From Deltaproteobacteria bacterium (GTDB lineage: Bacteria; Desulfobacterota; GWC2-55-46): DNA of 50,091 nt. A model generated the notes under the pieces. That model did not search any database. It was not told the origin of the DNA and was given only the letters and a program-made list of their open reading frames with translations. This document shows, in pieces, positions 1 to 50,091 of the stretch. Each line of letters begins with the position of its first letter. The stretch's first letter is position 1. The stretch is taken from contig JACRNO010000076.1 of the NCBI GenBank assembly GCA_016234855.1, forward strand, positions 1 to 50,091, written 5' to 3'. Both the position numbers and the translations under genes were made by a program.

Positions 1-312
1 CAGAGGGTCTCCAACATGTTCGGCCTTATCGACTGCGTATACGAGGAGGCCCTTACGCGGATTCCAACGGCGCGCCTTAACGACGCGGTCGCGGACATGG
101 TGGCGCGTCATCACCCGCCTGCATGGAGGGGCAAGGAGATAAAGTTCTACTACGCCACGCAGGCGAGCATATCTCCACCGTCGTTCGTATTCTTTTCGAA
201 CAGGCCGGAGGGCGTGGAAGACTCGTACAGAAGGTATATGATGAGCACTCTGCGCGAGCTGCTCGGTCTGCATACGTGTCCGATAAGGATATTCCTGAGA
301 AAGAGGGATTAG
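1..312 (+). CDS. der: GTPase Der (EngA), C-terminal fragment
   Basis: This is the 3' end of a gene that begins before the window; the frame is open from base 1, and the ATG at 16 in the ORF track is internal. The roughly 100 residues match the C-terminal KH-like domain of Der, the double-GTPase of 50S ribosome assembly: 'RIPTARLND', then 'HHPPAWRGKEIKFYYATQ', then 'PPSFVFFSNRPEGV' and a final 'CPIRIFLRKRD'. In the family this domain lies against the GTPase domains and contacts ribosomal RNA. Both G domains lie outside the window. The frame ends at the TAG near 312. Confidence 0.9.
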   Translation, partial: QRVSNMFGLIDCVYEEALTRIPTARLNDAVADMVARHHPPAWRGKEIKFYYATQASISPPSFVFFSNRPEGVEDSYRRYMMSTLRELLGLHTCPIRIFLRKRD

Positions 313-397
313 CCCTTCGGGCGGGGCCGCGCCCCGGCTTCGTGTCAAACCCGGTATTTCCGGGGCGCCGGGAGTTTCCGCCTGACGCCCTGCCGCA

Positions 398-425
398 TGC
401 CGCCGGGAGGAAATTCCCGGCGGCA
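398..425. repeat. Perfect 11-bp hairpin between der and yihY
   Basis: TGCCGCCGGGA and TCCCGGCGGCA are perfect inverted arms around a 6-nt loop. There is no T-run after it, so it is not a standard terminator. The 'GGAGGAAATTCC' core resembles the 'CAGGAGGAAACTCCTG' palindromes seen at 8.7, 26.5 and 45.4 kb, so it is probably a member of that dispersed family. Confidence 0.7.
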
Positions 426-448
426 CAAAGACAGTTTGAACAACCCTG

Positions 449-1279
449 ATGATAAGATTCTTTGCAAGCGTCATAGGCGGTCTAAAGATATTCTTCGGAA
501 CCAATTGTTTCAGCAGGTCCGCGGCCGTGTCCTTCTATGCCATCTTCTCCATCATGCCGCTCATCCTTCTGCTGACGGCGGGCCTTGGCTTCATATTCGG
601 CAAGAATATCGGGATGCTCGATAAGGTCATCGCCTTTGTCAAGGGGAGCCTGCCGTACATCAACGAGAAGATACTGAGCGATATCAAGGATTTGTCGAAG
701 ATATGGAAGACGCTCGGCTGGGTCAGCATATTCTCGCTCTTCTGGAGCGCGCAGTTCGTGCTTGACGGCATCGCAAGCGCGCTGACGGCCGTATTCGAGA
801 CCGGGCATAAGTTCAAGTTTGTAAGAAGGAAAGTTGTAAACATCCTTGTCGCGCTCATCGCCCTTCTTGCCGTATCAGCCTCGGTGCTGATAAGCGCCCT
901 TGCCGTCATCCTCAAGAGCACGAGCGTCGCAAGCCTGGGCATTGACGCTAACAGGTACCGGATATTTCAAGGCATAGCCATCAATGTGCTCCTGCCGTCC
1001 ATCGTCATCGCGCTGGCCGTTACATTCGTCTACAGGATATTCGCCGGGCCTAACCTGAATCTGCGTTACTCGTTCTACGGCAGCGTCGTCTTTACCGTCC
1101 TCTGGGGTGTTGCAAAAGATCTCTTTGCCCTCTATCTTATCAATTTTCCCACATATAACAGCCTTTATGCGTCTATGGGCGCGCTTATGATATTCATGGT
1201 CTGGATATACTTCTCCGTGGCCCTTTTCTTGTACAGCGCGGCGTTTGCCATGGCGGCATACGAGAGGCGCAGCCATTAG
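449..1279 (+). CDS. YihY/virulence factor BrkB family inner-membrane protein
   Basis: A 276-residue polytopic membrane protein of the YihY/BrkB (UPF0761) family, once misassigned as ribonuclease BN. Visible marks are the N-terminal 'FGTNCFSRSAAVSFYAIFSIMPL', which in the family holds the first membrane helix with the conserved 'aaalaFyal.slfPlll' pattern, and further hydrophobic helices near residues 35-50, 125-155, 175-200, 215-240 and 245-270. Length is typical. The molecular function of the family is not settled. The start is the ATG 24 nt after the hairpin at 398-425; no strong ribosome binding site is visible, so the start is moderately sure. It stands alone between der and ftsH, followed by 600 nt of repeats. 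Confidence 0.85.
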   Translation: MIRFFASVIGGLKIFFGTNCFSRSAAVSFYAIFSIMPLILLLTAGLGFIFGKNIGMLDKVIAFVKGSLPYINEKILSDIKDLSKIWKTLGWVSIFSLFWSAQFVLDGIASALTAVFETGHKFKFVRRKVVNILVALIALLAVSASVLISALAVILKSTSVASLGIDANRYRIFQGIAINVLLPSIVIALAVTFVYRIFAGPNLNLRYSFYGSVVFTVLWGVAKDLFALYLINFPTYNSLYASMGALMIFMVWIYFSVALFLYSAAFAMAAYERRSH

Positions 1280-1293
1280 CCAGGCTGCTGTCT

Positions 1294-1375
1294 GGCAGTC
1301 CGTCCAGCACCACCTTTCATCGGACTGCCGCTAATTATGCACAAACGTTTACGATAAAAGTGGTGCTGGACGGAC
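1294..1375. repeat. Two mutually exclusive hairpins after yihY
   Basis: GGCAGTCCG (1294-1302) pairs perfectly with CGGACTGCC (1321-1329). GTCCGTCCAGCACCAC (1298-1313) pairs perfectly over 16 bp with GTGGTGCTGGACGGAC (1360-1375). The left arms overlap by five bases, so only one hairpin can form at a time. A related element with the CCAGCACCAC core lies at 29978-30050. Confidence 0.8.
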
Positions 1376-1424
1376 ATTTTAAATGGATGCTTCCTTACCA
1401 GCAAGAGCGAAGCTCTTCAACAGT

Positions 1425-1542
1425 CCCATCTGCTTCGTTGTCCGACCCACGCCACTTGGCGTGGGTGCCCCGGTTCGTCACTGCGGCGTATGGACAAAAT
1501 ACGCCTCATTCCTCACTCCTCGACGCCTTGCATCTGGCTGGG
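1425..1542. repeat. Palindromic intergenic repeat, copy 1, with an inserted micro-element
   Basis: Shares blocks in the same order with 42561-42683: CATCTGCTTCGTT, GTTCGTCACTGCG, TCATTCCTCACTCCTCGACG and a closing GCAT-TGG. Relative to that copy it carries an extra palindrome at 1444-1473 (CCCACGCCA-ct-TGGCGTGGG plus TGCCCC). The extra part is the reverse complement of an element seen again at 26941-26971 and partly at 22118-22145. Confidence 0.75.
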
Positions 1543-1590
1543 TTCCCATTGCGTCTTTATTATTGCAATGGGAAGATTGCAGACTTCGTC

Positions 1591-1657
1591 TGCTGGTAAT
1601 GAAGTTGTTCATTTGTATTGCTCGCTTTTGGCGAGCGGCCAGAGAGCAGCCTGGTCA
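1591..1657. repeat. 67-bp dispersed repeat with GCTCGC hairpin
   Basis: Nearly the same sequence occurs inverted at 21649-21714. Shared parts include GCTGGTAATGAAGTT, TCATTTGTATTGCTCGC and GGCGAGCGGCCAGA. The centre can form a GCTCGC-GCGAGC stem-loop. Confidence 0.75.
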
Positions 1658-1879
1658 GATTTTAATTTTTAGCAGGCCGGTCTTTTCCCCGCGAATGGGG
1701 CCTTTTTGCCGCGCCAAAACGGGCCAAGACCCTCTTTGACGCGCAGATCGGCCCGCGCCCCGGACTTTGCCGATATTTTTGTTGTAATACGCGTTGTTAT
1801 ATGAGAAAATTTTTATATTTGCTGGTGGCGGGCCGGAGCAGTAAAAATCCATCTTCGATAACGAAAAAGGGATGTGCAG

Positions 1880-3799
<1,920 letters not shown>

Positions 3800-4308
3800 G
3801 CGCCTGTAATGGATACATGGCGGCACGGGGACGTATCCTGCGGGGATGGGGCGCGCGCCGTTTGCGCCTGGTCAATTCAATCCCGCGAGCGTCTTTAACG
3901 GTGTGATACGGCTTGGGGATTACGCCGCTATTTGCGGTTTTTGCTTTTAGAGCTGAGAAGGTATCTTGTCGTGTATTGCTGATAATGGTAACGAGGCGCC
4001 GCCTGTGTAAGCGTTTGCGGGTGGTTATGCGCAGCATCTTTTGGCCGGTTTCAATATCCTCCGGGTGTTAGTCACGCAATGTGCGTTGCGGCAAAGAGGT
4101 GAGGCCGGCCGTTTCGACAAACCTCTCCCAGTCCCTTCTTCAATGCCGCGGTCCGTCCGGCGCGGCTTCAGGTCCATCTATCATAATAGGGGCTCGTCCT
4201 GCCGTCCGGTGCCCGGGCGGGTGTTTTTGTCATTTGACCCGCATGCGGGCCTGTTCGAATGTAAGGCCTCGACGTATCGCTGCATAAGACCGGATACAGG
4301 TGAGCGCA
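3800..4308. other. 509-bp gap between ftsH and folP, nothing recognised
   Basis: No ORF here looks like a gene, and I see no tRNA, no terminator with a T-run, and none of the palindromic repeat families that fill the other gaps. A 5-bp stem with an 11-nt loop (GGCCT...AGGCC near 4249-4269) carries GTTCGAA but does not fit a tRNA arm. The folP promoter should lie here. Confidence 0.5.
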
Positions 4309-5526
4309 ATGAAAACGCCGGTAAGGTTACTCAACATCAATTCCCTGGAGCGCGCGGCCGCCGAGATGGAGCGCGTTGGCGTCGACCCGGTGGGCATTGA
4401 TATCATGGCGCCCAAGCAGTTCCATTATAACTTCAAGGTCGCCGGGCTTAAGCCGGCCCAGGCCAACGTCCTCAAGCAGGATGCGCTCTCCATCGGCGCG
4501 GAGGCCGCCGTGGCCAGGGGGGCGGCCTCTTGCTCCATAGAGACGTCCGACGCGATATTGTCGGGCACCGCGAGGCAGTTGGACCTGCTCATTGAGAAAC
4601 TCGCCATCCAGAGCTTCGACCTGCCGGAAGTGGCGCTTGCGCTGCGCAGAGCGCTTACGAATACCGGCAGGAGGAGCTTTGTCATTGCCGGGCGCAGCCG
4701 TCTGATGGAGGTCGGCGGCCGGACCCTCATAATGGGCATATTGAACGCGACCCCGGATTCCTTTTCCGACGGCGGACGGAACTTTGAGAAGGACAAGGCG
4801 ATAGAGCACGGGCTTCGCATGGCATCCGATGGCGCGGATTGGGTGGACGTCGGCGGCGAGTCCACCAGGCCCGGGGCCGGGCCGGTGCCGGTCGAGGAAG
4901 AACTGAGGCGCGTCGTGCCGGTGGTGGCCGCGCTTGCGGCCAACGGCGTCACGGTATCCATCGATACCATGAAGGCCGCGGTCGCAAAGGCGGCCCTGGA
5001 GGCCGGGGCCGAGATCGTCAACGACGTAAGCGCGCTCGGCATGGACGCCGCCATGGCTGGAGTATGCAGGGAGTATAACGCCCCCGTCATACTCATGCAC
5101 ATGCGCGCGGACCCGAGGACCATGCAGTATGACGTCGAATATGAGGACATCATGGCGTCGGTCTTCGCTTATCTCGCCGAAAGGATGGCGTATGCCGCGG
5201 ACCGCGGGATAGGCGCGAATAAGATAATCCTCGACCCTGGCATCGGTTTCGGCAAGGATGCCGGCGGCAATCTCGCGCTTATCAGGAACCTGGCCGAGTT
5301 CAAAAGCCTCGGCAGGCCGCTCCTCGTAGGCGCGTCGCGTAAATCGTTCATAGGCAGGATTACCGGAGAAGAGGTCTCCGGCAGGCTCTCCGGCACCATA
5401 GCGGCGCATACGGCGGCGATACTGAACGGCGCGAATATCGTCCGGGCGCATGACGTGGCCGCCGCGCGGTCCGCGGCCATGGTCGCGGATGCGATAATGC
5501 GGGAAGCGGCGAATTCCCCCATTTGA
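4309..5526 (+). CDS. folP: Dihydropteroate synthase, long form with N-terminal extension
   Basis: Condenses 6-hydroxymethyl-7,8-dihydropterin diphosphate with p-aminobenzoate to dihydropteroate in folate synthesis. The TIM-barrel domain starts near residue 135 with 'MGILNATPDSFSDGG', followed by 'GGESTRPGAGP', 'SIDTMKAAVAKAAL', 'ILDPGIGFGKD' and 'GASRKSFIG'. About 130 residues precede it, including 'IDIMAPKQFHYNFKVAGLK'; such an extension is known in deltaproteobacterial and some clostridial FolP proteins of about 400 aa and has no assigned role. The ATG at 4309, four bases after AGGTGAG, is preferred to the GTG at 4300. The next gene, cdaA, follows after 150 bp. Confidence 0.95.
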   Translation: MKTPVRLLNINSLERAAAEMERVGVDPVGIDIMAPKQFHYNFKVAGLKPAQANVLKQDALSIGAEAAVARGAASCSIETSDAILSGTARQLDLLIEKLAIQSFDLPEVALALRRALTNTGRRSFVIAGRSRLMEVGGRTLIMGILNATPDSFSDGGRNFEKDKAIEHGLRMASDGADWVDVGGESTRPGAGPVPVEEELRRVVPVVAALAANGVTVSIDTMKAAVAKAALEAGAEIVNDVSALGMDAAMAGVCREYNAPVILMHMRADPRTMQYDVEYEDIMASVFAYLAERMAYAADRGIGANKIILDPGIGFGKDAGGNLALIRNLAEFKSLGRPLLVGASRKSFIGRITGEEVSGRLSGTIAAHTAAILNGANIVRAHDVAAARSAAMVADAIMREAANSPI

Positions 5527-5676
5527 AAAAAAGGGGTAAGGGGGGATTTGAGGGCTGGCGTGCGGCCGGACCGGCGGGGCCTGTCCCAGCGTCGGGTTGA
5601 GGCGGCGCTCGTTCGCGTCTTATAGCGATAAATAAGGCGCGGTTGACCTGTCATACGGGATTCAAGGGCGGACTGG

Positions 5677-6465
5677 ATGGACATACTTTTAAGGCTTCAT
5701 AACATAGTCGAGGTCATCGATATCATCATCGTGGCCATGGTCATCTACTGGCTGATGCTGATGTTCAAAGGCTCGAAGGCGGAGCGGATGCTCTGGGGGC
5801 TCGGCGTTATCATCATCCTCTACTTCGTCTCCCAGAGGGTGGAGCTTCTGACGCTCCACTGGATTCTGAACAACTTCCTGAGTTCCATCGTAGTCTTTAT
5901 CATCGTCGTCTTTCAGCAGGACATCCGGCGCGCGCTGGCGCAGGTGGGCAGGCCTTTCAGTCTGGCCGATATCAAGGGGGCCGGGCCTTATATCGACGAG
6001 GCGGTCAAGGCCGTGGCGCGCATGTCCAGGGAGAAGACGGGCGCGCTTATCGTCTTCGAGCGGACCATGGACCTTGGCGATTATCTGGAGACCGGCGTCA
6101 CGCTCGACTCGAAGGTGACAAGGGAGATACTCCTTTCAATCTTCAACACCAGGTCTCCCCTGCATGACGGGGCGGTGGTGGTCAGGCAGGGCAGGGTCTT
6201 CAAGGCCGGGTGCATACTGCCGTTGACCGATAAGGACGTCTCCTCGGAGATGGGCACGAGGCACAGGGCGGCAATGGGGCTTGCCGAGGAGACGGACGCC
6301 GTTATCGTGGCAGTCTCCGAAGAGACCGGGGAGATAACGCTCGTGGTCGAGGATAAGGCGACGAAACGGATAGAGCCGGGCTGGCTTGCGGGCGAGCTCA
6401 AGAGACTTTTCCCGCCGGCTCCGGCCGCCAGGTGGCCGTTCTTTGCGTGGAGGAACGGGAAGTGA
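5677..6465 (+). CDS. cdaA: Diadenylate cyclase CdaA
   Basis: Makes cyclic di-AMP from two ATP. Three N-terminal membrane helices (about residues 10-30, 38-56, 62-82) are followed by a DisA_N domain with both catalytic signatures: DGA at 164-166 ('PLHDGAVVV') and GTRHR at 193-197. Length, 262 aa, is near the CdaA norm of about 270. The ATG at 5677 gives a standard 'MDILLRLHN' start. It sits directly before ybbR and glmM, the conserved cdaA-cdaR-glmM arrangement known from Firmicutes and also found in Geobacter-like bacteria, where YbbR and GlmM interact with the cyclase and adjust its activity. No c-di-AMP riboswitch is recognisable in the window. Confidence 0.95.
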   Translation: MDILLRLHNIVEVIDIIIVAMVIYWLMLMFKGSKAERMLWGLGVIIILYFVSQRVELLTLHWILNNFLSSIVVFIIVVFQQDIRRALAQVGRPFSLADIKGAGPYIDEAVKAVARMSREKTGALIVFERTMDLGDYLETGVTLDSKVTREILLSIFNTRSPLHDGAVVVRQGRVFKAGCILPLTDKDVSSEMGTRHRAAMGLAEETDAVIVAVSEETGEITLVVEDKATKRIEPGWLAGELKRLFPPAPAARWPFFAWRNGK

Positions 6466-6514
6466 TGCGTCGTCTATGTCAATCTTTTCAGGGAAGGCCG
6501 CCGCGGTGAGAGTC

Positions 6515-7153
6515 ATGCTTCTTAAAAACCTCCGGCTCAAGCTGATTTCCATTGCGTTTGCGTTTGCGTTATGGTTTTTTGTCGCCGGACAGTCCCCTAC
6601 GGAACTCGGTATCATGGTGCCGTTGGGCTATAAAGGCATGCCGAAGGATATGGTTATGACGAGCGCGCCGTTCGGCGAGGTCGAGGTCAGGGTAACGGGC
6701 CCGCGCTTCCTTCTGAATAATATAGAGCAGGGTAAGGTGATGGTGGAGCTTGACCTCGGCGCGGCCCGCGAGGGATTGAGCGTCGTCAGGATACTGCCGA
6801 AGGATATAAACGTCCCTATGGGGGTAAAGGTCGCGCGCGTCGTGCCGAGTTCCGTTGAGGTGCGTCTGGAGCGGCTCGCTGACGTGGAATTGCCGGTCAG
6901 GGTGAGGCTCTCCGGCCGCCCGGCTGCCGGCTACAGGGTCTCCGGCGTCGACGTGAGGCCGAAAAAGGTCATGGCGCGGGCCTTTGCAAGATATGCCTCT
7001 GATAAGGACGCGATATTTACGAGGCCAGTTGACGTGAACGGTCTTGCTAATTCCGTGGACAGATCCGTCGGCCTTGACGCGCCGGAAAACGAGTTTGTCA
7101 ACGTAAGCGACTATAACGTCAGGGTGAGGGTGACCATAACCGGGGAGCGTTGA
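6515..7153 (+). CDS. YbbR-domain (CdaR-like) membrane-anchored protein
   Basis: An N-terminal membrane anchor ('KLISIAFAFALWFFVAG') followed by YbbR-type beta domains, with patterns such as 'PLGYKGMPKDMVM' and 'VEVRVTGPRFLLNNI' for the first repeat and 'LPVRVRLSGRPAAGYRV' for the second. In the cdaA operon this protein is the regulator CdaR, which binds CdaA outside the cytoplasmic membrane. The ORF track starts at 6386, inside cdaA; the ATG at 6515, five bases after GGTGAG, gives the usual 'MLLKNLRLKL' start, though the ATG at 6476 is possible. With about 212 residues it is shorter than the four-domain Firmicutes forms, so probably two YbbR repeats are present. Confidence 0.85.
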   Translation: MLLKNLRLKLISIAFAFALWFFVAGQSPTELGIMVPLGYKGMPKDMVMTSAPFGEVEVRVTGPRFLLNNIEQGKVMVELDLGAAREGLSVVRILPKDINVPMGVKVARVVPSSVEVRLERLADVELPVRVRLSGRPAAGYRVSGVDVRPKKVMARAFARYASDKDAIFTRPVDVNGLANSVDRSVGLDAPENEFVNVSDYNVRVRVTITGER

Positions 7154-7226
7154 GCGCCGTGTTGCCGCGGATGGTATTGCTGCCTCTTCCTTGAAAGGCC
7201 GGGGCTTAAGAGGGATAATTCTTAAT

Positions 7227-7261
7227 GGCGCCTTGTGCGCTAACGTTGTGTTTTTGGCGCC
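7227..7261. repeat. GGCGCC-bounded 30-bp repeat, copy in the glmM leader
   Basis: The block TTGTGCGCTAACGTTGTG followed by TTTTTGGCGCC recurs with small changes at 22202-22230, 26747-26805 (inverted, doubled) and 26874-26901, with a partial copy at 22095-22115. Here it is bounded by GGCGCC on both sides and lies 33 bp before the glmM start. Confidence 0.75.
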
Positions 7262-7294
7262 TTGTTTTGCAAACACGGCGCAACAGGGGTGCGG

Positions 7295-8653
7295 ATGCAG
7301 ACGAAGAAGAGACTTTTCGGCACGGACGGCGTCAGGGGCGTGGCCAACATAAAACCGATGACCGCGGAGATAGCCTTGCAGCTCGGCCGGGCCATAGCCT
7401 ATATATCCAAGAAAGAGGCCCGCCGCCACAGGATAGTCATAGGTAAGGACACGAGGCTGTCCGGCTATATGCTCGAGAGCGCCATGATGGCCGGTATATG
7501 TTCGATGGGCGTCGACGCCCTTATGGTCGGCCCGCTGCCCACGCCGGGCATCGCCTTTCTCACGTCGAGCATGAGGGCGGACGCGGGCGTGGTCATATCG
7601 GCCTCGCACAATCCGTATCAGGATAACGGCATAAAATTTTTCTCGCGCGACGGGTTGAAGCTGCCGGACGATATAGAGCTTGAGATAGAGCGGTTCATCT
7701 TCGAAAATCACGACCCGTCGCACAGGCCCACGGCCAGCGAGGTTGGCAAGGCCTACAGGGTTGACGACGCCATAGGCCGCTACGTCGTATTCGCCAAGAA
7801 CACATTTCCGAAGGAACTGAGCCTCGACGGCCTGAAGGTCGCGGTCGACTGCGCCAACGGCGCCGCGTACAAGGTCGCGCCTGCCGTCTTTTACGAGCTC
7901 GGGGCCGAGGTCGTCTCCATAGGCGTAAAGCCGGACGGCGAGAATATAAACAAGGACTGCGGCGCGCTCCATCCCGAAAACGTCGCAAAGGCGGTCGTGG
8001 AGCACGGCGCTGATATCGGCTTTGCCATTGACGGAGACGGCGACCGCTGCATCATGGTGGACGAGAAAGGGCGCATACTCGACGGAGACCATATCATGGC
8101 CATCTCGGCCCTCGCGCTCATGAAGGAGGACAGGCTCAGGAAGAAGACCCTTGTTGCCACCATCATGAGCAATTCAGGGCTCGAGGCCGCGATAAAGGGC
8201 GCGGGCGGGCGGATGATAAGGACGAACGTCGGCGACAGGTGCGTGGTCGAGGAGATGCTCAAGGGCGGGTACAACCTCGGCGGCGAGCAGTCCGGCCACC
8301 TGATATACCTCGACCATACGACCACCGGCGACGGCGTTATAACCGCCTTGCAGATACTGGAGAGGGTCGTCAGGGACGGCAAAAAGGTATCCGAGCTTGC
8401 CAGGGTTATGCAGACCTTTCCGCAGGTCCTTGTAAACGTAAAGGTAAGGCAGAAGAAGGATATCGCGGATATGCCGCACGTATCCGCGCTCCTCAAGGCG
8501 CTGGAAAAACGCCTCAGGCACAAGGGCCGGGTATTTATCAGGTATTCGGGCACGGAACCCCTTGCGAGGATTACCGTGGAAGGCGAGCGCGAGGACGAGA
8601 TACGCGCCATGGCCGACGAGCTTGCCGTGTTGCTCAAAAAAGAGATAGGTTAG
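7295..8653 (+). CDS. glmM: Phosphoglucosamine mutase
   Basis: Interconverts glucosamine 6-phosphate and glucosamine 1-phosphate, feeding UDP-GlcNAc for peptidoglycan and lipopolysaccharide. It shows '[13 protein letters not shown]' at the N-terminus, the phosphoserine loop '[17 protein letters not shown]' with Ser104, the metal loop DGDGDR from Asp246, and the C-terminal phosphate loop '[11 protein letters not shown]'. Length (452 aa) is normal. The track uses an upstream TTG; the ATG at 7295, seven bases after AGGGG, fits the family start. It closes the cdaA-ybbR-glmM group. Confidence 0.97.
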
Positions 8654-8663
8654 CAGGCAAGAT

Positions 8664-8727
8664 GTGGTGGCAGGAGTTTCCTCCCGCCACTATCGAGGCT
8701 GATGCCGTCAGGAGGAAACTCCTGACA
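8664..8727. repeat. CAGGAGGAAACTCCTG-type palindromes after glmM
   Basis: Two palindromes of one family lie side by side: TGGCAGGAGTTTCCTCCCGCCA and GTCAGGAGGAAACTCCTGAC. Further members are at 26538-26563 and 45434-45504. Confidence 0.8.
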
Positions 8728-8750
8728 CACACAAAGTGCGAATCGAGGAC

Positions 8751-8816
8751 GTGGGAAGCGGGGCGTGGGAGGTGTTAAGAGATTTTTCCTCCCGCATCCT
8801 ATCGCCCGCTTCCCAC
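8751..8816. repeat. Long hairpin GTGGGAAGCGGG...CCCGCTTCCCAC before pdxJ
   Basis: The outer arms GTGGGAAGCGGG and CCCGCTTCCCAC are complementary, with an inner pair GGGAGG/CCTCCC. Related hairpins with GGGAAGCGGG and AGGTGGTAA motifs lie at 24012-24143 and 24532-24596. There is no T-run after the 3' arm. Confidence 0.75.
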
Positions 8817-8844
8817 AGCCCGGTCTTTAAAAGGAGTCTTTTCC

Positions 8845-9561
8845 ATGGCAACCCTTTCAGTAAACGTAGACCACGTGGCGACGGTGCGCAAGGCGCGCGC
8901 CTCGAACGAGCCTGACCCGGTCACGGCGGCGTTAGCGGCCGAGCTTGCCGGGGCCGACGGCATAACCGTCCATCTGCGCGAGGACAGGCGGCACATACAG
9001 GATAGAGACGTCTATCTTATGCGCAATATCCTGAAGACCAGGCTTAACCTTGAGATGGCCGCGACCAAAGAGATGCTTGCCGTGGCCCTTGAAATCAAGC
9101 CGGATATGGTAACGCTTGTGCCTGAAAAAAGGCAGGAACTTACCACCGAGGGCGGGCTTGACGTAAAGACGCAGCTTGAGCCGTTGAAGAAGTTCGTCGC
9201 GTCGCTCAAGGACGGCGGCATACCCGTGAACCTCTTCATAGACCCGCTGCCGGACGCGGTGAAGGCTAGCCACCGCATAGGCTCGGACGGCGTTGAGATA
9301 CATACGGGCAGGTATGCCGATGCCGCGCCCGGGGGTCGTGCCGAAGAACTCAAGAGGATACATGACGCCGTAATGCTCTCCAAGAGGGTGGGGTTAAAGA
9401 CCCACGCCGGACACGGCCTTGATTATCATAATATCGGGGCTGTAGCGGCCTTGAAAGAGATAGATGAATTTGCCATTGGTTTTTCCATCGTCGCCCGCAG
9501 CATATATACGGGCATGGCTGAGGCGGTAAGGGAGATGAAGAGGCTTATAGATGGGAGGTAG
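8845..9561 (+). CDS. pdxJ: Pyridoxine 5'-phosphate synthase
   Basis: Closes the ring of vitamin B6 from 1-deoxyxylulose 5-phosphate and 3-amino-2-oxopropyl phosphate in the DXP-dependent pathway. Family marks are 'LSVNVDHVATVRKAR' at the start, 'VHLREDRRHIQDRD' with the catalytic histidine region, 'EIHTGRYAD' and 'LKTHAGHGLDYHN'. Length is normal at 238 aa. The ATG is well placed after AAAAGGAGT. It is followed by a dispersed repeat and then acpS; pdxJ-acpS adjacency is widespread in proteobacteria. Confidence 0.97.
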   Translation: MATLSVNVDHVATVRKARASNEPDPVTAALAAELAGADGITVHLREDRRHIQDRDVYLMRNILKTRLNLEMAATKEMLAVALEIKPDMVTLVPEKRQELTTEGGLDVKTQLEPLKKFVASLKDGGIPVNLFIDPLPDAVKASHRIGSDGVEIHTGRYADAAPGGRAEELKRIHDAVMLSKRVGLKTHAGHGLDYHNIGAVAALKEIDEFAIGFSIVARSIYTGMAEAVREMKRLIDGR

Positions 9562-9577
9562 CAGGGGACGTGTGCTT

Positions 9578-9614
9578 GCCCCTTCTCCCCTTGGGGAGAA
9601 GGTTGGGATGAGGG
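9578..9614. repeat. CTTCTCCCCTTGGGGAGAAG palindrome with tail
   Basis: A palindrome CTTCTCCCC-TTGGGGAGAAG followed by GTTGGGATGAGGG. The same unit, interrupted by other elements, occurs in 26733-26830 and 26860-26990. Confidence 0.75.
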
Positions 9615-9725
9615 GGATTAAACAACGATTCTTGCGGTGTCAGTAGGAAAGTCATGACGCCGTAATAAAGGGTAATTGGCGATAAACGTTCTTTCCATTG
9701 TAGAGAGGGTTGGGGACGGACAGGC

Positions 9726-10082
9726 TTGATACACGGCGTCGGCATAGAGATAGTTGATATCGAACGGTTCCGTCTCGTGATGGAGCGGGGCGGGCAAAGG
9801 TTTCTTGAGCGCCTCTTCACGCGCTCCGAACTTGATTACTGTATGCGCCAGAGGCGTCCGCATGAGCATCTTGCAGCCCGCTTCGCCGCCAAGGTGAGCG
9901 TTATAAAGGCCGCGGGCGCGGCATTGAGTCTCAGGGTCAGGGATATCGAGGTCGTAAGGGGCGCAGGCAACAGGCCTGAAGTGCGCGTTACCGGGCTATG
10001 TACCGGGTTTACGGTTGCCGTCTCCATCTCGCATGACGGCGGCCTTGGCGTGGCACAGGCTATAATAGAGATGCAAGGTTAG
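9726..10082 (+). CDS. acpS: Holo-[acyl-carrier-protein] synthase, altered metal site
   Basis: Transfers 4'-phosphopantetheine from CoA to acyl carrier protein. Length (118 aa), position after pdxJ, and the pattern 'HGVGIEIVDIERF', 'ARFAAKVSVIKAAG' and C-terminal 'VAVSISHDGGLGVA' all say AcpS. Two positions expected to bind the metal differ. The usual GxD of 'G(I/L)GxDIVEI' is Glu here (GIEIV), and the near-invariant KE of 'RFAAKEA' reads KV: codon GTG where GAG is expected, one base apart. The gene is intact otherwise. The start is a TTG eight bases after GGGGA. It is either a divergent enzyme, an inactive copy with another AcpS elsewhere, or one sequence error. Confidence 0.85.
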   Translation: MIHGVGIEIVDIERFRLVMERGGQRFLERLFTRSELDYCMRQRRPHEHLAARFAAKVSVIKAAGAALSLRVRDIEVVRGAGNRPEVRVTGLCTGFTVAVSISHDGGLGVAQAIIEMQG

Positions 10083-10113
10083 GCGCGGCAGCGGGCAGCA
10101 AGGTCGTTGCCAC

Positions 10114-10145
10114 GGATAACTAATAACCGATAACGGATAACCGAT
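10114..10145. repeat. Four 7-bp repeats (GATAAC-type) directly before nnr
   Basis: GGATAAC, TAATAAC, CGATAAC and GGATAAC follow in strict 7-nt phase, then CGAT and the TTG start of nnr. The same array type precedes atpA (24709-24736) and kdsA (45515-45542). No ribosome binding site is visible in any of the three cases. Confidence 0.8.
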
Positions 10146-11717
10146 TTGAAGCTCGCTATTGCCGATACCATTCGTGAGATAGACAGGGCGGCTGTCGAGG
10201 ATTACGGCATGACAGGCGCCCAACTCATGGAAAACGCGGGCCGCGGCGTGGCCTGCGCCGTGCTGGCCGAGCTTGCATCGACAGGCGCGAAAGGCCGCGT
10301 TGCCGTCATCGCGGGCAAGGGCAATAACGGCGGGGACGGCTACGTCGCGGCCAGACACCTTCGGAACGCCGGTCTTGACGTCATGGTATTTTCCCTTGCA
10401 AGGCCGTCCGAATTGAAGGGCGACGCCGCGCTTAACGCGAAGGTCTGGGCGCGGATGGGCGGGGCAACTGCAGGTATCATCACGAAGGCGGATATTCGCA
10501 GGCACGCCCCTGCCATCAGGCATGCCTGCATAATAGTGGACGCTATCTTCGGGGTCGGGCTCAAGACGCCTGTCAAGGGCGTCCATGCCGAGGCCATCGA
10601 ATTCATAAATTCCATCGGTAAAAAGATTGTTGCCGTTGACGTGCCGTCCGGCATAGACGCCGGGAGCGGCGCGGTCATGGGCGCGGCAATCAAGGCCTCG
10701 TTGACCGTCACCATGGCAATGCCGAAGCCAGGGCTTTACCTGTATCCCGGCAGAGAATATGCGGGCAGGGTCGAGGTCGTTGATATAGGTGTGCCTGTGG
10801 CGCTCCTTGCGGCAGCGGGCGATACGAGCGGTTATAGCCTGATTACGCCGGATGACGTGGCCGTTGTGCTGAGGCCGCGTAACGCTGATTCGCATAAGGG
10901 CAGCTACGGGCATTTATTTGTGCTTGCGGGTTCGCCGGGCAAGACCGGCGCAGCATACATGTGTGCAACAGGGGGGATGAGGGCAGGGGCCGGGCTTACG
11001 ACCATCGGCCTGCCGGAAAGCCTTGAGCCTGTCATGGAAGCGAAGACGACCGAGGTGATGACAACCGGGCTGCCGGAGACTGCCGGGCATCTCCTTGGCA
11101 GCGTGTCGTTTGAGGCGGTCTGTGCCGTGCTAAAGGGCAAGGCTGCCGTTGTAATAGGCCCTGGCATTGGCCTTGATGTTGATACGACCGGTTTTCTCAA
11201 ACGGCTGCTGAAGGTCTTAAAGTCGCCGGTTGTGATAGACGCGGACGGTCTTGGCGCATTTGTCGGGTGCGTTAAGACCTTGCGCGAGGTGAAAGCCCCG
11301 CTTGTCCTTACCCCGCACCCGGGCGAGATGGCGCGGCTGCTTGATATGAAGACAACTGAAGTGCAGGCCGACAGGCCGGGCGCCGCGCGAAGGCTCTGCG
11401 CGATGACCGGCGCGGTAGTAGTGCTCAAGGGCGCGGCCACAATCGTTGCCGCGCCGGATGGCGGGATATTCATAAACCCGACCGGCAATGCCGGGCTTGC
11501 CACCGCAGGCACCGGCGACGTGCTGGCCGGTATGATAGGCGGACTTCTGTCTCAGGGCTACGGCCCGGTCGAGGCGGCCTGCGCAGCGGTCTACATACAC
11601 GGCGCTGCGGCAGACGAGGTGAAGGCTGCAAGCGGCGAGACAGGCATGATGGCAACAGACCTTCTGCCCGTGATACCGGGGGTAATGCGCTCGCTATGCA
11701 GGACGCCGGGCGCATGA
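10146..11717 (+). CDS. nnr: Bifunctional NAD(P)H-hydrate repair enzyme Nnr
   Basis: Repairs hydrated NADH and NADPH. The N-terminal epimerase domain (about 1-215) has 'GKGNNGGDGYVAARHL' and 'VDVPSGIDAG'. The C-terminal ADP/ATP-dependent dehydratase domain (about 225-515) has 'GSPGKTGAAYM', 'LTPHPGEMARLL', 'VVLKGAATIVA' and 'GNAGLATAGTGDVLAGM'. At 523 aa both domains are complete. The start is a TTG that follows a 7-bp tandem array rather than a Shine-Dalgarno site. Its stop codon overlaps the tsaE start in ATGA, so the two are probably translationally coupled; the nnr-tsaE pair is common in bacteria. Confidence 0.95.
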   Translation: MKLAIADTIREIDRAAVEDYGMTGAQLMENAGRGVACAVLAELASTGAKGRVAVIAGKGNNGGDGYVAARHLRNAGLDVMVFSLARPSELKGDAALNAKVWARMGGATAGIITKADIRRHAPAIRHACIIVDAIFGVGLKTPVKGVHAEAIEFINSIGKKIVAVDVPSGIDAGSGAVMGAAIKASLTVTMAMPKPGLYLYPGREYAGRVEVVDIGVPVALLAAAGDTSGYSLITPDDVAVVLRPRNADSHKGSYGHLFVLAGSPGKTGAAYMCATGGMRAGAGLTTIGLPESLEPVMEAKTTEVMTTGLPETAGHLLGSVSFEAVCAVLKGKAAVVIGPGIGLDVDTTGFLKRLLKVLKSPVVIDADGLGAFVGCVKTLREVKAPLVLTPHPGEMARLLDMKTTEVQADRPGAARRLCAMTGAVVVLKGAATIVAAPDGGIFINPTGNAGLATAGTGDVLAGMIGGLLSQGYGPVEAACAAVYIHGAAADEVKAASGETGMMATDLLPVIPGVMRSLCRTPGA

Positions 11718-12148
11718 AGAGGGTTATACAAACAAACTCGCCTGAGGAAACCGAAGCGTTGGCACGGGGCATTGCAAGGTCACTCAAGCCGGGTGCGTGT
11801 ATAGGCCTTATCGGGGAGCTTGGGGCGGGCAAGACCTGCTTCGTGCACGGCATTGCCGCCGGGCTTGGGGTTAGCGGCTATATCAAGAGCCCGTCGTTCA
11901 CCATTATAAATATATATGAGGGCGGCCGTCTGCCCCTCTATCATATCGACCTCTACAGGCTCTCCGGCGTGCCGGAAGAGCTCAGGGACGCAGGGCTTGA
12001 GGATTATATTTACGGGGAAGGGATTTCCGTTATAGAATGGGTTGACAAGGCCCCGGAACTTGAGGCGGAGTGCGACCTGGTGGTAAGGCTGACTCACAGG
12101 TCGGAGACCGTCAGAGAACTGGAGATGGATGGAGACGCAGGACAATAA
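11714..12148 (+). CDS. tsaE: tRNA t6A37 biosynthesis ATPase TsaE
   Basis: ATPase of the complex that makes N6-threonylcarbamoyladenosine at tRNA position 37. It has Walker A GELGAGKT at 34-41, the family motif 'SPSFTIIN' at 59-66, 'LYHIDLYRL' and 'ISVIEWVDKA'. Length, 144 aa, is typical. The ATG at 11714 overlaps the nnr stop as ATGA, with AGGA ten bases upstream; the track's earlier ATG at 11696 lies in the nnr coding end and is less likely. The usual partner tsaB is not next to it; an unrelated unknown gene follows. Confidence 0.95.
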   Translation: MKRVIQTNSPEETEALARGIARSLKPGACIGLIGELGAGKTCFVHGIAAGLGVSGYIKSPSFTIINIYEGGRLPLYHIDLYRLSGVPEELRDAGLEDYIYGEGISVIEWVDKAPELEAECDLVVRLTHRSETVRELEMDGDAGQ

Positions 12149-12190
12149 AATACGGACGGGCCGATGCCCGTCACCAACGGAGGTTTTACA

Positions 12191-12724
12191 GTGACGAAAG
12201 ATAATTGCGGCGCGGGTTGCGCGCAGGATGAAGGTCATGAGGGGCATGATTTCAGCGCCGCTGACTTTGTCCGCTATGAGATAGACATGTTCAGGACCGC
12301 GTATACGGCGTGGGAGCAGTACAAAGACGACGGGTTTCTGAACAACGTCTTCCTTGAGGTGCTGCTCGTCCATTTCAGGGCGTTGCATAGCCTGTTGCAT
12401 AAGGACGGCGCAGTACCGAACGGCGCGGTCGGGCTGCGCGAGTTCTTCTCGTCCGACGTGTCCCTTGAGGACTTTATGCAATCGAGATGCGCGGGCGATA
12501 ACCTGGCCTATCTTAATGCGCAGGATGCTCGCGCAGCCGTAAAACTCGGGCCGCTCACGCGCGAGCGCATGGACGACATGGCTGAATGGGATATACATAA
12601 GATATATGAGTTGACTGACAAGTCCATCGAGGCGCTAATGATTTGCGCGCCGGAGACCTTTCCGGAGCCGGTGCATGACGAGTGCCACGACCCTGAATGC
12701 GAAGACCCGGGCTGCGCCGAGTGA
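12191..12724 (+). CDS. Conserved-looking hypothetical protein with cysteine-rich ends
   Basis: I do not recognise this 177-residue protein. The GTG at 12191, seven bases after GGAGG, is a better start than the track's ATG at 12164. Visible features are a short Cys pair at the N-terminus (CGAGC), a central mostly helical region with 'FLEVLLVHFRALHSLL', which looks like the H.RAL helix of several small alpha-helical hypothetical families, and a C-terminal tail 'CHDPECEDPGC'. The acidic Cys/His tail could bind metal, but that is inference. It follows tsaE by 42 bp on the same strand and may be cotranscribed. Confidence 0.7.
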   Translation: MTKDNCGAGCAQDEGHEGHDFSAADFVRYEIDMFRTAYTAWEQYKDDGFLNNVFLEVLLVHFRALHSLLHKDGAVPNGAVGLREFFSSDVSLEDFMQSRCAGDNLAYLNAQDARAAVKLGPLTRERMDDMAEWDIHKIYELTDKSIEALMICAPETFPEPVHDECHDPECEDPGCAE

Positions 12725-12730
12725 TGTAAT

Positions 12731-12893
12731 GTCATTCCCGATGTCTTAGTCGGGAATCTATTAGATCCGTCATTCCCTATGCCTTAGTCCGTACCCGAAA
12801 GTCTAAGTAGGGGATTAAAACATTCGGGAACGAATTCATACTGCTTATGACACAAAAAGACTGGATTCCCGCTAAGAGACATGCGGGAATGAC
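12731..12893. repeat. TCATTCCCG...CGGGAATGA inverted repeat element
   Basis: GTCATTCCCG (12731) and GCGGGAATGAC (ends 12893) close a 163-bp element with internal copies of the same motif (GTCGGGAATCT, TGGATTCCCGC). Related elements are at 21738-21817 and 30092-30180. Confidence 0.75.
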
Positions 12894-12914
12894 GTAGCTT
12901 TAGCCCTGATTAAA

Positions 12915-12938
12915 CGCAGGCCTGAAGGCCTGCGCTAC
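12915..12938. repeat. GCAGGCCTGAAGGCCTGC palindrome
   Basis: CGCAGGCCTGAAGGCCTGCG followed by CTAC. Members of this family (CAGACCTGAAGGTCTG, AGGGCTTCAGCCCT, AGGGCTAAAGCCCT, often with GCTAC or AGCTC) also lie at 18724-18811, 31460-31525, 35094-35122, 41209-41276 and 46373-46460. Confidence 0.8.
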
Positions 12939-13007
12939 GGGTGGCGCGGTTCGCGCGCCATGCGCCGCATTCAGCCATCAATACAATCCAGTAGAAAGGA
13001 CGGACAG

Positions 13008-14480
13008 ATGAGAGAGTTCGACATAGTCATTATCGGCGGCGGGCCGGGCGGGTACGTTGCCGCCATCAGAGGCGCGCAGCTTGGCGCGAAGGTCGCGCTC
13101 GTGGAGCGCGAGGCAGTGGGCGGCACGTGCCTCAACAGGGGGTGCATACCGACCAAGGCGCTCTATTATTCCGCAAAGACGCTGATAAGCGCAAGGCATG
13201 CCGCCGAGTTCGGCGTCAATATCAGCGGCCTTAGTTTCGACCTTGCAAAGGCCGTAACGCGCAAGGAAGGCGTGGTGCGCCAGCTCGTCGGCGGTGTGGA
13301 GCAGCTTTTAAAGGCAAACAAGGTCGAGGTCCTGCGCGGAGCCGGCTTTATCGAGTCAGCCGGGAAGGTGCGCGTCACAATGGCTGACGGTGGCGTCGAG
13401 ACGATTACCGCAAACAAGGCCATCATAATCGCCACCGGTTCAGAACCAGCCATGATACCGGCCTTCAATATCGATAAGAAATCGATACTGACTTCAACCG
13501 AGATACTTGAGCTTCGCGAGGTGCCCAGGAGCCTCCTGATAATCGGCGGCGGGGTCATGGGCTGCGAGTTCGCAACGCTCTTTTCCGCTTTCGGCTCGAG
13601 CGTGACCATAGTCGAGCTTCTGCCGTCGATACTCGCTCTCGAAGACAAGCTGGTCTCACGCGTGATACTCAAGAGGTTCAAGGAGACCGGCGTAAACGTC
13701 CTTACCGAGGTCTCGGTAGATTCGGTCGAGGCGACCGATGCGGGCGTGAAGACGCGGCTTAAGGACGGCAGGGAGTTTTTGACCGAGAAGGCCCTCGTAT
13801 CCATCGGCAGGAGTTTCAATTCCAAAGGCATCGGGCTTGAGGGGCTTGGGGTCGCGATGGAGCGCACGGCGATTTCAGTTAACGACAGGATGGAGACGAA
13901 CGTCAAGGGCGTATATGCCATAGGCGACGTTACGGGTAAGATGCTTTTAGCGCACGTTGCTTCTGCTCAGGGCATTGTTGCCGTTTCAAACGCGTTGGGT
14001 AAGGCCGTTACAATGGACTATTCGGCCATACCCGGCGGCATATTCACGGACCCGGAGATTGCAAGCGTTGGCTTGCGCGAAAAAGATGCGGCTACCCAGG
14101 GCATCCCGGTCGTTGTGGGAAGGTTCCCGTACGCCGCAAGCGGCAAGGCCATTGGCATGGGCGAGACCGACGGCTTCGTGCAGATGGTGGCCGACCCGGG
14201 TACGGATAAGGTATTGGGCTGTTCGATTGTCGGCGCGCACGCCACAGACCTTCTTGGCGAGGTTACGCTTGCCGTAAAGTCAGGGGTAAAGGTAAAGGAC
14301 ATCGCCGAGACGGTGCACGCCCATCCCACGCTGCCGGAAATCGTGATGGAGGCTAGCGAGGACGTGCACGGCACGGCCATACACAAGGTGAGCAGGTCGG
14401 CGTCTGTGACAAAAAAGATAGACAAGTTGTTGAGCAATTCGGACACCGTATTGAAAAAGATAAATAAGGCGTTGGAGTAG
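13008..14480 (+). CDS. lpd: Dihydrolipoyl dehydrogenase (E3)
   Basis: FAD- and NAD-dependent reoxidation of dihydrolipoyl groups in 2-oxoacid dehydrogenase or glycine cleavage complexes. It shows the FAD site 'VIIGGGPGGYVAAI', the redox disulphide 'GGTCLNRGCIPTK' (Cys41 and Cys46), the NAD site 'LLIIGGGVMGCEFA', 'YAIGDVTGKMLLAHVA' and the C-terminal active-site 'HAHPTLPE'. The 490 residues are slightly more than usual because of a basic C-terminal tail. The ATG at 13008 follows AAAGGA; the track start at 12960 is upstream. No E2 or H-protein gene is adjacent, but a TPP-dependent E1 pair lies at 35-37 kb. Confidence 0.95.
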   Translation: MREFDIVIIGGGPGGYVAAIRGAQLGAKVALVEREAVGGTCLNRGCIPTKALYYSAKTLISARHAAEFGVNISGLSFDLAKAVTRKEGVVRQLVGGVEQLLKANKVEVLRGAGFIESAGKVRVTMADGGVETITANKAIIIATGSEPAMIPAFNIDKKSILTSTEILELREVPRSLLIIGGGVMGCEFATLFSAFGSSVTIVELLPSILALEDKLVSRVILKRFKETGVNVLTEVSVDSVEATDAGVKTRLKDGREFLTEKALVSIGRSFNSKGIGLEGLGVAMERTAISVNDRMETNVKGVYAIGDVTGKMLLAHVASAQGIVAVSNALGKAVTMDYSAIPGGIFTDPEIASVGLREKDAATQGIPVVVGRFPYAASGKAIGMGETDGFVQMVADPGTDKVLGCSIVGAHATDLLGEVTLAVKSGVKVKDIAETVHAHPTLPEIVMEASEDVHGTAIHKVSRSASVTKKIDKLLSNSDTVLKKINKALE

Positions 14481-14482
14481 GT

Positions 14483-14520
14483 GTCATTCTGAGGGAGCGC
14501 AGCGACCGAAGAATCTCGCG
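14483..14520. repeat. TCATTCTGAGGGAGCGCAGCG...GAAGAATCT repeat, left of the GIY-YIG gene
   Basis: GTCATTCTGAGGGAGCGCAG then CGACCGAAGAATCTCGCG. The same motif in both orientations is repeated on the other side of the GIY-YIG gene (14827-15046) and at 31173-31375. Confidence 0.8.
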
Positions 14521-14535
14521 GGTGGGGGCACTCTC

Positions 14536-14826
14536 GTGTCTCAATATTTTGTCTACATCATGACGAATAGGTCAAAGACCCTCTATACCGGGGTCACTAA
14601 CAACCTGGAACGCCGGGTTTATGAACATAAACATTGCCTCGTTCCAGGATTTACTTCCAGATACAGGATTGATAGACTTGTCTACTATGAATCCACATCC
14701 GAGATTTATGAAGCCATAGCGATGGAAAAAAGAATCAAAGGATGGTTGCGGGTCAAGAAAATAAATTTGATTGAATCTCAGAATCCTGATTGGAAGGATC
14801 TCTCGGATGGGTGGTATGCGGAATAG
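14536..14826 (+). CDS. GIY-YIG nuclease superfamily protein (YhbQ/UPF0213-like)
   Basis: A 96-residue single-domain GIY-YIG protein. 'YFVYIMTNRSKTLYTGVTNNLERRVYEH' holds the GIY (YIM) and YIG (YTG) positions and the conserved Arg; Glu at 'AIAMEKRIKGW' fits the distal catalytic Glu position. The start is a GTG at 14536. This small subfamily is widespread and its natural substrates are mostly unknown. The gene is AT-richer than lpd and lysC on either side and is flanked by inverted copies of the TCATTCTGAG/GAAGAATCT repeat, which suggests that repeat and gene have moved or been kept together. It interrupts the stretch between lpd and lysC. Confidence 0.9.
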   Translation: MSQYFVYIMTNRSKTLYTGVTNNLERRVYEHKHCLVPGFTSRYRIDRLVYYESTSEIYEAIAMEKRIKGWLRVKKINLIESQNPDWKDLSDGWYAE

Positions 14827-15046
14827 ATTCTTCGCTTCCTACTCGCAGGGCAAGCTCTGAGCGAAGAACTGAGATTCTTCGCGGAGTTTATCCTGAGCGC
14901 AAAACCAAGATTCTTCGCTTCGCTCAGAATGACACAGCGAAGGGCTCAGAATGACATAGCAAAGGGCACAGAATGACAAAAAAAGAATAAATCAGAGCTT
15001 CCTTAGAGATTCTTCGTCGCAAAAGCGCTCCTCAGAATGACAGATA
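14827..15046. repeat. Composite GAAGAATCT/CAGAATGAC repeat block, right of the GIY-YIG gene
   Basis: At least five copies of AGATTCTTCG or CAGAATGAC(A) in both orientations. The part GAGATTCTTCGCGGAGTTTA through AATAAATCAGAGCTTCCT is shared with the element at 31173-31375, and the last piece (AGATTCTTCGTCGCAAAAGC...) is the reverse complement of that element's left half. Confidence 0.8.
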
Positions 15047-15095
15047 AAGGTTTTTTTCAAGGGTCTCAAATTAAGGAATGAAAGGAAAATTATAG

Positions 15096-16331
15096 ATGGC
15101 CCTCATCGTCCAAAAGTACGGCGGCACGTCCGTTGGAAATATCGAGCGCATAAAGAACGTCGCAAAGCGCGTCGCAAGGACGCGCAGTCAGGGCAACAGG
15201 GTAGTCGTCGTATTGTCGGCCATGTCCGGCGAGACGAACAGGCTCGTGGCCCTGACGAACGAGTGCGGCGAGTTCCCTGTAGGCCGCGAGTATGACGCCG
15301 TGGTATCGACCGGCGAGCAGGTGACAATCGGCCTCCTTGCGCTCATACTGGGCGAGATGGGTTGTCAGGCGCGCAGTTTCATGGGGCATCAGGTGCCGAT
15401 AATCACGGACTCGCGGTTCGGCTCCGCCCGTATAGAAGAGATAAAGCCTGACAATCTCATGAGGGAGCTTGATAAGGGCGTTGTCGCCGTTGTCGCGGGT
15501 TTTCAGGGCGTTGACACGGACGGCAATATCACCACACTCGGACGCGGCGGGTCGGACACAACGGCAGTGGCCCTTGCGGCCGCGCTCAAGGCCGACCTGT
15601 GCGAGATATACACGGACGTGGAGGGCGTCTACACCACCGACCCGAATATCTGCACTGACGCGAGGAAGCTCGAGAAGGTCTCGTACGACGAGATGCTTGA
15701 GATGGCCTCGCTTGGCGCAAAGGTCTTGCAGACACGTTCGGTTGAGTTCGCTAAAAAATATGACGTGCCGGTGATGGTCAGGAGCTCGTTCAACGACGCG
15801 CCGGGCACTCTCGTTTGCAAGGAGGATGAAGATATGGAAAAGGTCGTTGTATCGGGCGTGACCTATAACAAGGACGAGGCCAAGATTTCCGTCCTGCGCG
15901 TGCCGGACAGGCCCGGCATCGCGGCGCTGCTCTTCAAGCCGCTCACAGAAGCCGGTATAAACGTGGACATGATAGTCCAGAACATCAGCCACGACAGCCA
16001 CACGGACATGACCTTCACCGTCACCAAGACCGATTACAAGCGCGCCTTGAAGCTGGTAAAGGAGATCGGGGATAAGATTGAGGCAAAGGAGGTCGTCGGA
16101 GACCCGAACATCGCCAAGGTCTCGATAGTCGGCGCGGGCATGAGAAGCCACGCGGGCGTGGCCTCCAGGATGTTCGAGGTGCTTGCTCAGGAGGGGATAA
16201 ACATCATGATGATATCCACCTCTGAAATCAAGATCTCCTGCGTTGTCGATATCAAGTATACGGAGCTTGCGGTCAGGGTGCTCCATAAGGAGTTCGGCCT
16301 TGGTAAGGACGATATAGGCGAGGAGAAGTAG
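15096..16331 (+). CDS. lysC: Aspartate kinase
   Basis: Phosphorylates aspartate, the first step to lysine, threonine, methionine and diaminopimelate. The kinase domain starts with '[16 protein letters not shown]' and has '[20 protein letters not shown]' and '[17 protein letters not shown]'. Two C-terminal ACT domains follow from about residue 265, with '[19 protein letters not shown]' in the second, as in feedback-regulated enzymes. Length is normal (411 aa). The ATG follows AAAGGAAAA. In Geobacter-like genomes cimA tends to follow lysC; here a MNT/HEPN pair lies between them. Confidence 0.97.
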
Positions 16332-16396
16332 GATTTTTGTGATTTGGCCAGCCGTGTTGTCGCTGATGGAATTTGTAAGATAGGGGTGGTTTCAAT

Positions 16397-16738
16397 ATGC
16401 AGGTTACGGGGATTGGCCGTAAGGACATAGAAGACATACTGCATGAGCTGAAGGAAGGGCTTGAGGTTTTATACGGCGACAGGCTCGTCTCGGTGATACT
16501 CTACGGCTCATACGCAAGGGGTGAAGCAACGGCGGACTCGGATATAGACGTCGCGGTCGTGCTAAAGGGCGAAGTCGCGCCGGGAATGGAAATAGACAGG
16601 ATGCTTGACGTGACGACCGATCTCAGCCTCGAATATAATACGCTCGTGGGGGTTATCCCCGTATCCGTTGATGCGTTGGAAAAGCGCAATAGCCCCTTGC
16701 TTATGAATCTCCGCAGGGAGGGAATAGCCTGTGAGTGA
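16397..16738 (+). CDS. MNT-type nucleotidyltransferase, probable antitoxin
   Basis: A 113-residue minimal nucleotidyltransferase (Pol-beta fold). The catalytic signature GSX10DXD is present as 'YGSYARGEATADSDIDVAVV'. The next gene is a HEPN protein overlapping it by 8 bp, which is the classic MNT/HEPN type VII toxin-antitoxin arrangement. In characterised pairs the MNT protein AMPylates and neutralises the HEPN RNase. The ATG follows AGGGGTGG by about eight bases. That this pair acts as a toxin-antitoxin system is inference from family and order. Confidence 0.85.
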   Translation: MQVTGIGRKDIEDILHELKEGLEVLYGDRLVSVILYGSYARGEATADSDIDVAVVLKGEVAPGMEIDRMLDVTTDLSLEYNTLVGVIPVSVDALEKRNSPLLMNLRREGIACE

Positions 16739-17129
16739 GACAGATGGTTTTTTAGCCCGCTCGGCGAGATATATCAGGTCAGCGAAGCTGCTCATGGGGG
16801 ATAAGGATTATGAATCCGCTGTCTCGCGCGCATATTATGCCATGTTCTTCGCCGTTAGCGGGTTATTGTTGACAAAGGGTTTGTCAGCTTCCACGCATAA
16901 GGGCGTCTTTTCCGCATTCGGAGAGCATTTCGTGAAGCCCGGTCTTTTTAAAAAGGAGTTCAGCAAGGCGCTCATGCGCGCATTTGAGAAGAGACAGGTT
17001 GGCGATTATGAATATACTTATACTATAACGCACGACGAGGCGTCCGCCGTAATTGAAGACGCCGAAAGATTTTTGGACGCCATTGCGCAATATTTGAAGT
17101 GTCCGTCCGCTTCACCCGACAACCAATGA
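16731..17129 (+). CDS. HEPN domain protein (UPF0332-like), probable toxin of the MNT/HEPN pair
   Basis: A 132-residue helical HEPN protein of the UPF0332 kind, with '[20 protein letters not shown]' and '[18 protein letters not shown]'. The RX4-6H motif of the active RNase subfamilies is not obvious, so catalytic activity is open. The GTG start lies eight bases after AGGGAGGG and overlaps the MNT gene. Its own stop overlaps the cimA start as ATGA at 17126-17129, so the accessory pair is physically coupled to a biosynthetic gene. Confidence 0.85.
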
Positions 17130-18727
17130 TCAAACTCTACGACACAACCCTGCGCGACGGAACGCAGGCCGAGGATATCGCATTCTCGGTCGAGGACAAG
17201 GTGCGGATTGCCGAGAGGCTCGACGATATCGGCGTGCATTACATCGAGGGCGGCTGGCCGGGTTCAAATCCGCGCGACATCGAGTTTTTCAAGGCCATGA
17301 GGGGCGTAAAGCTCGCCAATGCGCGGCTTGCGAGTTTCGGCTCGACCCGGCGCGCCGGGGTAAGCGCTGCGGCTGACGCGAGCGTCAAGGCCCTTCTGGC
17401 CTCCAACACGCCGGTTGTCACGATATTCGGCAAGTGCTGGAAGCTGCACGTGGAGCGGGCGCTGCGCGTTACGCTCTCTGAAAACCTCGATATGATAAGC
17501 GAGACAGTGGCCTATCTGAAAAAGCGCGCTGACGAGGTCTTCTTCGACGCGGAGCACTTCTTCGACGGTTATAAGGACGACCCTGTATATGCGCTAAAGG
17601 CCATAGTGGCCGCGCTCGATGCAGGCGCCGATTATATCGTGCTTTGCGACACCAACGGCGGGGCCATGCCGTTCGAGGTCTCGGCCATAACAGGAGAAGT
17701 CGTAAGGCGTTTGGGCAAGGCCGCCAATATAGGCATCCATAGCCACAACGACTCCGAGTGCGCGGTGGCCAATACCCTGCTGGCGGTCGAGGCCGGCGCG
17801 ACCATGGCGCAGGGCACAATCAACGGTTTCGGCGAGAGGTGCGGCAACGCGAATCTGTGTTCGATAATCCCGGCGCTGCAATTGAAGATGCGAAGGCCGT
17901 GCATCAGCGCGGCCCGCTTGAAGAAGCTCCGCGCGCTTTCGCGCTTTGTCTACGAACTGGCGAACCTGCCGCACTTCAAGCACCAGCCATACGTGGGGGA
18001 GAGCGCGTTCGCGCACAAGGGCGGCATACACGTAAGCGCCGTCTTGCGCAGCCCCCAGACCTACGAGCATATCAAGCCTGAACTCGTGGGCAACCGCCAG
18101 CGCGTTCTGGTATCAGACCTTTCCGGCAGGTCGAACCTGATTTACAAGGCCGCGGAGTACGGGGTTGATATCGAGAGCAGGTCGGAGGCGGTGCAGGAGG
18201 TGCTCACCCGGCTTAAGGCCTTGGAGCATCAGGGGTTTCAGTACGAAGGCGCGGAGGCCTCTTTCGAGCTTCTCATGCACAGGGCCTTGCACGAGCGCGA
18301 GCGGTATTTCAAGCTCATCGGCTTCAGCGTCATAGACGAGAAGACGAGCGAGGACGAGCCGCCCCGGTCCGAGGCGACGATTAAAATCGAGGTTGACGGC
18401 GAGGTCGAGCACACGGCTGCCGAGGGCAACGGCCCTGTCAACGCCCTTGACGCGGCGCTCAGGAAGGCCATCTACAGGTTCTATCCCGCCATAAAGAGCG
18501 TCAAGCTCCTCGACTTCAAGGTGCGCGTGGTGGCGGGCGCGCAAGGCACCTCGGCCAAGGTCAGGGTGCTCGTGGAGTCAGGCGACGGCAAGGATAAATG
18601 GGGCACGGTCGGCGTCTCTGATAACGTCATAGAGGCCTCGTGGCAGGCCCTTGTGGACAGCCTCGAGTACAAGCTCTTCAAGGACAGGAAGAAGGCAACG
18701 AAGGCAAGGATGAGGAAAGATTTGTAG
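17126..18727 (+). CDS. cimA: Citramalate synthase
   Basis: Condenses pyruvate and acetyl-CoA to (R)-citramalate, the threonine-independent entry to isoleucine. The start '[20 protein letters not shown]' is the hallmark of this subgroup, followed by '[14 protein letters not shown]', the metal site '[16 protein letters not shown]', and '[20 protein letters not shown]'. A LeuA-type regulatory domain (about residues 390-520) follows. Length is normal at 533 aa. The track start at 17099 is upstream; the ATG at 17126 overlaps the HEPN stop and has no Shine-Dalgarno site, so translation may depend on coupling. Together with lysC it suggests isoleucine is made from pyruvate. Confidence 0.96.
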
Positions 18728-18811
18728 CTCAGACCTTCAGGTCTGACTCTCGTCCATTTATTCAGGGCTAATCCCCCCTTTACAAAGGGGGAAGTCCATG
18801 TCCTGAGCTAC
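18724..18811. repeat. GTAGCTCAG...CTGAGCTAC element with nested palindromes
   Basis: Outer arms GTAGCTCAG (18724-18732) and CTGAGCTAC (18803-18811) are perfect. Inside are CAGACCTTCAGGTCTG and an unrelated palindrome CCCCCCTTTACAAAGGGGG, which looks like an insertion into the first. Confidence 0.75.
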
Positions 18812-18860
18812 GCCTCAGCCCTGTCGCAATTACGCGGTAGATTACAGCCCGCAGGTGCCC

Positions 18861-19346
18861 ATGGAACGCGAGAGCAGATACGGCGCATTCCTCTTGTTGA
18901 TGCTCGTTTTCGCGGGTGTCTTTTTCCTCGCTCATTTTGCCATGCGCTCCAACGCCGGCACCAGGCCGGTTATAGTCTTCGCGGCCCGGCCGGCCTCCCT
19001 TTCGCAAGGCCTTGCCGCCCCTTCTCCTGACCGTAAATCCATTGCAGACAAAATAGTCAAATCCGTTAATCGAGTCTCTACCCGGCCGAGCCATGAAGAC
19101 CGGAGTACGCAGGAGACAGCCTTCCCGGGCTTTCCGGTCGATATAAATTCGGCAGGTGTGGACGAGCTTATGAAGGTGCCCGGCATAGGCCCGAAGACCG
19201 CCCGCAGGATAGTCGAAAAAAGGGCTGAGACGGGCGGATTTCGCTCAATAAATGAATTGACAGGCGTACAAAGGATTGGTAGAGTTAGACTTGACAGCAT
19301 CCGCAGATATATTACCGTGAACGCCGTTAGACCGGCCGAGGGATAG
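18861..19346 (+). CDS. ComEA-like helix-hairpin-helix protein
   Basis: A 161-residue protein with one N-terminal membrane helix ('GAFLLLMLVFAGVFFLAHF'), a variable linker, and a C-terminal HhH domain: 'VDINSAGVDELMKVPGIGPK' then 'TARRIVEKR' and 'FRSINELTGVQRIG'. This matches the DNA-binding domain of ComEA, the receptor for transforming DNA, with the usual inside-to-outside topology. The SLBB domain of longer ComEA proteins is missing, as in many Gram-negative forms. The ATG at 18861 is preferred over the GTG at 18855. No other competence gene is nearby, so a role in uptake is inference. Confidence 0.85.
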   Translation: MERESRYGAFLLLMLVFAGVFFLAHFAMRSNAGTRPVIVFAARPASLSQGLAAPSPDRKSIADKIVKSVNRVSTRPSHEDRSTQETAFPGFPVDINSAGVDELMKVPGIGPKTARRIVEKRAETGGFRSINELTGVQRIGRVRLDSIRRYITVNAVRPAEG

Positions 19347-19441
19347 GTTTGTGTAACTATCGGTAATATCAGGCTTTTCAAGGCGTAAGGTTGGATAAGC
19401 CCGCTCCTTTCAGCGTCTTAAAGGCGGCTTTGAGGTTGACT

Positions 19442-19813
19442 ATGGCTGAAGATCTGATAGATAGGTTAAAGAGGAAGGAAGACGAGTTTGACGCGCTCAT
19501 AGCCGAGGCAAAAAAGGGCGCCTCCGCCATCAAGGACGAGGCCGTTAAGAAGGCCAGAGAGCTCAAGGCCGCAAGGCGCGGCACCATAGAAGATACGGTA
19601 AGGGCCGAGGCCGCGGCAAGAGAAGAAGAGACCGGCCTTGAGGTGCGGGGCATCGAGCAGGAGGCTAAGGCTCGCTCGGAGCTCATTCGCAATAGGGGCG
19701 GCAAGCGGTTGGCGGCGGCGGCAGCCAAGGTCGTCATTCGCGTCGTGGAGGGCATCGGTGATAAAGGAGATGCGAAAAGTCCAGATAATAGGCCCAAAGG
19801 GGACGTTGGATGA
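19442..19813 (+). CDS. V/A-type ATPase peripheral stalk subunit (G/H-like)
   Basis: A 123-residue, almost wholly charged coiled coil ('DLIDRLKRKEDEFDALIAEA' onward, rich in K, E, A) directly before subunit I. This is where subunit H (the archaeal AhaH; NtpF in Enterococcus) is expected; it pairs with subunit E to form a peripheral stalk. The ATG at 19442 has GAGG ten bases upstream; the track's earlier ATG at 19391 is less likely. The gene overlaps subunit I by 56 bp, and its last 18 codons past that overlap look non-homologous. Sequence is low complexity, so the call rests mostly on position. Confidence 0.75.
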   Translation: MAEDLIDRLKRKEDEFDALIAEAKKGASAIKDEAVKKARELKAARRGTIEDTVRAEAAAREEETGLEVRGIEQEAKARSELIRNRGGKRLAAAAAKVVIRVVEGIGDKGDAKSPDNRPKGDVG

Positions 19814-21623
19814 GTGCATCAAGACCCTTCACGCCACGTCCGTTGTTCATATAGAGACGGCCGCTCCTGATTCTTTTCTGCACCGGCTGCCCATTGAGAA
19901 GGAGAGGCTCCTTGAAAAGGAGTCTCTTGAGCGCTCAAGGGAGACCCTTCGCAACCTGCTCTTTCTTTTAAAGACGCCGCCGGCCGTCCGCACGGCGCAC
20001 GTCGAAGGCGCGCAGCTCGCCGGCCGCATTGAGTCGGTTGGCCCGGTTGTCGAGCGCGTCAAGGTCATCCGCGCGGAACTCGACGCGCTTACCGAGGAAC
20101 TCTCCGCCGTAAACAGGTACGAGAAACTGATTATCGGGTTCGCCCCGGTGGTCTCGAGTCTCGGCGGCCTCAAGAACTTTGAGATAGCCGGTCTTACGCT
20201 CGAGAAGGGCCGCACAGGCGTCCTCGAACTCCTTGCCGGTGAGATAGACAGGATTACCGAAGGCCGGTTCGAGTTGCACACCACCGATATAGACGAGGCG
20301 ACGCTCGGCGTCGTAGTAGCCTATGCCAGGACGTACGACGCTCAGATACGTTATCTCCTCACCGGCAAATCCATAAACGAGATAAGGCTTCCGGACGATT
20401 ACGCCGACCTATCGTTCCTCAGCGCGCTGAAGCTCATGCGGGTGCGTAAGGATGAGCTGCCGCGTCTCATGCGCGAGTACGACAAGGAGCTTGAGCGGGT
20501 CTCAAACGAATGGTACGGCGTTGTCAAGGGCATGCTCGTTGCCATAGACGACGCCATCGACGAGATAGGCGTCTTGAACTATGCCGTGCAGACCGGTTTC
20601 ACGTTCGTGATAGAGGGCTGGATACCCGCCGACCTTCTTGTCGCCCTGCACGAGAGGTTCGCCGGACAATATTCAGGCGCGGTCCTCGTAAGGGAACTCC
20701 CAATCACCCCCAAAGAGGCGCATCGCGTGCCGGTCTGCATAGTGAACCCGAAGCCGCTCAGGCCGTTCGAGGTCTTCCTCGGCGCGCTGCCGTTGCCCAG
20801 GTACGGCTCCGTCGACCCGACGCCATATGTCGCGGTATTCTTTCCGATCTTTTTCGGGCTTATGGTCGGGGACGTCGGCTACGGCGTGGTCATCCTCGCC
20901 ATCGGTCTTCTGTTGCGGCGTAGGTTCCGTTTGAAGGAGAAACTGCGCGACATAGCGACCGTCCTCGCCATATCAAGCGTATCCGCGATTATCTTCGGTG
21001 TCCTCTTCGGGGAGTTCTTCGGCGACCTCGGCATGCGCCTCGGTCTCATGCATCCGCTCGTCATACACAGGGCCGAGGCCCTGAAGACGATGATGGGGAT
21101 AACCCTCGTCATAGGGGCGGGACACGTGATGCTCGGCGTGATAATCGGCGCGGCCAACCAGTTCAAACGCCGTCATATCGGCCACGCCTGCGCCAAGCTC
21201 GCCTATCTTGCAGCCATCGTCTCGTTCCTTGTCGTTATCTGCGCCGTGCTCGGGGCGGCGCCAAAAGGCGTTGTCGTGCCGGGTGTAGTCTCGCTCGTCA
21301 TATCGGTCGCCGTGCTATCTGCGCTTGAAGGCGCGCTCGGGCCGATAGAGATGATCAAGGCCGTCGGCAACATCCTCTCTTATGTCCGTATCATGGCCGT
21401 TGGCACGGCCTCGGTCGTCATGGCGAACGTCGCAAACAGGATAGGCGGCCTGTCCGAGAATATCTTTGTCGGCATACTTATAGGCGGGGCGATACACGCG
21501 TTGAATATACTCCTGTCGCTGGTCAGCCCGGTGATACAGTCGATGAGGCTGCAGTATGTGGAGTTCTTCAGCAAATTTTTCGAGGCCGGGGGCATCAGGT
21601 ATGCGCCGTTCAGAAAGAGATAG
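19758..21623 (+). CDS. atpI: V/A-type ATPase membrane subunit I (a-subunit equivalent)
   Basis: The stator membrane subunit that forms the ion half-channels next to the K ring. A soluble N-terminal half of about 330 residues, with long helices, precedes a membrane half starting at 'VAVFFPIFFGLMVGDVGYG', the family signature, and about seven further helices. The track's 661-aa version runs back into subunit H. The GTG at 19758, six bases after GGAGG, gives 'MIKEMRKVQIIGPKG', like other subunit I starts, and 621 residues, a normal length. It opens the ATPase block together with the H subunit. Confidence 0.93.
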   Translation: MIKEMRKVQIIGPKGTLDECIKTLHATSVVHIETAAPDSFLHRLPIEKERLLEKESLERSRETLRNLLFLLKTPPAVRTAHVEGAQLAGRIESVGPVVERVKVIRAELDALTEELSAVNRYEKLIIGFAPVVSSLGGLKNFEIAGLTLEKGRTGVLELLAGEIDRITEGRFELHTTDIDEATLGVVVAYARTYDAQIRYLLTGKSINEIRLPDDYADLSFLSALKLMRVRKDELPRLMREYDKELERVSNEWYGVVKGMLVAIDDAIDEIGVLNYAVQTGFTFVIEGWIPADLLVALHERFAGQYSGAVLVRELPITPKEAHRVPVCIVNPKPLRPFEVFLGALPLPRYGSVDPTPYVAVFFPIFFGLMVGDVGYGVVILAIGLLLRRRFRLKEKLRDIATVLAISSVSAIIFGVLFGEFFGDLGMRLGLMHPLVIHRAEALKTMMGITLVIGAGHVMLGVIIGAANQFKRRHIGHACAKLAYLAAIVSFLVVICAVLGAAPKGVVVPGVVSLVISVAVLSALEGALGPIEMIKAVGNILSYVRIMAVGTASVVMANVANRIGGLSENIFVGILIGGAIHALNILLSLVSPVIQSMRLQYVEFFSKFFEAGGIRYAPFRKR

Positions 21624-21648
21624 CGTCCGGATGAATTTCAGTAACTAA

Positions 21649-21817
21649 CAGGTCGCTGTCTGGCCGCTCGCCAAAGGCGAGCAATACAAATGATTAACTT
21701 CATTACCAGCTGACAACGTCAGCAAAACTCTCAATACGTCATTCCCGAGGTCTTTGTAGGGAATCCAGTCTCTGTGAAATCACCGGCTTATGGATTCCCG
21801 CCTTCGCGGGAATGACG
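21649..21817. repeat. Two dispersed repeats between atpI and atpK
   Basis: 21649-21714 is the reverse complement of the repeat at 1591-1657 (GCTCGCC-aaa-GGCGAGC hairpin). 21738-21817 is a TCATTCCCG element: GTCATTCCCGAGG at the left and CGCGGGAATGACG at the right. They separate atpI from atpK by 222 bp. Confidence 0.75.
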
Positions 21818-21845
21818 ACATAAAGCAGCGCTAAAGGAGGCACAA

Positions 21846-22055
21846 ATGGATAAGGCCCTTATTTCAATGGCGGCTGCAATAGCGATAGCCATCCCGGCTA
21901 TCGCCACTGCATGGGCGCAGAGCAAGATCGGCAGCGCGGGCGCAGGCGCGCTCGCCGAGAAGCCGGAACTCTCCGGCACCATAATCATACTCGTGGCCAT
22001 CCCTGAGACGATAGTCCTTCTCGGGCTTGTCGTGGCGTATCTGATACTCTCTTAA
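21846..22055 (+). CDS. atpK: V/A-type ATPase rotor subunit K (c-ring)
   Basis: A 69-residue helical hairpin, one repeat rather than the two-repeat form of Enterococcus or eukaryotes. Helix 1 carries 'AIPAIATAWAQ', the loop is 'ALAEKPELSG', and helix 2 has the ion-binding glutamate in 'VAIPETIVLLG'. The Tyr that follows the ET motif in many archaeal rings is absent. Whether the ring carries protons or sodium cannot be decided from this. The ATG follows a strong AAAGGAGG. Repeats on both sides separate it from atpI and atpE. Confidence 0.92.
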   Translation: MDKALISMAAAIAIAIPAIATAWAQSKIGSAGAGALAEKPELSGTIIILVAIPETIVLLGLVVAYLILS

Positions 22056-22332
22056 TCCCGGAGCAACAGGCCGCGACTTCCCCCTTTTGTAAAAGGCGCC
22101 AAAGACATAACAACGGGGGCGGGGCACCCGCGCCAAGAGGCGACCCCCCTTTATAAAGGGGGGTGTTTTTCTCCTTCCCCCTTATCAGGGGGTAAACTCC
22201 TCTTGTGCGCTAACGTGTGTCTTTGGCGCCCCCTGATAAGTGGAGGTTGGGATGGGTTAGCTCGTAGGGCGGGCGCACCACGTGATTTACAGAGGTCATC
22301 AACCGGCATTTTGGCGGGTACTGCCCATCTAT
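22056..22332. other. Repeat-filled gap between atpK and atpE
   Basis: Contains a partial copy of the GGCGCC element (22095-22115), a partial GGGGCACCCGCGCC micro-element (22118-22145), the palindrome with T-run listed separately, and a GGCGCC element (22202-22230) lying between CCCCTTATCAGGGGG and CCCCCTGATAAG, as if inserted into a larger repeat. Confidence 0.7.
22143..22170 (+). terminator. Possible intrinsic terminator inside the ATPase block
   Basis: ACCCCCCTTTATAAAGGGGGGT is a perfect palindrome followed by GTTTTT. It would reduce transcription from atpK into atpE, but it is also a dispersed-repeat type (CCCCCTTT...AAAGGGGG), so its function is unsure. Confidence 0.45.
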
Positions 22333-22932
22333 ATGACTATGAACAACAACCATGAAAACGACGTCCTTATAAGGGCGCTTGAAGCCGACGCCGTCGCGCA
22401 GTCGAAGGGCATTATCAGGGCTGCCGAGGACGCGGCCGCAGAGATGCTCAGGCAGGCCCATGCCGAGGCCGAGGCCTTCGAAGCCGAGAGGGTTGGCGCG
22501 CTTCAGGCGGGCCTTGAGCGCGAGCGCGGGGTCAGGCTCAGCAACGCGCGGCTTCTTGCAAGGGCTGTCTGCCTGAAGGCCAGACAGGAGGCCGTGGAAG
22601 CGGTTCTGGAGGCGGCGTGCTCGTGTCTGTGCGCGTTGCCGTCTTCCGAGCATGCAAGGCTTATTCGCGGCCTTTACGACGGATTGAAGGCCGAGTGGCC
22701 GTTTGACGAGCCGCCTGTCGTCCTTGTAAACCCGCGCGACGTCGCGCTCCTTCGGGACTATGGCGTGGATGCAAGGCCGGATGAGACGGTCATTGTTGGG
22801 GTTATTTTTGTAGCCCAGGACGGCAAGGTCAGGTACGTAAACACCGTCGCCTCCCGGCTGAAGATGATGAGGTCCGGCCTCGTGCCGATGATAGACGCGG
22901 CCCTTTTCAGCGATGCAGAGCAGGAGGGCTGA
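22333..22932 (+). CDS. atpE: V/A-type ATPase stalk subunit E
   Basis: Peripheral stalk subunit that pairs with H/G and contacts subunit B. A long N-terminal coiled coil ('AAEDAAAEMLRQAHAEAEAF') and a small alpha/beta C-terminal domain ending in 'VNTVASRLKMMR' fit subunit E, where a similar 'tl..RL' pattern is usual near the end. The track starts at a GTG at 22282 inside a repeat; the ATG at 22333 (or 22339) is more likely and gives about 199 residues, the normal size. The stop overlaps the atpC start as TGATG. Confidence 0.82.
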   Translation: MTMNNNHENDVLIRALEADAVAQSKGIIRAAEDAAAEMLRQAHAEAEAFEAERVGALQAGLERERGVRLSNARLLARAVCLKARQEAVEAVLEAACSCLCALPSSEHARLIRGLYDGLKAEWPFDEPPVVLVNPRDVALLRDYGVDARPDETVIVGVIFVAQDGKVRYVNTVASRLKMMRSGLVPMIDAALFSDAEQEG

Positions 22933-23987
22933 TGGACCTGTCCTACTTCAACGCAAGGCTGCGCGGGATGCGCGGCAGGCTCATACGCAAGGCTGATTAT
23001 GACGGTTTTGCCGCGCTGCCGGGCCTTGAGCAGTATGCCGAGCGTTTGCGCGCCACTGCCTACGGCCCGTATGTAGAGACCGCCTCATCCCGCATGGAGC
23101 GGCTTGACGATATCATCGCCGCGGCCATACGAGCCGGGCTTGCAGCTTCGTTCGCTGATATGCAGGATGCCGCGCCGCCGGAGGCTGCCGTGTATATCCG
23201 GTCGCTTCTCTCCGTCTGGGAGGTCTATGACCTGAAGGCCATAGTCCGGGCCGTATCGCGCGCCATAAAGCCGGAAGAGGCGTTAGATACGCTCGTGCCG
23301 GCCGGGGAGTTCGACAATGCCGCGATAAAGACCCTTCTTACGAACTCGAAGGACGTGCCCGACCTGGTAAGTTTTCTTGAGACGTGGGGCTCGCGCTATG
23401 CGCGGCCCCTTAAGGACGGGCTTGCCGCGTATGGGAAGAACGGCTCGACCGCGGCCATGGAACATAACCTCGACGCCGTTGGGGTTGCCGCGGCGCTCAA
23501 GGAGCTTCCCGCGTCCTCGACGGACGCCGCGGTCATACGCTGGATTATCGCCTCGCGCATCGACGCGCAAAACGTCATGACGCTCTTAAAGGTATGCGGC
23601 GAGGGCGCGGTCGGGATGGACGCGGCGTTGCTCTTTCTCGACGGCGGCACAAGGCTTGGCAGGAAGACCTTCTCAAGTCTCATTGCCTCGAAAGACAGGG
23701 ACGAGCTTCTGGCCGCGCTCGCGTCGGCCCTTGACGACGCCGGGTGGAAGGCCGTCATAGCCGGGGCTGACGCGGATGAACCGGGCCTGCTTGAAGAGCA
23801 ATTGAATTGCGCCGGGGACGCGCATCTGCGCAGGCTCGCGGTTATCGAGCCGCTCTCCATCGCGCTGGCGGCCTCTTACATGCAGATGAAGGCGCGTGAG
23901 GCGAAGAACCTGCGCGTCATCGCCCGCGGCATAGCGTTCGGCATACCGGACGAGGTCTTGAAGAGGTATATCGTATATCCGATGTAG
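22932..23987 (+). CDS. atpC: V/A-type ATPase central subunit C (d-like)
   Basis: The funnel-shaped subunit that couples the central rotor to the K ring. The 351 residues are nearly all helical, with 'YFNARLRGMRGRLI' at the start, 'VWEVYDLKAIVRAV' near residue 95, matching the family's 'eyDi.Nik.ilra' motif, and a C-terminal 'AREAKNLRVIARGIAFGIP' matching 'K..Ei.nir.I..gk..g'. Length is normal (about 350). The ATG overlaps the atpE stop, which supports coupling. Confidence 0.9.
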   Translation: MDLSYFNARLRGMRGRLIRKADYDGFAALPGLEQYAERLRATAYGPYVETASSRMERLDDIIAAAIRAGLAASFADMQDAAPPEAAVYIRSLLSVWEVYDLKAIVRAVSRAIKPEEALDTLVPAGEFDNAAIKTLLTNSKDVPDLVSFLETWGSRYARPLKDGLAAYGKNGSTAAMEHNLDAVGVAAALKELPASSTDAAVIRWIIASRIDAQNVMTLLKVCGEGAVGMDAALLFLDGGTRLGRKTFSSLIASKDRDELLAALASALDDAGWKAVIAGADADEPGLLEEQLNCAGDAHLRRLAVIEPLSIALAASYMQMKAREAKNLRVIARGIAFGIPDEVLKRYIVYPM

Positions 23988-24011
23988 GCGTTTGATATGG
24001 ATTGGATAGGG

Positions 24012-24143
24012 GATTGGCGATATGGGAAGCGGGAGGTGGTAAAGACTTACCGTCCGTTGCTTTTCCACCCTCTTTGTAAGGACGGGATGCGGGATGAGTT
24101 TATGATTTTACCGCCCCCCGCGTCCCACTTCCCATCTCCCAAT
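24012..24143. repeat. 132-bp hairpin element before atpF
   Basis: GATTGGCGATATGGGAAG at the left and CTTCCCATCTCCCAATC at the right are near-perfect inverted arms; inner motifs GGTGGTAAAG and TTTTACC also pair. Related to the hairpins at 8751-8816 and 24532-24596. Confidence 0.75.
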
Positions 24144-24202
24144 CATCTCGGGCCTGTTGCGCCGGATAGCCGGAACAATATCTGTTTGTTGCAGAGGTGG
24201 CA

Positions 24203-24532
24203 ATGGCTGGTTTTCTTGTGATAACGGCGCCGGGCGCTTCGCTCGGGTTCAGGTGCGCGGGGCTCGATACCTTCGAGATAGGGCCGCATGAGAACATATC
24301 CGCGCTCCTCTTGCGCCTTCAGGAGGAAGGCAAATACGGCCTCATAGCCGTCGAAGACCGGCTCATGCTCGCGGTCTCGGATATTGTTTCAAAAAGAATA
24401 CGGAAGAAGGGCGTGCCGATAATCGTGCCGATTAACATACCCGAGAAGTGGGGAGAGGTCGAGTACGGCGAGTCTCCGGTAGTGAGGCTCATCAGGAAGG
24501 CGATCGGGTATCAGATAAAGATAAAAAAATAG
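24203..24532 (+). CDS. atpF: V/A-type ATPase central stalk subunit F
   Basis: A small Rossmann-like subunit of the central stalk. Its 109 residues fit the family: 'ITAPGASLGFRCAGLDTFEI' resembles the common 'gd.dtv.GFrLaGi', then 'LLLRLQEEGKYGLIAVEDRL' and 'VPIIVPINIPEKWGE'. The ATG at 24203 lies five bases after GAGG and is chosen over the track's GTG at 24197. Order C-F-A agrees with archaeal operons. Confidence 0.9.
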   Translation: MAGFLVITAPGASLGFRCAGLDTFEIGPHENISALLLRLQEEGKYGLIAVEDRLMLAVSDIVSKRIRKKGVPIIVPINIPEKWGEVEYGESPVVRLIRKAIGYQIKIKK

Positions 24533-24626
24533 GAGGTGGGGTAGTATGTGGTAAGAATTTTTTACCACCACGCACATCCTACGTCCTACCTCCGTCTTAT
24601 CGTTCCCACGCTCCAGCGTGGGAACG
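24532..24626. repeat. Two hairpin repeats between atpF and atpA
   Basis: GGAGGT...ACCTCC with inner GTGGTAA/TTACCAC forms one hairpin overlapping the atpF stop (24532-24596). The palindrome CGTTCCCACGCTCCAGCGTGGGAACG (24601-24626) is a second, unrelated element of a type common in proteobacterial genomes. Confidence 0.75.
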
Positions 24627-24708
24627 CAGCCACGGACGCTCCGGCGTCCCGTTGGGATGAGATGAGACGCAGCGTGAATTGAAGCCATCGAGCGTATAAC
24701 TTTTTCAT

Positions 24709-24741
24709 CGATAACAGACAACTGACAACCGATAACCGATT
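24709..24741. repeat. Four 7-bp repeats (CGATAAC-type) directly before atpA
   Basis: CGATAAC, AGACAAC, TGACAAC and CGATAAC in 7-nt phase, then CGATT and the ATG of atpA. No Shine-Dalgarno site lies between. The same arrangement precedes nnr and kdsA. Confidence 0.8.
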
Positions 24742-26490
24742 ATGAGCGAAATCAGAGGAAAGATATACGGCGTTGCCGGGCCTACGGTCATTGCAAAGGG
24801 CATGGACGGGGTGAAGATGAATACCGTCTGCCTCGTGGGCAACTCGGGCCTGCTTGCGGAGGTCATCCGCATCAGGGAAGGCCTTGCCACGCTCCAGGTC
24901 TACGAGGACACCGGCGGGCTGACCGTAGGCCAGGAGGTCGTCAGTCATGCAAAGCCGCTTACGGTTCTGCTCGGTCCCGGCCTGTTGAGCAATATATACG
25001 ACGGCACGCAGAGGCCGCTATATAAAATCAAAGAGGCGGGCGGGGATTTCATCGGCAAGGGGCTCAAGGTCTCGCCCATGGATACTGCAAAGCCGTGGCC
25101 TTTTATTCCGTTGAAAAAACAGGGTGACGCCGTTACCGAAGGCGACGTGCTCGGCACGATACAGGAGACCGAGTGCATCAGTCACAAGGTCATGGTCCCG
25201 CCGGGGGTAAGCGGCACGGTAAAAACCATAGCGTCTGCCGAGGTCTCGGGGCGCGCCCCGGTTTGCACGTTCGAGGACGGCTCGTTCGTAAACCTGTATC
25301 AGGACTGGCCCGTGAGAAAGCCCAGGCCGTTTATTGCGAAGCTGCCGCCGTCCATGCCTTTTATAACAGGTCAGCGCATGTTCGACACGCTTCTGCCCGT
25401 TGTCCTCGGGGGCACGGCCATAGTGCCGGGCGGGTTCGGCACGGGCAAGACCGTGGTCGAGCAGACGATTGCCAAATACGGGCGGGCCGACATAGTCATA
25501 TATATCGGCTGCGGCGAGCGCGGCAACGAGATGACCGAGATATTGACGGACTTCCCGGCTCTCAAAGACCCGGTCACCGGTCTGCCGCTCAGTCACCGCA
25601 CCGTCATCATAGTCAACACCTCGAATATGCCGGTCGCCGCAAGGGAGGCGTCTCTTTTTACCGGCGTGACAATCGCCGAGTATTACAGGGATATGGGTTA
25701 TAACGTCGCGCTTCTGGCCGACTCCATCTCGCGTTGGGCCGAAGCCCTGCGCGAGATCTCATCCCGGCTTGAGGAGATGCCGGGCGAGGAGGGTTTCCCT
25801 CCGCATCTTGCCACGCACCTGGGCAGTTTTTACGAGCGATCGGGCAAGGTAAGGTGCCTTGGGCCTGAAGATAGATACGGCTCAATCACGGTCATAAGCG
25901 CGGTCTCGCCCCCGGGCGGCGATTTTTCAGAGCCTGTGACCCAGGCCTCGCTCCGATTCGCGGGCGCACTGTGGGCGCTCGATCCCGACCTCGCATACCG
26001 CAGGCACTTTCCGGCAGTCAACTGGCAGGCCTCTTTCAGCCTCTATTATAACGAGTTGAAGGACTGGTTCACGAAGGAGGTCTCGCCTGAGATGCAGGGC
26101 CTGCGACAGCGGTTGTTAAAGCTCCTTCAGCGCGAGAACGAGTTGAAGGAGATAATCCAGATAATCGGGGTCGAGGCCCTGCAGGAATCCGACAGGCTGA
26201 TGCTGGAAGCCGCCATCATCGCCCGCGACACCTTCCTTAAACAATCGGTCTTTAACGAGGCGGACGCATTCAACTCGTACGAGAAGCAGTTCTGGATGAT
26301 GAAGGTGATCTTCGCGTTCGCTGACAACGCCGAGGCCGCTTTGAAGAGGGGAGTCTACATAGAAAAGATTATCGACACTCCGCTCCGTGCGGACGTGATG
26401 GCCATGCAGGACATACCGAGCATCGGCTTCGCGCAAAAGGCAGAAGCCCTAATCGAAGCGATAGAGCGGGAGTTCGGCGCAGCGGAGTAG
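24742..26490 (+). CDS. atpA: V/A-type ATPase catalytic subunit A
   Basis: The nucleotide-hydrolysing or synthesising subunit. It has the non-homologous-region insert typical of A subunits (about residues 115-185, 'DAVTEGDVLGTIQETE'), a P-loop GGFGTGKT at 230-237, 'GCGERGNEMTEIL', 'NTSNMPVAAREASLFTGVTI', 'LADSISRWAEALREIS' and 'VSPPGGDFSEPVT'. Length is 582 aa, normal. Many archaeal A subunits have GPFGSGKT; here Gly and Thr replace the Pro and Ser. Start is ATG after a 7-bp array. atpB does not follow directly; a 2.1-kb insert lies between. Confidence 0.96.
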   Translation: MSEIRGKIYGVAGPTVIAKGMDGVKMNTVCLVGNSGLLAEVIRIREGLATLQVYEDTGGLTVGQEVVSHAKPLTVLLGPGLLSNIYDGTQRPLYKIKEAGGDFIGKGLKVSPMDTAKPWPFIPLKKQGDAVTEGDVLGTIQETECISHKVMVPPGVSGTVKTIASAEVSGRAPVCTFEDGSFVNLYQDWPVRKPRPFIAKLPPSMPFITGQRMFDTLLPVVLGGTAIVPGGFGTGKTVVEQTIAKYGRADIVIYIGCGERGNEMTEILTDFPALKDPVTGLPLSHRTVIIVNTSNMPVAAREASLFTGVTIAEYYRDMGYNVALLADSISRWAEALREISSRLEEMPGEEGFPPHLATHLGSFYERSGKVRCLGPEDRYGSITVISAVSPPGGDFSEPVTQASLRFAGALWALDPDLAYRRHFPAVNWQASFSLYYNELKDWFTKEVSPEMQGLRQRLLKLLQRENELKEIIQIIGVEALQESDRLMLEAAIIARDTFLKQSVFNEADAFNSYEKQFWMMKVIFAFADNAEAALKRGVYIEKIIDTPLRADVMAMQDIPSIGFAQKAEALIEAIEREFGAAE

Positions 26491-27042
26491 GCATAACCCC
26501 CTCTTTTTAAAGAGGGGGCGGTGGGAGTTAATGGGGCGGCGTCAGGAGGAAACTCCTGACGCCACGGAATGAGGGAACAGGGGGAGTTAAGTTTCAAGTG
26601 CCGCAAAGACTAACCCCACCCGGCCTCCCCTTAGATAAGGGGAGGGGCAAAGACCGAACCCCCTCTTTTTAAAGAGGGGGCGGGGGGAGTTAATGGAGCG
26701 GCAACGGAGGAAATTCCTGATTGTAACTCACTCTCCCCTTGTGGGAGGCGCTAAAGGCGCTAAAGACATAACGTTAGCGCACACGACACAACGTTAGCGC
26801 ATAAGAGGGCCGGGGTGAGGGGGAAATTCCTGACGCCACATAGAATCTCCCCCGCCCCTCACCTCAATCCTCTCGTGCGCCAACATTGTGTTTTTGGCGC
26901 CTCCCCAAAGGGGAGAGGAGGTCTTGCCCCTTCTCCCCTTGGCGGGGCACCCGCGCCAAGGGGCGCGGGTCGGGTTGGGATGAGGGGGCGCTGGTTCGAT
27001 TGTGCAGACCAAATCAGCGATAACACATCAATGGGGTCTCTC
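26491..27042. other. 550-bp pile of dispersed repeats after atpA
   Basis: No gene; the track's ORF from 26815 is the TPR gene read too far upstream. In order: CCCCCTCTTTTTAAAGAGGGGG (26497-26518), GGCGTCAGGAGG-type palindrome (26538-26563), the first palindrome again (26659-26680), a CTCTCCCCTT/GGGGTGAGGG unit split by a doubled GGCGC-TAAC element (26747-26805), a second such unit split by another GGCGCC element (26874-26901), and a third split by the GGGGCACCCGCGCC micro-element (26941-26971). Confidence 0.8.
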
Positions 27043-28128
27043 ATGTCGTCAATGAAAACCAGACAACGGATCTTTTCGGCCCTTATAGGGTTTTCGATGT
27101 TGTTTGTCCTGTCCGGCAATTCAAACGCCGCTGAAAAGATATTCATCAAGGAGTACACCTATCAGGCGAGCGAGATCGACAGCAAGGTAACGTCGCGCGC
27201 TCAGGCGCTTGAGCAGGCAAAAAGGCTCGTGCTCGAGGAACTCGGCACCTATCTTATTAGCAAGACCGAGGTAAAGGACTTTGCGATATCGAGCGACAAG
27301 ATTACCGTTCTTACGGCAGGCGTTGTCCAGACCGAGATATTCGACGAGAAATGGGATGGCAAAGAATATTACCTGAAGGCCCGTATAACGGCAGACCCTG
27401 ACAAGGTGGCAAAGGCCATAGACAAGCTCCGTAAGGACGAAGGCAAAACAAAAGAGCTTGAAGATGCCAAAAAGCGCGCGGATGACGCGTTGGAGGAGAT
27501 TGCAAGGCTCAAGGCAGAACTTGATGTCGTAAAAGACGATAAATCAAAACAGCTTGAATATGCAAACACAGTCAATACCTTGAGCGCAACGGATTGGTTT
27601 GAGAAGGGGTTGGCTTTTGGAAAATCCGAAGATTACGACAACGCAATAGAGGCTTTTTCACAGGCAATCGAGTTTGAGCCATATTACGTCGTTGCCTATA
27701 TTGTCCGCGGGGTTGCGTATAACATGAAAGGCCAATACGACAGGGCAATTAAGGATTATAATAAGACAATATCGCTGAAGCCGGATTACGCCGAAGCCTA
27801 CCATTTCCGCGGGGTTGCGTATGCTAATAAAGACCAATATGACAAGGCAATTAAGGATTACAATAAGGCAATATCGCTGAAGCCGGATTACGCCGAAGCC
27901 TACTATGTCCGCGGGAATGCGTATTATATGAAAGACCAATACGGCAAGGCAATAGAGGATTTTAATAAGGCCATATCGCTGAAGCCGGATTACGGCCTTG
28001 CCTACTTTGGCCGCGGGCTTGCATATAGTATGAAAAGAGAATACAAAAAGGCAATTGCTGATTCTAAAAAGGCCTGCGAGTTGGGTGATGTAGGTGGATG
28101 CTTTTTGGAAAGCGAAATGACAAAATGA
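27043..28128 (+). CDS. Exported TPR-repeat protein
   Basis: A secreted or periplasmic protein with a signal peptide ('IFSALIGFSMLFVLSGNSNAA'), a domain of about 110 residues with 'ARITADPDKVAKAIDKL', a coiled coil ('KELEDAKKRADDALEEIARL') and five tetratricopeptide repeats. The repeats follow 'YDKAIKDYNKAISLKPDYAE'-type units of 34 residues and are almost identical at DNA level in two or three units, so they expanded recently. The ATG at 27043 (or 27031/27052) fits the signal peptide; the track start at 26815 is too early. Codon use is AT-richer than the ATPase genes on both sides. Substrate or partner is unknown. Confidence 0.85.
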   Translation: MSSMKTRQRIFSALIGFSMLFVLSGNSNAAEKIFIKEYTYQASEIDSKVTSRAQALEQAKRLVLEELGTYLISKTEVKDFAISSDKITVLTAGVVQTEIFDEKWDGKEYYLKARITADPDKVAKAIDKLRKDEGKTKELEDAKKRADDALEEIARLKAELDVVKDDKSKQLEYANTVNTLSATDWFEKGLAFGKSEDYDNAIEAFSQAIEFEPYYVVAYIVRGVAYNMKGQYDRAIKDYNKTISLKPDYAEAYHFRGVAYANKDQYDKAIKDYNKAISLKPDYAEAYYVRGNAYYMKDQYGKAIEDFNKAISLKPDYGLAYFGRGLAYSMKREYKKAIADSKKACELGDVGGCFLESEMTK

Positions 28129-28139
28129 AGGGTGATGGT

Positions 28140-28544
28140 ATGAAGCTAATAGTACACCAAGTAGACAAAGAAGATGTGTATAGAGATATTGTACGAATAC
28201 CTGAAGTGTATAGATTGGATGCTTCTGGTAGTAAGATTTCAGAAGGAACGGTATGTAAAATCACAGCTAATGGTCAATCATCTTTCGCCATTTTACGCGG
28301 GTTGAAGAATGAAACGAGAAAGGTTATCCGCGTAGATGGAAAACTTCGGGATAAATTAAAGATCAAAGATAAAGATGGCGAAGAGGTTAGATTTGATTTC
28401 AAAAAAGTTGGCCTATGTGGTGAATTCATGTGGGCTTGGGATGCCTCCGACCCGGCATACAGAGTGGCGGCTCGTCTTGCTTTACTTTCTGTCATATTAG
28501 GTCTGCTTGGGCTCATGTTAGGTGTGTTTGGTGTGTGGAAATGA
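28140..28544 (+). CDS. Membrane-anchored protein with Cdc48-N-like barrel domain
   Basis: A 134-residue protein I cannot name. Residues about 15-95 read like the N-terminal double-psi barrel of Cdc48/VAT ATPases: '[20 protein letters not shown]' matches their 'arldp.....l..Gd.v.i', and '[20 protein letters not shown]' matches '..iiRidg.lR.n..v..gd'. No AAA domain follows; instead there is a C-terminal membrane helix ('[19 protein letters not shown]'). The ATG at 28140 follows GGTGAT and lies 11 bp after the TPR gene, so the two look cotranscribed. The DNA is clearly AT-richer than the neighbouring ATPase genes, suggesting later arrival. Confidence 0.7.
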
Positions 28545-28617
28545 CAATCGCACGGCCGTTGCGGGCCGTGCCTGCCATTTGGTAGTGCGCAATACAAATT
28601 CATTCACGGACAGAAAG

Positions 28618-29967
28618 ATGATAACCAAAGAATACCGCACCATAAAGGCCATCGAAGGCCCGCTTGTATTTGCCGAGCGGATAACCGGCTGCGGGCTCGG
28701 CGAGATGTGCATCATAAAGCTCGAAGACGGGCAGGCGCGCACCGGGCAGATACTCCAGCTTCAGGGCGACCGCGCCGTCATACAGGTGCTCGAAGGCACG
28801 GGCGGGATAGATGCGCTTACCACGAGCGTCACACCCACCGGCGAGACCGCGCGCGTCGGCGTATCCCTCGATATGTTCGGCAGGATATTCAACGGCTTTG
28901 GCGAGCCGATGGACGGCCTTCCGTCCATCATCCCTGAAAAATACCTTGAGGTCAACGGTCTGCCCATGAACCCGGCCTCGCGCGACAAGCCGAACTTCTT
29001 TGTGCAGACCGGCATCTCGGCAATAGACGGGCTCAATACGCTGGTGCGCGGACAGAAGCTGCCTATATTCTCAGGCGCCGGGCTTCCGGCAAAAGAACTG
29101 GCCGTGCAGATAGTCCGTCAGGCCCGTGTTGCCGAGGCTGCGGACTTCTGCGTCGTCTTCGGCGCGATGGGCATCACCTCGCGCGAGGCCTTTTTCTTCC
29201 GGAAGGAACTCTCCGAGGGCGGGGCGATGGAGCGCACCATCACCTTCATCAACCAGGCCATCGATCCGGTCATCGAGCGGCTCTTTACCCCGCGCATCGC
29301 GCTTGCCACGGCCGAGTACCTCGCCTTCGACAAGGGCTATCACGTCATGGTCGTTCTGACCGACATGACCGCCTATTGCGACGCGCTCCGCGAACTTGGC
29401 AGCGCGCGCGAGGAGATACCGGGAAGGCGCAGTTACCCGGGCTACATGTATACGGACCTGGCCTCGCTCTATGAAAGGGCCGGAAGGCTCAAGGGCAGGA
29501 AGGGCTCGATTACGCTCATGCCGATACTCACCATGCCCGACGACGACATAACGCATCCGATACCCGACCTCTCCGGCTATATAACGGAAGGTCAGATTGT
29601 ACTGTCGCGGGCGCTTCACAGAAAGGGCATCTACCCGCCCATAGAGGTCCTGCCGTGCCTGTCGCGGCTTATGAACCTCGGCATCGGCAAGGGCAAGACG
29701 CGCGAGACGCACCGCCGTCTCGCCGACGCGCTCTACTCGGCTTATGCAAGAGGCGGCGACGTGCGCCGCCTTACCACCATCGTCGGAGAAGACGGGCTGA
29801 CCGAGGTTGATAAGGCCTACCTCGTCTTCGCCGACGCGTTTGAGCGCCGCTTTGTTGGTCAGGGCGACGCGGATAGAACCATAGACGAGACCCTCGACCT
29901 CGGGGTCGAACTGCTGAAGATGCTCCCGGACAGGGAGCGGGCCGCGCTTACGCGCGGAAAGATCTGA
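28618..29967 (+). CDS. atpB: V/A-type ATPase non-catalytic subunit B
   Basis: Alternates with subunit A in the hexameric head. It begins '[17 protein letters not shown]' and has '[19 protein letters not shown]', '[20 protein letters not shown]', '[16 protein letters not shown]' (the degenerate P-loop region, without GKT), '[20 protein letters not shown]' and '[15 protein letters not shown]'. 449 residues, slightly shorter than the typical 460. The ATG at 28618 is chosen over the track's 28522, which lies in the previous gene. Subunit D, expected next, is absent; the plus-strand block ends here. Confidence 0.96.
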
Positions 29968-29977
29968 TACCTCCCCC

Positions 29978-30050
29978 TTGACCAGCACCACTTCCCATAA
30001 TGAGAACATATTGGAATACGAATTGACGTGATAGAAGTGGTGTTAGTCAA
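29978..30050. repeat. CCAGCACCAC inverted repeat after atpB
   Basis: TTGACCAGCACCACTTC (29978-29994) and GAAGTGGTGTTAGTCAA (30034-30050) match at 15 of 17 pairs with a 39-nt loop. Core and loop end resemble the element at 1298-1375. No T-run follows, so it is not a typical terminator. Confidence 0.75.
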
Positions 30051-30091
30051 GCCCCCTCCCTGTAAAGGAGACCGTTGCATAACTTCCTTAA

Positions 30092-30180
30092 AGATTGGAT
30101 TCCCGACTAAAGCCTCGGGAATGACAGACAAAAACACCGATAAATCGTCATTCCCGCGTGTTTCTGGCGGGAATCCGGGA
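30092..30180. repeat. TCATTCCCG element between atpB and the minus-strand cluster
   Basis: TGGATTCCCGACTAAAGCCT then CGGGAATGAC, a spacer, then GTCATTCCCGCGTG and GGCGGGAATCC: the same family as 12731-12893 and 21738-21817. With 29978-30050 it fills the 317-bp gap between the convergent blocks; nothing else is seen there. Confidence 0.75.
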
Positions 30181-30284
30181 CTTAAAAGCCGATTACCGTG
30201 CGCTTAGACGCGGTTACGCAAAGATCCCCATAACAAGTGGAGGGTCAGGGTGGGGTCGCTTGGCAGGCGCGATAGGATATAATC

Positions 30285-31154
30285 CTACGCGTGTGTCATC
30301 TCTTCTATCTCGACCGAGGTGTGCCCGTAGCTCTGGAACCTGTTCGTCTTCACCTTTATGTCGCACGGGTTGCAGTGGCCGAATGCGTTGCACGGCCGCG
30401 ATATGTCCTCAAGCTCGAAGGCAGGGTCGATGATGTTGCCGACCGGCGTCCTGCCTTCGTACAGGTCGCTGTGGCACCTGTAGACAGAGCCGTCGCTGCC
30501 GATGATAAGCTCCGTTGTCTTGCACATCACCGTCTTCTTGAATTTCTTCCCGCACGCCCCGTCATACCTGTATGTGCCGTAGAGCCTGCCTTCGTGCTCG
30601 CCGAGGAATTCCTTGAACCTGAAGTCGATCCCCGCGTCCTCGCAGCGTTTCTGCGCGTCGCGGACGATCTGCTCCTGCAACGGATGCAACACGCCCCAGA
30701 TGCCGATGGAAAAGCCCGCGTTCTGCATCTTCAGAACCTTTTCCATGAGCGGGCGAAGCTCCATGACCTGCGGGTGGTAGCTGACGCGGATGGACGCGTA
30801 AGGCGATTTACGACGCAGCCTTTCCGGCTTGACGCGCCTTATGAATTCGTCCGTGTCGAATTGAAGGTTGGTGAGTATGTCGATATTGAGCTCGGGTTTT
30901 ATGTTGTTGATGATATGGATGAAGTCCTTATGGATGGACGGCTCGCCGCCCTGGAGCGTAATCGGCAGGTCGTCCCTTGAATTGATGCGGTTTATGCCGC
31001 GAACGGCCTCCGGCCCGGTCAGGCGTTTTTTGACGAAGCCGTCCTCTCCGAACCTGTTGATGCAATAGCTGCACGTAAGGTTGCATGCGAGCGTCATGAA
31101 GTAGGCCGAGTAGTTGTAGTGTTCCGGCAATACTATTGGTTTGAGTTCCGTCAT
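30285..31154 (-). CDS. Radical SAM protein of the glycan cluster
   Basis: A 289-residue radical SAM enzyme. The cluster motif CNLTCSYC supplies Cys24, Cys28 and Cys31 for the 4Fe-4S cluster; 'ITLQGGEPSIHKDF' is the GGE SAM-binding motif. The C-terminus has 'GSDGSVYRCHSDLYEG' and 'CNAFGHCNPCDI', a reduced SPASM-like set that could bind a second cluster. Substrate is unknown; SPASM proteins act on peptides or small molecules. It is the last gene of the minus-strand cluster and is separated from the GT9 gene by a 400-bp repeat-filled gap, so it may have its own promoter. Confidence 0.88.
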   Translation of the reverse strand: MTELKPIVLPEHYNYSAYFMTLACNLTCSYCINRFGEDGFVKKRLTGPEAVRGINRINSRDDLPITLQGGEPSIHKDFIHIINNIKPELNIDILTNLQFDTDEFIRRVKPERLRRKSPYASIRVSYHPQVMELRPLMEKVLKMQNAGFSIGIWGVLHPLQEQIVRDAQKRCEDAGIDFRFKEFLGEHEGRLYGTYRYDGACGKKFKKTVMCKTTELIIGSDGSVYRCHSDLYEGRTPVGNIIDPAFELEDISRPCNAFGHCNPCDIKVKTNRFQSYGHTSVEIEEMTHA

Positions 31155-31172
31155 AATGGATGCTCCGTTTTA

Positions 31173-31375
31173 GGGAACCTCTGATTTATTCTTTTTTCTG
31201 TCATTCTGAGGAGCGCTTTTGCGACGAAGAATCTCGTAAATAGTTGATTTGTCAAAAAACGAGATTCTTCGCGGAGTTTACACTGAGCGTAAAACAGATT
31301 CTTCGCTGCGCTCAGAATGACATTAAGCGAACGTGCTCAGAATGACAACCTTAACGGAATTAATCAGAGCTTCCT
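31173..31375. repeat. 203-bp MITE-like element with terminal inverted repeats
   Basis: GGGAACCTCTGATTTATT (31173-31190) and AATTAATCAGAGCTTCCT (31358-31375) match at 15 of 18 inverted positions. Inside are GTCATTCTGAGGAGCG / GAAGAATCTCG and its inverse, so most of the element can fold on itself. Much of it recurs at 14870-15046 next to the GIY-YIG gene. No clear target duplication is seen. Confidence 0.7.
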
Positions 31376-31459
31376 GAGGATTTACAGCCCGACAAACCCT
31401 TCGAATCTCCTTTCACAAGGCCGCGTACAAGATGGCCGCCCTTGTATCTTGAAGATAGC

Positions 31460-31525
31460 AGCTCAGGCCTTCAGGCCTGATACCGCTCGTCCAGCGGCCA
31501 TTTTCAGGGCTAAAGCCCTGAGCAA
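31460..31525. repeat. AGCTCAGG...CCTGAGC palindrome element
   Basis: AGCTCAGGCCTTCAGGCCTG, a spacer with CCGCTCGTCCAGCGG, and CAGGGCTAAAGCCCTGAGC. Same family as 12915-12938 and 46373-46460. With the element at 31173-31375 it accounts for most of the 400-bp gap 31155-31551. Confidence 0.75.
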
Positions 31526-31551
31526 CGCTTATAGGGTGAGCACCGCCCGCC

Positions 31552-32613
31552 CTATAGGGGAGGGGAGAGCGGTACCCCGTCATTGTCATGCGTTGCCTTG
31601 CTCCGGCTCGCGCTCCTGTCTTTTGCGAGCGTCTTTTCAATCGCGTTGAATACCGCCTGCGGCCTTATCGCGTACATGCAAGGCGTCTGTTTCCTGCATA
31701 CGGTCGAAAGGCACGGCAGGCAGTCGTAGTCGCCGTCCGGCAGCAGCTTTACGCCGTCTTTCACGTAGACCTCGCTTGCCAGGGTCGGGCCGAAGAACGA
31801 GACTATCTTCTTGTCAAGGGCGTGGGCGATGTGCAGGCCCAGGCTGTCGTTGGTGACGAGCAGCCTGCATGAGTTTATCCAATCGATATAGTCTTCGAGG
31901 GATTTAAGACCCTGCTGCCAGCTTATGGTGTATTTGTCTCCGGCGAGCTTGGCCAGCTCGTGCCAGTACTCGGGCGGCCATGCTTTAATGGGCCACTTCT
32001 CGCCCACGTGGTGGTTGAACCCGATGTCGAACTGCACCTTCGAGGTTGGCTTGTAGCCTATGATGGGCCGCTCGCCGCGCCACTCGCCGCCGACCATCTC
32101 GAAGAGGACGTCCTCCCAGTACCGGCCGTGCGAGACCTTGTCCTGCTGGTTCATGCAGATGTCGAGGACCTGCGGGCTGCCGTCGTAGGCGTTTGTCTCA
32201 TCGGACTCCGTGTCGAAACGGAAGCCGTATCGCCGCCAACCGATGAGCGAGTCGGCGAGCGCGCAGATGCCGGCAACCTTTTCGAGGTTGATGATGGTGT
32301 CGAACCTCTCGGCCTTGAGCTGCAGCACGGTCGTGAGGTCATAGGGCAGTATCCGCGCTATGCGCGGGTTGCCCTTGAGGAGCGAAATGGCCTTCTCGTC
32401 CACGAGCCACGTGACGTGCGCGTCCTTGAAGTGGTTCAAGAGCACGGTAGAGCGCAGCACGTCGCCCAGTGACGTGACGCGGCTTATCTCGTTGACGAGT
32501 GTCTCGGAGTACCCGAGCTTTATGATAAGGACCTTCTCTTTTCTTTTAAGATTCACTTTCGTAAGGCGGCGCAGGTTGAGGAGTTCGTGATGCGGGATAG
32601 GATCGACGCTCAT
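31552..32613 (-). CDS. Glycosyltransferase family 9 (heptosyltransferase-like)
   Basis: A 353-residue GT9 protein, the fold of ADP-heptose:LPS heptosyltransferases. Marks are 'VLIIKLGYSETLVNEI', 'SLGDVLRSTVLLNHFKDAHV' and 'VTWLVDEKAISLLKGNPRI' in the N-terminal half, 'RLLVTNDSLGLHIAHALDKK' (usual 'T.dsG.mHlAaal..P') and 'SFFGPTLASEVY' in the donor half. A CxxC-like group 'YDCLPCLSTVCRKQTPCM' matches the cysteine cluster many GT9 proteins have there. The donor sugar cannot be told. The context of radical SAM, TPP and GT2 genes suggests a surface polysaccharide or glycolipid. Confidence 0.88.
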   Translation of the reverse strand: MSVDPIPHHELLNLRRLTKVNLKRKEKVLIIKLGYSETLVNEISRVTSLGDVLRSTVLLNHFKDAHVTWLVDEKAISLLKGNPRIARILPYDLTTVLQLKAERFDTIINLEKVAGICALADSLIGWRRYGFRFDTESDETNAYDGSPQVLDICMNQQDKVSHGRYWEDVLFEMVGGEWRGERPIIGYKPTSKVQFDIGFNHHVGEKWPIKAWPPEYWHELAKLAGDKYTISWQQGLKSLEDYIDWINSCRLLVTNDSLGLHIAHALDKKIVSFFGPTLASEVYVKDGVKLLPDGDYDCLPCLSTVCRKQTPCMYAIRPQAVFNAIEKTLAKDRSASRSKATHDNDGVPLSPPL

Positions 32614-32746
32614 ATCCGCAATACCTCCTGTTTGTTCTCGCGTTTACAGAGTTTTAAATAGCATGGTTTGCCGCCATTGCGGCCTTTCAAAAGTCCTTAT
32701 TGGGCCTGTAAAACGTCTTGTGCAGCGGCGTGAATCGAGCCGCCCG

Positions 32747-34231
32747 CTAGGTTTTGCCCATCTCCTTCTCGATGAAGACCTCCTCGGTGTGCTTGAACCG
32801 TTCAAGGACAAAACTCTCGTAGACCCCGCGTATCGTGTCGAGGATGGAAAACTTCATCGGGTAGATGCGCTCTTTTACGAGGAAGGCCTTAACGACGTAA
32901 TATGCAATAAAGTACAGGCGCGTGAACGGCAGCTTGATGAGCCTCTTTACGACGAAGTTGCGGGTCGATGGCGCCCACAGGCAGACCGTCGCAAGCAGTG
33001 ACAGGTTGCGCTGCATCAATTTCTCTTCCTTTGTAAAGCACGTAAGCGGCGAGGTCGATTGATAGCTCATATGCAGATTGTCGAAGTTTCCGTCGAACGC
33101 GCCCTGCGCGATCGCGTATTTGGCGAGTTCGGTCTCCGGGTACGGGAAGAAGAGCGGAAACTCGCCGAATGTGACCTTGCATCGCAGGTTCAGGTCGAGC
33201 GATTCGATATCCTCGGCAAGCGAGGTGCCGGGTATGGCGAAGATGGTGTTGGAGAAGGTCGGGACCCCGTGTTTGGCGCACAGGTCGAAGGCCGCGGTCA
33301 TCGTCTCCTTCGTCATGTTGCGCTTCAGCACGTCGTTGCGCACGCGGTCGTTGCCGCTCTCTATGGACATGGACATGGACGCAAGCCCGGCGTTCTTGAG
33401 CTTCAGCAATATCGGCTCGGTAAGGAGGTTTGCCCGCATGAGGCAGTGGAAGGGCAGTCCGATCTCCTGTTTATACCTGATAGAGAATTCGTCGAGCCAT
33501 GCGTCGTCCTTCATCACAAAGATATCGTCGTAGAACTTTATGAACTGCGTGGGCCAGCGCGCCTTCAGGTCTTTAAGCTCGGCGATTACGCGCCCGACGC
33601 TCATGCGCGAGCCGAGCGTGCCGTTGCCCTTGTAGAACATATTGTATTTGTGGTTGAAGCAGTAGGTGCACTTGTAGGGACAGCCGCGGCTGACCATGAA
33701 GCTCCGCATCGGGAACCTGCCGAGGCGCGTGGTCGAGTAGAAGAGGTCGCGGTCGAGAAACGGCAGGTCGTCGAGCGCGGCCCTGCGCTCGCGCACGACC
33801 GGCGGACGGCCCTTGACAAAGTTCTTCTTCGTGACGATATTCGGTATCTCGTCGAACGAGGCCTTCTTTTCAACTGCGTCGAGAAGTTCCGGCCACGCGT
33901 CGTCGCCTTCGCCCACGCACAGGGCGTCGAACGGGTATCTCTCTATCATCTCAGGGAAGAAGGTCGCGTGAGGCCCGCCGATGACCGTGAATATGTCATT
34001 GTTAATGTCCTTGATGACCGCGTTGGCCGCGATATAGTATTTGTGCTCGCCCGTCTTGGCGCTGAAGGCCGCGATGTCGGGCGCAAAGGCGCGGACCTTC
34101 TCCTTCAGGTCCCTGTCCGCAAGCACGCAGATCGAGGTCGTATGTCCGCGTCTTTTGGCCATGGCCGACAGGAGCATGATGCCCATCGGGTCTATGTATT
34201 CGACGTCCTTTATAACGAAGAGTATCTTCAT
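32747..34231 (-). CDS. B12-binding-domain radical SAM protein
   Basis: A 494-residue class-B-like radical SAM protein. The N-terminal domain (about 1-130) has the Rossmann-like B12-binding fold, with 'GGPHATFFPEMIERYPFDAL' and 'CVGEGDDAWPELL'. The canonical DxHxxG is not seen, so cobalamin may be bound base-on or not at all. The radical SAM motif CPYKCTYC gives Cys174, Cys178 and Cys181, followed by 'IKFYDDIFVMKDDAWLDEF' and 'SMSIESGNDRVRNDVLKRNM'. Such proteins methylate unactivated carbons or rearrange lipid, hopanoid or antibiotic precursors. It lies between the GT9 and GT2 genes with gaps of 133 and 51 bp. Confidence 0.9.
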   Translation of the reverse strand: MKILFVIKDVEYIDPMGIMLLSAMAKRRGHTTSICVLADRDLKEKVRAFAPDIAAFSAKTGEHKYYIAANAVIKDINNDIFTVIGGPHATFFPEMIERYPFDALCVGEGDDAWPELLDAVEKKASFDEIPNIVTKKNFVKGRPPVVRERRAALDDLPFLDRDLFYSTTRLGRFPMRSFMVSRGCPYKCTYCFNHKYNMFYKGNGTLGSRMSVGRVIAELKDLKARWPTQFIKFYDDIFVMKDDAWLDEFSIRYKQEIGLPFHCLMRANLLTEPILLKLKNAGLASMSMSIESGNDRVRNDVLKRNMTKETMTAAFDLCAKHGVPTFSNTIFAIPGTSLAEDIESLDLNLRCKVTFGEFPLFFPYPETELAKYAIAQGAFDGNFDNLHMSYQSTSPLTCFTKEEKLMQRNLSLLATVCLWAPSTRNFVVKRLIKLPFTRLYFIAYYVVKAFLVKERIYPMKFSILDTIRGVYESFVLERFKHTEEVFIEKEMGKT

Positions 34232-34282
34232 CTTTTTTCGCCTTTATTTCGTATTGGCGTGACCGGGCTTTCGGATAATCTC

Positions 34283-35032
34283 TTATGCCGCCGTAACCCT
34301 GCGGCCGCTCATGCTGTATTGAGCGCGCCCCTTTATGCGCACGTCCCAGAAGAGCGTGAGTATCGCCTTTGCCACGCTTATCACGTTCCTGGGCGCGAAG
34401 GCCTTGCTCGCGCCGCTTGCCCTCGGTATTATCGTTACGCCGACTTCGACGTACGTGGCGCCGGAGCGCAGGAGCCTGACGAGTATCGCGGCCATGTATG
34501 CGAAACCCCATGTCTTGAGAGGGCATCTCTTGAGGAGCGCGCTCTTTATGACGCAGGTGCCGTTGTAGTAGCGCAGTCTCAGGCTGAAGAGCGTGTTGAT
34601 GAGGCTGACGAAGAGCAGGGATATCGCCTGGCGCGCCAGCGGCCTTACGTGCTGATTCGCGGTGTATGGGATGACGACATCAGCCGCGCCCGCAAGCCGG
34701 AAGACCCTGGTGATGGCCTCGGCCGGTATCTCGTTGTCGCCCGGCACCATGATGATATATTCCATGGCAGCGAGCCTTACGCCCTCCGTGTAGTTGTACC
34801 CGAAACCCATGTTCTTCGGGTTATGCACGGCGCGCACGGACGGCTCGACTTTTTTTATCTCGTCTACGACCTGCCCGGTTGAGTCGGTAGAGCCGTCGTT
34901 GAATATGATGATTTCATGACCGCTGAAGCGGCCTGACGCAACGAGCGCGGCCTTGATGGCGTCTACCGTCCCTCTGATGTTTTTTTCTTCGTTAAGGCAC
35001 GGGACGATTATGGAGATTGTCGGTTTTGTCAT
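34283..35032 (-). CDS. Glycosyltransferase family 2 (DPM1/GtrB-like)
   Basis: A 249-residue GT-A enzyme. It starts 'ISIIVPCLNEEKNIRGTVDA', has the nucleotide-binding 'IIIFNDGSTDSTG' and 'MVPGDNEIPAEAI' in place of the usual DxD. Middle-to-C-terminal 'LFVSLINTLFSLRLRYYNG' and 'WGFAYMAAILVRLLRSG' resemble polyprenyl-phosphate glycosyltransferases, but the two C-terminal membrane helices of GtrB are not clear. It probably makes a lipid-linked or membrane-proximal sugar; that is inference. Confidence 0.88.
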   Translation of the reverse strand: MTKPTISIIVPCLNEEKNIRGTVDAIKAALVASGRFSGHEIIIFNDGSTDSTGQVVDEIKKVEPSVRAVHNPKNMGFGYNYTEGVRLAAMEYIIMVPGDNEIPAEAITRVFRLAGAADVVIPYTANQHVRPLARQAISLLFVSLINTLFSLRLRYYNGTCVIKSALLKRCPLKTWGFAYMAAILVRLLRSGATYVEVGVTIIPRASGASKAFAPRNVISVAKAILTLFWDVRIKGRAQYSMSGRRVTAA

Positions 35033-35093
35033 ATTTTAATGTCCTGTCAAAAGAGGTGCGCAGACCTATAGCGCAGACCAACAGGACTGCATC

Positions 35094-35122
35094 CAGTCAG
35101 GGCTAAAGCCCTGAGCTACGGG
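35094..35122. repeat. CAGGGCTAAAGCCCTG palindrome between GT2 and E1-beta
   Basis: CAGTCAGGGCTAAAGCCCTG then AGCTACGGG. It lies in the 101-bp gap inside the otherwise tight cluster. Confidence 0.75.
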
Positions 35123-35133
35123 TAGACGGTATC

Positions 35134-36255
35134 TCAGGGTCGGTCTCCGCGCTTTTCAATGCCTCTGTGCCCCTGCCTCGCAATACGGGGGCTGAACTGC
35201 GTTGCATCGTGCCTCGCCTTCAACGTCTTGCGAGCGGCGGCTATTATCTCGTCTTTGCCCGGATAGTATAGCTTTTCCAGCGCCGGGCTTGCCGGGGTAG
35301 GGCACTCCGGCAGGTTTATCCTTACGGGAGCCGCCTTGAGCGCGCCAAAGGCCTCTTCCGTTATATTCGCGATTATCTCGGCGCCTATGCCGCACGTCTG
35401 CCAGCCGGTGTCGGCCACCACGAGCCGTCCGGTCTTTCTGACCGATTCGAGTATCAGCGGCGTATCGAGCGGCTTTAACGCGCGAAGGTCTATTACCTCG
35501 GCGTCGATTCCTTCGGCGGCAAGGGCCTCGGCCGCTTGCATGGCCTCGAAGACCATCAGCGAGAGCGCGATTATGGTGACGTCGCTGCCCTGTCTTCTTA
35601 TTATCCCCTTGCCGATGGGCACTGTATACGGCTTTTCCGGTACGTGTCCGACGTGGTCGTAGAGCCAGCGGTGTTCGATGAATATGACGGGGTTCCCGTC
35701 GTAGACCGCGCTCCGAAGAAGACCTTTTGCGTCGTACGGGTTTGCGGGCATGACGACCTTGACCCCGGGGGCGTGCGTAAAGAGCGATTGCAGGCTCTGC
35801 GAATGCTGCCCTGCGCTGCCCCAGCCGCGCCCTATGATTGAGCGTATCGTCATTGGCACGCTCACCGCCCCGCCGAACATATAATGCCACTTCGCCGCGT
35901 GGTTGATGAGCTGATCCATGGTCAGCGGGACGAAATCGACTCGCATGTGCACGAATATGGGGCGCATGCCCGTAAGGGCCGCGCCTATGGCTATGCCTGT
36001 AAGGGCGTTTTCAGCAAGCGGGGTGTCCATGACGCGCTCCCTGCCGAACCTGAGGTGCAGGCCTTTGGTCGAGCCGAAGACCCCGCCCGCGTCGTCAACT
36101 CCTTCGCCCATGACAAAGACGTCCTTGTCCGCCTCGAGCATCTGGGCCGTCGCCTCGTGGAGGGCCTCTTTGTACGTAAGCCCGCGCAGCCCGGCCGCCG
36201 CGCCGCCCGCCTTCTCAAACTCGGTCTTGTTGCCGTATGTTTTAGTCCATGGCAT
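35134..36255 (-). CDS. TPP-dependent dehydrogenase E1, beta subunit
   Basis: Beta subunit of a pyruvate/acetoin dehydrogenase-type E1 heterotetramer. It shows 'LTYKEALHEATAQMLEADKD', 'VMGEGVDD', 'RVMDTPLAENALTGIAIG', 'GWGSAGQHSQSLQSLFTHAP' with the conserved His in the substrate channel, and the C-terminal transketolase domain ('ALSLMVFEAMQAAEALAAEG', 'EVIDLRALKPLD'). At 373 aa it is longer than usual (about 325), with extra residues at both ends. It overlaps E1-alpha by 14 bp. No E2 acyltransferase is nearby, so it may transfer the TPP-bound intermediate to a small-molecule acceptor instead of a lipoyl domain. Confidence 0.9.
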   Translation of the reverse strand: MPWTKTYGNKTEFEKAGGAAAGLRGLTYKEALHEATAQMLEADKDVFVMGEGVDDAGGVFGSTKGLHLRFGRERVMDTPLAENALTGIAIGAALTGMRPIFVHMRVDFVPLTMDQLINHAAKWHYMFGGAVSVPMTIRSIIGRGWGSAGQHSQSLQSLFTHAPGVKVVMPANPYDAKGLLRSAVYDGNPVIFIEHRWLYDHVGHVPEKPYTVPIGKGIIRRQGSDVTIIALSLMVFEAMQAAEALAAEGIDAEVIDLRALKPLDTPLILESVRKTGRLVVADTGWQTCGIGAEIIANITEEAFGALKAAPVRINLPECPTPASPALEKLYYPGKDEIIAAARKTLKARHDATQFSPRIARQGHRGIEKRGDRP

Positions 36256-37261
36256 GGTTTTGCCCCGCGTATACGTCGCTCAGGAGGTCTGAGGCCCCAG
36301 GAAAGGGACTGGCCTTTGCAAAGGCCACGGCCGTGTCTATCTCTTTATCTATAATCGTTGCCGTCTCGCTCATCTCTTCATCCGTCATTGCGCCGCATTC
36401 AAGAAGGCGCGCCTTGAAGGTCCTTATCGGGCACCTGTCGAGCCAGTCGAATAGCTCGTCCTTTGGGCGGCATCCGTTCTCAAAGTCTGCGTTCGGCCCG
36501 ACGTGCCCTTTCCACCTGTAGGTGATGGCCTCGATGAGCGAGGGCTCGCCACCGTCGCGCGCATTGGCGATTGCCGCTCCGGCGGCCTCGTACACGGCAG
36601 TCACGTCGTTGCCGTCTATGCAGACGCCGTGCGCGTCGAATGCGGCGGCAGCGCTTGAAATCCTGCACGAGGCCTGTCTTGCGGCCTGCGGCGAGTTGGT
36701 GGCGTAGAAGTTGTTCTCGCAGACGAATACGACCGGCAGTCTCTTGAGGGCCGCGAAGTTGAAGGACTCGTAGAAGACGCCCTCTTCGGACGCGCCGTCG
36801 CCGAAGAATATCACCGTCACCCGGCCGTCGCCCCGTATGCGCGAGGCCAGCGCCGCGCCAACGCCCATGGGTATGCCGCCGCCGACTATGGCCGATGTGC
36901 CGAGGATGCCGTTCTTGACGTCTATGACGTGCATGCTCCCGCCCTTGCCCCGGCTGCACCCGGTCTTCCTGCCGTAGAATTCCGCGAAGAGCGGGGCCAT
37001 GGCCGACCCTTTGGCAAGGCAGTGTCCGTGGCCGCGGTGGTTCGAGAAGACGTAGTCCTTCTCTTCCAGGCGCATGCAGACCCCGGCGGCTATGGCCTCC
37101 TGCCCGATGCACAGGTGCACCGGGCACTGCATCTCCTGCTCAGGGTATAGCGCGGCTATCCGCTCTTCAAAGAGCCTGATACGGAGCATGGACGTGTACA
37201 TCTTTACAAGCACGGCTTTTTCGATTTCTGTCTGTGCCTGATGGCGTACGGCTCTTTTCAT
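36242..37261 (-). CDS. TPP-dependent dehydrogenase E1, alpha subunit
   Basis: Alpha subunit, TPP-binding. It has 'FEERIAALYPEQEMQ', 'HLCIGQEAIAAGVCMRL', 'VFSNHRGHGHCLAKG', and the TPP motif beginning GDGASEEGVFYESFNFAALK and ending ENN. The phosphorylation-loop-like 'KGGSMHVIDVKNGILG' is normal for acetoin-type E1. The track starts at a TTG at 37306, which overlaps the previous stop; the ATG at 37261, five bases after GGAG, is more likely and gives 339 residues. Sequence cannot separate pyruvate, acetoin or another 2-oxoacid as substrate. Lpd (E3) lies 23 kb away. Confidence 0.9.
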   Translation of the reverse strand: MKRAVRHQAQTEIEKAVLVKMYTSMLRIRLFEERIAALYPEQEMQCPVHLCIGQEAIAAGVCMRLEEKDYVFSNHRGHGHCLAKGSAMAPLFAEFYGRKTGCSRGKGGSMHVIDVKNGILGTSAIVGGGIPMGVGAALASRIRGDGRVTVIFFGDGASEEGVFYESFNFAALKRLPVVFVCENNFYATNSPQAARQASCRISSAAAAFDAHGVCIDGNDVTAVYEAAGAAIANARDGGEPSLIEAITYRWKGHVGPNADFENGCRPKDELFDWLDRCPIRTFKARLLECGAMTDEEMSETATIIDKEIDTAVAFAKASPFPGASDLLSDVYAGQNHAMD

Positions 37262-37302
37262 CTCGTCTCCGTCGTCTGCGTTGCGGCGCGGCGCGCGTTG
37301 AA

Positions 37303-38370
37303 TCAAATAAAGTTTACGTGCGGGTTAGGGTTCTTGAGTTCCCAGAGGTACCTGTTGACCTCGTCCATGCGGCAGTTCACGCGGCATGCGTCCGTATTGA
37401 GTTCCTCGGCCACGAGCCGTGTTACGGCCGCGCGCTTCGGACCGTTCCATATCTCCTCAAAGCTCGTTTCGTAGATATTTCCGTAGAGGAAGCGTTTGTC
37501 GTTCAGAAACGCGCTGCAGCCCCAGACCCCGCCTCCCGCGTCCACGTACGTCCAGAACGGCAGGGCAAGGCATCTTTCGTACCTGCGGCGGTCTTCTTCA
37601 AGTTTGCGCATGGCGTTCGACCTGAAGACGACGTTGAAGCCGTTGCCGGATATCTCCTTCAATTCGGCCTCAAGGTGCAGGTAATCGCCGTATTTGAACT
37701 CGCTGTACTTGCGCGTGATGCTCTTCAGGTGCTGTGAGTAGGACTTTATAACGAGATAATCCGCCCCTATGTCTTTTGCGATATGCGCAAGCTCGACGGC
37801 CTCGCGCGCGTTCTCGGGCAGGAGTATCAACTGCATGCCGATAGTGGAGCCGGTCTTCTCGCGGTTGCGGAACCTGACCGCGCCGGCGATGTTTTTGATA
37901 GTCTTGTCGAAGTCTTCTTCAGAGGTGCGGTGAATAGCGGCGTACGTCCTGGGTGTCGCGGCGTTGCAGCTTATCTTTATCCACGTGATGGACGGCAGGG
38001 TCTTTGTGAAAATCTTCCCGGTGAAGAGGACGCCGTTGGACGTTATGGCAACGTCTATGCCAGAGGTCTTTGTGTGGTTTATGATTTCCGTTATGTCCTT
38101 GTGCAGGAAGGGTTCGCCCTCGCCCGCGTACATGACGGATTTGAGGCCGAGCCCGGCCATCTCGGTCAGGCGCTCCTTAAGCGCGCCGGTCTCAAGGCTT
38201 CTCGGTTGATACTCCATATAGTCGAGGGCGCAGTAGGTGCACCTGTGGTTGCATGCGCCTATGGGCGAGAGTTCGGCGTATATGGGGTAGACGTCAACGC
38301 CCCTTGCCCAGTCCCCGACGCGCTGCGGATGGTAGATAAGCTTGTGCGAGTCAATCCTGTACTCGTCCAT
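37303..38370 (-). CDS. Radical SAM/SPASM protein, first gene of the glycan cluster
   Basis: A 355-residue radical SAM enzyme with cluster motif CNHRCTYC (Cys40, Cys44, Cys47), 'SVMYAGEGEPFLHKDITEII' as the SAM-binding region, 'VAITSNGVLFTGKIF', and a C-terminal SPASM-type region: 'RYERCLALPFWTYVDAGGGV', 'WGCSAFLNDKRFLYGNIYE', 'CRVNCRMDEVNRYLW'. The SPASM region should hold auxiliary Fe-S clusters. Related proteins occur in sugar and polyketide-like clusters and in peptide maturation, so the substrate is open. It is followed closely by E1-alpha and E1-beta; the promoter should be upstream, in 38371-38600, but I see no clear one on this strand. Confidence 0.88.
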   Translation of the reverse strand: MDEYRIDSHKLIYHPQRVGDWARGVDVYPIYAELSPIGACNHRCTYCALDYMEYQPRSLETGALKERLTEMAGLGLKSVMYAGEGEPFLHKDITEIINHTKTSGIDVAITSNGVLFTGKIFTKTLPSITWIKISCNAATPRTYAAIHRTSEEDFDKTIKNIAGAVRFRNREKTGSTIGMQLILLPENAREAVELAHIAKDIGADYLVIKSYSQHLKSITRKYSEFKYGDYLHLEAELKEISGNGFNVVFRSNAMRKLEEDRRRYERCLALPFWTYVDAGGGVWGCSAFLNDKRFLYGNIYETSFEEIWNGPKRAAVTRLVAEELNTDACRVNCRMDEVNRYLWELKNPNPHVNFI

Positions 38371-38675
38371 GGTTGAGGAGATGCGGCCTGAGTGCGGAAA
38401 ACGCCGCTGCTTCAGTCAGTGATGTCCGGGTGGCGGTCTGCGATGAGAGAGTAGACGAGGGGGGTGGATGATCGTGATGTACTCCGTGTGTAAGTTATTA
38501 TATCGGAATTTTACCGGATGTCCAGCAGGCACATCTCTTTTTTTGTGCCGCCCTCGTCAAATCCCTCCTACCCCCCCCCTTTTCTAAGGGGGGAATTGCA
38601 AGTCTCCTTGACATTCTACAGCTTGTCGAATAAAATTGAATCAGGCGGCAATCCGCCCGGAAATAAGGAGGCAAT
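38371..38675. other. Divergent intergenic region
   Basis: 305 bp between the minus-strand cluster and the metal ATPase. It contains a CCCCCCCCCTTTTCTAAGGGGGG-like palindrome piece (about 38570-38593) and the promoter at 38608-38636. No gene is seen; the track ORF 38498-38812 on the minus strand reads across the ATPase start. Confidence 0.6.
38608..38636 (+). promoter_or_regulatory. Sigma70 promoter of the YHS/P-type ATPase gene
   Basis: TTGACA (38608-38613), a 17-nt spacer, and TAAAAT (38631-38636). The predicted start near 38643 leaves a leader of about 33 nt ending in AAGGAGG before the ATG. No metal-regulator site is recognised with confidence. Confidence 0.75.
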
Positions 38676-41153
38676 ATGGCAATAGACCCTGTCTGCGGCA
38701 TGACAATCGAGCCTTTAAAGGCAAAGGCCACGAGCGTATACAAAGGCGAGACGATATATTTTTGCAACCCCGATTGCAAGGCGAAGTTTGACAAGGCGCC
38801 TGAGATGTACATGGCTGCAAGGCCTGCTCAGCCAGCCGGGGCCGCGCATGCCCATGATAAGGGCGTGATGGTCAAAGATCCTGTCTGCGGCATGACAATT
38901 GAGCTTGTAAAAGCAAAGGCCACGAGCGCCTATAAGGGCGAGACGGTTTATTTCTGCAACCCCGGCTGCAAGGTGAAGTTTGACAAGGCCCCTGATATGT
39001 ATATGGCAGCAAGGCCTGCCGCCATGCCGCACTCTGATGCGGCCGCATCCGGGGAGATGGCAAAAGACCCGATATGCGGGATGGTAGTTCCAAAGGAGCG
39101 CTCCATCAAGACCGAGTCCGGGGGCAGGACATATTACTTCTGCTCGGACGGCTGTCTGCGCACGTTCGAGGCGCCGGAGGCCGAGCTCAAGTCGATGAAG
39201 AAGCGGGTCGCCGTGGCCCTTGCCGGAGTGCTCGTGCTTGCGGTGCTGCGCGCCGCGCTCTTTCTCGGGCTTGCCGCTGGCGCGACGGTGCTTACATGGG
39301 TGCCAATCCCGTGGCTTCCGTGGTTCACGTGGCCGGTCTGGCTCTTCATCGTAACGACGCCGGTGCTCGTCTTCGGCGGCAGGGACTTCTTCGTTGGCGC
39401 GTGGCACGCCATAAAAGACCGTTCCGCGAACATGGACCTGCTCATCGCGCTCGGCACGTCCACGGCATATATCTACAGCACGGTCGTGACGTTCCTTCCG
39501 GACATCCTGCCGGTTGAGGAGAAGGCCGTATACTATGACGTAGCAGCCATCATCATCGCCTTTGTGCTCCTCGGCAAGTACATGGAGGAGATAATCAAGA
39601 AGAGGTCTTCGGCTGCCGTAAGAAAGCTGCTGGACCTCCGCCCGCAGACCGCGCGCGTGATAAGGAACGGCGTTGAGACGGAGGTCCCGGCGGAGTCCAT
39701 CCAGAAAGACGAGATAGTCGCGGTAAGGCCGGGCGAGAAGGTCCCGGCGGACGGCGTCGTTACGGAGGGACATTCATCCATAGACGAAAAACTTATAACG
39801 GGCGAGTCGATACCGTCGGAGAAGGAGGCCGGAGACGCGGTGACCGGCGGCACTCTCAACAAGACCGGGACCTTCAGGTTCAGGGCGGCGCGGGTCGGCG
39901 CCGAGACGACGCTTGCCCAGATAATAAAGCTCGTGGAGGAGGCGCAGTCGTCTACGGCCCGCATCCAGAGGCTTGCCGACAAGGTGGCGTCATACTTTGT
40001 CCCGGCCGTGGTCGGCGCGGCCTTCGCCTCCATCATACTCTGGTCGGCCTTCGGTGACTTTACCACGGGCCTGCTCTCGTTCGTCGCCGTGCTCATCATC
40101 GCCTGTCCGTGCGCCCTGGGCATAGCCACTCCCGCCGCGCTCATGGTGGGCGTTGGCAAGGGCGCGGAACTCGGCATACTCATACGCGGGGCCGAGTATC
40201 TGGAGAGGGCGGCCAAACTCAACTGTGTCGTCTTCGACAAGACCGGCACGCTTACCAAGGGCGAGCCCGAGGTGACTTCGGTCATTGCCGCAACAGGGGT
40301 AAGCGCCGAAGACCTGCTCCTGACAGCGGCCGTCGCGGAGAAAGGCTCGGAGCATCCGCTCGGCGAGGCGATTATCAAGAGGGTCAGGATGGCGGGCGCG
40401 GCGATACCCGACGCCGAGCGTTTCGAGGCCGTGCCCGGCCACGGGGTCAAGGCGTTTTATAAAGGCGCCTGGATAATCATCGGCAACAGGCGGCTTATGA
40501 ATGAAATCAAGGTCGATATCGGGCAAAGCGAGGCCGAGATTGTCCGGCTCGAAGAGGCCGGCAATACCGTCATGCTCGTGGCGAGGCAGGGCGCCTTCTA
40601 CGGGGCCATAGCCGTTGCCGACACCCTCAAGGAGCACGCGGCGGAGGTGGTGGCCGAACTCAAGCGGGAGCGCATCGAGGTCATCATGCTCACGGGCGAC
40701 AACGAGCGCACTGCAAAGGCCATTGCCGCAAAGGCAGGGGTGGACAGGGTCGTGGCGAACGTCCTGCCCGGGGACAAGGCAGCGGTCGTAAAAGAGTTGC
40801 AGGCCGCTGGAAAGGTCGTCGCCATGGTCGGCGACGGCATAAACGACTCGCCCGCGCTCGCCCAGGCCGATATCGGCATAGCCATCGGCAGCGGTTCGGA
40901 CGTGGCAAAGGAGACGGGCGGCATAATACTGGTGCGCGACGACCTGCGCGACGTGGTAAGGGGGATACGCCTTGCGCGCGCAACCATGCGTAAGATCAAG
41001 CAGAACCTTTTTTGGGCGTTTGCCTATAACACCGTCGGCATACCCATAGCGGCCCTCGGCCTCCTGAATCCGATAATCGCGGCCGCAGCAATGGCCCTGT
41101 CGTCTCTGTCCGTGGTCACCAATTCGGCGCTCCTTAAAAGGGTGCGGATATGA
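38676..41153 (+). CDS. P1B-type heavy-metal ATPase with three N-terminal YHS domains
   Basis: An 825-residue metal-export ATPase, probably for copper. Three YHS domains lead: Cys7/30/34, Cys71/94/98 and Cys134/156/160, each with a 'DP(V/I)CGM' start. They replace the HMA (CxxC) domains of CopA. The first two are near-identical, a recent duplication. The core has the metal-site CPC in 'IIACPCALGIATPAALM', 'LITGESIPSEKEAGD', the phosphorylated 'VVFDKTGTLTKGEPEVT', 'KGSEHPLGEAI' with the HP motif, and 'MVGDGINDSPALAQADIGIA'. AAGGAGG precedes the ATG. The CPC plus C-terminal 'AFAYNTVGIPIAALGLLNP' (N, Y) points to a Cu+-type P1B-1 pump; the metal is inferred. Confidence 0.94.
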   Translation: MAIDPVCGMTIEPLKAKATSVYKGETIYFCNPDCKAKFDKAPEMYMAARPAQPAGAAHAHDKGVMVKDPVCGMTIELVKAKATSAYKGETVYFCNPGCKVKFDKAPDMYMAARPAAMPHSDAAASGEMAKDPICGMVVPKERSIKTESGGRTYYFCSDGCLRTFEAPEAELKSMKKRVAVALAGVLVLAVLRAALFLGLAAGATVLTWVPIPWLPWFTWPVWLFIVTTPVLVFGGRDFFVGAWHAIKDRSANMDLLIALGTSTAYIYSTVVTFLPDILPVEEKAVYYDVAAIIIAFVLLGKYMEEIIKKRSSAAVRKLLDLRPQTARVIRNGVETEVPAESIQKDEIVAVRPGEKVPADGVVTEGHSSIDEKLITGESIPSEKEAGDAVTGGTLNKTGTFRFRAARVGAETTLAQIIKLVEEAQSSTARIQRLADKVASYFVPAVVGAAFASIILWSAFGDFTTGLLSFVAVLIIACPCALGIATPAALMVGVGKGAELGILIRGAEYLERAAKLNCVVFDKTGTLTKGEPEVTSVIAATGVSAEDLLLTAAVAEKGSEHPLGEAIIKRVRMAGAAIPDAERFEAVPGHGVKAFYKGAWIIIGNRRLMNEIKVDIGQSEAEIVRLEEAGNTVMLVARQGAFYGAIAVADTLKEHAAEVVAELKRERIEVIMLTGDNERTAKAIAAKAGVDRVVANVLPGDKAAVVKELQAAGKVVAMVGDGINDSPALAQADIGIAIGSGSDVAKETGGIILVRDDLRDVVRGIRLARATMRKIKQNLFWAFAYNTVGIPIAALGLLNPIIAAAAMALSSLSVVTNSALLKRVRI

Positions 41154-41208
41154 GGGAGAAACTGATGGGGGCACGTCAAGCGGCGTGGCTCTGGGATTTA
41201 GCCTGATA

Positions 41209-41276
41209 GGATGCAGACCTGAAGGTCTGCGCTACGTCCTTTTTGCAGCTCAGGGCTTCAGCCCTGATGAAGCCTG
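41209..41276. repeat. GCAGACCTGAAGGTCTGC / CAGGGCTTCAGCCCTG element
   Basis: ATGCAGACCTGAAGGTCTGC then GCTACGT, a TTTTT stretch, then AGCTCAGGGCTTCAGCCCTG. The nearly identical order at 46373-46460 shows this is one dispersed unit. The first palindrome plus TTTTT could also stop transcription of the ATPase gene. Confidence 0.75.
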
Positions 41277-41322
41277 TTTGTTTCCCTGACCCGATGGTCA
41301 TCTCATAAGGAGGTTGTTACCA

Positions 41323-41682
41323 ATGATAAGAAGGCTCTTTCTCGGTTTCGTGTTATTATCTCTGCCTGTTGCCGCTTACGCGGCCGGGCCGGAGCGCGCC
41401 CTCGGCAGCCTCAAAAACGGCGAGGCCGTTTTTAACGTCAACTGCGCCAAATGCCACGGGCTGAAGGGTTCGGGCACGGACAAAGGCCCGCCGCTTGTGC
41501 GCAAGATATACGAACCGAATCATCATTCCGACCTCTCATTCTATTGGGCGGTGGAGCGCGGGGTGCGCTCGCATCACTGGTCTTATGGCGATATGCCGCG
41601 GATTGAAGGCGTATCAAAGGCGGATACCGGTGATATAATTGCCTATATACGCGCCTTGCAGAAAGAGGCGGGTATATACTGA
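41323..41682 (+). CDS. Small periplasmic class I cytochrome c
   Basis: A 119-residue exported monohaem cytochrome. Signal peptide 'LFLGFVLLSLPVAAYA', then CAKCH (Cys41, Cys44, His45) and a likely axial Met91 in 'YGDMPRIEGVSKADTGDI'. Extra histidines ('EPNHHSDLSF', 'GVRSHHWSYG') lie between. The ATG at 41323 follows AAGGAGG by ten bases; the track's TTG at 41314 is not needed. It lies between the metal pump and the selenoprotein on the same strand; its electron partner is unknown. Confidence 0.9.
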   Translation: MIRRLFLGFVLLSLPVAAYAAGPERALGSLKNGEAVFNVNCAKCHGLKGSGTDKGPPLVRKIYEPNHHSDLSFYWAVERGVRSHHWSYGDMPRIEGVSKADTGDIIAYIRALQKEAGIY

Positions 41683-41773
41683 CGGAAGACAGGAGGTGGG
41701 GGGGGCGGGTGGGGGCTGACGCTGCTCGCCCCTACAATTACCGGCAGCCATTCATCTCCGGCATACAACCCTT

Positions 41774-42571
41774 ATGGGCAAACTGAAAAATATAATTCTC
41801 GCCAGACTTCTTACTAGATTTCCGCGGCTTTTCGACAGGTCCGTTGAGAAGGTCGCGCCCTTTCATGTCGAGGGCGTGCCGTGGACGCCGTTTACAAAGC
41901 CCCTTACCGCAGCCCGTATCGGCCTTGTGACGACCGCAGGCGTGCATCTGGTTGGCCAGAAGCCTTTCAATATGATTGACCGCGACGGAGACCCGTCATT
42001 CAGGGAACTGCCTTCGGATACGCCGCTCGGCAATTATACGATAACCCATGACTACTACGACCATGCGGACGCGGACAGGGATATAAATGTCGTCTTTCCC
42101 ATAGAGCGCCTGGCTGAGCTTGAGGCCGCCGGGGCAATAGGCGGCCTCGGCGCCGTCAACTATGGTTTCATGGGGCATATAGACGGGCGCCACATAGAGA
42201 CGCTCATTAAAGAGACGGGCCCGGAAGTGGCGCGAAGGTTGGTTGGTCAGGGCGTGGATGCGGTCGTCCTGACCCCCGGGTGAGGGCTGTGCAATCGGTC
42301 CGTCGGACTGATACAGAGGGCGATTGAGGGTGCGGGCATACCAACGGTCGCAATCTCCATCGTGAGAAGGTTCACGCAGGAGTCCGGCTCGCCGCGCGCG
42401 GTCTTTGTCAAGTGGCCGATGGGCCATCCGCTCGGAGAGCCGGGCAGGGTTGACCAGCAGATGATAATACTCAAGGACGCCCTTAGGGCCCTTGAGACGA
42501 TAAAGACGCCCGGCACCATTATCGACCTGCCGTACCGGTGGAAGCGGTATGAGGATTTAACAGACCGCTGA
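41774..42571 (+). CDS. GrdB/PrdB-family selenoprotein with in-frame UGA (Sec170)
   Basis: The track splits this into 41774-42283 and 42362-42571, but both are in one frame joined by a TGA at 42281-42283. Reading that TGA as selenocysteine gives 265 residues. The junction reads 'VVLTPG-Sec-GLCNRSVGLIQ', a UxxC redox motif at the place where glycine/sarcosine/betaine/D-proline reductase selenoprotein B proteins carry Sec. Downstream homology continues: 'GIPTVAISIVRRF' and 'VKWPMGHPLGEPG'. A hairpin follows the UGA (separate entry). These reductases act on amino-acid-derived substrates; for this short form the substrate is unknown. No selA, selB, selC or selD lies in the window. No good ribosome binding site is seen before the ATG. 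Confidence 0.9.
42287..42316 (+). promoter_or_regulatory. Candidate bacterial SECIS hairpin
   Basis: TCGGTCC (42295-42301), a GTC loop, and GGACTGA (42305-42311) form a 7-bp stem with one G-U pair, extended below by CTGT/ACAG across an uneven internal loop. The apical loop is 18-20 nt after the TGA, the distance typical of bacterial SECIS elements bound by SelB. Confidence 0.75.
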
Positions 42572-42683
42572 TAAAGCCCCATCTGCTTCGTTTTCTTCGT
42601 CGTTCGTCACTGCGACGCACAACAGAGTGCGTCTCATTCCTCACTCCTCGACGCCTCGCATATGGGGCTTTCTGAGCGGTCTG
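42561..42683. repeat. 123-bp MITE-like palindromic element, copy 2
   Basis: Terminal repeats CAGACCGCTGATAAAGCCCC(AT) and (AT)GGGGCTTTCTGAGCGGTCTG match at 20 of 22 inverted positions. The core shares ordered blocks with 1425-1542. The left arm covers the last codons and the stop (TGA at 42569-42571) of the selenoprotein gene. Confidence 0.8.
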
Positions 42684-42738
42684 ATAGGATTTGAGTTTTA
42701 AGACGATAGCATGGTTTTCCCGTACCTACCCTTGCCCA

Positions 42739-42766
42739 TTGACTTAACCCCCGGATTTGGTATATT
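42739..42766 (+). promoter_or_regulatory. Sigma70 promoter placing transcription start at the kdsB ATG
   Basis: TTGACT (42739-42744), a 16-nt spacer, TATATT (42761-42766). With the usual geometry position +1 falls at 42773, the A of the kdsB ATG. No Shine-Dalgarno site precedes that ATG, which fits a leaderless message. Confidence 0.65.
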
Positions 42767-42772
42767 GGCCAG

Positions 42773-43516
42773 ATGCCGAAGGTAATCGCCGTCATACCGG
42801 CCAGGTACGCCTCAACACGTCTTGCCGGAAAGCCACTGGCGGATATCTGCGGCCAGCCCATGATTGAGCGCGTCTACGAGCGCGCAATCGCCGCGCGAAG
42901 CGTAAACACCGTAGTCGTAGCCACCGACGATAGGCGTATATGCGACGCGGTCCTCCGGTTTGGCGGCAACGCGGTCATGACCTCCGTCTCTCATAGCTCC
43001 GGCACGGACAGGATAGCCGAGGCCGTGAGCGGGACGGACGCCGATATAATCGTAAACATCCAGGGCGACGAGCCGCTCCTTGCGCCCGAGGCCATAGACG
43101 CTGCCGTGGCCCCGCTTATCGAGGACGCGCACCTGCAACTGGCTACTCTTAAAACCCTGATTACCGATGAAGAGGACTACCATAACCCGAACGTGGTCAA
43201 GGTCACGACCGACACCAACGGTTTTGCGCTCTATTTTTCAAGGAGCCCGATACCTTACGTCAGGGCCGGGTTCGGCAGCGGGGCAAGGGTCTATAAGCAC
43301 ATAGGGTTATACGTCTACAGGCGGGCATTTCTTCCCATCTTCTCGAAGCTGCCGCCCTCGATGCTTGAAGCCGCCGAGAGCCTTGAGCAGCTCCGCGCCA
43401 TTGAAAACGGTTTTAGAATCAAGGTCGTCGAGACCTCGTATAACCCGATTTCCGTTGACACGCCCGAAGACCTCGAGCGCGTAAGGGCCATCGTAAAGGG
43501 ACTCGGTCTGGATTGA
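42773..43516 (+). CDS. kdsB: 3-deoxy-manno-octulosonate cytidylyltransferase
   Basis: Activates Kdo as CMP-Kdo for lipid A-core synthesis. 'VIAVIPARYASTRLAGKPL' at the N-terminus, 'VATDDRRICDAV', 'SGTDRIAEAV', 'VNIQGDEPLL' and 'KHIGLYVYRRAFLPIF' are the family marks. Length is normal (247 aa). The ATG at 42773 starts six bases after a promoter -10 box. It opens the kdsB-pyrG-kdsA-kdsD block. Confidence 0.96.
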   Translation: MPKVIAVIPARYASTRLAGKPLADICGQPMIERVYERAIAARSVNTVVVATDDRRICDAVLRFGGNAVMTSVSHSSGTDRIAEAVSGTDADIIVNIQGDEPLLAPEAIDAAVAPLIEDAHLQLATLKTLITDEEDYHNPNVVKVTTDTNGFALYFSRSPIPYVRAGFGSGARVYKHIGLYVYRRAFLPIFSKLPPSMLEAAESLEQLRAIENGFRIKVVETSYNPISVDTPEDLERVRAIVKGLGLD

Positions 43517-43668
43517 CGGCAGTAGGGTGGGCTGCGCCCACCATTGCAGGGGCGAAGCTGTAGGTGCGAAGCAGATGAGACTTGCTTCGCCTCTACAAGA
43601 CTGACCGGATGCAGCCCTCTTGGTCTGCGCCGCGGATGCGTTTTCAATCCAAGGCTTGAAAAAAAAGA

Positions 43669-43699
43669 TTCCTATTCGGCCCGGTTGGGTTTATATTAT
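43669..43699 (+). promoter_or_regulatory. Possible extra promoter before pyrG
   Basis: TTTATATTATAG holds a good -10 (TATATT or TATTAT, 43692-43699), but the -35 at 17 nt spacing is weak (TTCCTA). It may allow pyrG to be expressed apart from kdsB; AGGA follows seven bases before the pyrG ATG. Confidence 0.35.
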
Positions 43700-43729
43700 A
43701 GCTGTAGAAAATACCGTTCAGGACGATAA

Positions 43730-45394
43730 ATGGCACCCTCACACAATTCCGGCAAACCATCGGCCGGCGCAAAGACCGAGATAAAGACGAAGTTCATATT
43801 CGTAACCGGCGGGGTCGTCTCTTCGCTCGGCAAGGGGCTTGCGAGCGCGGCCATAGGCGCGCTCCTTGAGTCGCGCGGCCTGACCATAACGCTGCAAAAA
43901 CTCGACCCTTACATAAACGTCGACCCCGGCACCATGAGTCCGTTCCAGCACGGCGAGGTCTTCGTGACCGACGACGGCGCGGAGACCGACCTCGACCTCG
44001 GCCACTACGAGCGTTTCACAACGGCCAAGCTCACCAGAAAAAACAACTTCACCACCGGACAGGTCTACGACGCCATAATACAGCGCGAGAGGCGCGGGGA
44101 CTACCTGGGCTGCACCGTGCAGGTCGTCCCGCACGTGACCGACGAGATAAAGTCCCGCATACTCGCCCTTTCCAATAACATTGACGTCGCCATTATCGAG
44201 GTCGGCGGCACGGTGGGCGATATCGAGAGCCTGCCCTTTCTCGAGGCGATAAGGCAGCTGAGGTTCGACCTCGGCAAGGAGCAGGTCTGCTACATACACC
44301 TGACGCTCCTGCCGTATATCGCCACGGCCCACGAGATAAAGACGAAGCCGACCCAGCACAGCGTGAACAAGCTGCGCGAGATAGGCATCCAGCCCGATAT
44401 ACTCCTTTGCAGGTCCGATAGGAACCTTACCCCGGAACTGAAGGGCAAGATTGCGCTCTTCTGCAACGTCGACCGCGACGCCGTTATCTCGGCCGTTGAC
44501 GTAAAGTCCGTCTACGAGGTCCCGCTCGTCTTCCGCGACGAGGGCCTTGACGAGAAGATAGTCCAGACGCTCAACATCTGGACGCGCGCGCCGAAGCTCG
44601 AGGAGTGGGAGCGGATAGCCAGGAGGATAAACAACCCCGTCCATGAGGTCACGATAGCCATAGCCGGTAAATACGTCGACCTGCAGGACGCCTACAAGAG
44701 CCTGCACGAGGCCCTCATACACGGCGGCCTTGCCAACGAGTGCAAGGTGCATCTGCGCTATTACGATTCCGAAGAGGTCGAGAGGCGGGGCGCGGCGGAG
44801 ATACTCGGCGGCGTGGACGGCGTGCTCATACCCGGCGGGTTCGGCAACCGCGGAGTCGAGGGCAAGATTGCCGCCATTAAATACGCGAGGGAGAACGGCA
44901 TCCCGTTCTTCGGCATCTGCCTCGGCATGCAGGTTGCCATCATAGAAATCGCCAGAGACTTGTGCGGCATAAAAGACGCAAGCTCGTCCGAGTTCGACCA
45001 GGAGTGCGCCAACCCGGTCATTGATATCATGGAAGGCCAGCGCGGGGTGACTGCCAAGGGCGGCACCATGCGCCTGGGGGCCTATCCGTGCGTGATAAAG
45101 AACGGGACCAAGGCGTTCGACGCCTACGGCGCAACGGATATATCCGAACGCCACAGGCACCGTTACGAGGTGAATAACAATTACAGAGAGGCGTTGGAGG
45201 CGGCCGGGGTCGAGTGGTGCGGCCTGTCGCCGGACGGCACGCTCGTGGAGATAATGGAATACAAGCCGCACCCGTGGTTCGTGGCCTGCCAGTTCCATCC
45301 GGAGTTCAAGAGCCGCCCGGCCGCCCCGCATCCGCTCTTTACTGGCTTTGTCAAGGCCGTAATCGACGCTAAGGCCGCCAGTGCGAAGAAGTAA
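43730..45394 (+). CDS. pyrG: CTP synthase
   Basis: Makes CTP from UTP with glutamine or ammonia; here it also supplies CTP for CMP-Kdo. The synthetase domain begins '[20 protein letters not shown]' and contains '[20 protein letters not shown]' and '[20 protein letters not shown]'. The glutaminase domain (from about residue 295) has the nucleophile in '[14 protein letters not shown]' and the His-Glu pair in '[11 protein letters not shown]'. Slightly long (554 aa) through an N-terminal extension ahead of 'TKFIFVTGG'. It sits between kdsB and kdsA, a common proteobacterial order. Confidence 0.97.
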
Positions 45395-45402
45395 CTGATA
45401 AA

Positions 45403-45545
45403 GATAGTGGACAGTGGATAGTGATTAGTTTGCGTGGGTCAGGAGTTTCCTCCTGACCCGCCGGTCTCGCTGGCAAGCGGGCGGCAGGAGGAAACTCCTG
45501 CCGCTACATCAAACCGATAACCGACAACCGTCAACCGATAACCGA
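45403..45545. repeat. Heptamer arrays and palindromes between pyrG and kdsA
   Basis: Three units GATAGTG, GACAGTG, GATAGTG (45403-45423); palindromes GGGTCAGGAGTTTCCTCCTG(ACCC) and GCGGCAGGAGG-AAACTCCTGCCGC (45434-45504); then CGATAAC, CGACAAC, CGTCAAC, CGATAAC (45515-45542) and CGA before the kdsA ATG. No Shine-Dalgarno site is visible. Confidence 0.8.
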
Positions 45546-46373
45546 ATGCAAACGATAAAACTCAATAACATTACCATAGGGGGCAGCGCCCTCTTTTTTA
45601 TCATGGGGCCGTGCGTCATCGAGGACGAGGCCTCGTGTCTCGCCGCGGCCGAGAGGCTCGCAGGCATAACCGACGGCCTCGGCGCGCAGTTCGTATTCAA
45701 GGCCTCGTATGACAAGGCTAACCGGACCTCGGCCAATTCGTTTCGCGGGCCGGGGCTCAAGGAAGGCCTGAGGATTTTGAAGAAGGTGAAGGGCGCCTTT
45801 AACGTGCCTATACTGACCGACGTCCATTGCAGGCATGACGTGGCCGCGGTGGCAGAGGTTTGCGATATCATCCAGATACCTGCTTACCTTTGCCGCCAGA
45901 CCGACCTTATCGTCGAGGCGGCAAAGAGCGGCAGGGTGGTCAATATAAAGAAGGGGCAGTTCCTCTCCCCGCAGGATATGCGTAACTCCGTTGAAAAGGC
46001 CTCTGCCGCCGGTTGCAAGGGCGTATTCATAACCGAGCGCGGCACGACCTTCGGCTACAACAACCTTGTCGTCGACTTTCGCGGTCTGCCCGTCATGCGT
46101 GAGACCGGCACACCCGTGGTCTTCGACGCCACGCACAGCGTGCAGACGCCCGGCGGCATGGGCGGGTGTTCGGGCGGGGACAGGCGCATGGCAAGATACC
46201 TCGCCGGAGCCGCGGCGGCCGTGGGCATAGACGGGGTATTCATGGAGGTTCACGCGGAGCCTGACAAGGCCCTGTGCGACGGCCCGAACTCCATTGCCAT
46301 TGATGACGTCAAGGCCGTCATAGAGGAGATAACCGCGATTGATAAGGCCGTCAGGCAGGCGCGGGCTTCTTAG
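45546..46373 (+). CDS. kdsA: 3-deoxy-8-phosphooctulonate synthase (metal-dependent type)
   Basis: Condenses arabinose 5-phosphate with phosphoenolpyruvate to Kdo 8-phosphate. 'FFIMGPCVIEDEASCL' carries the Cys of the metal-dependent class (metal-free enzymes have Asn there). 'FKASYDKANRTSANSFRGPG', 'LTDVHCRHDVAAVAEVCDII', 'IPAYLCRQTDLIVEAA', 'KKGQFLSPQDM' and 'FDATHSVQTPG' follow. 275 residues, normal. The start follows a 7-bp array rather than a ribosome binding site. Its substrate is made by the next gene, kdsD. Confidence 0.97.
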   Translation: MQTIKLNNITIGGSALFFIMGPCVIEDEASCLAAAERLAGITDGLGAQFVFKASYDKANRTSANSFRGPGLKEGLRILKKVKGAFNVPILTDVHCRHDVAAVAEVCDIIQIPAYLCRQTDLIVEAAKSGRVVNIKKGQFLSPQDMRNSVEKASAAGCKGVFITERGTTFGYNNLVVDFRGLPVMRETGTPVVFDATHSVQTPGGMGGCSGGDRRMARYLAGAAAAVGIDGVFMEVHAEPDKALCDGPNSIAIDDVKAVIEEITAIDKAVRQARAS

Positions 46374-46460
46374 TAGCTCAGGGCTTCAGCCTTGATGGGA
46401 TGCAGACCTGAAGGTCTGCGCTACGGTTTGAAATTCAGATCAGGGCTTCAGCCCTGTTTG
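46373..46460. repeat. CAGGGCTTCAGCC / CAGACCTGAAGGTCTG element
   Basis: TAGTAGCTCAGGGCTTCAGC, then GATGCAGACCTGAAGGTCTG with CGCTACGG, then CAGGGCTTCAGCCCTG. It contains the same two palindromes as 41209-41276, in the other order, and lies between kdsA and kdsD. Confidence 0.75.
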
Positions 46461-46492
46461 TTCACACATCGTTCCTTATACGGGTATCTATT

Positions 46493-47458
46493 ATGACTGA
46501 CGACAAGAGCATAGCAACGGCAAGGCGCGTCATATCCATAGAGGCCGGGGCAGTGGCCGCCCTTTCCAGCAGACTCAACGGCAGTTTCTCGACCGCGGTC
46601 GAGATGATGTTTGCCGCGACCGGCAAGGTCGTCGTGACCGGCATGGGGAAATCCGGCATCATCTGTCAGAAGATAGCCTCGACCCTTTCATCCACCGGCA
46701 CGCCCGCCTTTTTCCTGCATCCGGCCGAGGGCACGCACGGCGACCTGGGCATGGTCATGCGTAACGACGTGCTGGTGGCCGTATCCAACTCAGGCGAGAC
46801 CGAGGAGCTTATAAAGATCATCCCGGTGGTCAAGCGTCTGGGCCTGAAGATGATAGCCATGACCGGCAGACCGGGGTCGACCCTTGCCCGCGCGGCTGAC
46901 GTCGCGCTCGACGTGGGGGTGAAGGAAGAGGCGTGTCCGCTGGGCCTTGCGCCGACCGCCTCCACCACGGCAACGCTTGCCATGGGCGACGCCCTTGCGG
47001 TCGCGCTCCTTGAACGGCGTGATTTCAAGCCTGAGGACTTCGCGCTCCTCCACCCTGCCGGCAGCCTCGGCAGGAGGCTACGCCGCGTTGAAGAGCTTAT
47101 GCACGCCGGCGCCGAGCTTCCGAGGGTCTCTCGCGGCACATCCATGAGGAACGCGATACTCGTGATGACGGCCAAGCGCCTGGGTCTTACCGGCGTCTTT
47201 GACGGCGACAGGCTCGTGGGCGTGGTGACGGACGGGGACCTTCGCCGGGCGCTCGAGCGCGGGGACGACCTGCTCTCAAAGAGCGTCGATGAGGTGATGA
47301 CGCGGGGCCCGAAGGTCATCCCGGCTACCGAGGTCGCCGAGGCCGCGCTGAAGAAGATGGAGGAGGCCACTATCACGTCCCTGTTCGTCTGCGACGCGGC
47401 CGGAGTCGTGGTCGGGATAATCCACATGCACGACCTTGTCAGGGCCGGCGTCCTGTGA
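46493..47458 (+). CDS. kdsD: Arabinose-5-phosphate isomerase (KdsD/KpsF family)
   Basis: Converts ribulose 5-phosphate to arabinose 5-phosphate for KdsA. A SIS domain with 'VVVTGMGKSGIICQKIASTL', 'FFLHPAEGTHGDLGMV' and 'VAVSNSGETEELIKIIPVVK' precedes two CBS domains (from about residue 205, 'LIGVVTDGDLRRAL'-like 'LVGVVTDGDLRRALERG', 'VTSLFV'-like 'ITSLFVCDAAGVVVGI'). The 321 residues are normal. The phosphatase gene kdsC, which often follows, is absent; a long non-coding region comes next. Confidence 0.95.
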   Translation: MTDDKSIATARRVISIEAGAVAALSSRLNGSFSTAVEMMFAATGKVVVTGMGKSGIICQKIASTLSSTGTPAFFLHPAEGTHGDLGMVMRNDVLVAVSNSGETEELIKIIPVVKRLGLKMIAMTGRPGSTLARAADVALDVGVKEEACPLGLAPTASTTATLAMGDALAVALLERRDFKPEDFALLHPAGSLGRRLRRVEELMHAGAELPRVSRGTSMRNAILVMTAKRLGLTGVFDGDRLVGVVTDGDLRRALERGDDLLSKSVDEVMTRGPKVIPATEVAEAALKKMEEATITSLFVCDAAGVVVGIIHMHDLVRAGVL

Positions 47459-47614
47459 CGGTTGCGTCAGTTCCTGGCCTCATTGGCGCTGTTTTTTTGT
47501 CACGGTTCCCGCATATCAAGCCGGAGTTGTCGTTATTTGCGGCACGTAACGGTTGCTTGTCTGACACAGGCCGGTCGCATCTCAAAAAAACTTTTTCCTG
47601 CTGCACTAAAAGAC

Positions 47615-47643
47615 TTGACAGGGGCCGCGATATTGTATATAAA
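47615..47643 (+). promoter_or_regulatory. Near-consensus sigma70 promoter with no gene behind it
   Basis: TTGACA (47615-47620), a 17-nt spacer, TATAAA (47638-47643). The predicted start is near 47650. The next gene on this strand begins 650 bp later. Confidence 0.75.
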
Positions 47644-47649
47644 TAAGAC

Positions 47650-47863
47650 AATTTACAGGCACAGACGGGCGGTAGCGCATGGTCTTGAAACGCCATGCGA
47701 GCCGTTACGGATATTATGTCCGGATATAAGGCGCGCTCCTTAAGTTAGTTTGTGGCGCGTCGAGCCTTGTATGGAGATGCCTGGTCAAATACATAATGTA
47801 AAGAACCGCGCCTCGACGATTTTATCGTAACAGGCCGCGCAGGCACGGCCGGAAAGTTTTTTT
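47650..47863 (+). ncRNA. Candidate small RNA, about 210 nt
   Basis: Transcript predicted from the promoter at 47615. It holds a perfect 7-bp hairpin CGCATGG-tcttgaaacg-CCATGCG (47676-47699), ACGAT-ttt-ATCGT, and ends at GGCCG-cgcaggca-CGGCC followed after six bases by seven Ts. It could instead be the first part of a long porin leader. No known RNA family was recognised. Confidence 0.4.
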
Positions 47864-48117
47864 GCAATAATCGTTTTCAAAACACTAATTACAATCTTAT
47901 AATCATATCGCCGCTCAGGACCATGACGGGGCAGAAGGGGTTACAGTTGACGCTTTTTCCGGGAACCGTGAATGCAGGCGACGCGCATCGCGATGGTTTT
48001 GACCGGCGCAGGTGATTCTTGTACGTGCGGCACAGCCGCGTTGTAGAGTGTTCGTCCGGTCATTCGGGGGGTGACGGCCGCCAGTGACCGCTATATAGCA
48101 GCCGGTCTAATCTTCTG

Positions 48118-48146
48118 TTGACATACCGTCTGCGGCCTGTTATAAC
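48118..48146 (+). promoter_or_regulatory. Sigma70 promoter of the porin gene
   Basis: TTGACA (48118-48123), a 17-nt spacer, TATAAC (48141-48146). The predicted start near 48153 gives a 150-nt leader that ends in AAGGAGGAACAAAGG before the ATG. Confidence 0.75.
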
Positions 48147-48184
48147 AAACGCAGCAATTAGGCCGTTGTATTACCCACCATGGA

Positions 48185-48239
48185 CCGGAAGATCCGGGGG
48201 TGTATCTCAGGCGAACTGAGTTGCTGGATACTGGATTCA
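48185..48239 (+). promoter_or_regulatory. Structured porin leader: three small hairpins in a row
   Basis: CCGGA-aga-TCCGG (48185-48197), CTCAG-gcgaa-CTGAG (48206-48220) and ACTG-gatt-CAGT (about 48230-48241). They could stabilise the message or be a target of a regulator; no riboswitch class is recognised. Confidence 0.4.
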
Positions 48240-48302
48240 GTGAGGCGTTCTACCGAGGCAGCTGGAAAGTACTAATATCCAAAATACAAGGAGGAACAAA
48301 GG

Positions 48303-49706
48303 ATGAAGAGAATTTTATTGTCGGTATTTGCAGTGGCTATCACGGCTGCATGGGCTCTCCCGACTACTGCAACGGCATCGGAAGTGACCCTTGGAGGCCA
48401 GTACAGGCTCAGGGGCGAGCAGAGGAACAACGCTGATTTCAATGACAGCGTCAACGACCACACGGATTTCTGGGGCCAGAGGGTAAGGCTTACGGCGAAC
48501 GCCAAGGCGACCGACGATACGTCCGTAAAGATCACCCTTCAGGACACCAGGAACTGGGGCACGGTCAACACGGTAGCCAACACCGGCGTCGCGGGAAGCT
48601 TGACCGACACCGGCAACACGCTTGACCTTCACGAGTCTTACGTCAACCTCGACAAGCTCTTCGGCGCTCCGGTATCCCTGCGCGCTGGCCGTCAGGAACT
48701 CTCCTACGGCGATGAGAGACTCGTTGGCTCGCTCGGTTGGAGCAACAACGGCAGGTCGTTTGATGCGTTGAAGCTCGTCGCCACCACCGAGCTCGTCAAC
48801 GTCGACCTCTTCACAGCGAAGACCAATGACACGAACGTCACCGCCAAGGACCAGGACTTCCACGGTTTGTATGTCACCGTAAAGGCCGTTCCTAACAACA
48901 CGGTTGACCTCTATGTGCTGAGCCTTCGTGACAATGCCGGCGCAGCAGCGCTGGTCACCAACAACACCACCAACGCCACCATAACCGGCACGGGAGGATT
49001 CTCCAAGACCCAGGTGCTCAACACCTACGGTCTCAGGGTCAAGGGCGGACTGATGGGCATCGACTACACCGCCGAGTTCGCGAACCAGACCGGCTCGATG
49101 CAGACCGAGAAACTGGCCACGTCCACGACCACCAGGTACAAGATAGGCGCCCGCGCATACGCGATAAAGGGCGGCTACACGCTGACCGCCCCGGTCAAGA
49201 TCAGGGTCGGCGCGGAGTATGACTACGCCTCAGGCGACAAGGACAGCACCGACAACAAGATAGGCACCTTCTCCAACCTCTTCCCGACGCACCATGCCCA
49301 CCTTGGGTACATGGATATGCAGAACTGGAGAAACGTAAAGGCATTGAGCCTCAACGTAAAGGCCGATGTAACCTCCGAACTCTCCCTCTATGCCGCATAC
49401 TGGAACTTCAAGCTCGCACAGAAGAAGGATGCCTGGTATACGGGCGGCGCCAACAATGCCACCCAGACCGGCACGCTTCGTGCCGCAAACGCGAACAACA
49501 CCAACAGCGACATCGGCAGCGAGTATGACCTTGTAGCCAACTACAAGTACAACAGCGCCGTCAACGTCGAGCTCGGCTACGGCCAGTTCAAGGCGGGCAA
49601 GTTCGCGAAGGACAACATCAACGGTATCGCCGCGACCGGCACCACCAGCGCAGGCAAGAGCGGTAACTCCACCTGGACTTATCTCCAGTTGACCGCAAAC
49701 TTCTAA
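48303..49706 (+). CDS. Outer-membrane beta-barrel porin
   Basis: A 467-residue barrel protein. Signal peptide 'ILLSVFAVAITAAWALPTTA' is followed by alternating polar/hydrophobic strands such as 'VTLGGQYRLRGEQRN', 'QRVRLTANAKATDDTSVKIT' and 'LYAAYWNFKLA'. 'LDLHESYVNLDKLFGAPVSL' and 'LRAGRQELSYGDERLVG' resemble the alginate-export/OprD-like group of porins. It ends in 'WTYLQLTANF' with the C-terminal Phe used for barrel assembly. A strong Shine-Dalgarno, good promoter and strong terminator suggest a highly expressed single gene. Asn/Thr-rich loops probably face outside. The solute carried is unknown. Confidence 0.9.
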   Translation: MKRILLSVFAVAITAAWALPTTATASEVTLGGQYRLRGEQRNNADFNDSVNDHTDFWGQRVRLTANAKATDDTSVKITLQDTRNWGTVNTVANTGVAGSLTDTGNTLDLHESYVNLDKLFGAPVSLRAGRQELSYGDERLVGSLGWSNNGRSFDALKLVATTELVNVDLFTAKTNDTNVTAKDQDFHGLYVTVKAVPNNTVDLYVLSLRDNAGAAALVTNNTTNATITGTGGFSKTQVLNTYGLRVKGGLMGIDYTAEFANQTGSMQTEKLATSTTTRYKIGARAYAIKGGYTLTAPVKIRVGAEYDYASGDKDSTDNKIGTFSNLFPTHHAHLGYMDMQNWRNVKALSLNVKADVTSELSLYAAYWNFKLAQKKDAWYTGGANNATQTGTLRAANANNTNSDIGSEYDLVANYKYNSAVNVELGYGQFKAGKFAKDNINGIAATGTTSAGKSGNSTWTYLQLTANF

Positions 49707-49769
49707 GGATATGACTCAGGGCGCGAGCCTTGAGGGTTTGAAGTTGACGCATGCAGGGTAATATCTGAT

Positions 49770-49806
49770 GGGGCAGGTTCTGAAAAGAACCTGCCCCGTC
49801 TTTTTT
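49770..49806 (+). terminator. Strong intrinsic terminator of the porin gene
   Basis: GGGGCAGGTTCT-gaaa-AGAACCTGCCCC, a perfect 12-bp stem with a GAAA loop, followed by GTCTTTTTT. Confidence 0.95.
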
Positions 49807-49818
49807 AAAATAGGGAAT

Positions 49819-49840
49819 CCCCCTCTTTTTAAAGAGGGGG
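49819..49840. repeat. CCCCCTCTTTTTAAAGAGGGGG palindrome
   Basis: The same 22-bp palindrome occurs at 26497-26518 and 26659-26680; here it lies between the porin terminator and the transposase end. Confidence 0.8.
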
Positions 49841-49858
49841 TAGCAACTGTCTTACGTG

Positions 49859-50091
49859 TCAAGTATTTTGATTACAACCTTCAACCCATGGTGTTTGATG
49901 TTTGAGCATTGCGTTGAGAATCGTAAGGAGTTTATGCATACAGGCGGTAATGGCAACTTTGCCAGTCTTGCCTGCGGCACGGAGGCGCTTGTAAAACTCG
50001 CGTATGGCCGTGTTGTGGCGCGCAGCTACAAGGGCTCCCATGTACAGCACCGCTCTGACCTGAGAACGTCCGCCCCAGACTGTTCGTTTGC
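49859..50091 (-). mobile_element. IS110-family transposase, C-terminal part (runs off the window)
   Basis: Minus-strand frame open to the window edge, ending at 49859. It reads 'KRTVWGGRSQVRAVLYMGAL', 'VAARHNTAIREFYKRLRAAG' and 'KVAITACMHKLLTILNAMLK', the C-terminal Transposase_20 region of IS110/IS1111 elements, including the Ser-containing 'GGRSQVR' region. The GTG at 50050 in the track is internal. The N-terminal DEDD nuclease domain and 5' end lie beyond the window, so completeness is unknown. The element's edge on this side should lie between the palindrome at 49840 and the stop. Confidence 0.9.

Follow-up and report, generated by a model that had tools for sequence, protein, structure and literature searches.

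A holo-ACP synthase needs acidic residues to act, and the acpS-like gene that lies between pdxJ and nnr in the window (the whole 50,091-nucleotide stretch of a Deltaproteobacteria bacterium genome analysed here) raises the question of what such a protein does once one that is conserved in all PPTases has gone. The initial annotation read GIEIV at the first metal-binding motif and a GTG codon where GAG is usual (KV for KE) at the other, and both readings are confirmed in the open reading frame (Table 1). The fold had also been judged to be otherwise intact, and this holds: the 118-residue product, which begins at a TTG codon, scores 56.9 bits against Pfam ACPS (PF01648; cut-off 25) and 70.9 bits against TIGR00516 (acpS; cut-off 59.8), and its AlphaFold2 monomer model (pLDDT 93.5) has the AcpS fold, with TM scores of 0.85–0.87 to the solved structures of S. 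coelicolor and B. subtilis AcpS. Both its sequence and its fold place the protein in the AcpS family. The pdxJ–acpS gap is 164 bp (9562–9725) in the window genome; in G001, a genome of the same genus, the gap is shorter and acpS begins with ATG, and the copy of this genus carries a 2-residue insertion.

Table 1. Features of the pdxJ–acpS–nnr region, in window positions; residue numbers follow B. subtilis AcpS.
Feature	Position	Strand	Evidence
pdxJ (PNP synthase), upstream neighbour	8845..9561	+	ORF; same-strand pdxJ in 37/37 Glu-less loci
AcpS-like gene without catalytic Glu (pdxJ-linked, PDX copy)	9726..10082	+	ORF; Pfam ACPS 56.9 bits; fold TM 0.85–0.87
GAG Glu codon at the Asp8 metal-ligand position (GIEIV)	9747..9749	+	Sequence; alignment to B. 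subtilis AcpS
GTG Val codon in place of Glu58, the Glu-I of all PPTases (FAAKVS; FAAKVSVIK)	9894..9896	+	Sequence; Glu in 0/37 relatives
Kept Lys62-equivalent codon (general acid / alpha-phosphate contact)	9906..9908	+	K in 37/37
Codon for a kept His at position 105 (SISHD), on the opposite edge of the CoA site	10032..10034	+	H in 37/37
nnr (NAD(P)HX epimerase/dehydratase), downstream neighbour	10146..11717	+	ORF; same-strand nnr in 36/37 loci, remaining contig cut

In the AcpS trimer the CoA site is located between adjacent subunits: one contributes Asp8, Glu57/58 and Lys61/62, the other the His/Arg edge, with Ser, His (or Asp) and the residues that bind the 3′-phosphate. In V. cholerae Asp8, Glu57 and Lys61 come from one subunit and Ser111, Asp112, Lys51 and His80 from the other (PMC3447402). 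All PPTs are described as sharing one glutamate, termed Glu-I, which in M. tuberculosis AcpS reaches Mg through water only (PMC3447402). In human PPT the E181A and E181Q substitutions cost about three orders of magnitude of kcat and affect the Km for CoA little, whereas H111A halves kcat and weakens the binding of CoA and Mg (PMC2148441). In SchPPT and Hppt activity requires the first and third Mg residues and is abolished when Glu-I is replaced (PMC4103896). Compared with group I AcpS (B. subtilis 1f7l/1f80, S. coelicolor 2jbz), the pdxJ-linked copy has the same fold, length and CoA-binding His, Arg and Lys residues, but it lacks the universal Glu, often has Glu in place of Asp8, and occurs in genomes that have a second AcpS or are too incomplete to show one.

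Relatives were gathered by a PF01648 search of the genome and its relatives, supplemented by a profile of the Glu-less copies, and the loci were aligned; pdxJ-linked copies are referred to as PDX and unlinked copies as PAR. Glu58 is missing from PDX in all 28 genomes of the family in which the locus is assembled and in nine further genomes of the order. At this position the 37 copies have Val (26), Ile, Ala or Leu (two each), or Met, Lys, Thr, Asn or Arg (one each), and the neighbouring residue 59 is Ser in 35 and Ser or Cys in 36 of them; 19 of 22 normal copies have Ala there. Residue 8 (n = 36) is Asp in 26, Glu in nine and Tyr in one. Feature by feature, PDX matches an active AcpS in Lys62 and in the CoA-binding edge formed by His105 and Arg53 (each kept in 37/37, as is Pro87) and differs in a defining one, Glu-I, which is Val in the window protein and absent from all 37 orthologues; Lys57 is also invariant, and the Arg residues that face ACP are invariant or nearly so. 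In the remaining 22 genomes of the class, PDX sits in the same operon position and has Glu58 (22/22) and Asp8 (21/21). Beyond the Glu-less lineage, none of 88 other loci checked lacked Glu58, in a sample partly biased by a search pattern that requires Arg53, and every named Glu-less locus belongs to this one lineage. The relatives that carry names are assemblies from metagenomes; most bear the label Deltaproteobacteria, and several are from groundwater. On a tree of PdxJ and Nnr, residue 58 changes between Glu and other states at least three times; the tree of the AcpS copies themselves is poorly resolved within the operon clade.

These distributions bear unequally on the original reading of the gene. 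Of the two metal ligands held to be changed, Glu58 is lost, while position 8 is still acidic and its Glu recurs in 9 of 36 copies; on sequence comparison, the Asp-to-Glu change (GIEIV) is conservative, minor and recurrent, and the Glu-to-Val change is a real loss. The proposal that the enzyme may be altered or inactive gains support, since the residue that has gone is conserved in all PPTases and human PPT without it loses ~1000-fold in kcat (PMC2148441). A misread base at the GTG codon, also suggested, is rejected: nothing was found in its favour, and the same Glu is missing from 36 other genome assemblies (27 of the family and nine elsewhere in the order) with nine different replacements. 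Relatives with the normal KE motif, which would have spoken against the annotation, appear in the alignment only outside this lineage.

A search for another AcpS, recommended at the outset, revealed one in the window genome on contig C46 (locus L001, 1489–1899). This PAR copy has GVDIV and FAAKEAV motifs and retains Asp8, Glu58, Lys62, Arg53 and His105, a complete active site; its closest structural match is V. cholerae AcpS (3qmn). PAR accompanies Glu-less PDX in 35 of 37 genomes; the two that lack it are 85% and 61% complete. None of the order's seven genomes with Glu-bearing PDX has it. Among the PAR copies of the order Asp8, Glu58 and Lys62 are each present in 40/40, Arg53 in 30/40, Pro87 in 30/39 and His105, mostly replaced by Tyr, in only 4/40; Arg53 and His105 are both missing in nine of the 40. 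Outside the order, six genomes of family f13 have both copies with Glu in both, and the His105-to-Tyr state is already present there while PDX still has its Glu. Fisher values for the association of Glu58 loss with the second copy ignore phylogeny, and an independent-pairs test had too few pairs (1–3) to reach significance; the correlation rests on few events because Glu58 changes only about three times on the tree. Mirror-tree covariation between PDX and PAR was positive and is not specific, as PAR covaries equally with PdxJ.

The Glu-less gene has been kept. It is retained in 37/37 genomes with the locus assembled, with an intact frame in 36, and a loss of PDX from three assemblies that have PAR (G036, G010 and G019) is not supported, as they lack the whole pdxJ–nnr locus. 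Between close relatives the dN/dS of Glu-less PDX is mostly 0.08–0.35, in some genera below that of the partner. In the window genus it is 0.29, and PDX there looks to be under more relaxed selection. These data establish that the operon acpS of the order became a Glu58-less paralogue under purifying selection and that PAR keeps the metal side of the site (Asp8, Glu58, Lys62) but has mostly lost its His105/Arg53 edge.

It is tentatively proposed, at somewhat less than even probability, that PDX and PAR together form a hetero-oligomeric, two-gene holo-ACP synthase that would act like an unfused Sfp. The two proteins would assemble as mixed AcpS-type oligomers with the productive CoA site at the interface, where the PAR subunit would supply Mg2+ binding and catalysis (Asp8, Glu58, Lys62) and the PDX subunit the edge that holds the 3′-phosphate and alpha-phosphate of CoA, a division of labour that would place the N- and C-halves of Sfp-type enzymes on two genes. 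Such a composite site explains the Glu loss of PDX and the edge loss of PAR at once. The stricter form, an obligately heteromeric PPTase derived from a homotrimeric AcpS through duplication and reciprocal loss, is put forward more hesitantly still. Given the effect of Glu-I mutations in other PPTs and the described universality of the residue, the window protein would hardly be effective by itself, but it could complete a site with PAR. The PAR of the window genome, in which His105 and Arg53 were either retained or restored, has a complete active site, so that pairing would not be obligatory there and may be optional. Several observations do not fit a composite site well: the conservation of Lys62 and of the ACP-facing Arg residues in PDX exceeds what a pure donor of the His edge would need, V. 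cholerae AcpS works alone without His105 and PAR might do so too, family f13 has the His105-to-Tyr change beside a Glu-bearing PDX, and in G001 PDX has an in-frame TAG though the partner copy lacks His105.

Profiles of the N-half of Sfp/AASDHPPT (group II) proteins are in keeping with the proposed division. PF22624 matched 26/37 Glu-less PDX, 15/22 normal PDX and 1/38 PAR copies, and PF17837 matched 12/37, 8/22 and 1/38, respectively, all with scores below the curated cut-offs; PF01648 matched all PDX and PAR copies compared. PDX thus retains an N-half character that PAR has lost. Among solved AcpS proteins used as controls, those of B. subtilis and B. anthracis match the N-half models and that of V. 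cholerae, with Asp at 105, does not; the latter functions alone, so the non-matching of PAR is no proof that it depends on a partner. In Sfp/AASDHPPT the His/Arg edge is carried by the N-half and the Asp and Glu ligands by the C-half, and PDX and PAR may divide these roles likewise: the reciprocal loss of metal acids and His edge is seen in most genomes and is incomplete in the window genome. The two systems differ in that Sfp-type enzymes are single two-half chains of more than ~220 residues, whereas here a 118-residue protein and its partner are encoded by separate genes and PDX keeps Lys62 and, mostly, Asp8. The window protein is accordingly no Sfp-type enzyme, even if the pair may act like one.

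The main alternative, somewhat less probable still, is that PAR is the sole working PPTase and PDX a CoA-binding, perhaps ACP-binding, pseudoenzyme with a sensing, inhibiting or chaperoning role towards CoA or ACP. PDX keeps all CoA-binding determinants (Arg53, Ser/Thr102, His105, Lys62) and lacks the catalytic Glu only, which recalls the human PPT E181 mutants that bind CoA yet fail in catalysis (PMC2148441). This alternative accounts for the invariant Lys62 better than a composite site does. PAR could be self-sufficient: V. cholerae AcpS, which like most PAR copies lacks His105 (it has Asp there), is an active homotrimer for which no partner is known, and the window-genome PAR with its full active site could be so under either reading. 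However, a CoA-binding PDX gives no account of the loss by PAR of His105 in 36/40 copies, or of Arg53 and His105 together in 9/40, and no partner or regulatory feature for it was found.

That PDX is still an active PPTase with an altered metal site, in which water, Glu8 or Ser59 would compensate for Glu58, is unlikely. The Asp or Glu at position 8 (35/36), Lys62 (37/37) and Ser or Cys at 59 (36/37) would suit it, as would the water-only contact of Glu-I with Mg in M. tuberculosis AcpS (PMC3447402). Against it stand the universality of Glu-I and the price of replacing it, a roughly 1000-fold drop in the kcat of human PPT (PMC2148441) and the loss of all activity in SchPPT and Hppt (PMC4103896); the replacements (V, L, I, M, A, T, N, K and R) are too diverse chemically for one specific new ligand, and the loss is confined to genomes that also carry a Glu-bearing AcpS (35/37; the rest incomplete). 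Even less credence is given to PDX being a drifting relic, redundant once the second AcpS took over. The in-frame TAG in G001 and the more relaxed PDX of the window genus (dN/dS 0.29, 2-residue insertion) point in this direction, but the presence of PDX in all 37 assembled loci, its 36 intact frames, purifying selection and the invariant His105, Arg53, Lys57 and Lys62 all speak against it. A simple pseudogene is rejected for the order on dN/dS and retention, and is possible for the window genus alone. The TAG of G001 (L032, G001:C27) is a single stop at PDX codon 13 (~1473–1475) in a frame that is otherwise intact, and represents either a nonsense mutation or an assembly error.

The loss, across most of an order, of Glu-I from an AcpS at a housekeeping locus contrasts with the description of this residue as universal in PPTases, and it means that the automatic label 'holo-ACP synthase' (TIGR00516) falls on a gene whose product probably cannot act alone. 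The PDX/PAR pair, hosted by a lineage that spans most of one order of uncultured bacteria, offers a natural experiment on how a homotrimer with interfacial sites may split into complementary subunits, a step thought to underlie Sfp-type enzymes. An obligate heteromer, if it exists here, would be a present-day counterpart of the unfused stage presumed in their history, and the question is testable with two small proteins. An inactive or Glu58-less AcpS, a PPTase pseudoenzyme and a heteromeric PPTase were not found in the literature searched, of which coverage was partial.

An extra PF01648 domain was detected in longer frames (~250–1600 residues) of a few relatives (G016:C3, G034:C66, G030:C24, G009:C132 and G013:C335); these are probably Sfp-type or PKS-borne PPTases, so that the AcpS pair is not the sole possible source of PPTase activity in those genomes. 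The neighbours of PAR in the window genome, with functions read from their sequences, are SDR/FabG-like, ACP, FabZ-like, small exported, glycosyltransferase and methyltransferase-like proteins, and this cluster looks like a dedicated lipid or secondary acyl pathway. The order SDR/FabG-like, ACP, FabZ-like, small exported protein, AcpS, glycosyltransferase, methyltransferase-like is conserved between L223 (G000:C46, ~2740–6900) and L226 (G056, ~5453–9341), and the cluster recurs in some members of the window's family and in the distant family f13.

Follow-up and report, generated by a model that had tools for sequence, protein, structure and literature searches.

Our analyses favour the interpretation that the arrays of GATAAC-type heptamers lying directly before several start codons in a deltaproteobacterial genome belong to lineage-specific, dispersed palindromic elements, which were probably inserted into the junctions between the stop codon of one gene and the start codon of the next, their adjacency to starts reflecting tight ancestral gene packing. 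This interpretation is drawn from comparisons of sequence within the whole 50,091-nt stretch of DNA analysed (the window), the 2.30 Mb genome to which it belongs (G000) and the genomes of its relatives.

Three arrays of four GATAACN units each, all on the forward strand and in right-arm orientation as described below, were found in the window. The first (10115..10145; complete units at 10115-10141, then a partial CGAT) lies between the stop codon of acpS (10082) and the TTG start, at 10146, of nnr, which encodes an NAD(P)HX epimerase/dehydratase. The second (24710..24741; units at 24710-24736, partial CGATT) lies between a V-type ATPase subunit F-like gene and the ATG at 24742 of a gene named atpA in a first-pass annotation, which codes for V/A-type ATPase subunit A and not for F1 alpha. 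The third (45516..45545; units at 45516-45542, partial CGA) separates pyrG from the ATG at 45546 of kdsA, the gene for KDO-8-P synthase. The gaps from array end to start codon, 4, 5 and 3 nt respectively, agree with the 3-5 nt first noticed, and a search before the three starts found no Shine-Dalgarno (SD) sequence in any of them, also as first described; since 46% of the other sampled genes lack one too, this absence is weak evidence when taken alone. At the threshold used, these arrays were the only period-7 tracts of the window, periods 5, 8, 10 and 11 giving none and period 6 a single position. Two longer tandem repeats were also observed in the window: an intergenic 22-bp repeat, GCTCAGAATGACACAGCAAAGG, in 2.6 copies (14922-14978), and, inside an open reading frame, a 102-bp repeat in 3.5 copies with 82% matches (27702-28056), whose unit length of 34 codons suggests a TPR-like repeat.

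The pattern of three units with at most one mismatch was matched 76 times in the whole genome, and the reversed-pattern control not once. Positions were analysed in a 589 kb sample, its contigs partly picked for holding arrays, on which 504 genes were called by a home-made caller with a hexamer model. Arrays comprise three to seven units, and the seventh base of GATAACN varies (C in 83, T in 34, G in 29 and A in 8 of 154 units). Neighbouring genes could be called for 51 arrays, of which 35 face a start and 16 a stop codon. Gaps to starts are bimodal, 17 of the 35 falling at 1-5 nt and the rest mostly at 12-40 nt; gaps to stops are mostly 0-10 nt, with a median of about 4 nt for the mirror-image arm, and arrays in the opposite orientation adjoin stop codons as closely as start-facing arrays adjoin starts. 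These stop-side arrays, like the inverted arms described below, were absent from the first description.

That the positions are too regular for chance, as originally asserted, was borne out. Of the outer array ends in G000, 57% are no more than 7 nt from a gene edge, and of the inner ends 0%; placing the same arrays randomly in their own spacers gave a mean of 8% for outer ends and a maximum of 25.5% (10,000 runs). The outer-end excess recurs in a genome of the same genus, G001 (44% versus a null maximum of 33%, 5,000 runs), and in one of the same family, G004 (40% versus 27%, 10,000 runs). GATAAC peaks 2-5 nt upstream of starts and GTTATC 3-4 nt downstream of stops, and all arrays counted in the three genomes are intergenic, the one exception touching a weakly called ORF. 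Co-directional genes flank 38 of 39 array junctions in G000, which is little beyond the base rate, as 91% of all its gene pairs, and 88-91% across the three species, are co-directional; a strong preference for such genes was thus dropped. We also considered that arrays might close all reading frames and lead the caller to the next available start, and ruled this out because for each of the 18 array-abutting genes at least one relative has a start codon at aligned residue 1. We likewise rejected the provision of stop codons in every frame as the purpose of the arrays, TAA occurring in 160 of 208 units, yet GACAAC and GGCAAC units being common. Across the phylum the pattern was found in 19 of 198 sampled genomes, with a patchy distribution inside the family; another genus of the family carries longer GATAAC arrays, with at least six overlapping exact matches in succession (G012:C26:84778-87865). 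Of the genomes compared, G001, G004, G012 and G017 are array-rich, and G003, G006, G007 and G011 array-free.

Direct reading of whole spacers revealed that many arrays form one arm of an inverted-repeat element, the opposite arm being inverted, with the layout STOP-(GTTATCn)k-GTAAA...TTTAC-(nGATAAC)k-START. The right arm extends as far as the start codon or an SD, and a short, imperfect A/T-rich palindrome, for example GTAAAGATATTCCTTAAC, lies between the arms. Six copies of the core AGTAAAGATATTCCTTAACCG, with 0-3 mismatches, occur in G000, some in each orientation relative to the genes; shuffled sequence had none. G001 and G004 have dispersed cores of their own (GGTGAATGGTAAAAAACATGTCTTTATCCTTTAC and GTGAAGGTAAAA..TCCTTAAAC, respectively), which share the pattern GTTATC-R-GTRAA...CTTAAC-Y-GATAAC; the cores are species-specific and are found in both orientations. 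Several arrays have no recognisable second arm, among them that of nnr, a half element whose left arm could not be recognised. Other palindromic repeats are nested inside some elements, as in the pyrG-kdsA spacer, where a double hairpin repeat, GTCAGGAGTTTCCTCCTGAC / GGCAGGAGGAAACTCCTGCC (45440..45510, no strand assigned), lies between a stop-side array and the start-side array and is found again inside the elements at L138 and L145.

The same layout is shared by further heptamers. In G000, 25 of 387 spacer regions hold a period-7 tract and none a tract of period 4-6 or 8-12, and in G001 the count is 19 of 208 for period 7 and 0-3 for any other period. Additional arm heptamers are GTGGGAT/ATCCCAC, AGTGGTT/AACCACT and CCGTGAA/TTCACGG, often placed directly after a stop, and some of the non-GATAAC elements carry the same GTAAA..TTTAC core. 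In the window, a complete palindromic element of another family, GAGGTGG..GGTAAGAATTTTTTACC..CCTACCTCC (24533..24594, forward strand, read from the sequence), directly follows the stop of ATPase subunit F, and its family recurs elsewhere; a two-armed heptamer element, GATATGGGAAGCGGGAGGTGGTAAAGACTTACC...TTTTACCGCCCCCCGCGTCCCACTTCCCATCTCCC (23994..24180, forward), occupies the spacer before subunit F. The GATAGTG array indicated at 45403-45423 is indeed present (GATAGTG GACAGTG GATAGTG, forward), just behind the pyrG stop at 45394; it is on the stop side and belongs to a third heptamer family, AGTGGNN, which also directly follows stops at L112, L118 and L141.

Repeats of other kinds were observed beside these. 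An unrelated palindromic repeat read from the sequence, CGTTCCCACGCTCCAGCGTGGGAACG (24601..24626, no strand assigned), is nested in the spacer before subunit A, and its variant CGTTCCCAAGCTCCAGCTTGGGAACG adjoins a Y1 transposase gene (L326); repeat and gene possibly form a true REP/RAYT pair that has no relation to the heptamers. The palindromic family CCGTGAAC/CACGGTTC lies between stops and starts (L305 1423-1516, other G001 junctions, and L144 2656-3013), including junctions that bear GATAAC arrays in G000. In G093, G056 and other genomes of family f25, a near-identical 20-mer, GTTAACGGATAACGGATAAC, recurs at about ten scattered places in each genome and may be another element of the kind described here.

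Comparison with two array-free relatives, G003 and G006, carries the case for insertion. In these genomes the syntenic junctions are mostly short spacers or overlapping genes, against spacers with medians of 122-136 nt in G000: acpS and nnr overlap by 14 nt in G003 and 4 nt in G006, pyrG and kdsA overlap by 20 nt in both (with a 7-nt spacer in G001), and subunits F and A are 5 nt apart in G003. At 32 testable junctions, the ancestral spacer was taken to be whichever of the G003 and G006 values is smaller; its median is 4 nt for those G000 arrays that abut the start and 40 nt for the others (Mann-Whitney p=1e-4), and it correlates with the remaining gap to the start (Spearman 0.67, n=30, p=5e-5). 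Only 3 of 31 syntenic G001 junctions hold three or more heptamers, which points to fast turnover, and some have one or two heptamers where G000 has an array, so part of the signal could be turnover in place and not fresh insertion. Neither a target-site duplication nor a clean empty/filled pair was seen among the diverged junctions compared, the closest relative being about 75-80% identical in protein, and insertion is for this reason inferred from spacer comparison.

The most plausible course of events is that copies were inserted, in either orientation, into the spacers of consecutive co-directional genes, other palindromes sometimes becoming nested inside them, and that the only room in which insertion was tolerated was the short stretch separating the stop from the start, or from the SD. 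An element arriving at a tight or overlapping junction would then end at the start codon and leave that gene without an SD, and one at a wider junction would end upstream of an SD that is kept. Both the missing SD and the distance of 3-5 nt would thus follow from where insertion could land. In the G000 sample, an SD is present in 0 of 17 genes with gaps of at most 7 nt, in 14 of 18 with gaps of 8-45 nt, and in 54% of other genes (n=447). Genes left without an SD would be translated independently of it, the arm, which is A/C-rich and G-poor, being tolerated as their leader, and the number of units was probably altered afterwards by slippage.

Slippage of 7-mers in place, with no mobile element, might by itself produce ordinary microsatellites. 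The range of three to seven units, the one or two units at some G001 junctions that match G000 arrays and the exclusive occurrence of period 7 among periods 4 to 12 in G000 spacers would fit such an origin, which we nevertheless regard as quite improbable, given that the same heptamer occurs at dozens of unrelated junctions, in inverted pairs around a shared core, and that near-identical cores are found at six loci in both orientations. It is still less probable, indeed barely credible, that selection maintains the arms for an RNA hairpin which they form in polycistronic mRNA, serving stability, processing or the proximity of stop and start for coupled translation. Full elements do fold far better than shuffled sequences (z of -4.7 and -4.8), which follows from their being palindromes, and nearly all lie between co-directional genes, a context close to the base rate. 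Two of the three window arrays show no stable fold beyond shuffles, and the variable seventh base of the arms in 12 elements shows none of the compensatory changes expected of a regulatory RNA hairpin (identity 0.25 versus 0.29 expected, pairing 0.375 versus 0.43); hairpin selection was rejected on this absence of covariation.

An action in translation initiation, among the roles first suggested, would make the array a heptameric site for ribosomal protein S1, a cold-shock protein or another RNA-binding protein, replacing the SD, as proposed for the TAACTGA repeats (MacGregor 2015, PMC4679880). The 17 SD-less genes with gaps of 1-5 nt, the A/C-rich and G-poor composition of the arm and the same situation in Beggiatoaceae (PMC4679880) speak in its favour. 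We consider it unlikely all the same, since mirror-image arms adjoin stops equally tightly, the ancestral spacer accounts for the gap to the start, and full elements allow the array to pair with the left arm (e.g. z = -4.7). Comparison with relatives, which had been recommended as a check, also told against it, the orthologues of nnr, kdsA and subunit A beginning at the same residue with no array. Behind arrays, the start region is only slightly more unpaired than in other genes (0.524 versus 0.497 and 0.492; p=0.12 and 0.08), a small and non-significant difference on which an accessible start region was discarded as an effect of the array, and upstream gene ends, checked by eye, contained no consistent SD that a hairpin could deliver to the start. 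None of the results calls for a function of the elements. A role of the arrays in translation is possible but unsupported; they may also be targeted by a protein or a nucleic acid, a mobilising enzyme for instance.

As to such an enzyme, no GATAAC array was found within 2.5 kb of the three Y1_Tnp genes of G000, and no Y1 transposase was matched in G001, an array-rich genome (86% complete) with more arrays than G000. A Y1/RAYT transposase was rejected as the mobiliser, gene counts not tracking array counts and arrays flanking none of the genes. More speculatively, and we would sooner doubt than assert it, the preferred account of inserted elements may extend to mobile bacterial palindromes that form a class through their architecture and not their sequence. 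Two inverted arms, built in 7-nt steps from heptamers that are unrelated (GATAACC, ATCCCAC, CCACTAA, TCACGGT), would enclose a GTAAA...TTTAC-like core; an activity that works in steps of 7 nt would spread and lengthen the elements, and their repeated insertion between stops and starts would turn coupled junctions into SD-less starts.

Insertion would offer an account of a recurring puzzle, the heptamer repeats found at the SD position, which in other bacteria have been taken for translational regulation; should it apply to those as well, heptamer position would be a footprint of gene packing. It would also be a natural way in which overlapping and presumably coupled junctions are broken and housekeeping genes end up with no SD. 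The SD-less housekeeping genes behind arrays constitute a useful natural experiment on SD-independent initiation, and the 7-bp step common to unrelated heptamer families a testable puzzle.

Among known systems, TAACTGA (that is, GATAACT) direct repeats lie directly before starts where SDs are rare in Beggiatoaceae, Cyanobacteria and Bacteroidetes; translational regulation was proposed for them, mobile-element insertion was also weighed, and one inverted repeat was reported (MacGregor 2015, PMC4679880). Their heptamer, read in rotation, is related to the GATAACN unit but not exactly the same, and they comprise 2-6 units against 3-7 here; they are intergenic, with a patchy phylogenetic distribution and forward arrays ending a few nucleotides before starts mostly lacking an SD, as do 17 of our 35 start-facing arrays (at most 5 nt, SD in 0 of 17). 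In contrast, the seventh base here is usually C, T occurring in only 34 of 154 units; stop-facing arrays, of which the TAACTGA repeats have an occasional case behind a stop, are common (16 of 51), as are inverted pairs; arrays often form inverted-repeat arms with a shared core; and several unrelated heptamer families have the same layout.

REPINs, inverted REP doublets linked to RAYT transposases (PMC3116915), resemble the heptamer elements as dispersed, extragenic, non-autonomous, short palindromic doublets with a spacer and predicted hairpins, but the arms here are 7-bp tandem arrays and not one conserved REP, and no RAYT gene flanked by the repeat was found among the three Y1_Tnp genes of G000 or in G001. 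MITEs have terminal inverted repeats, a target-site duplication and a parent transposase; inverted arms are present here, but no target-site duplication was seen at the diverged junctions compared, and no parent transposase was identified. The STRR sequences of cyanobacteria are intergenic tandem heptanucleotide repeats of several sequence types, a feature shared with the GATAAC elements, and differ in the heptamers themselves; a two-armed stop-to-start layout is not known to us for STRR. The closest precedents are the TAACTGA repeats (MacGregor 2015) and REPIN/MITE-like elements, and the inverted two-arm architecture common to several period-7 heptamer families appears to be a novel variation on them.
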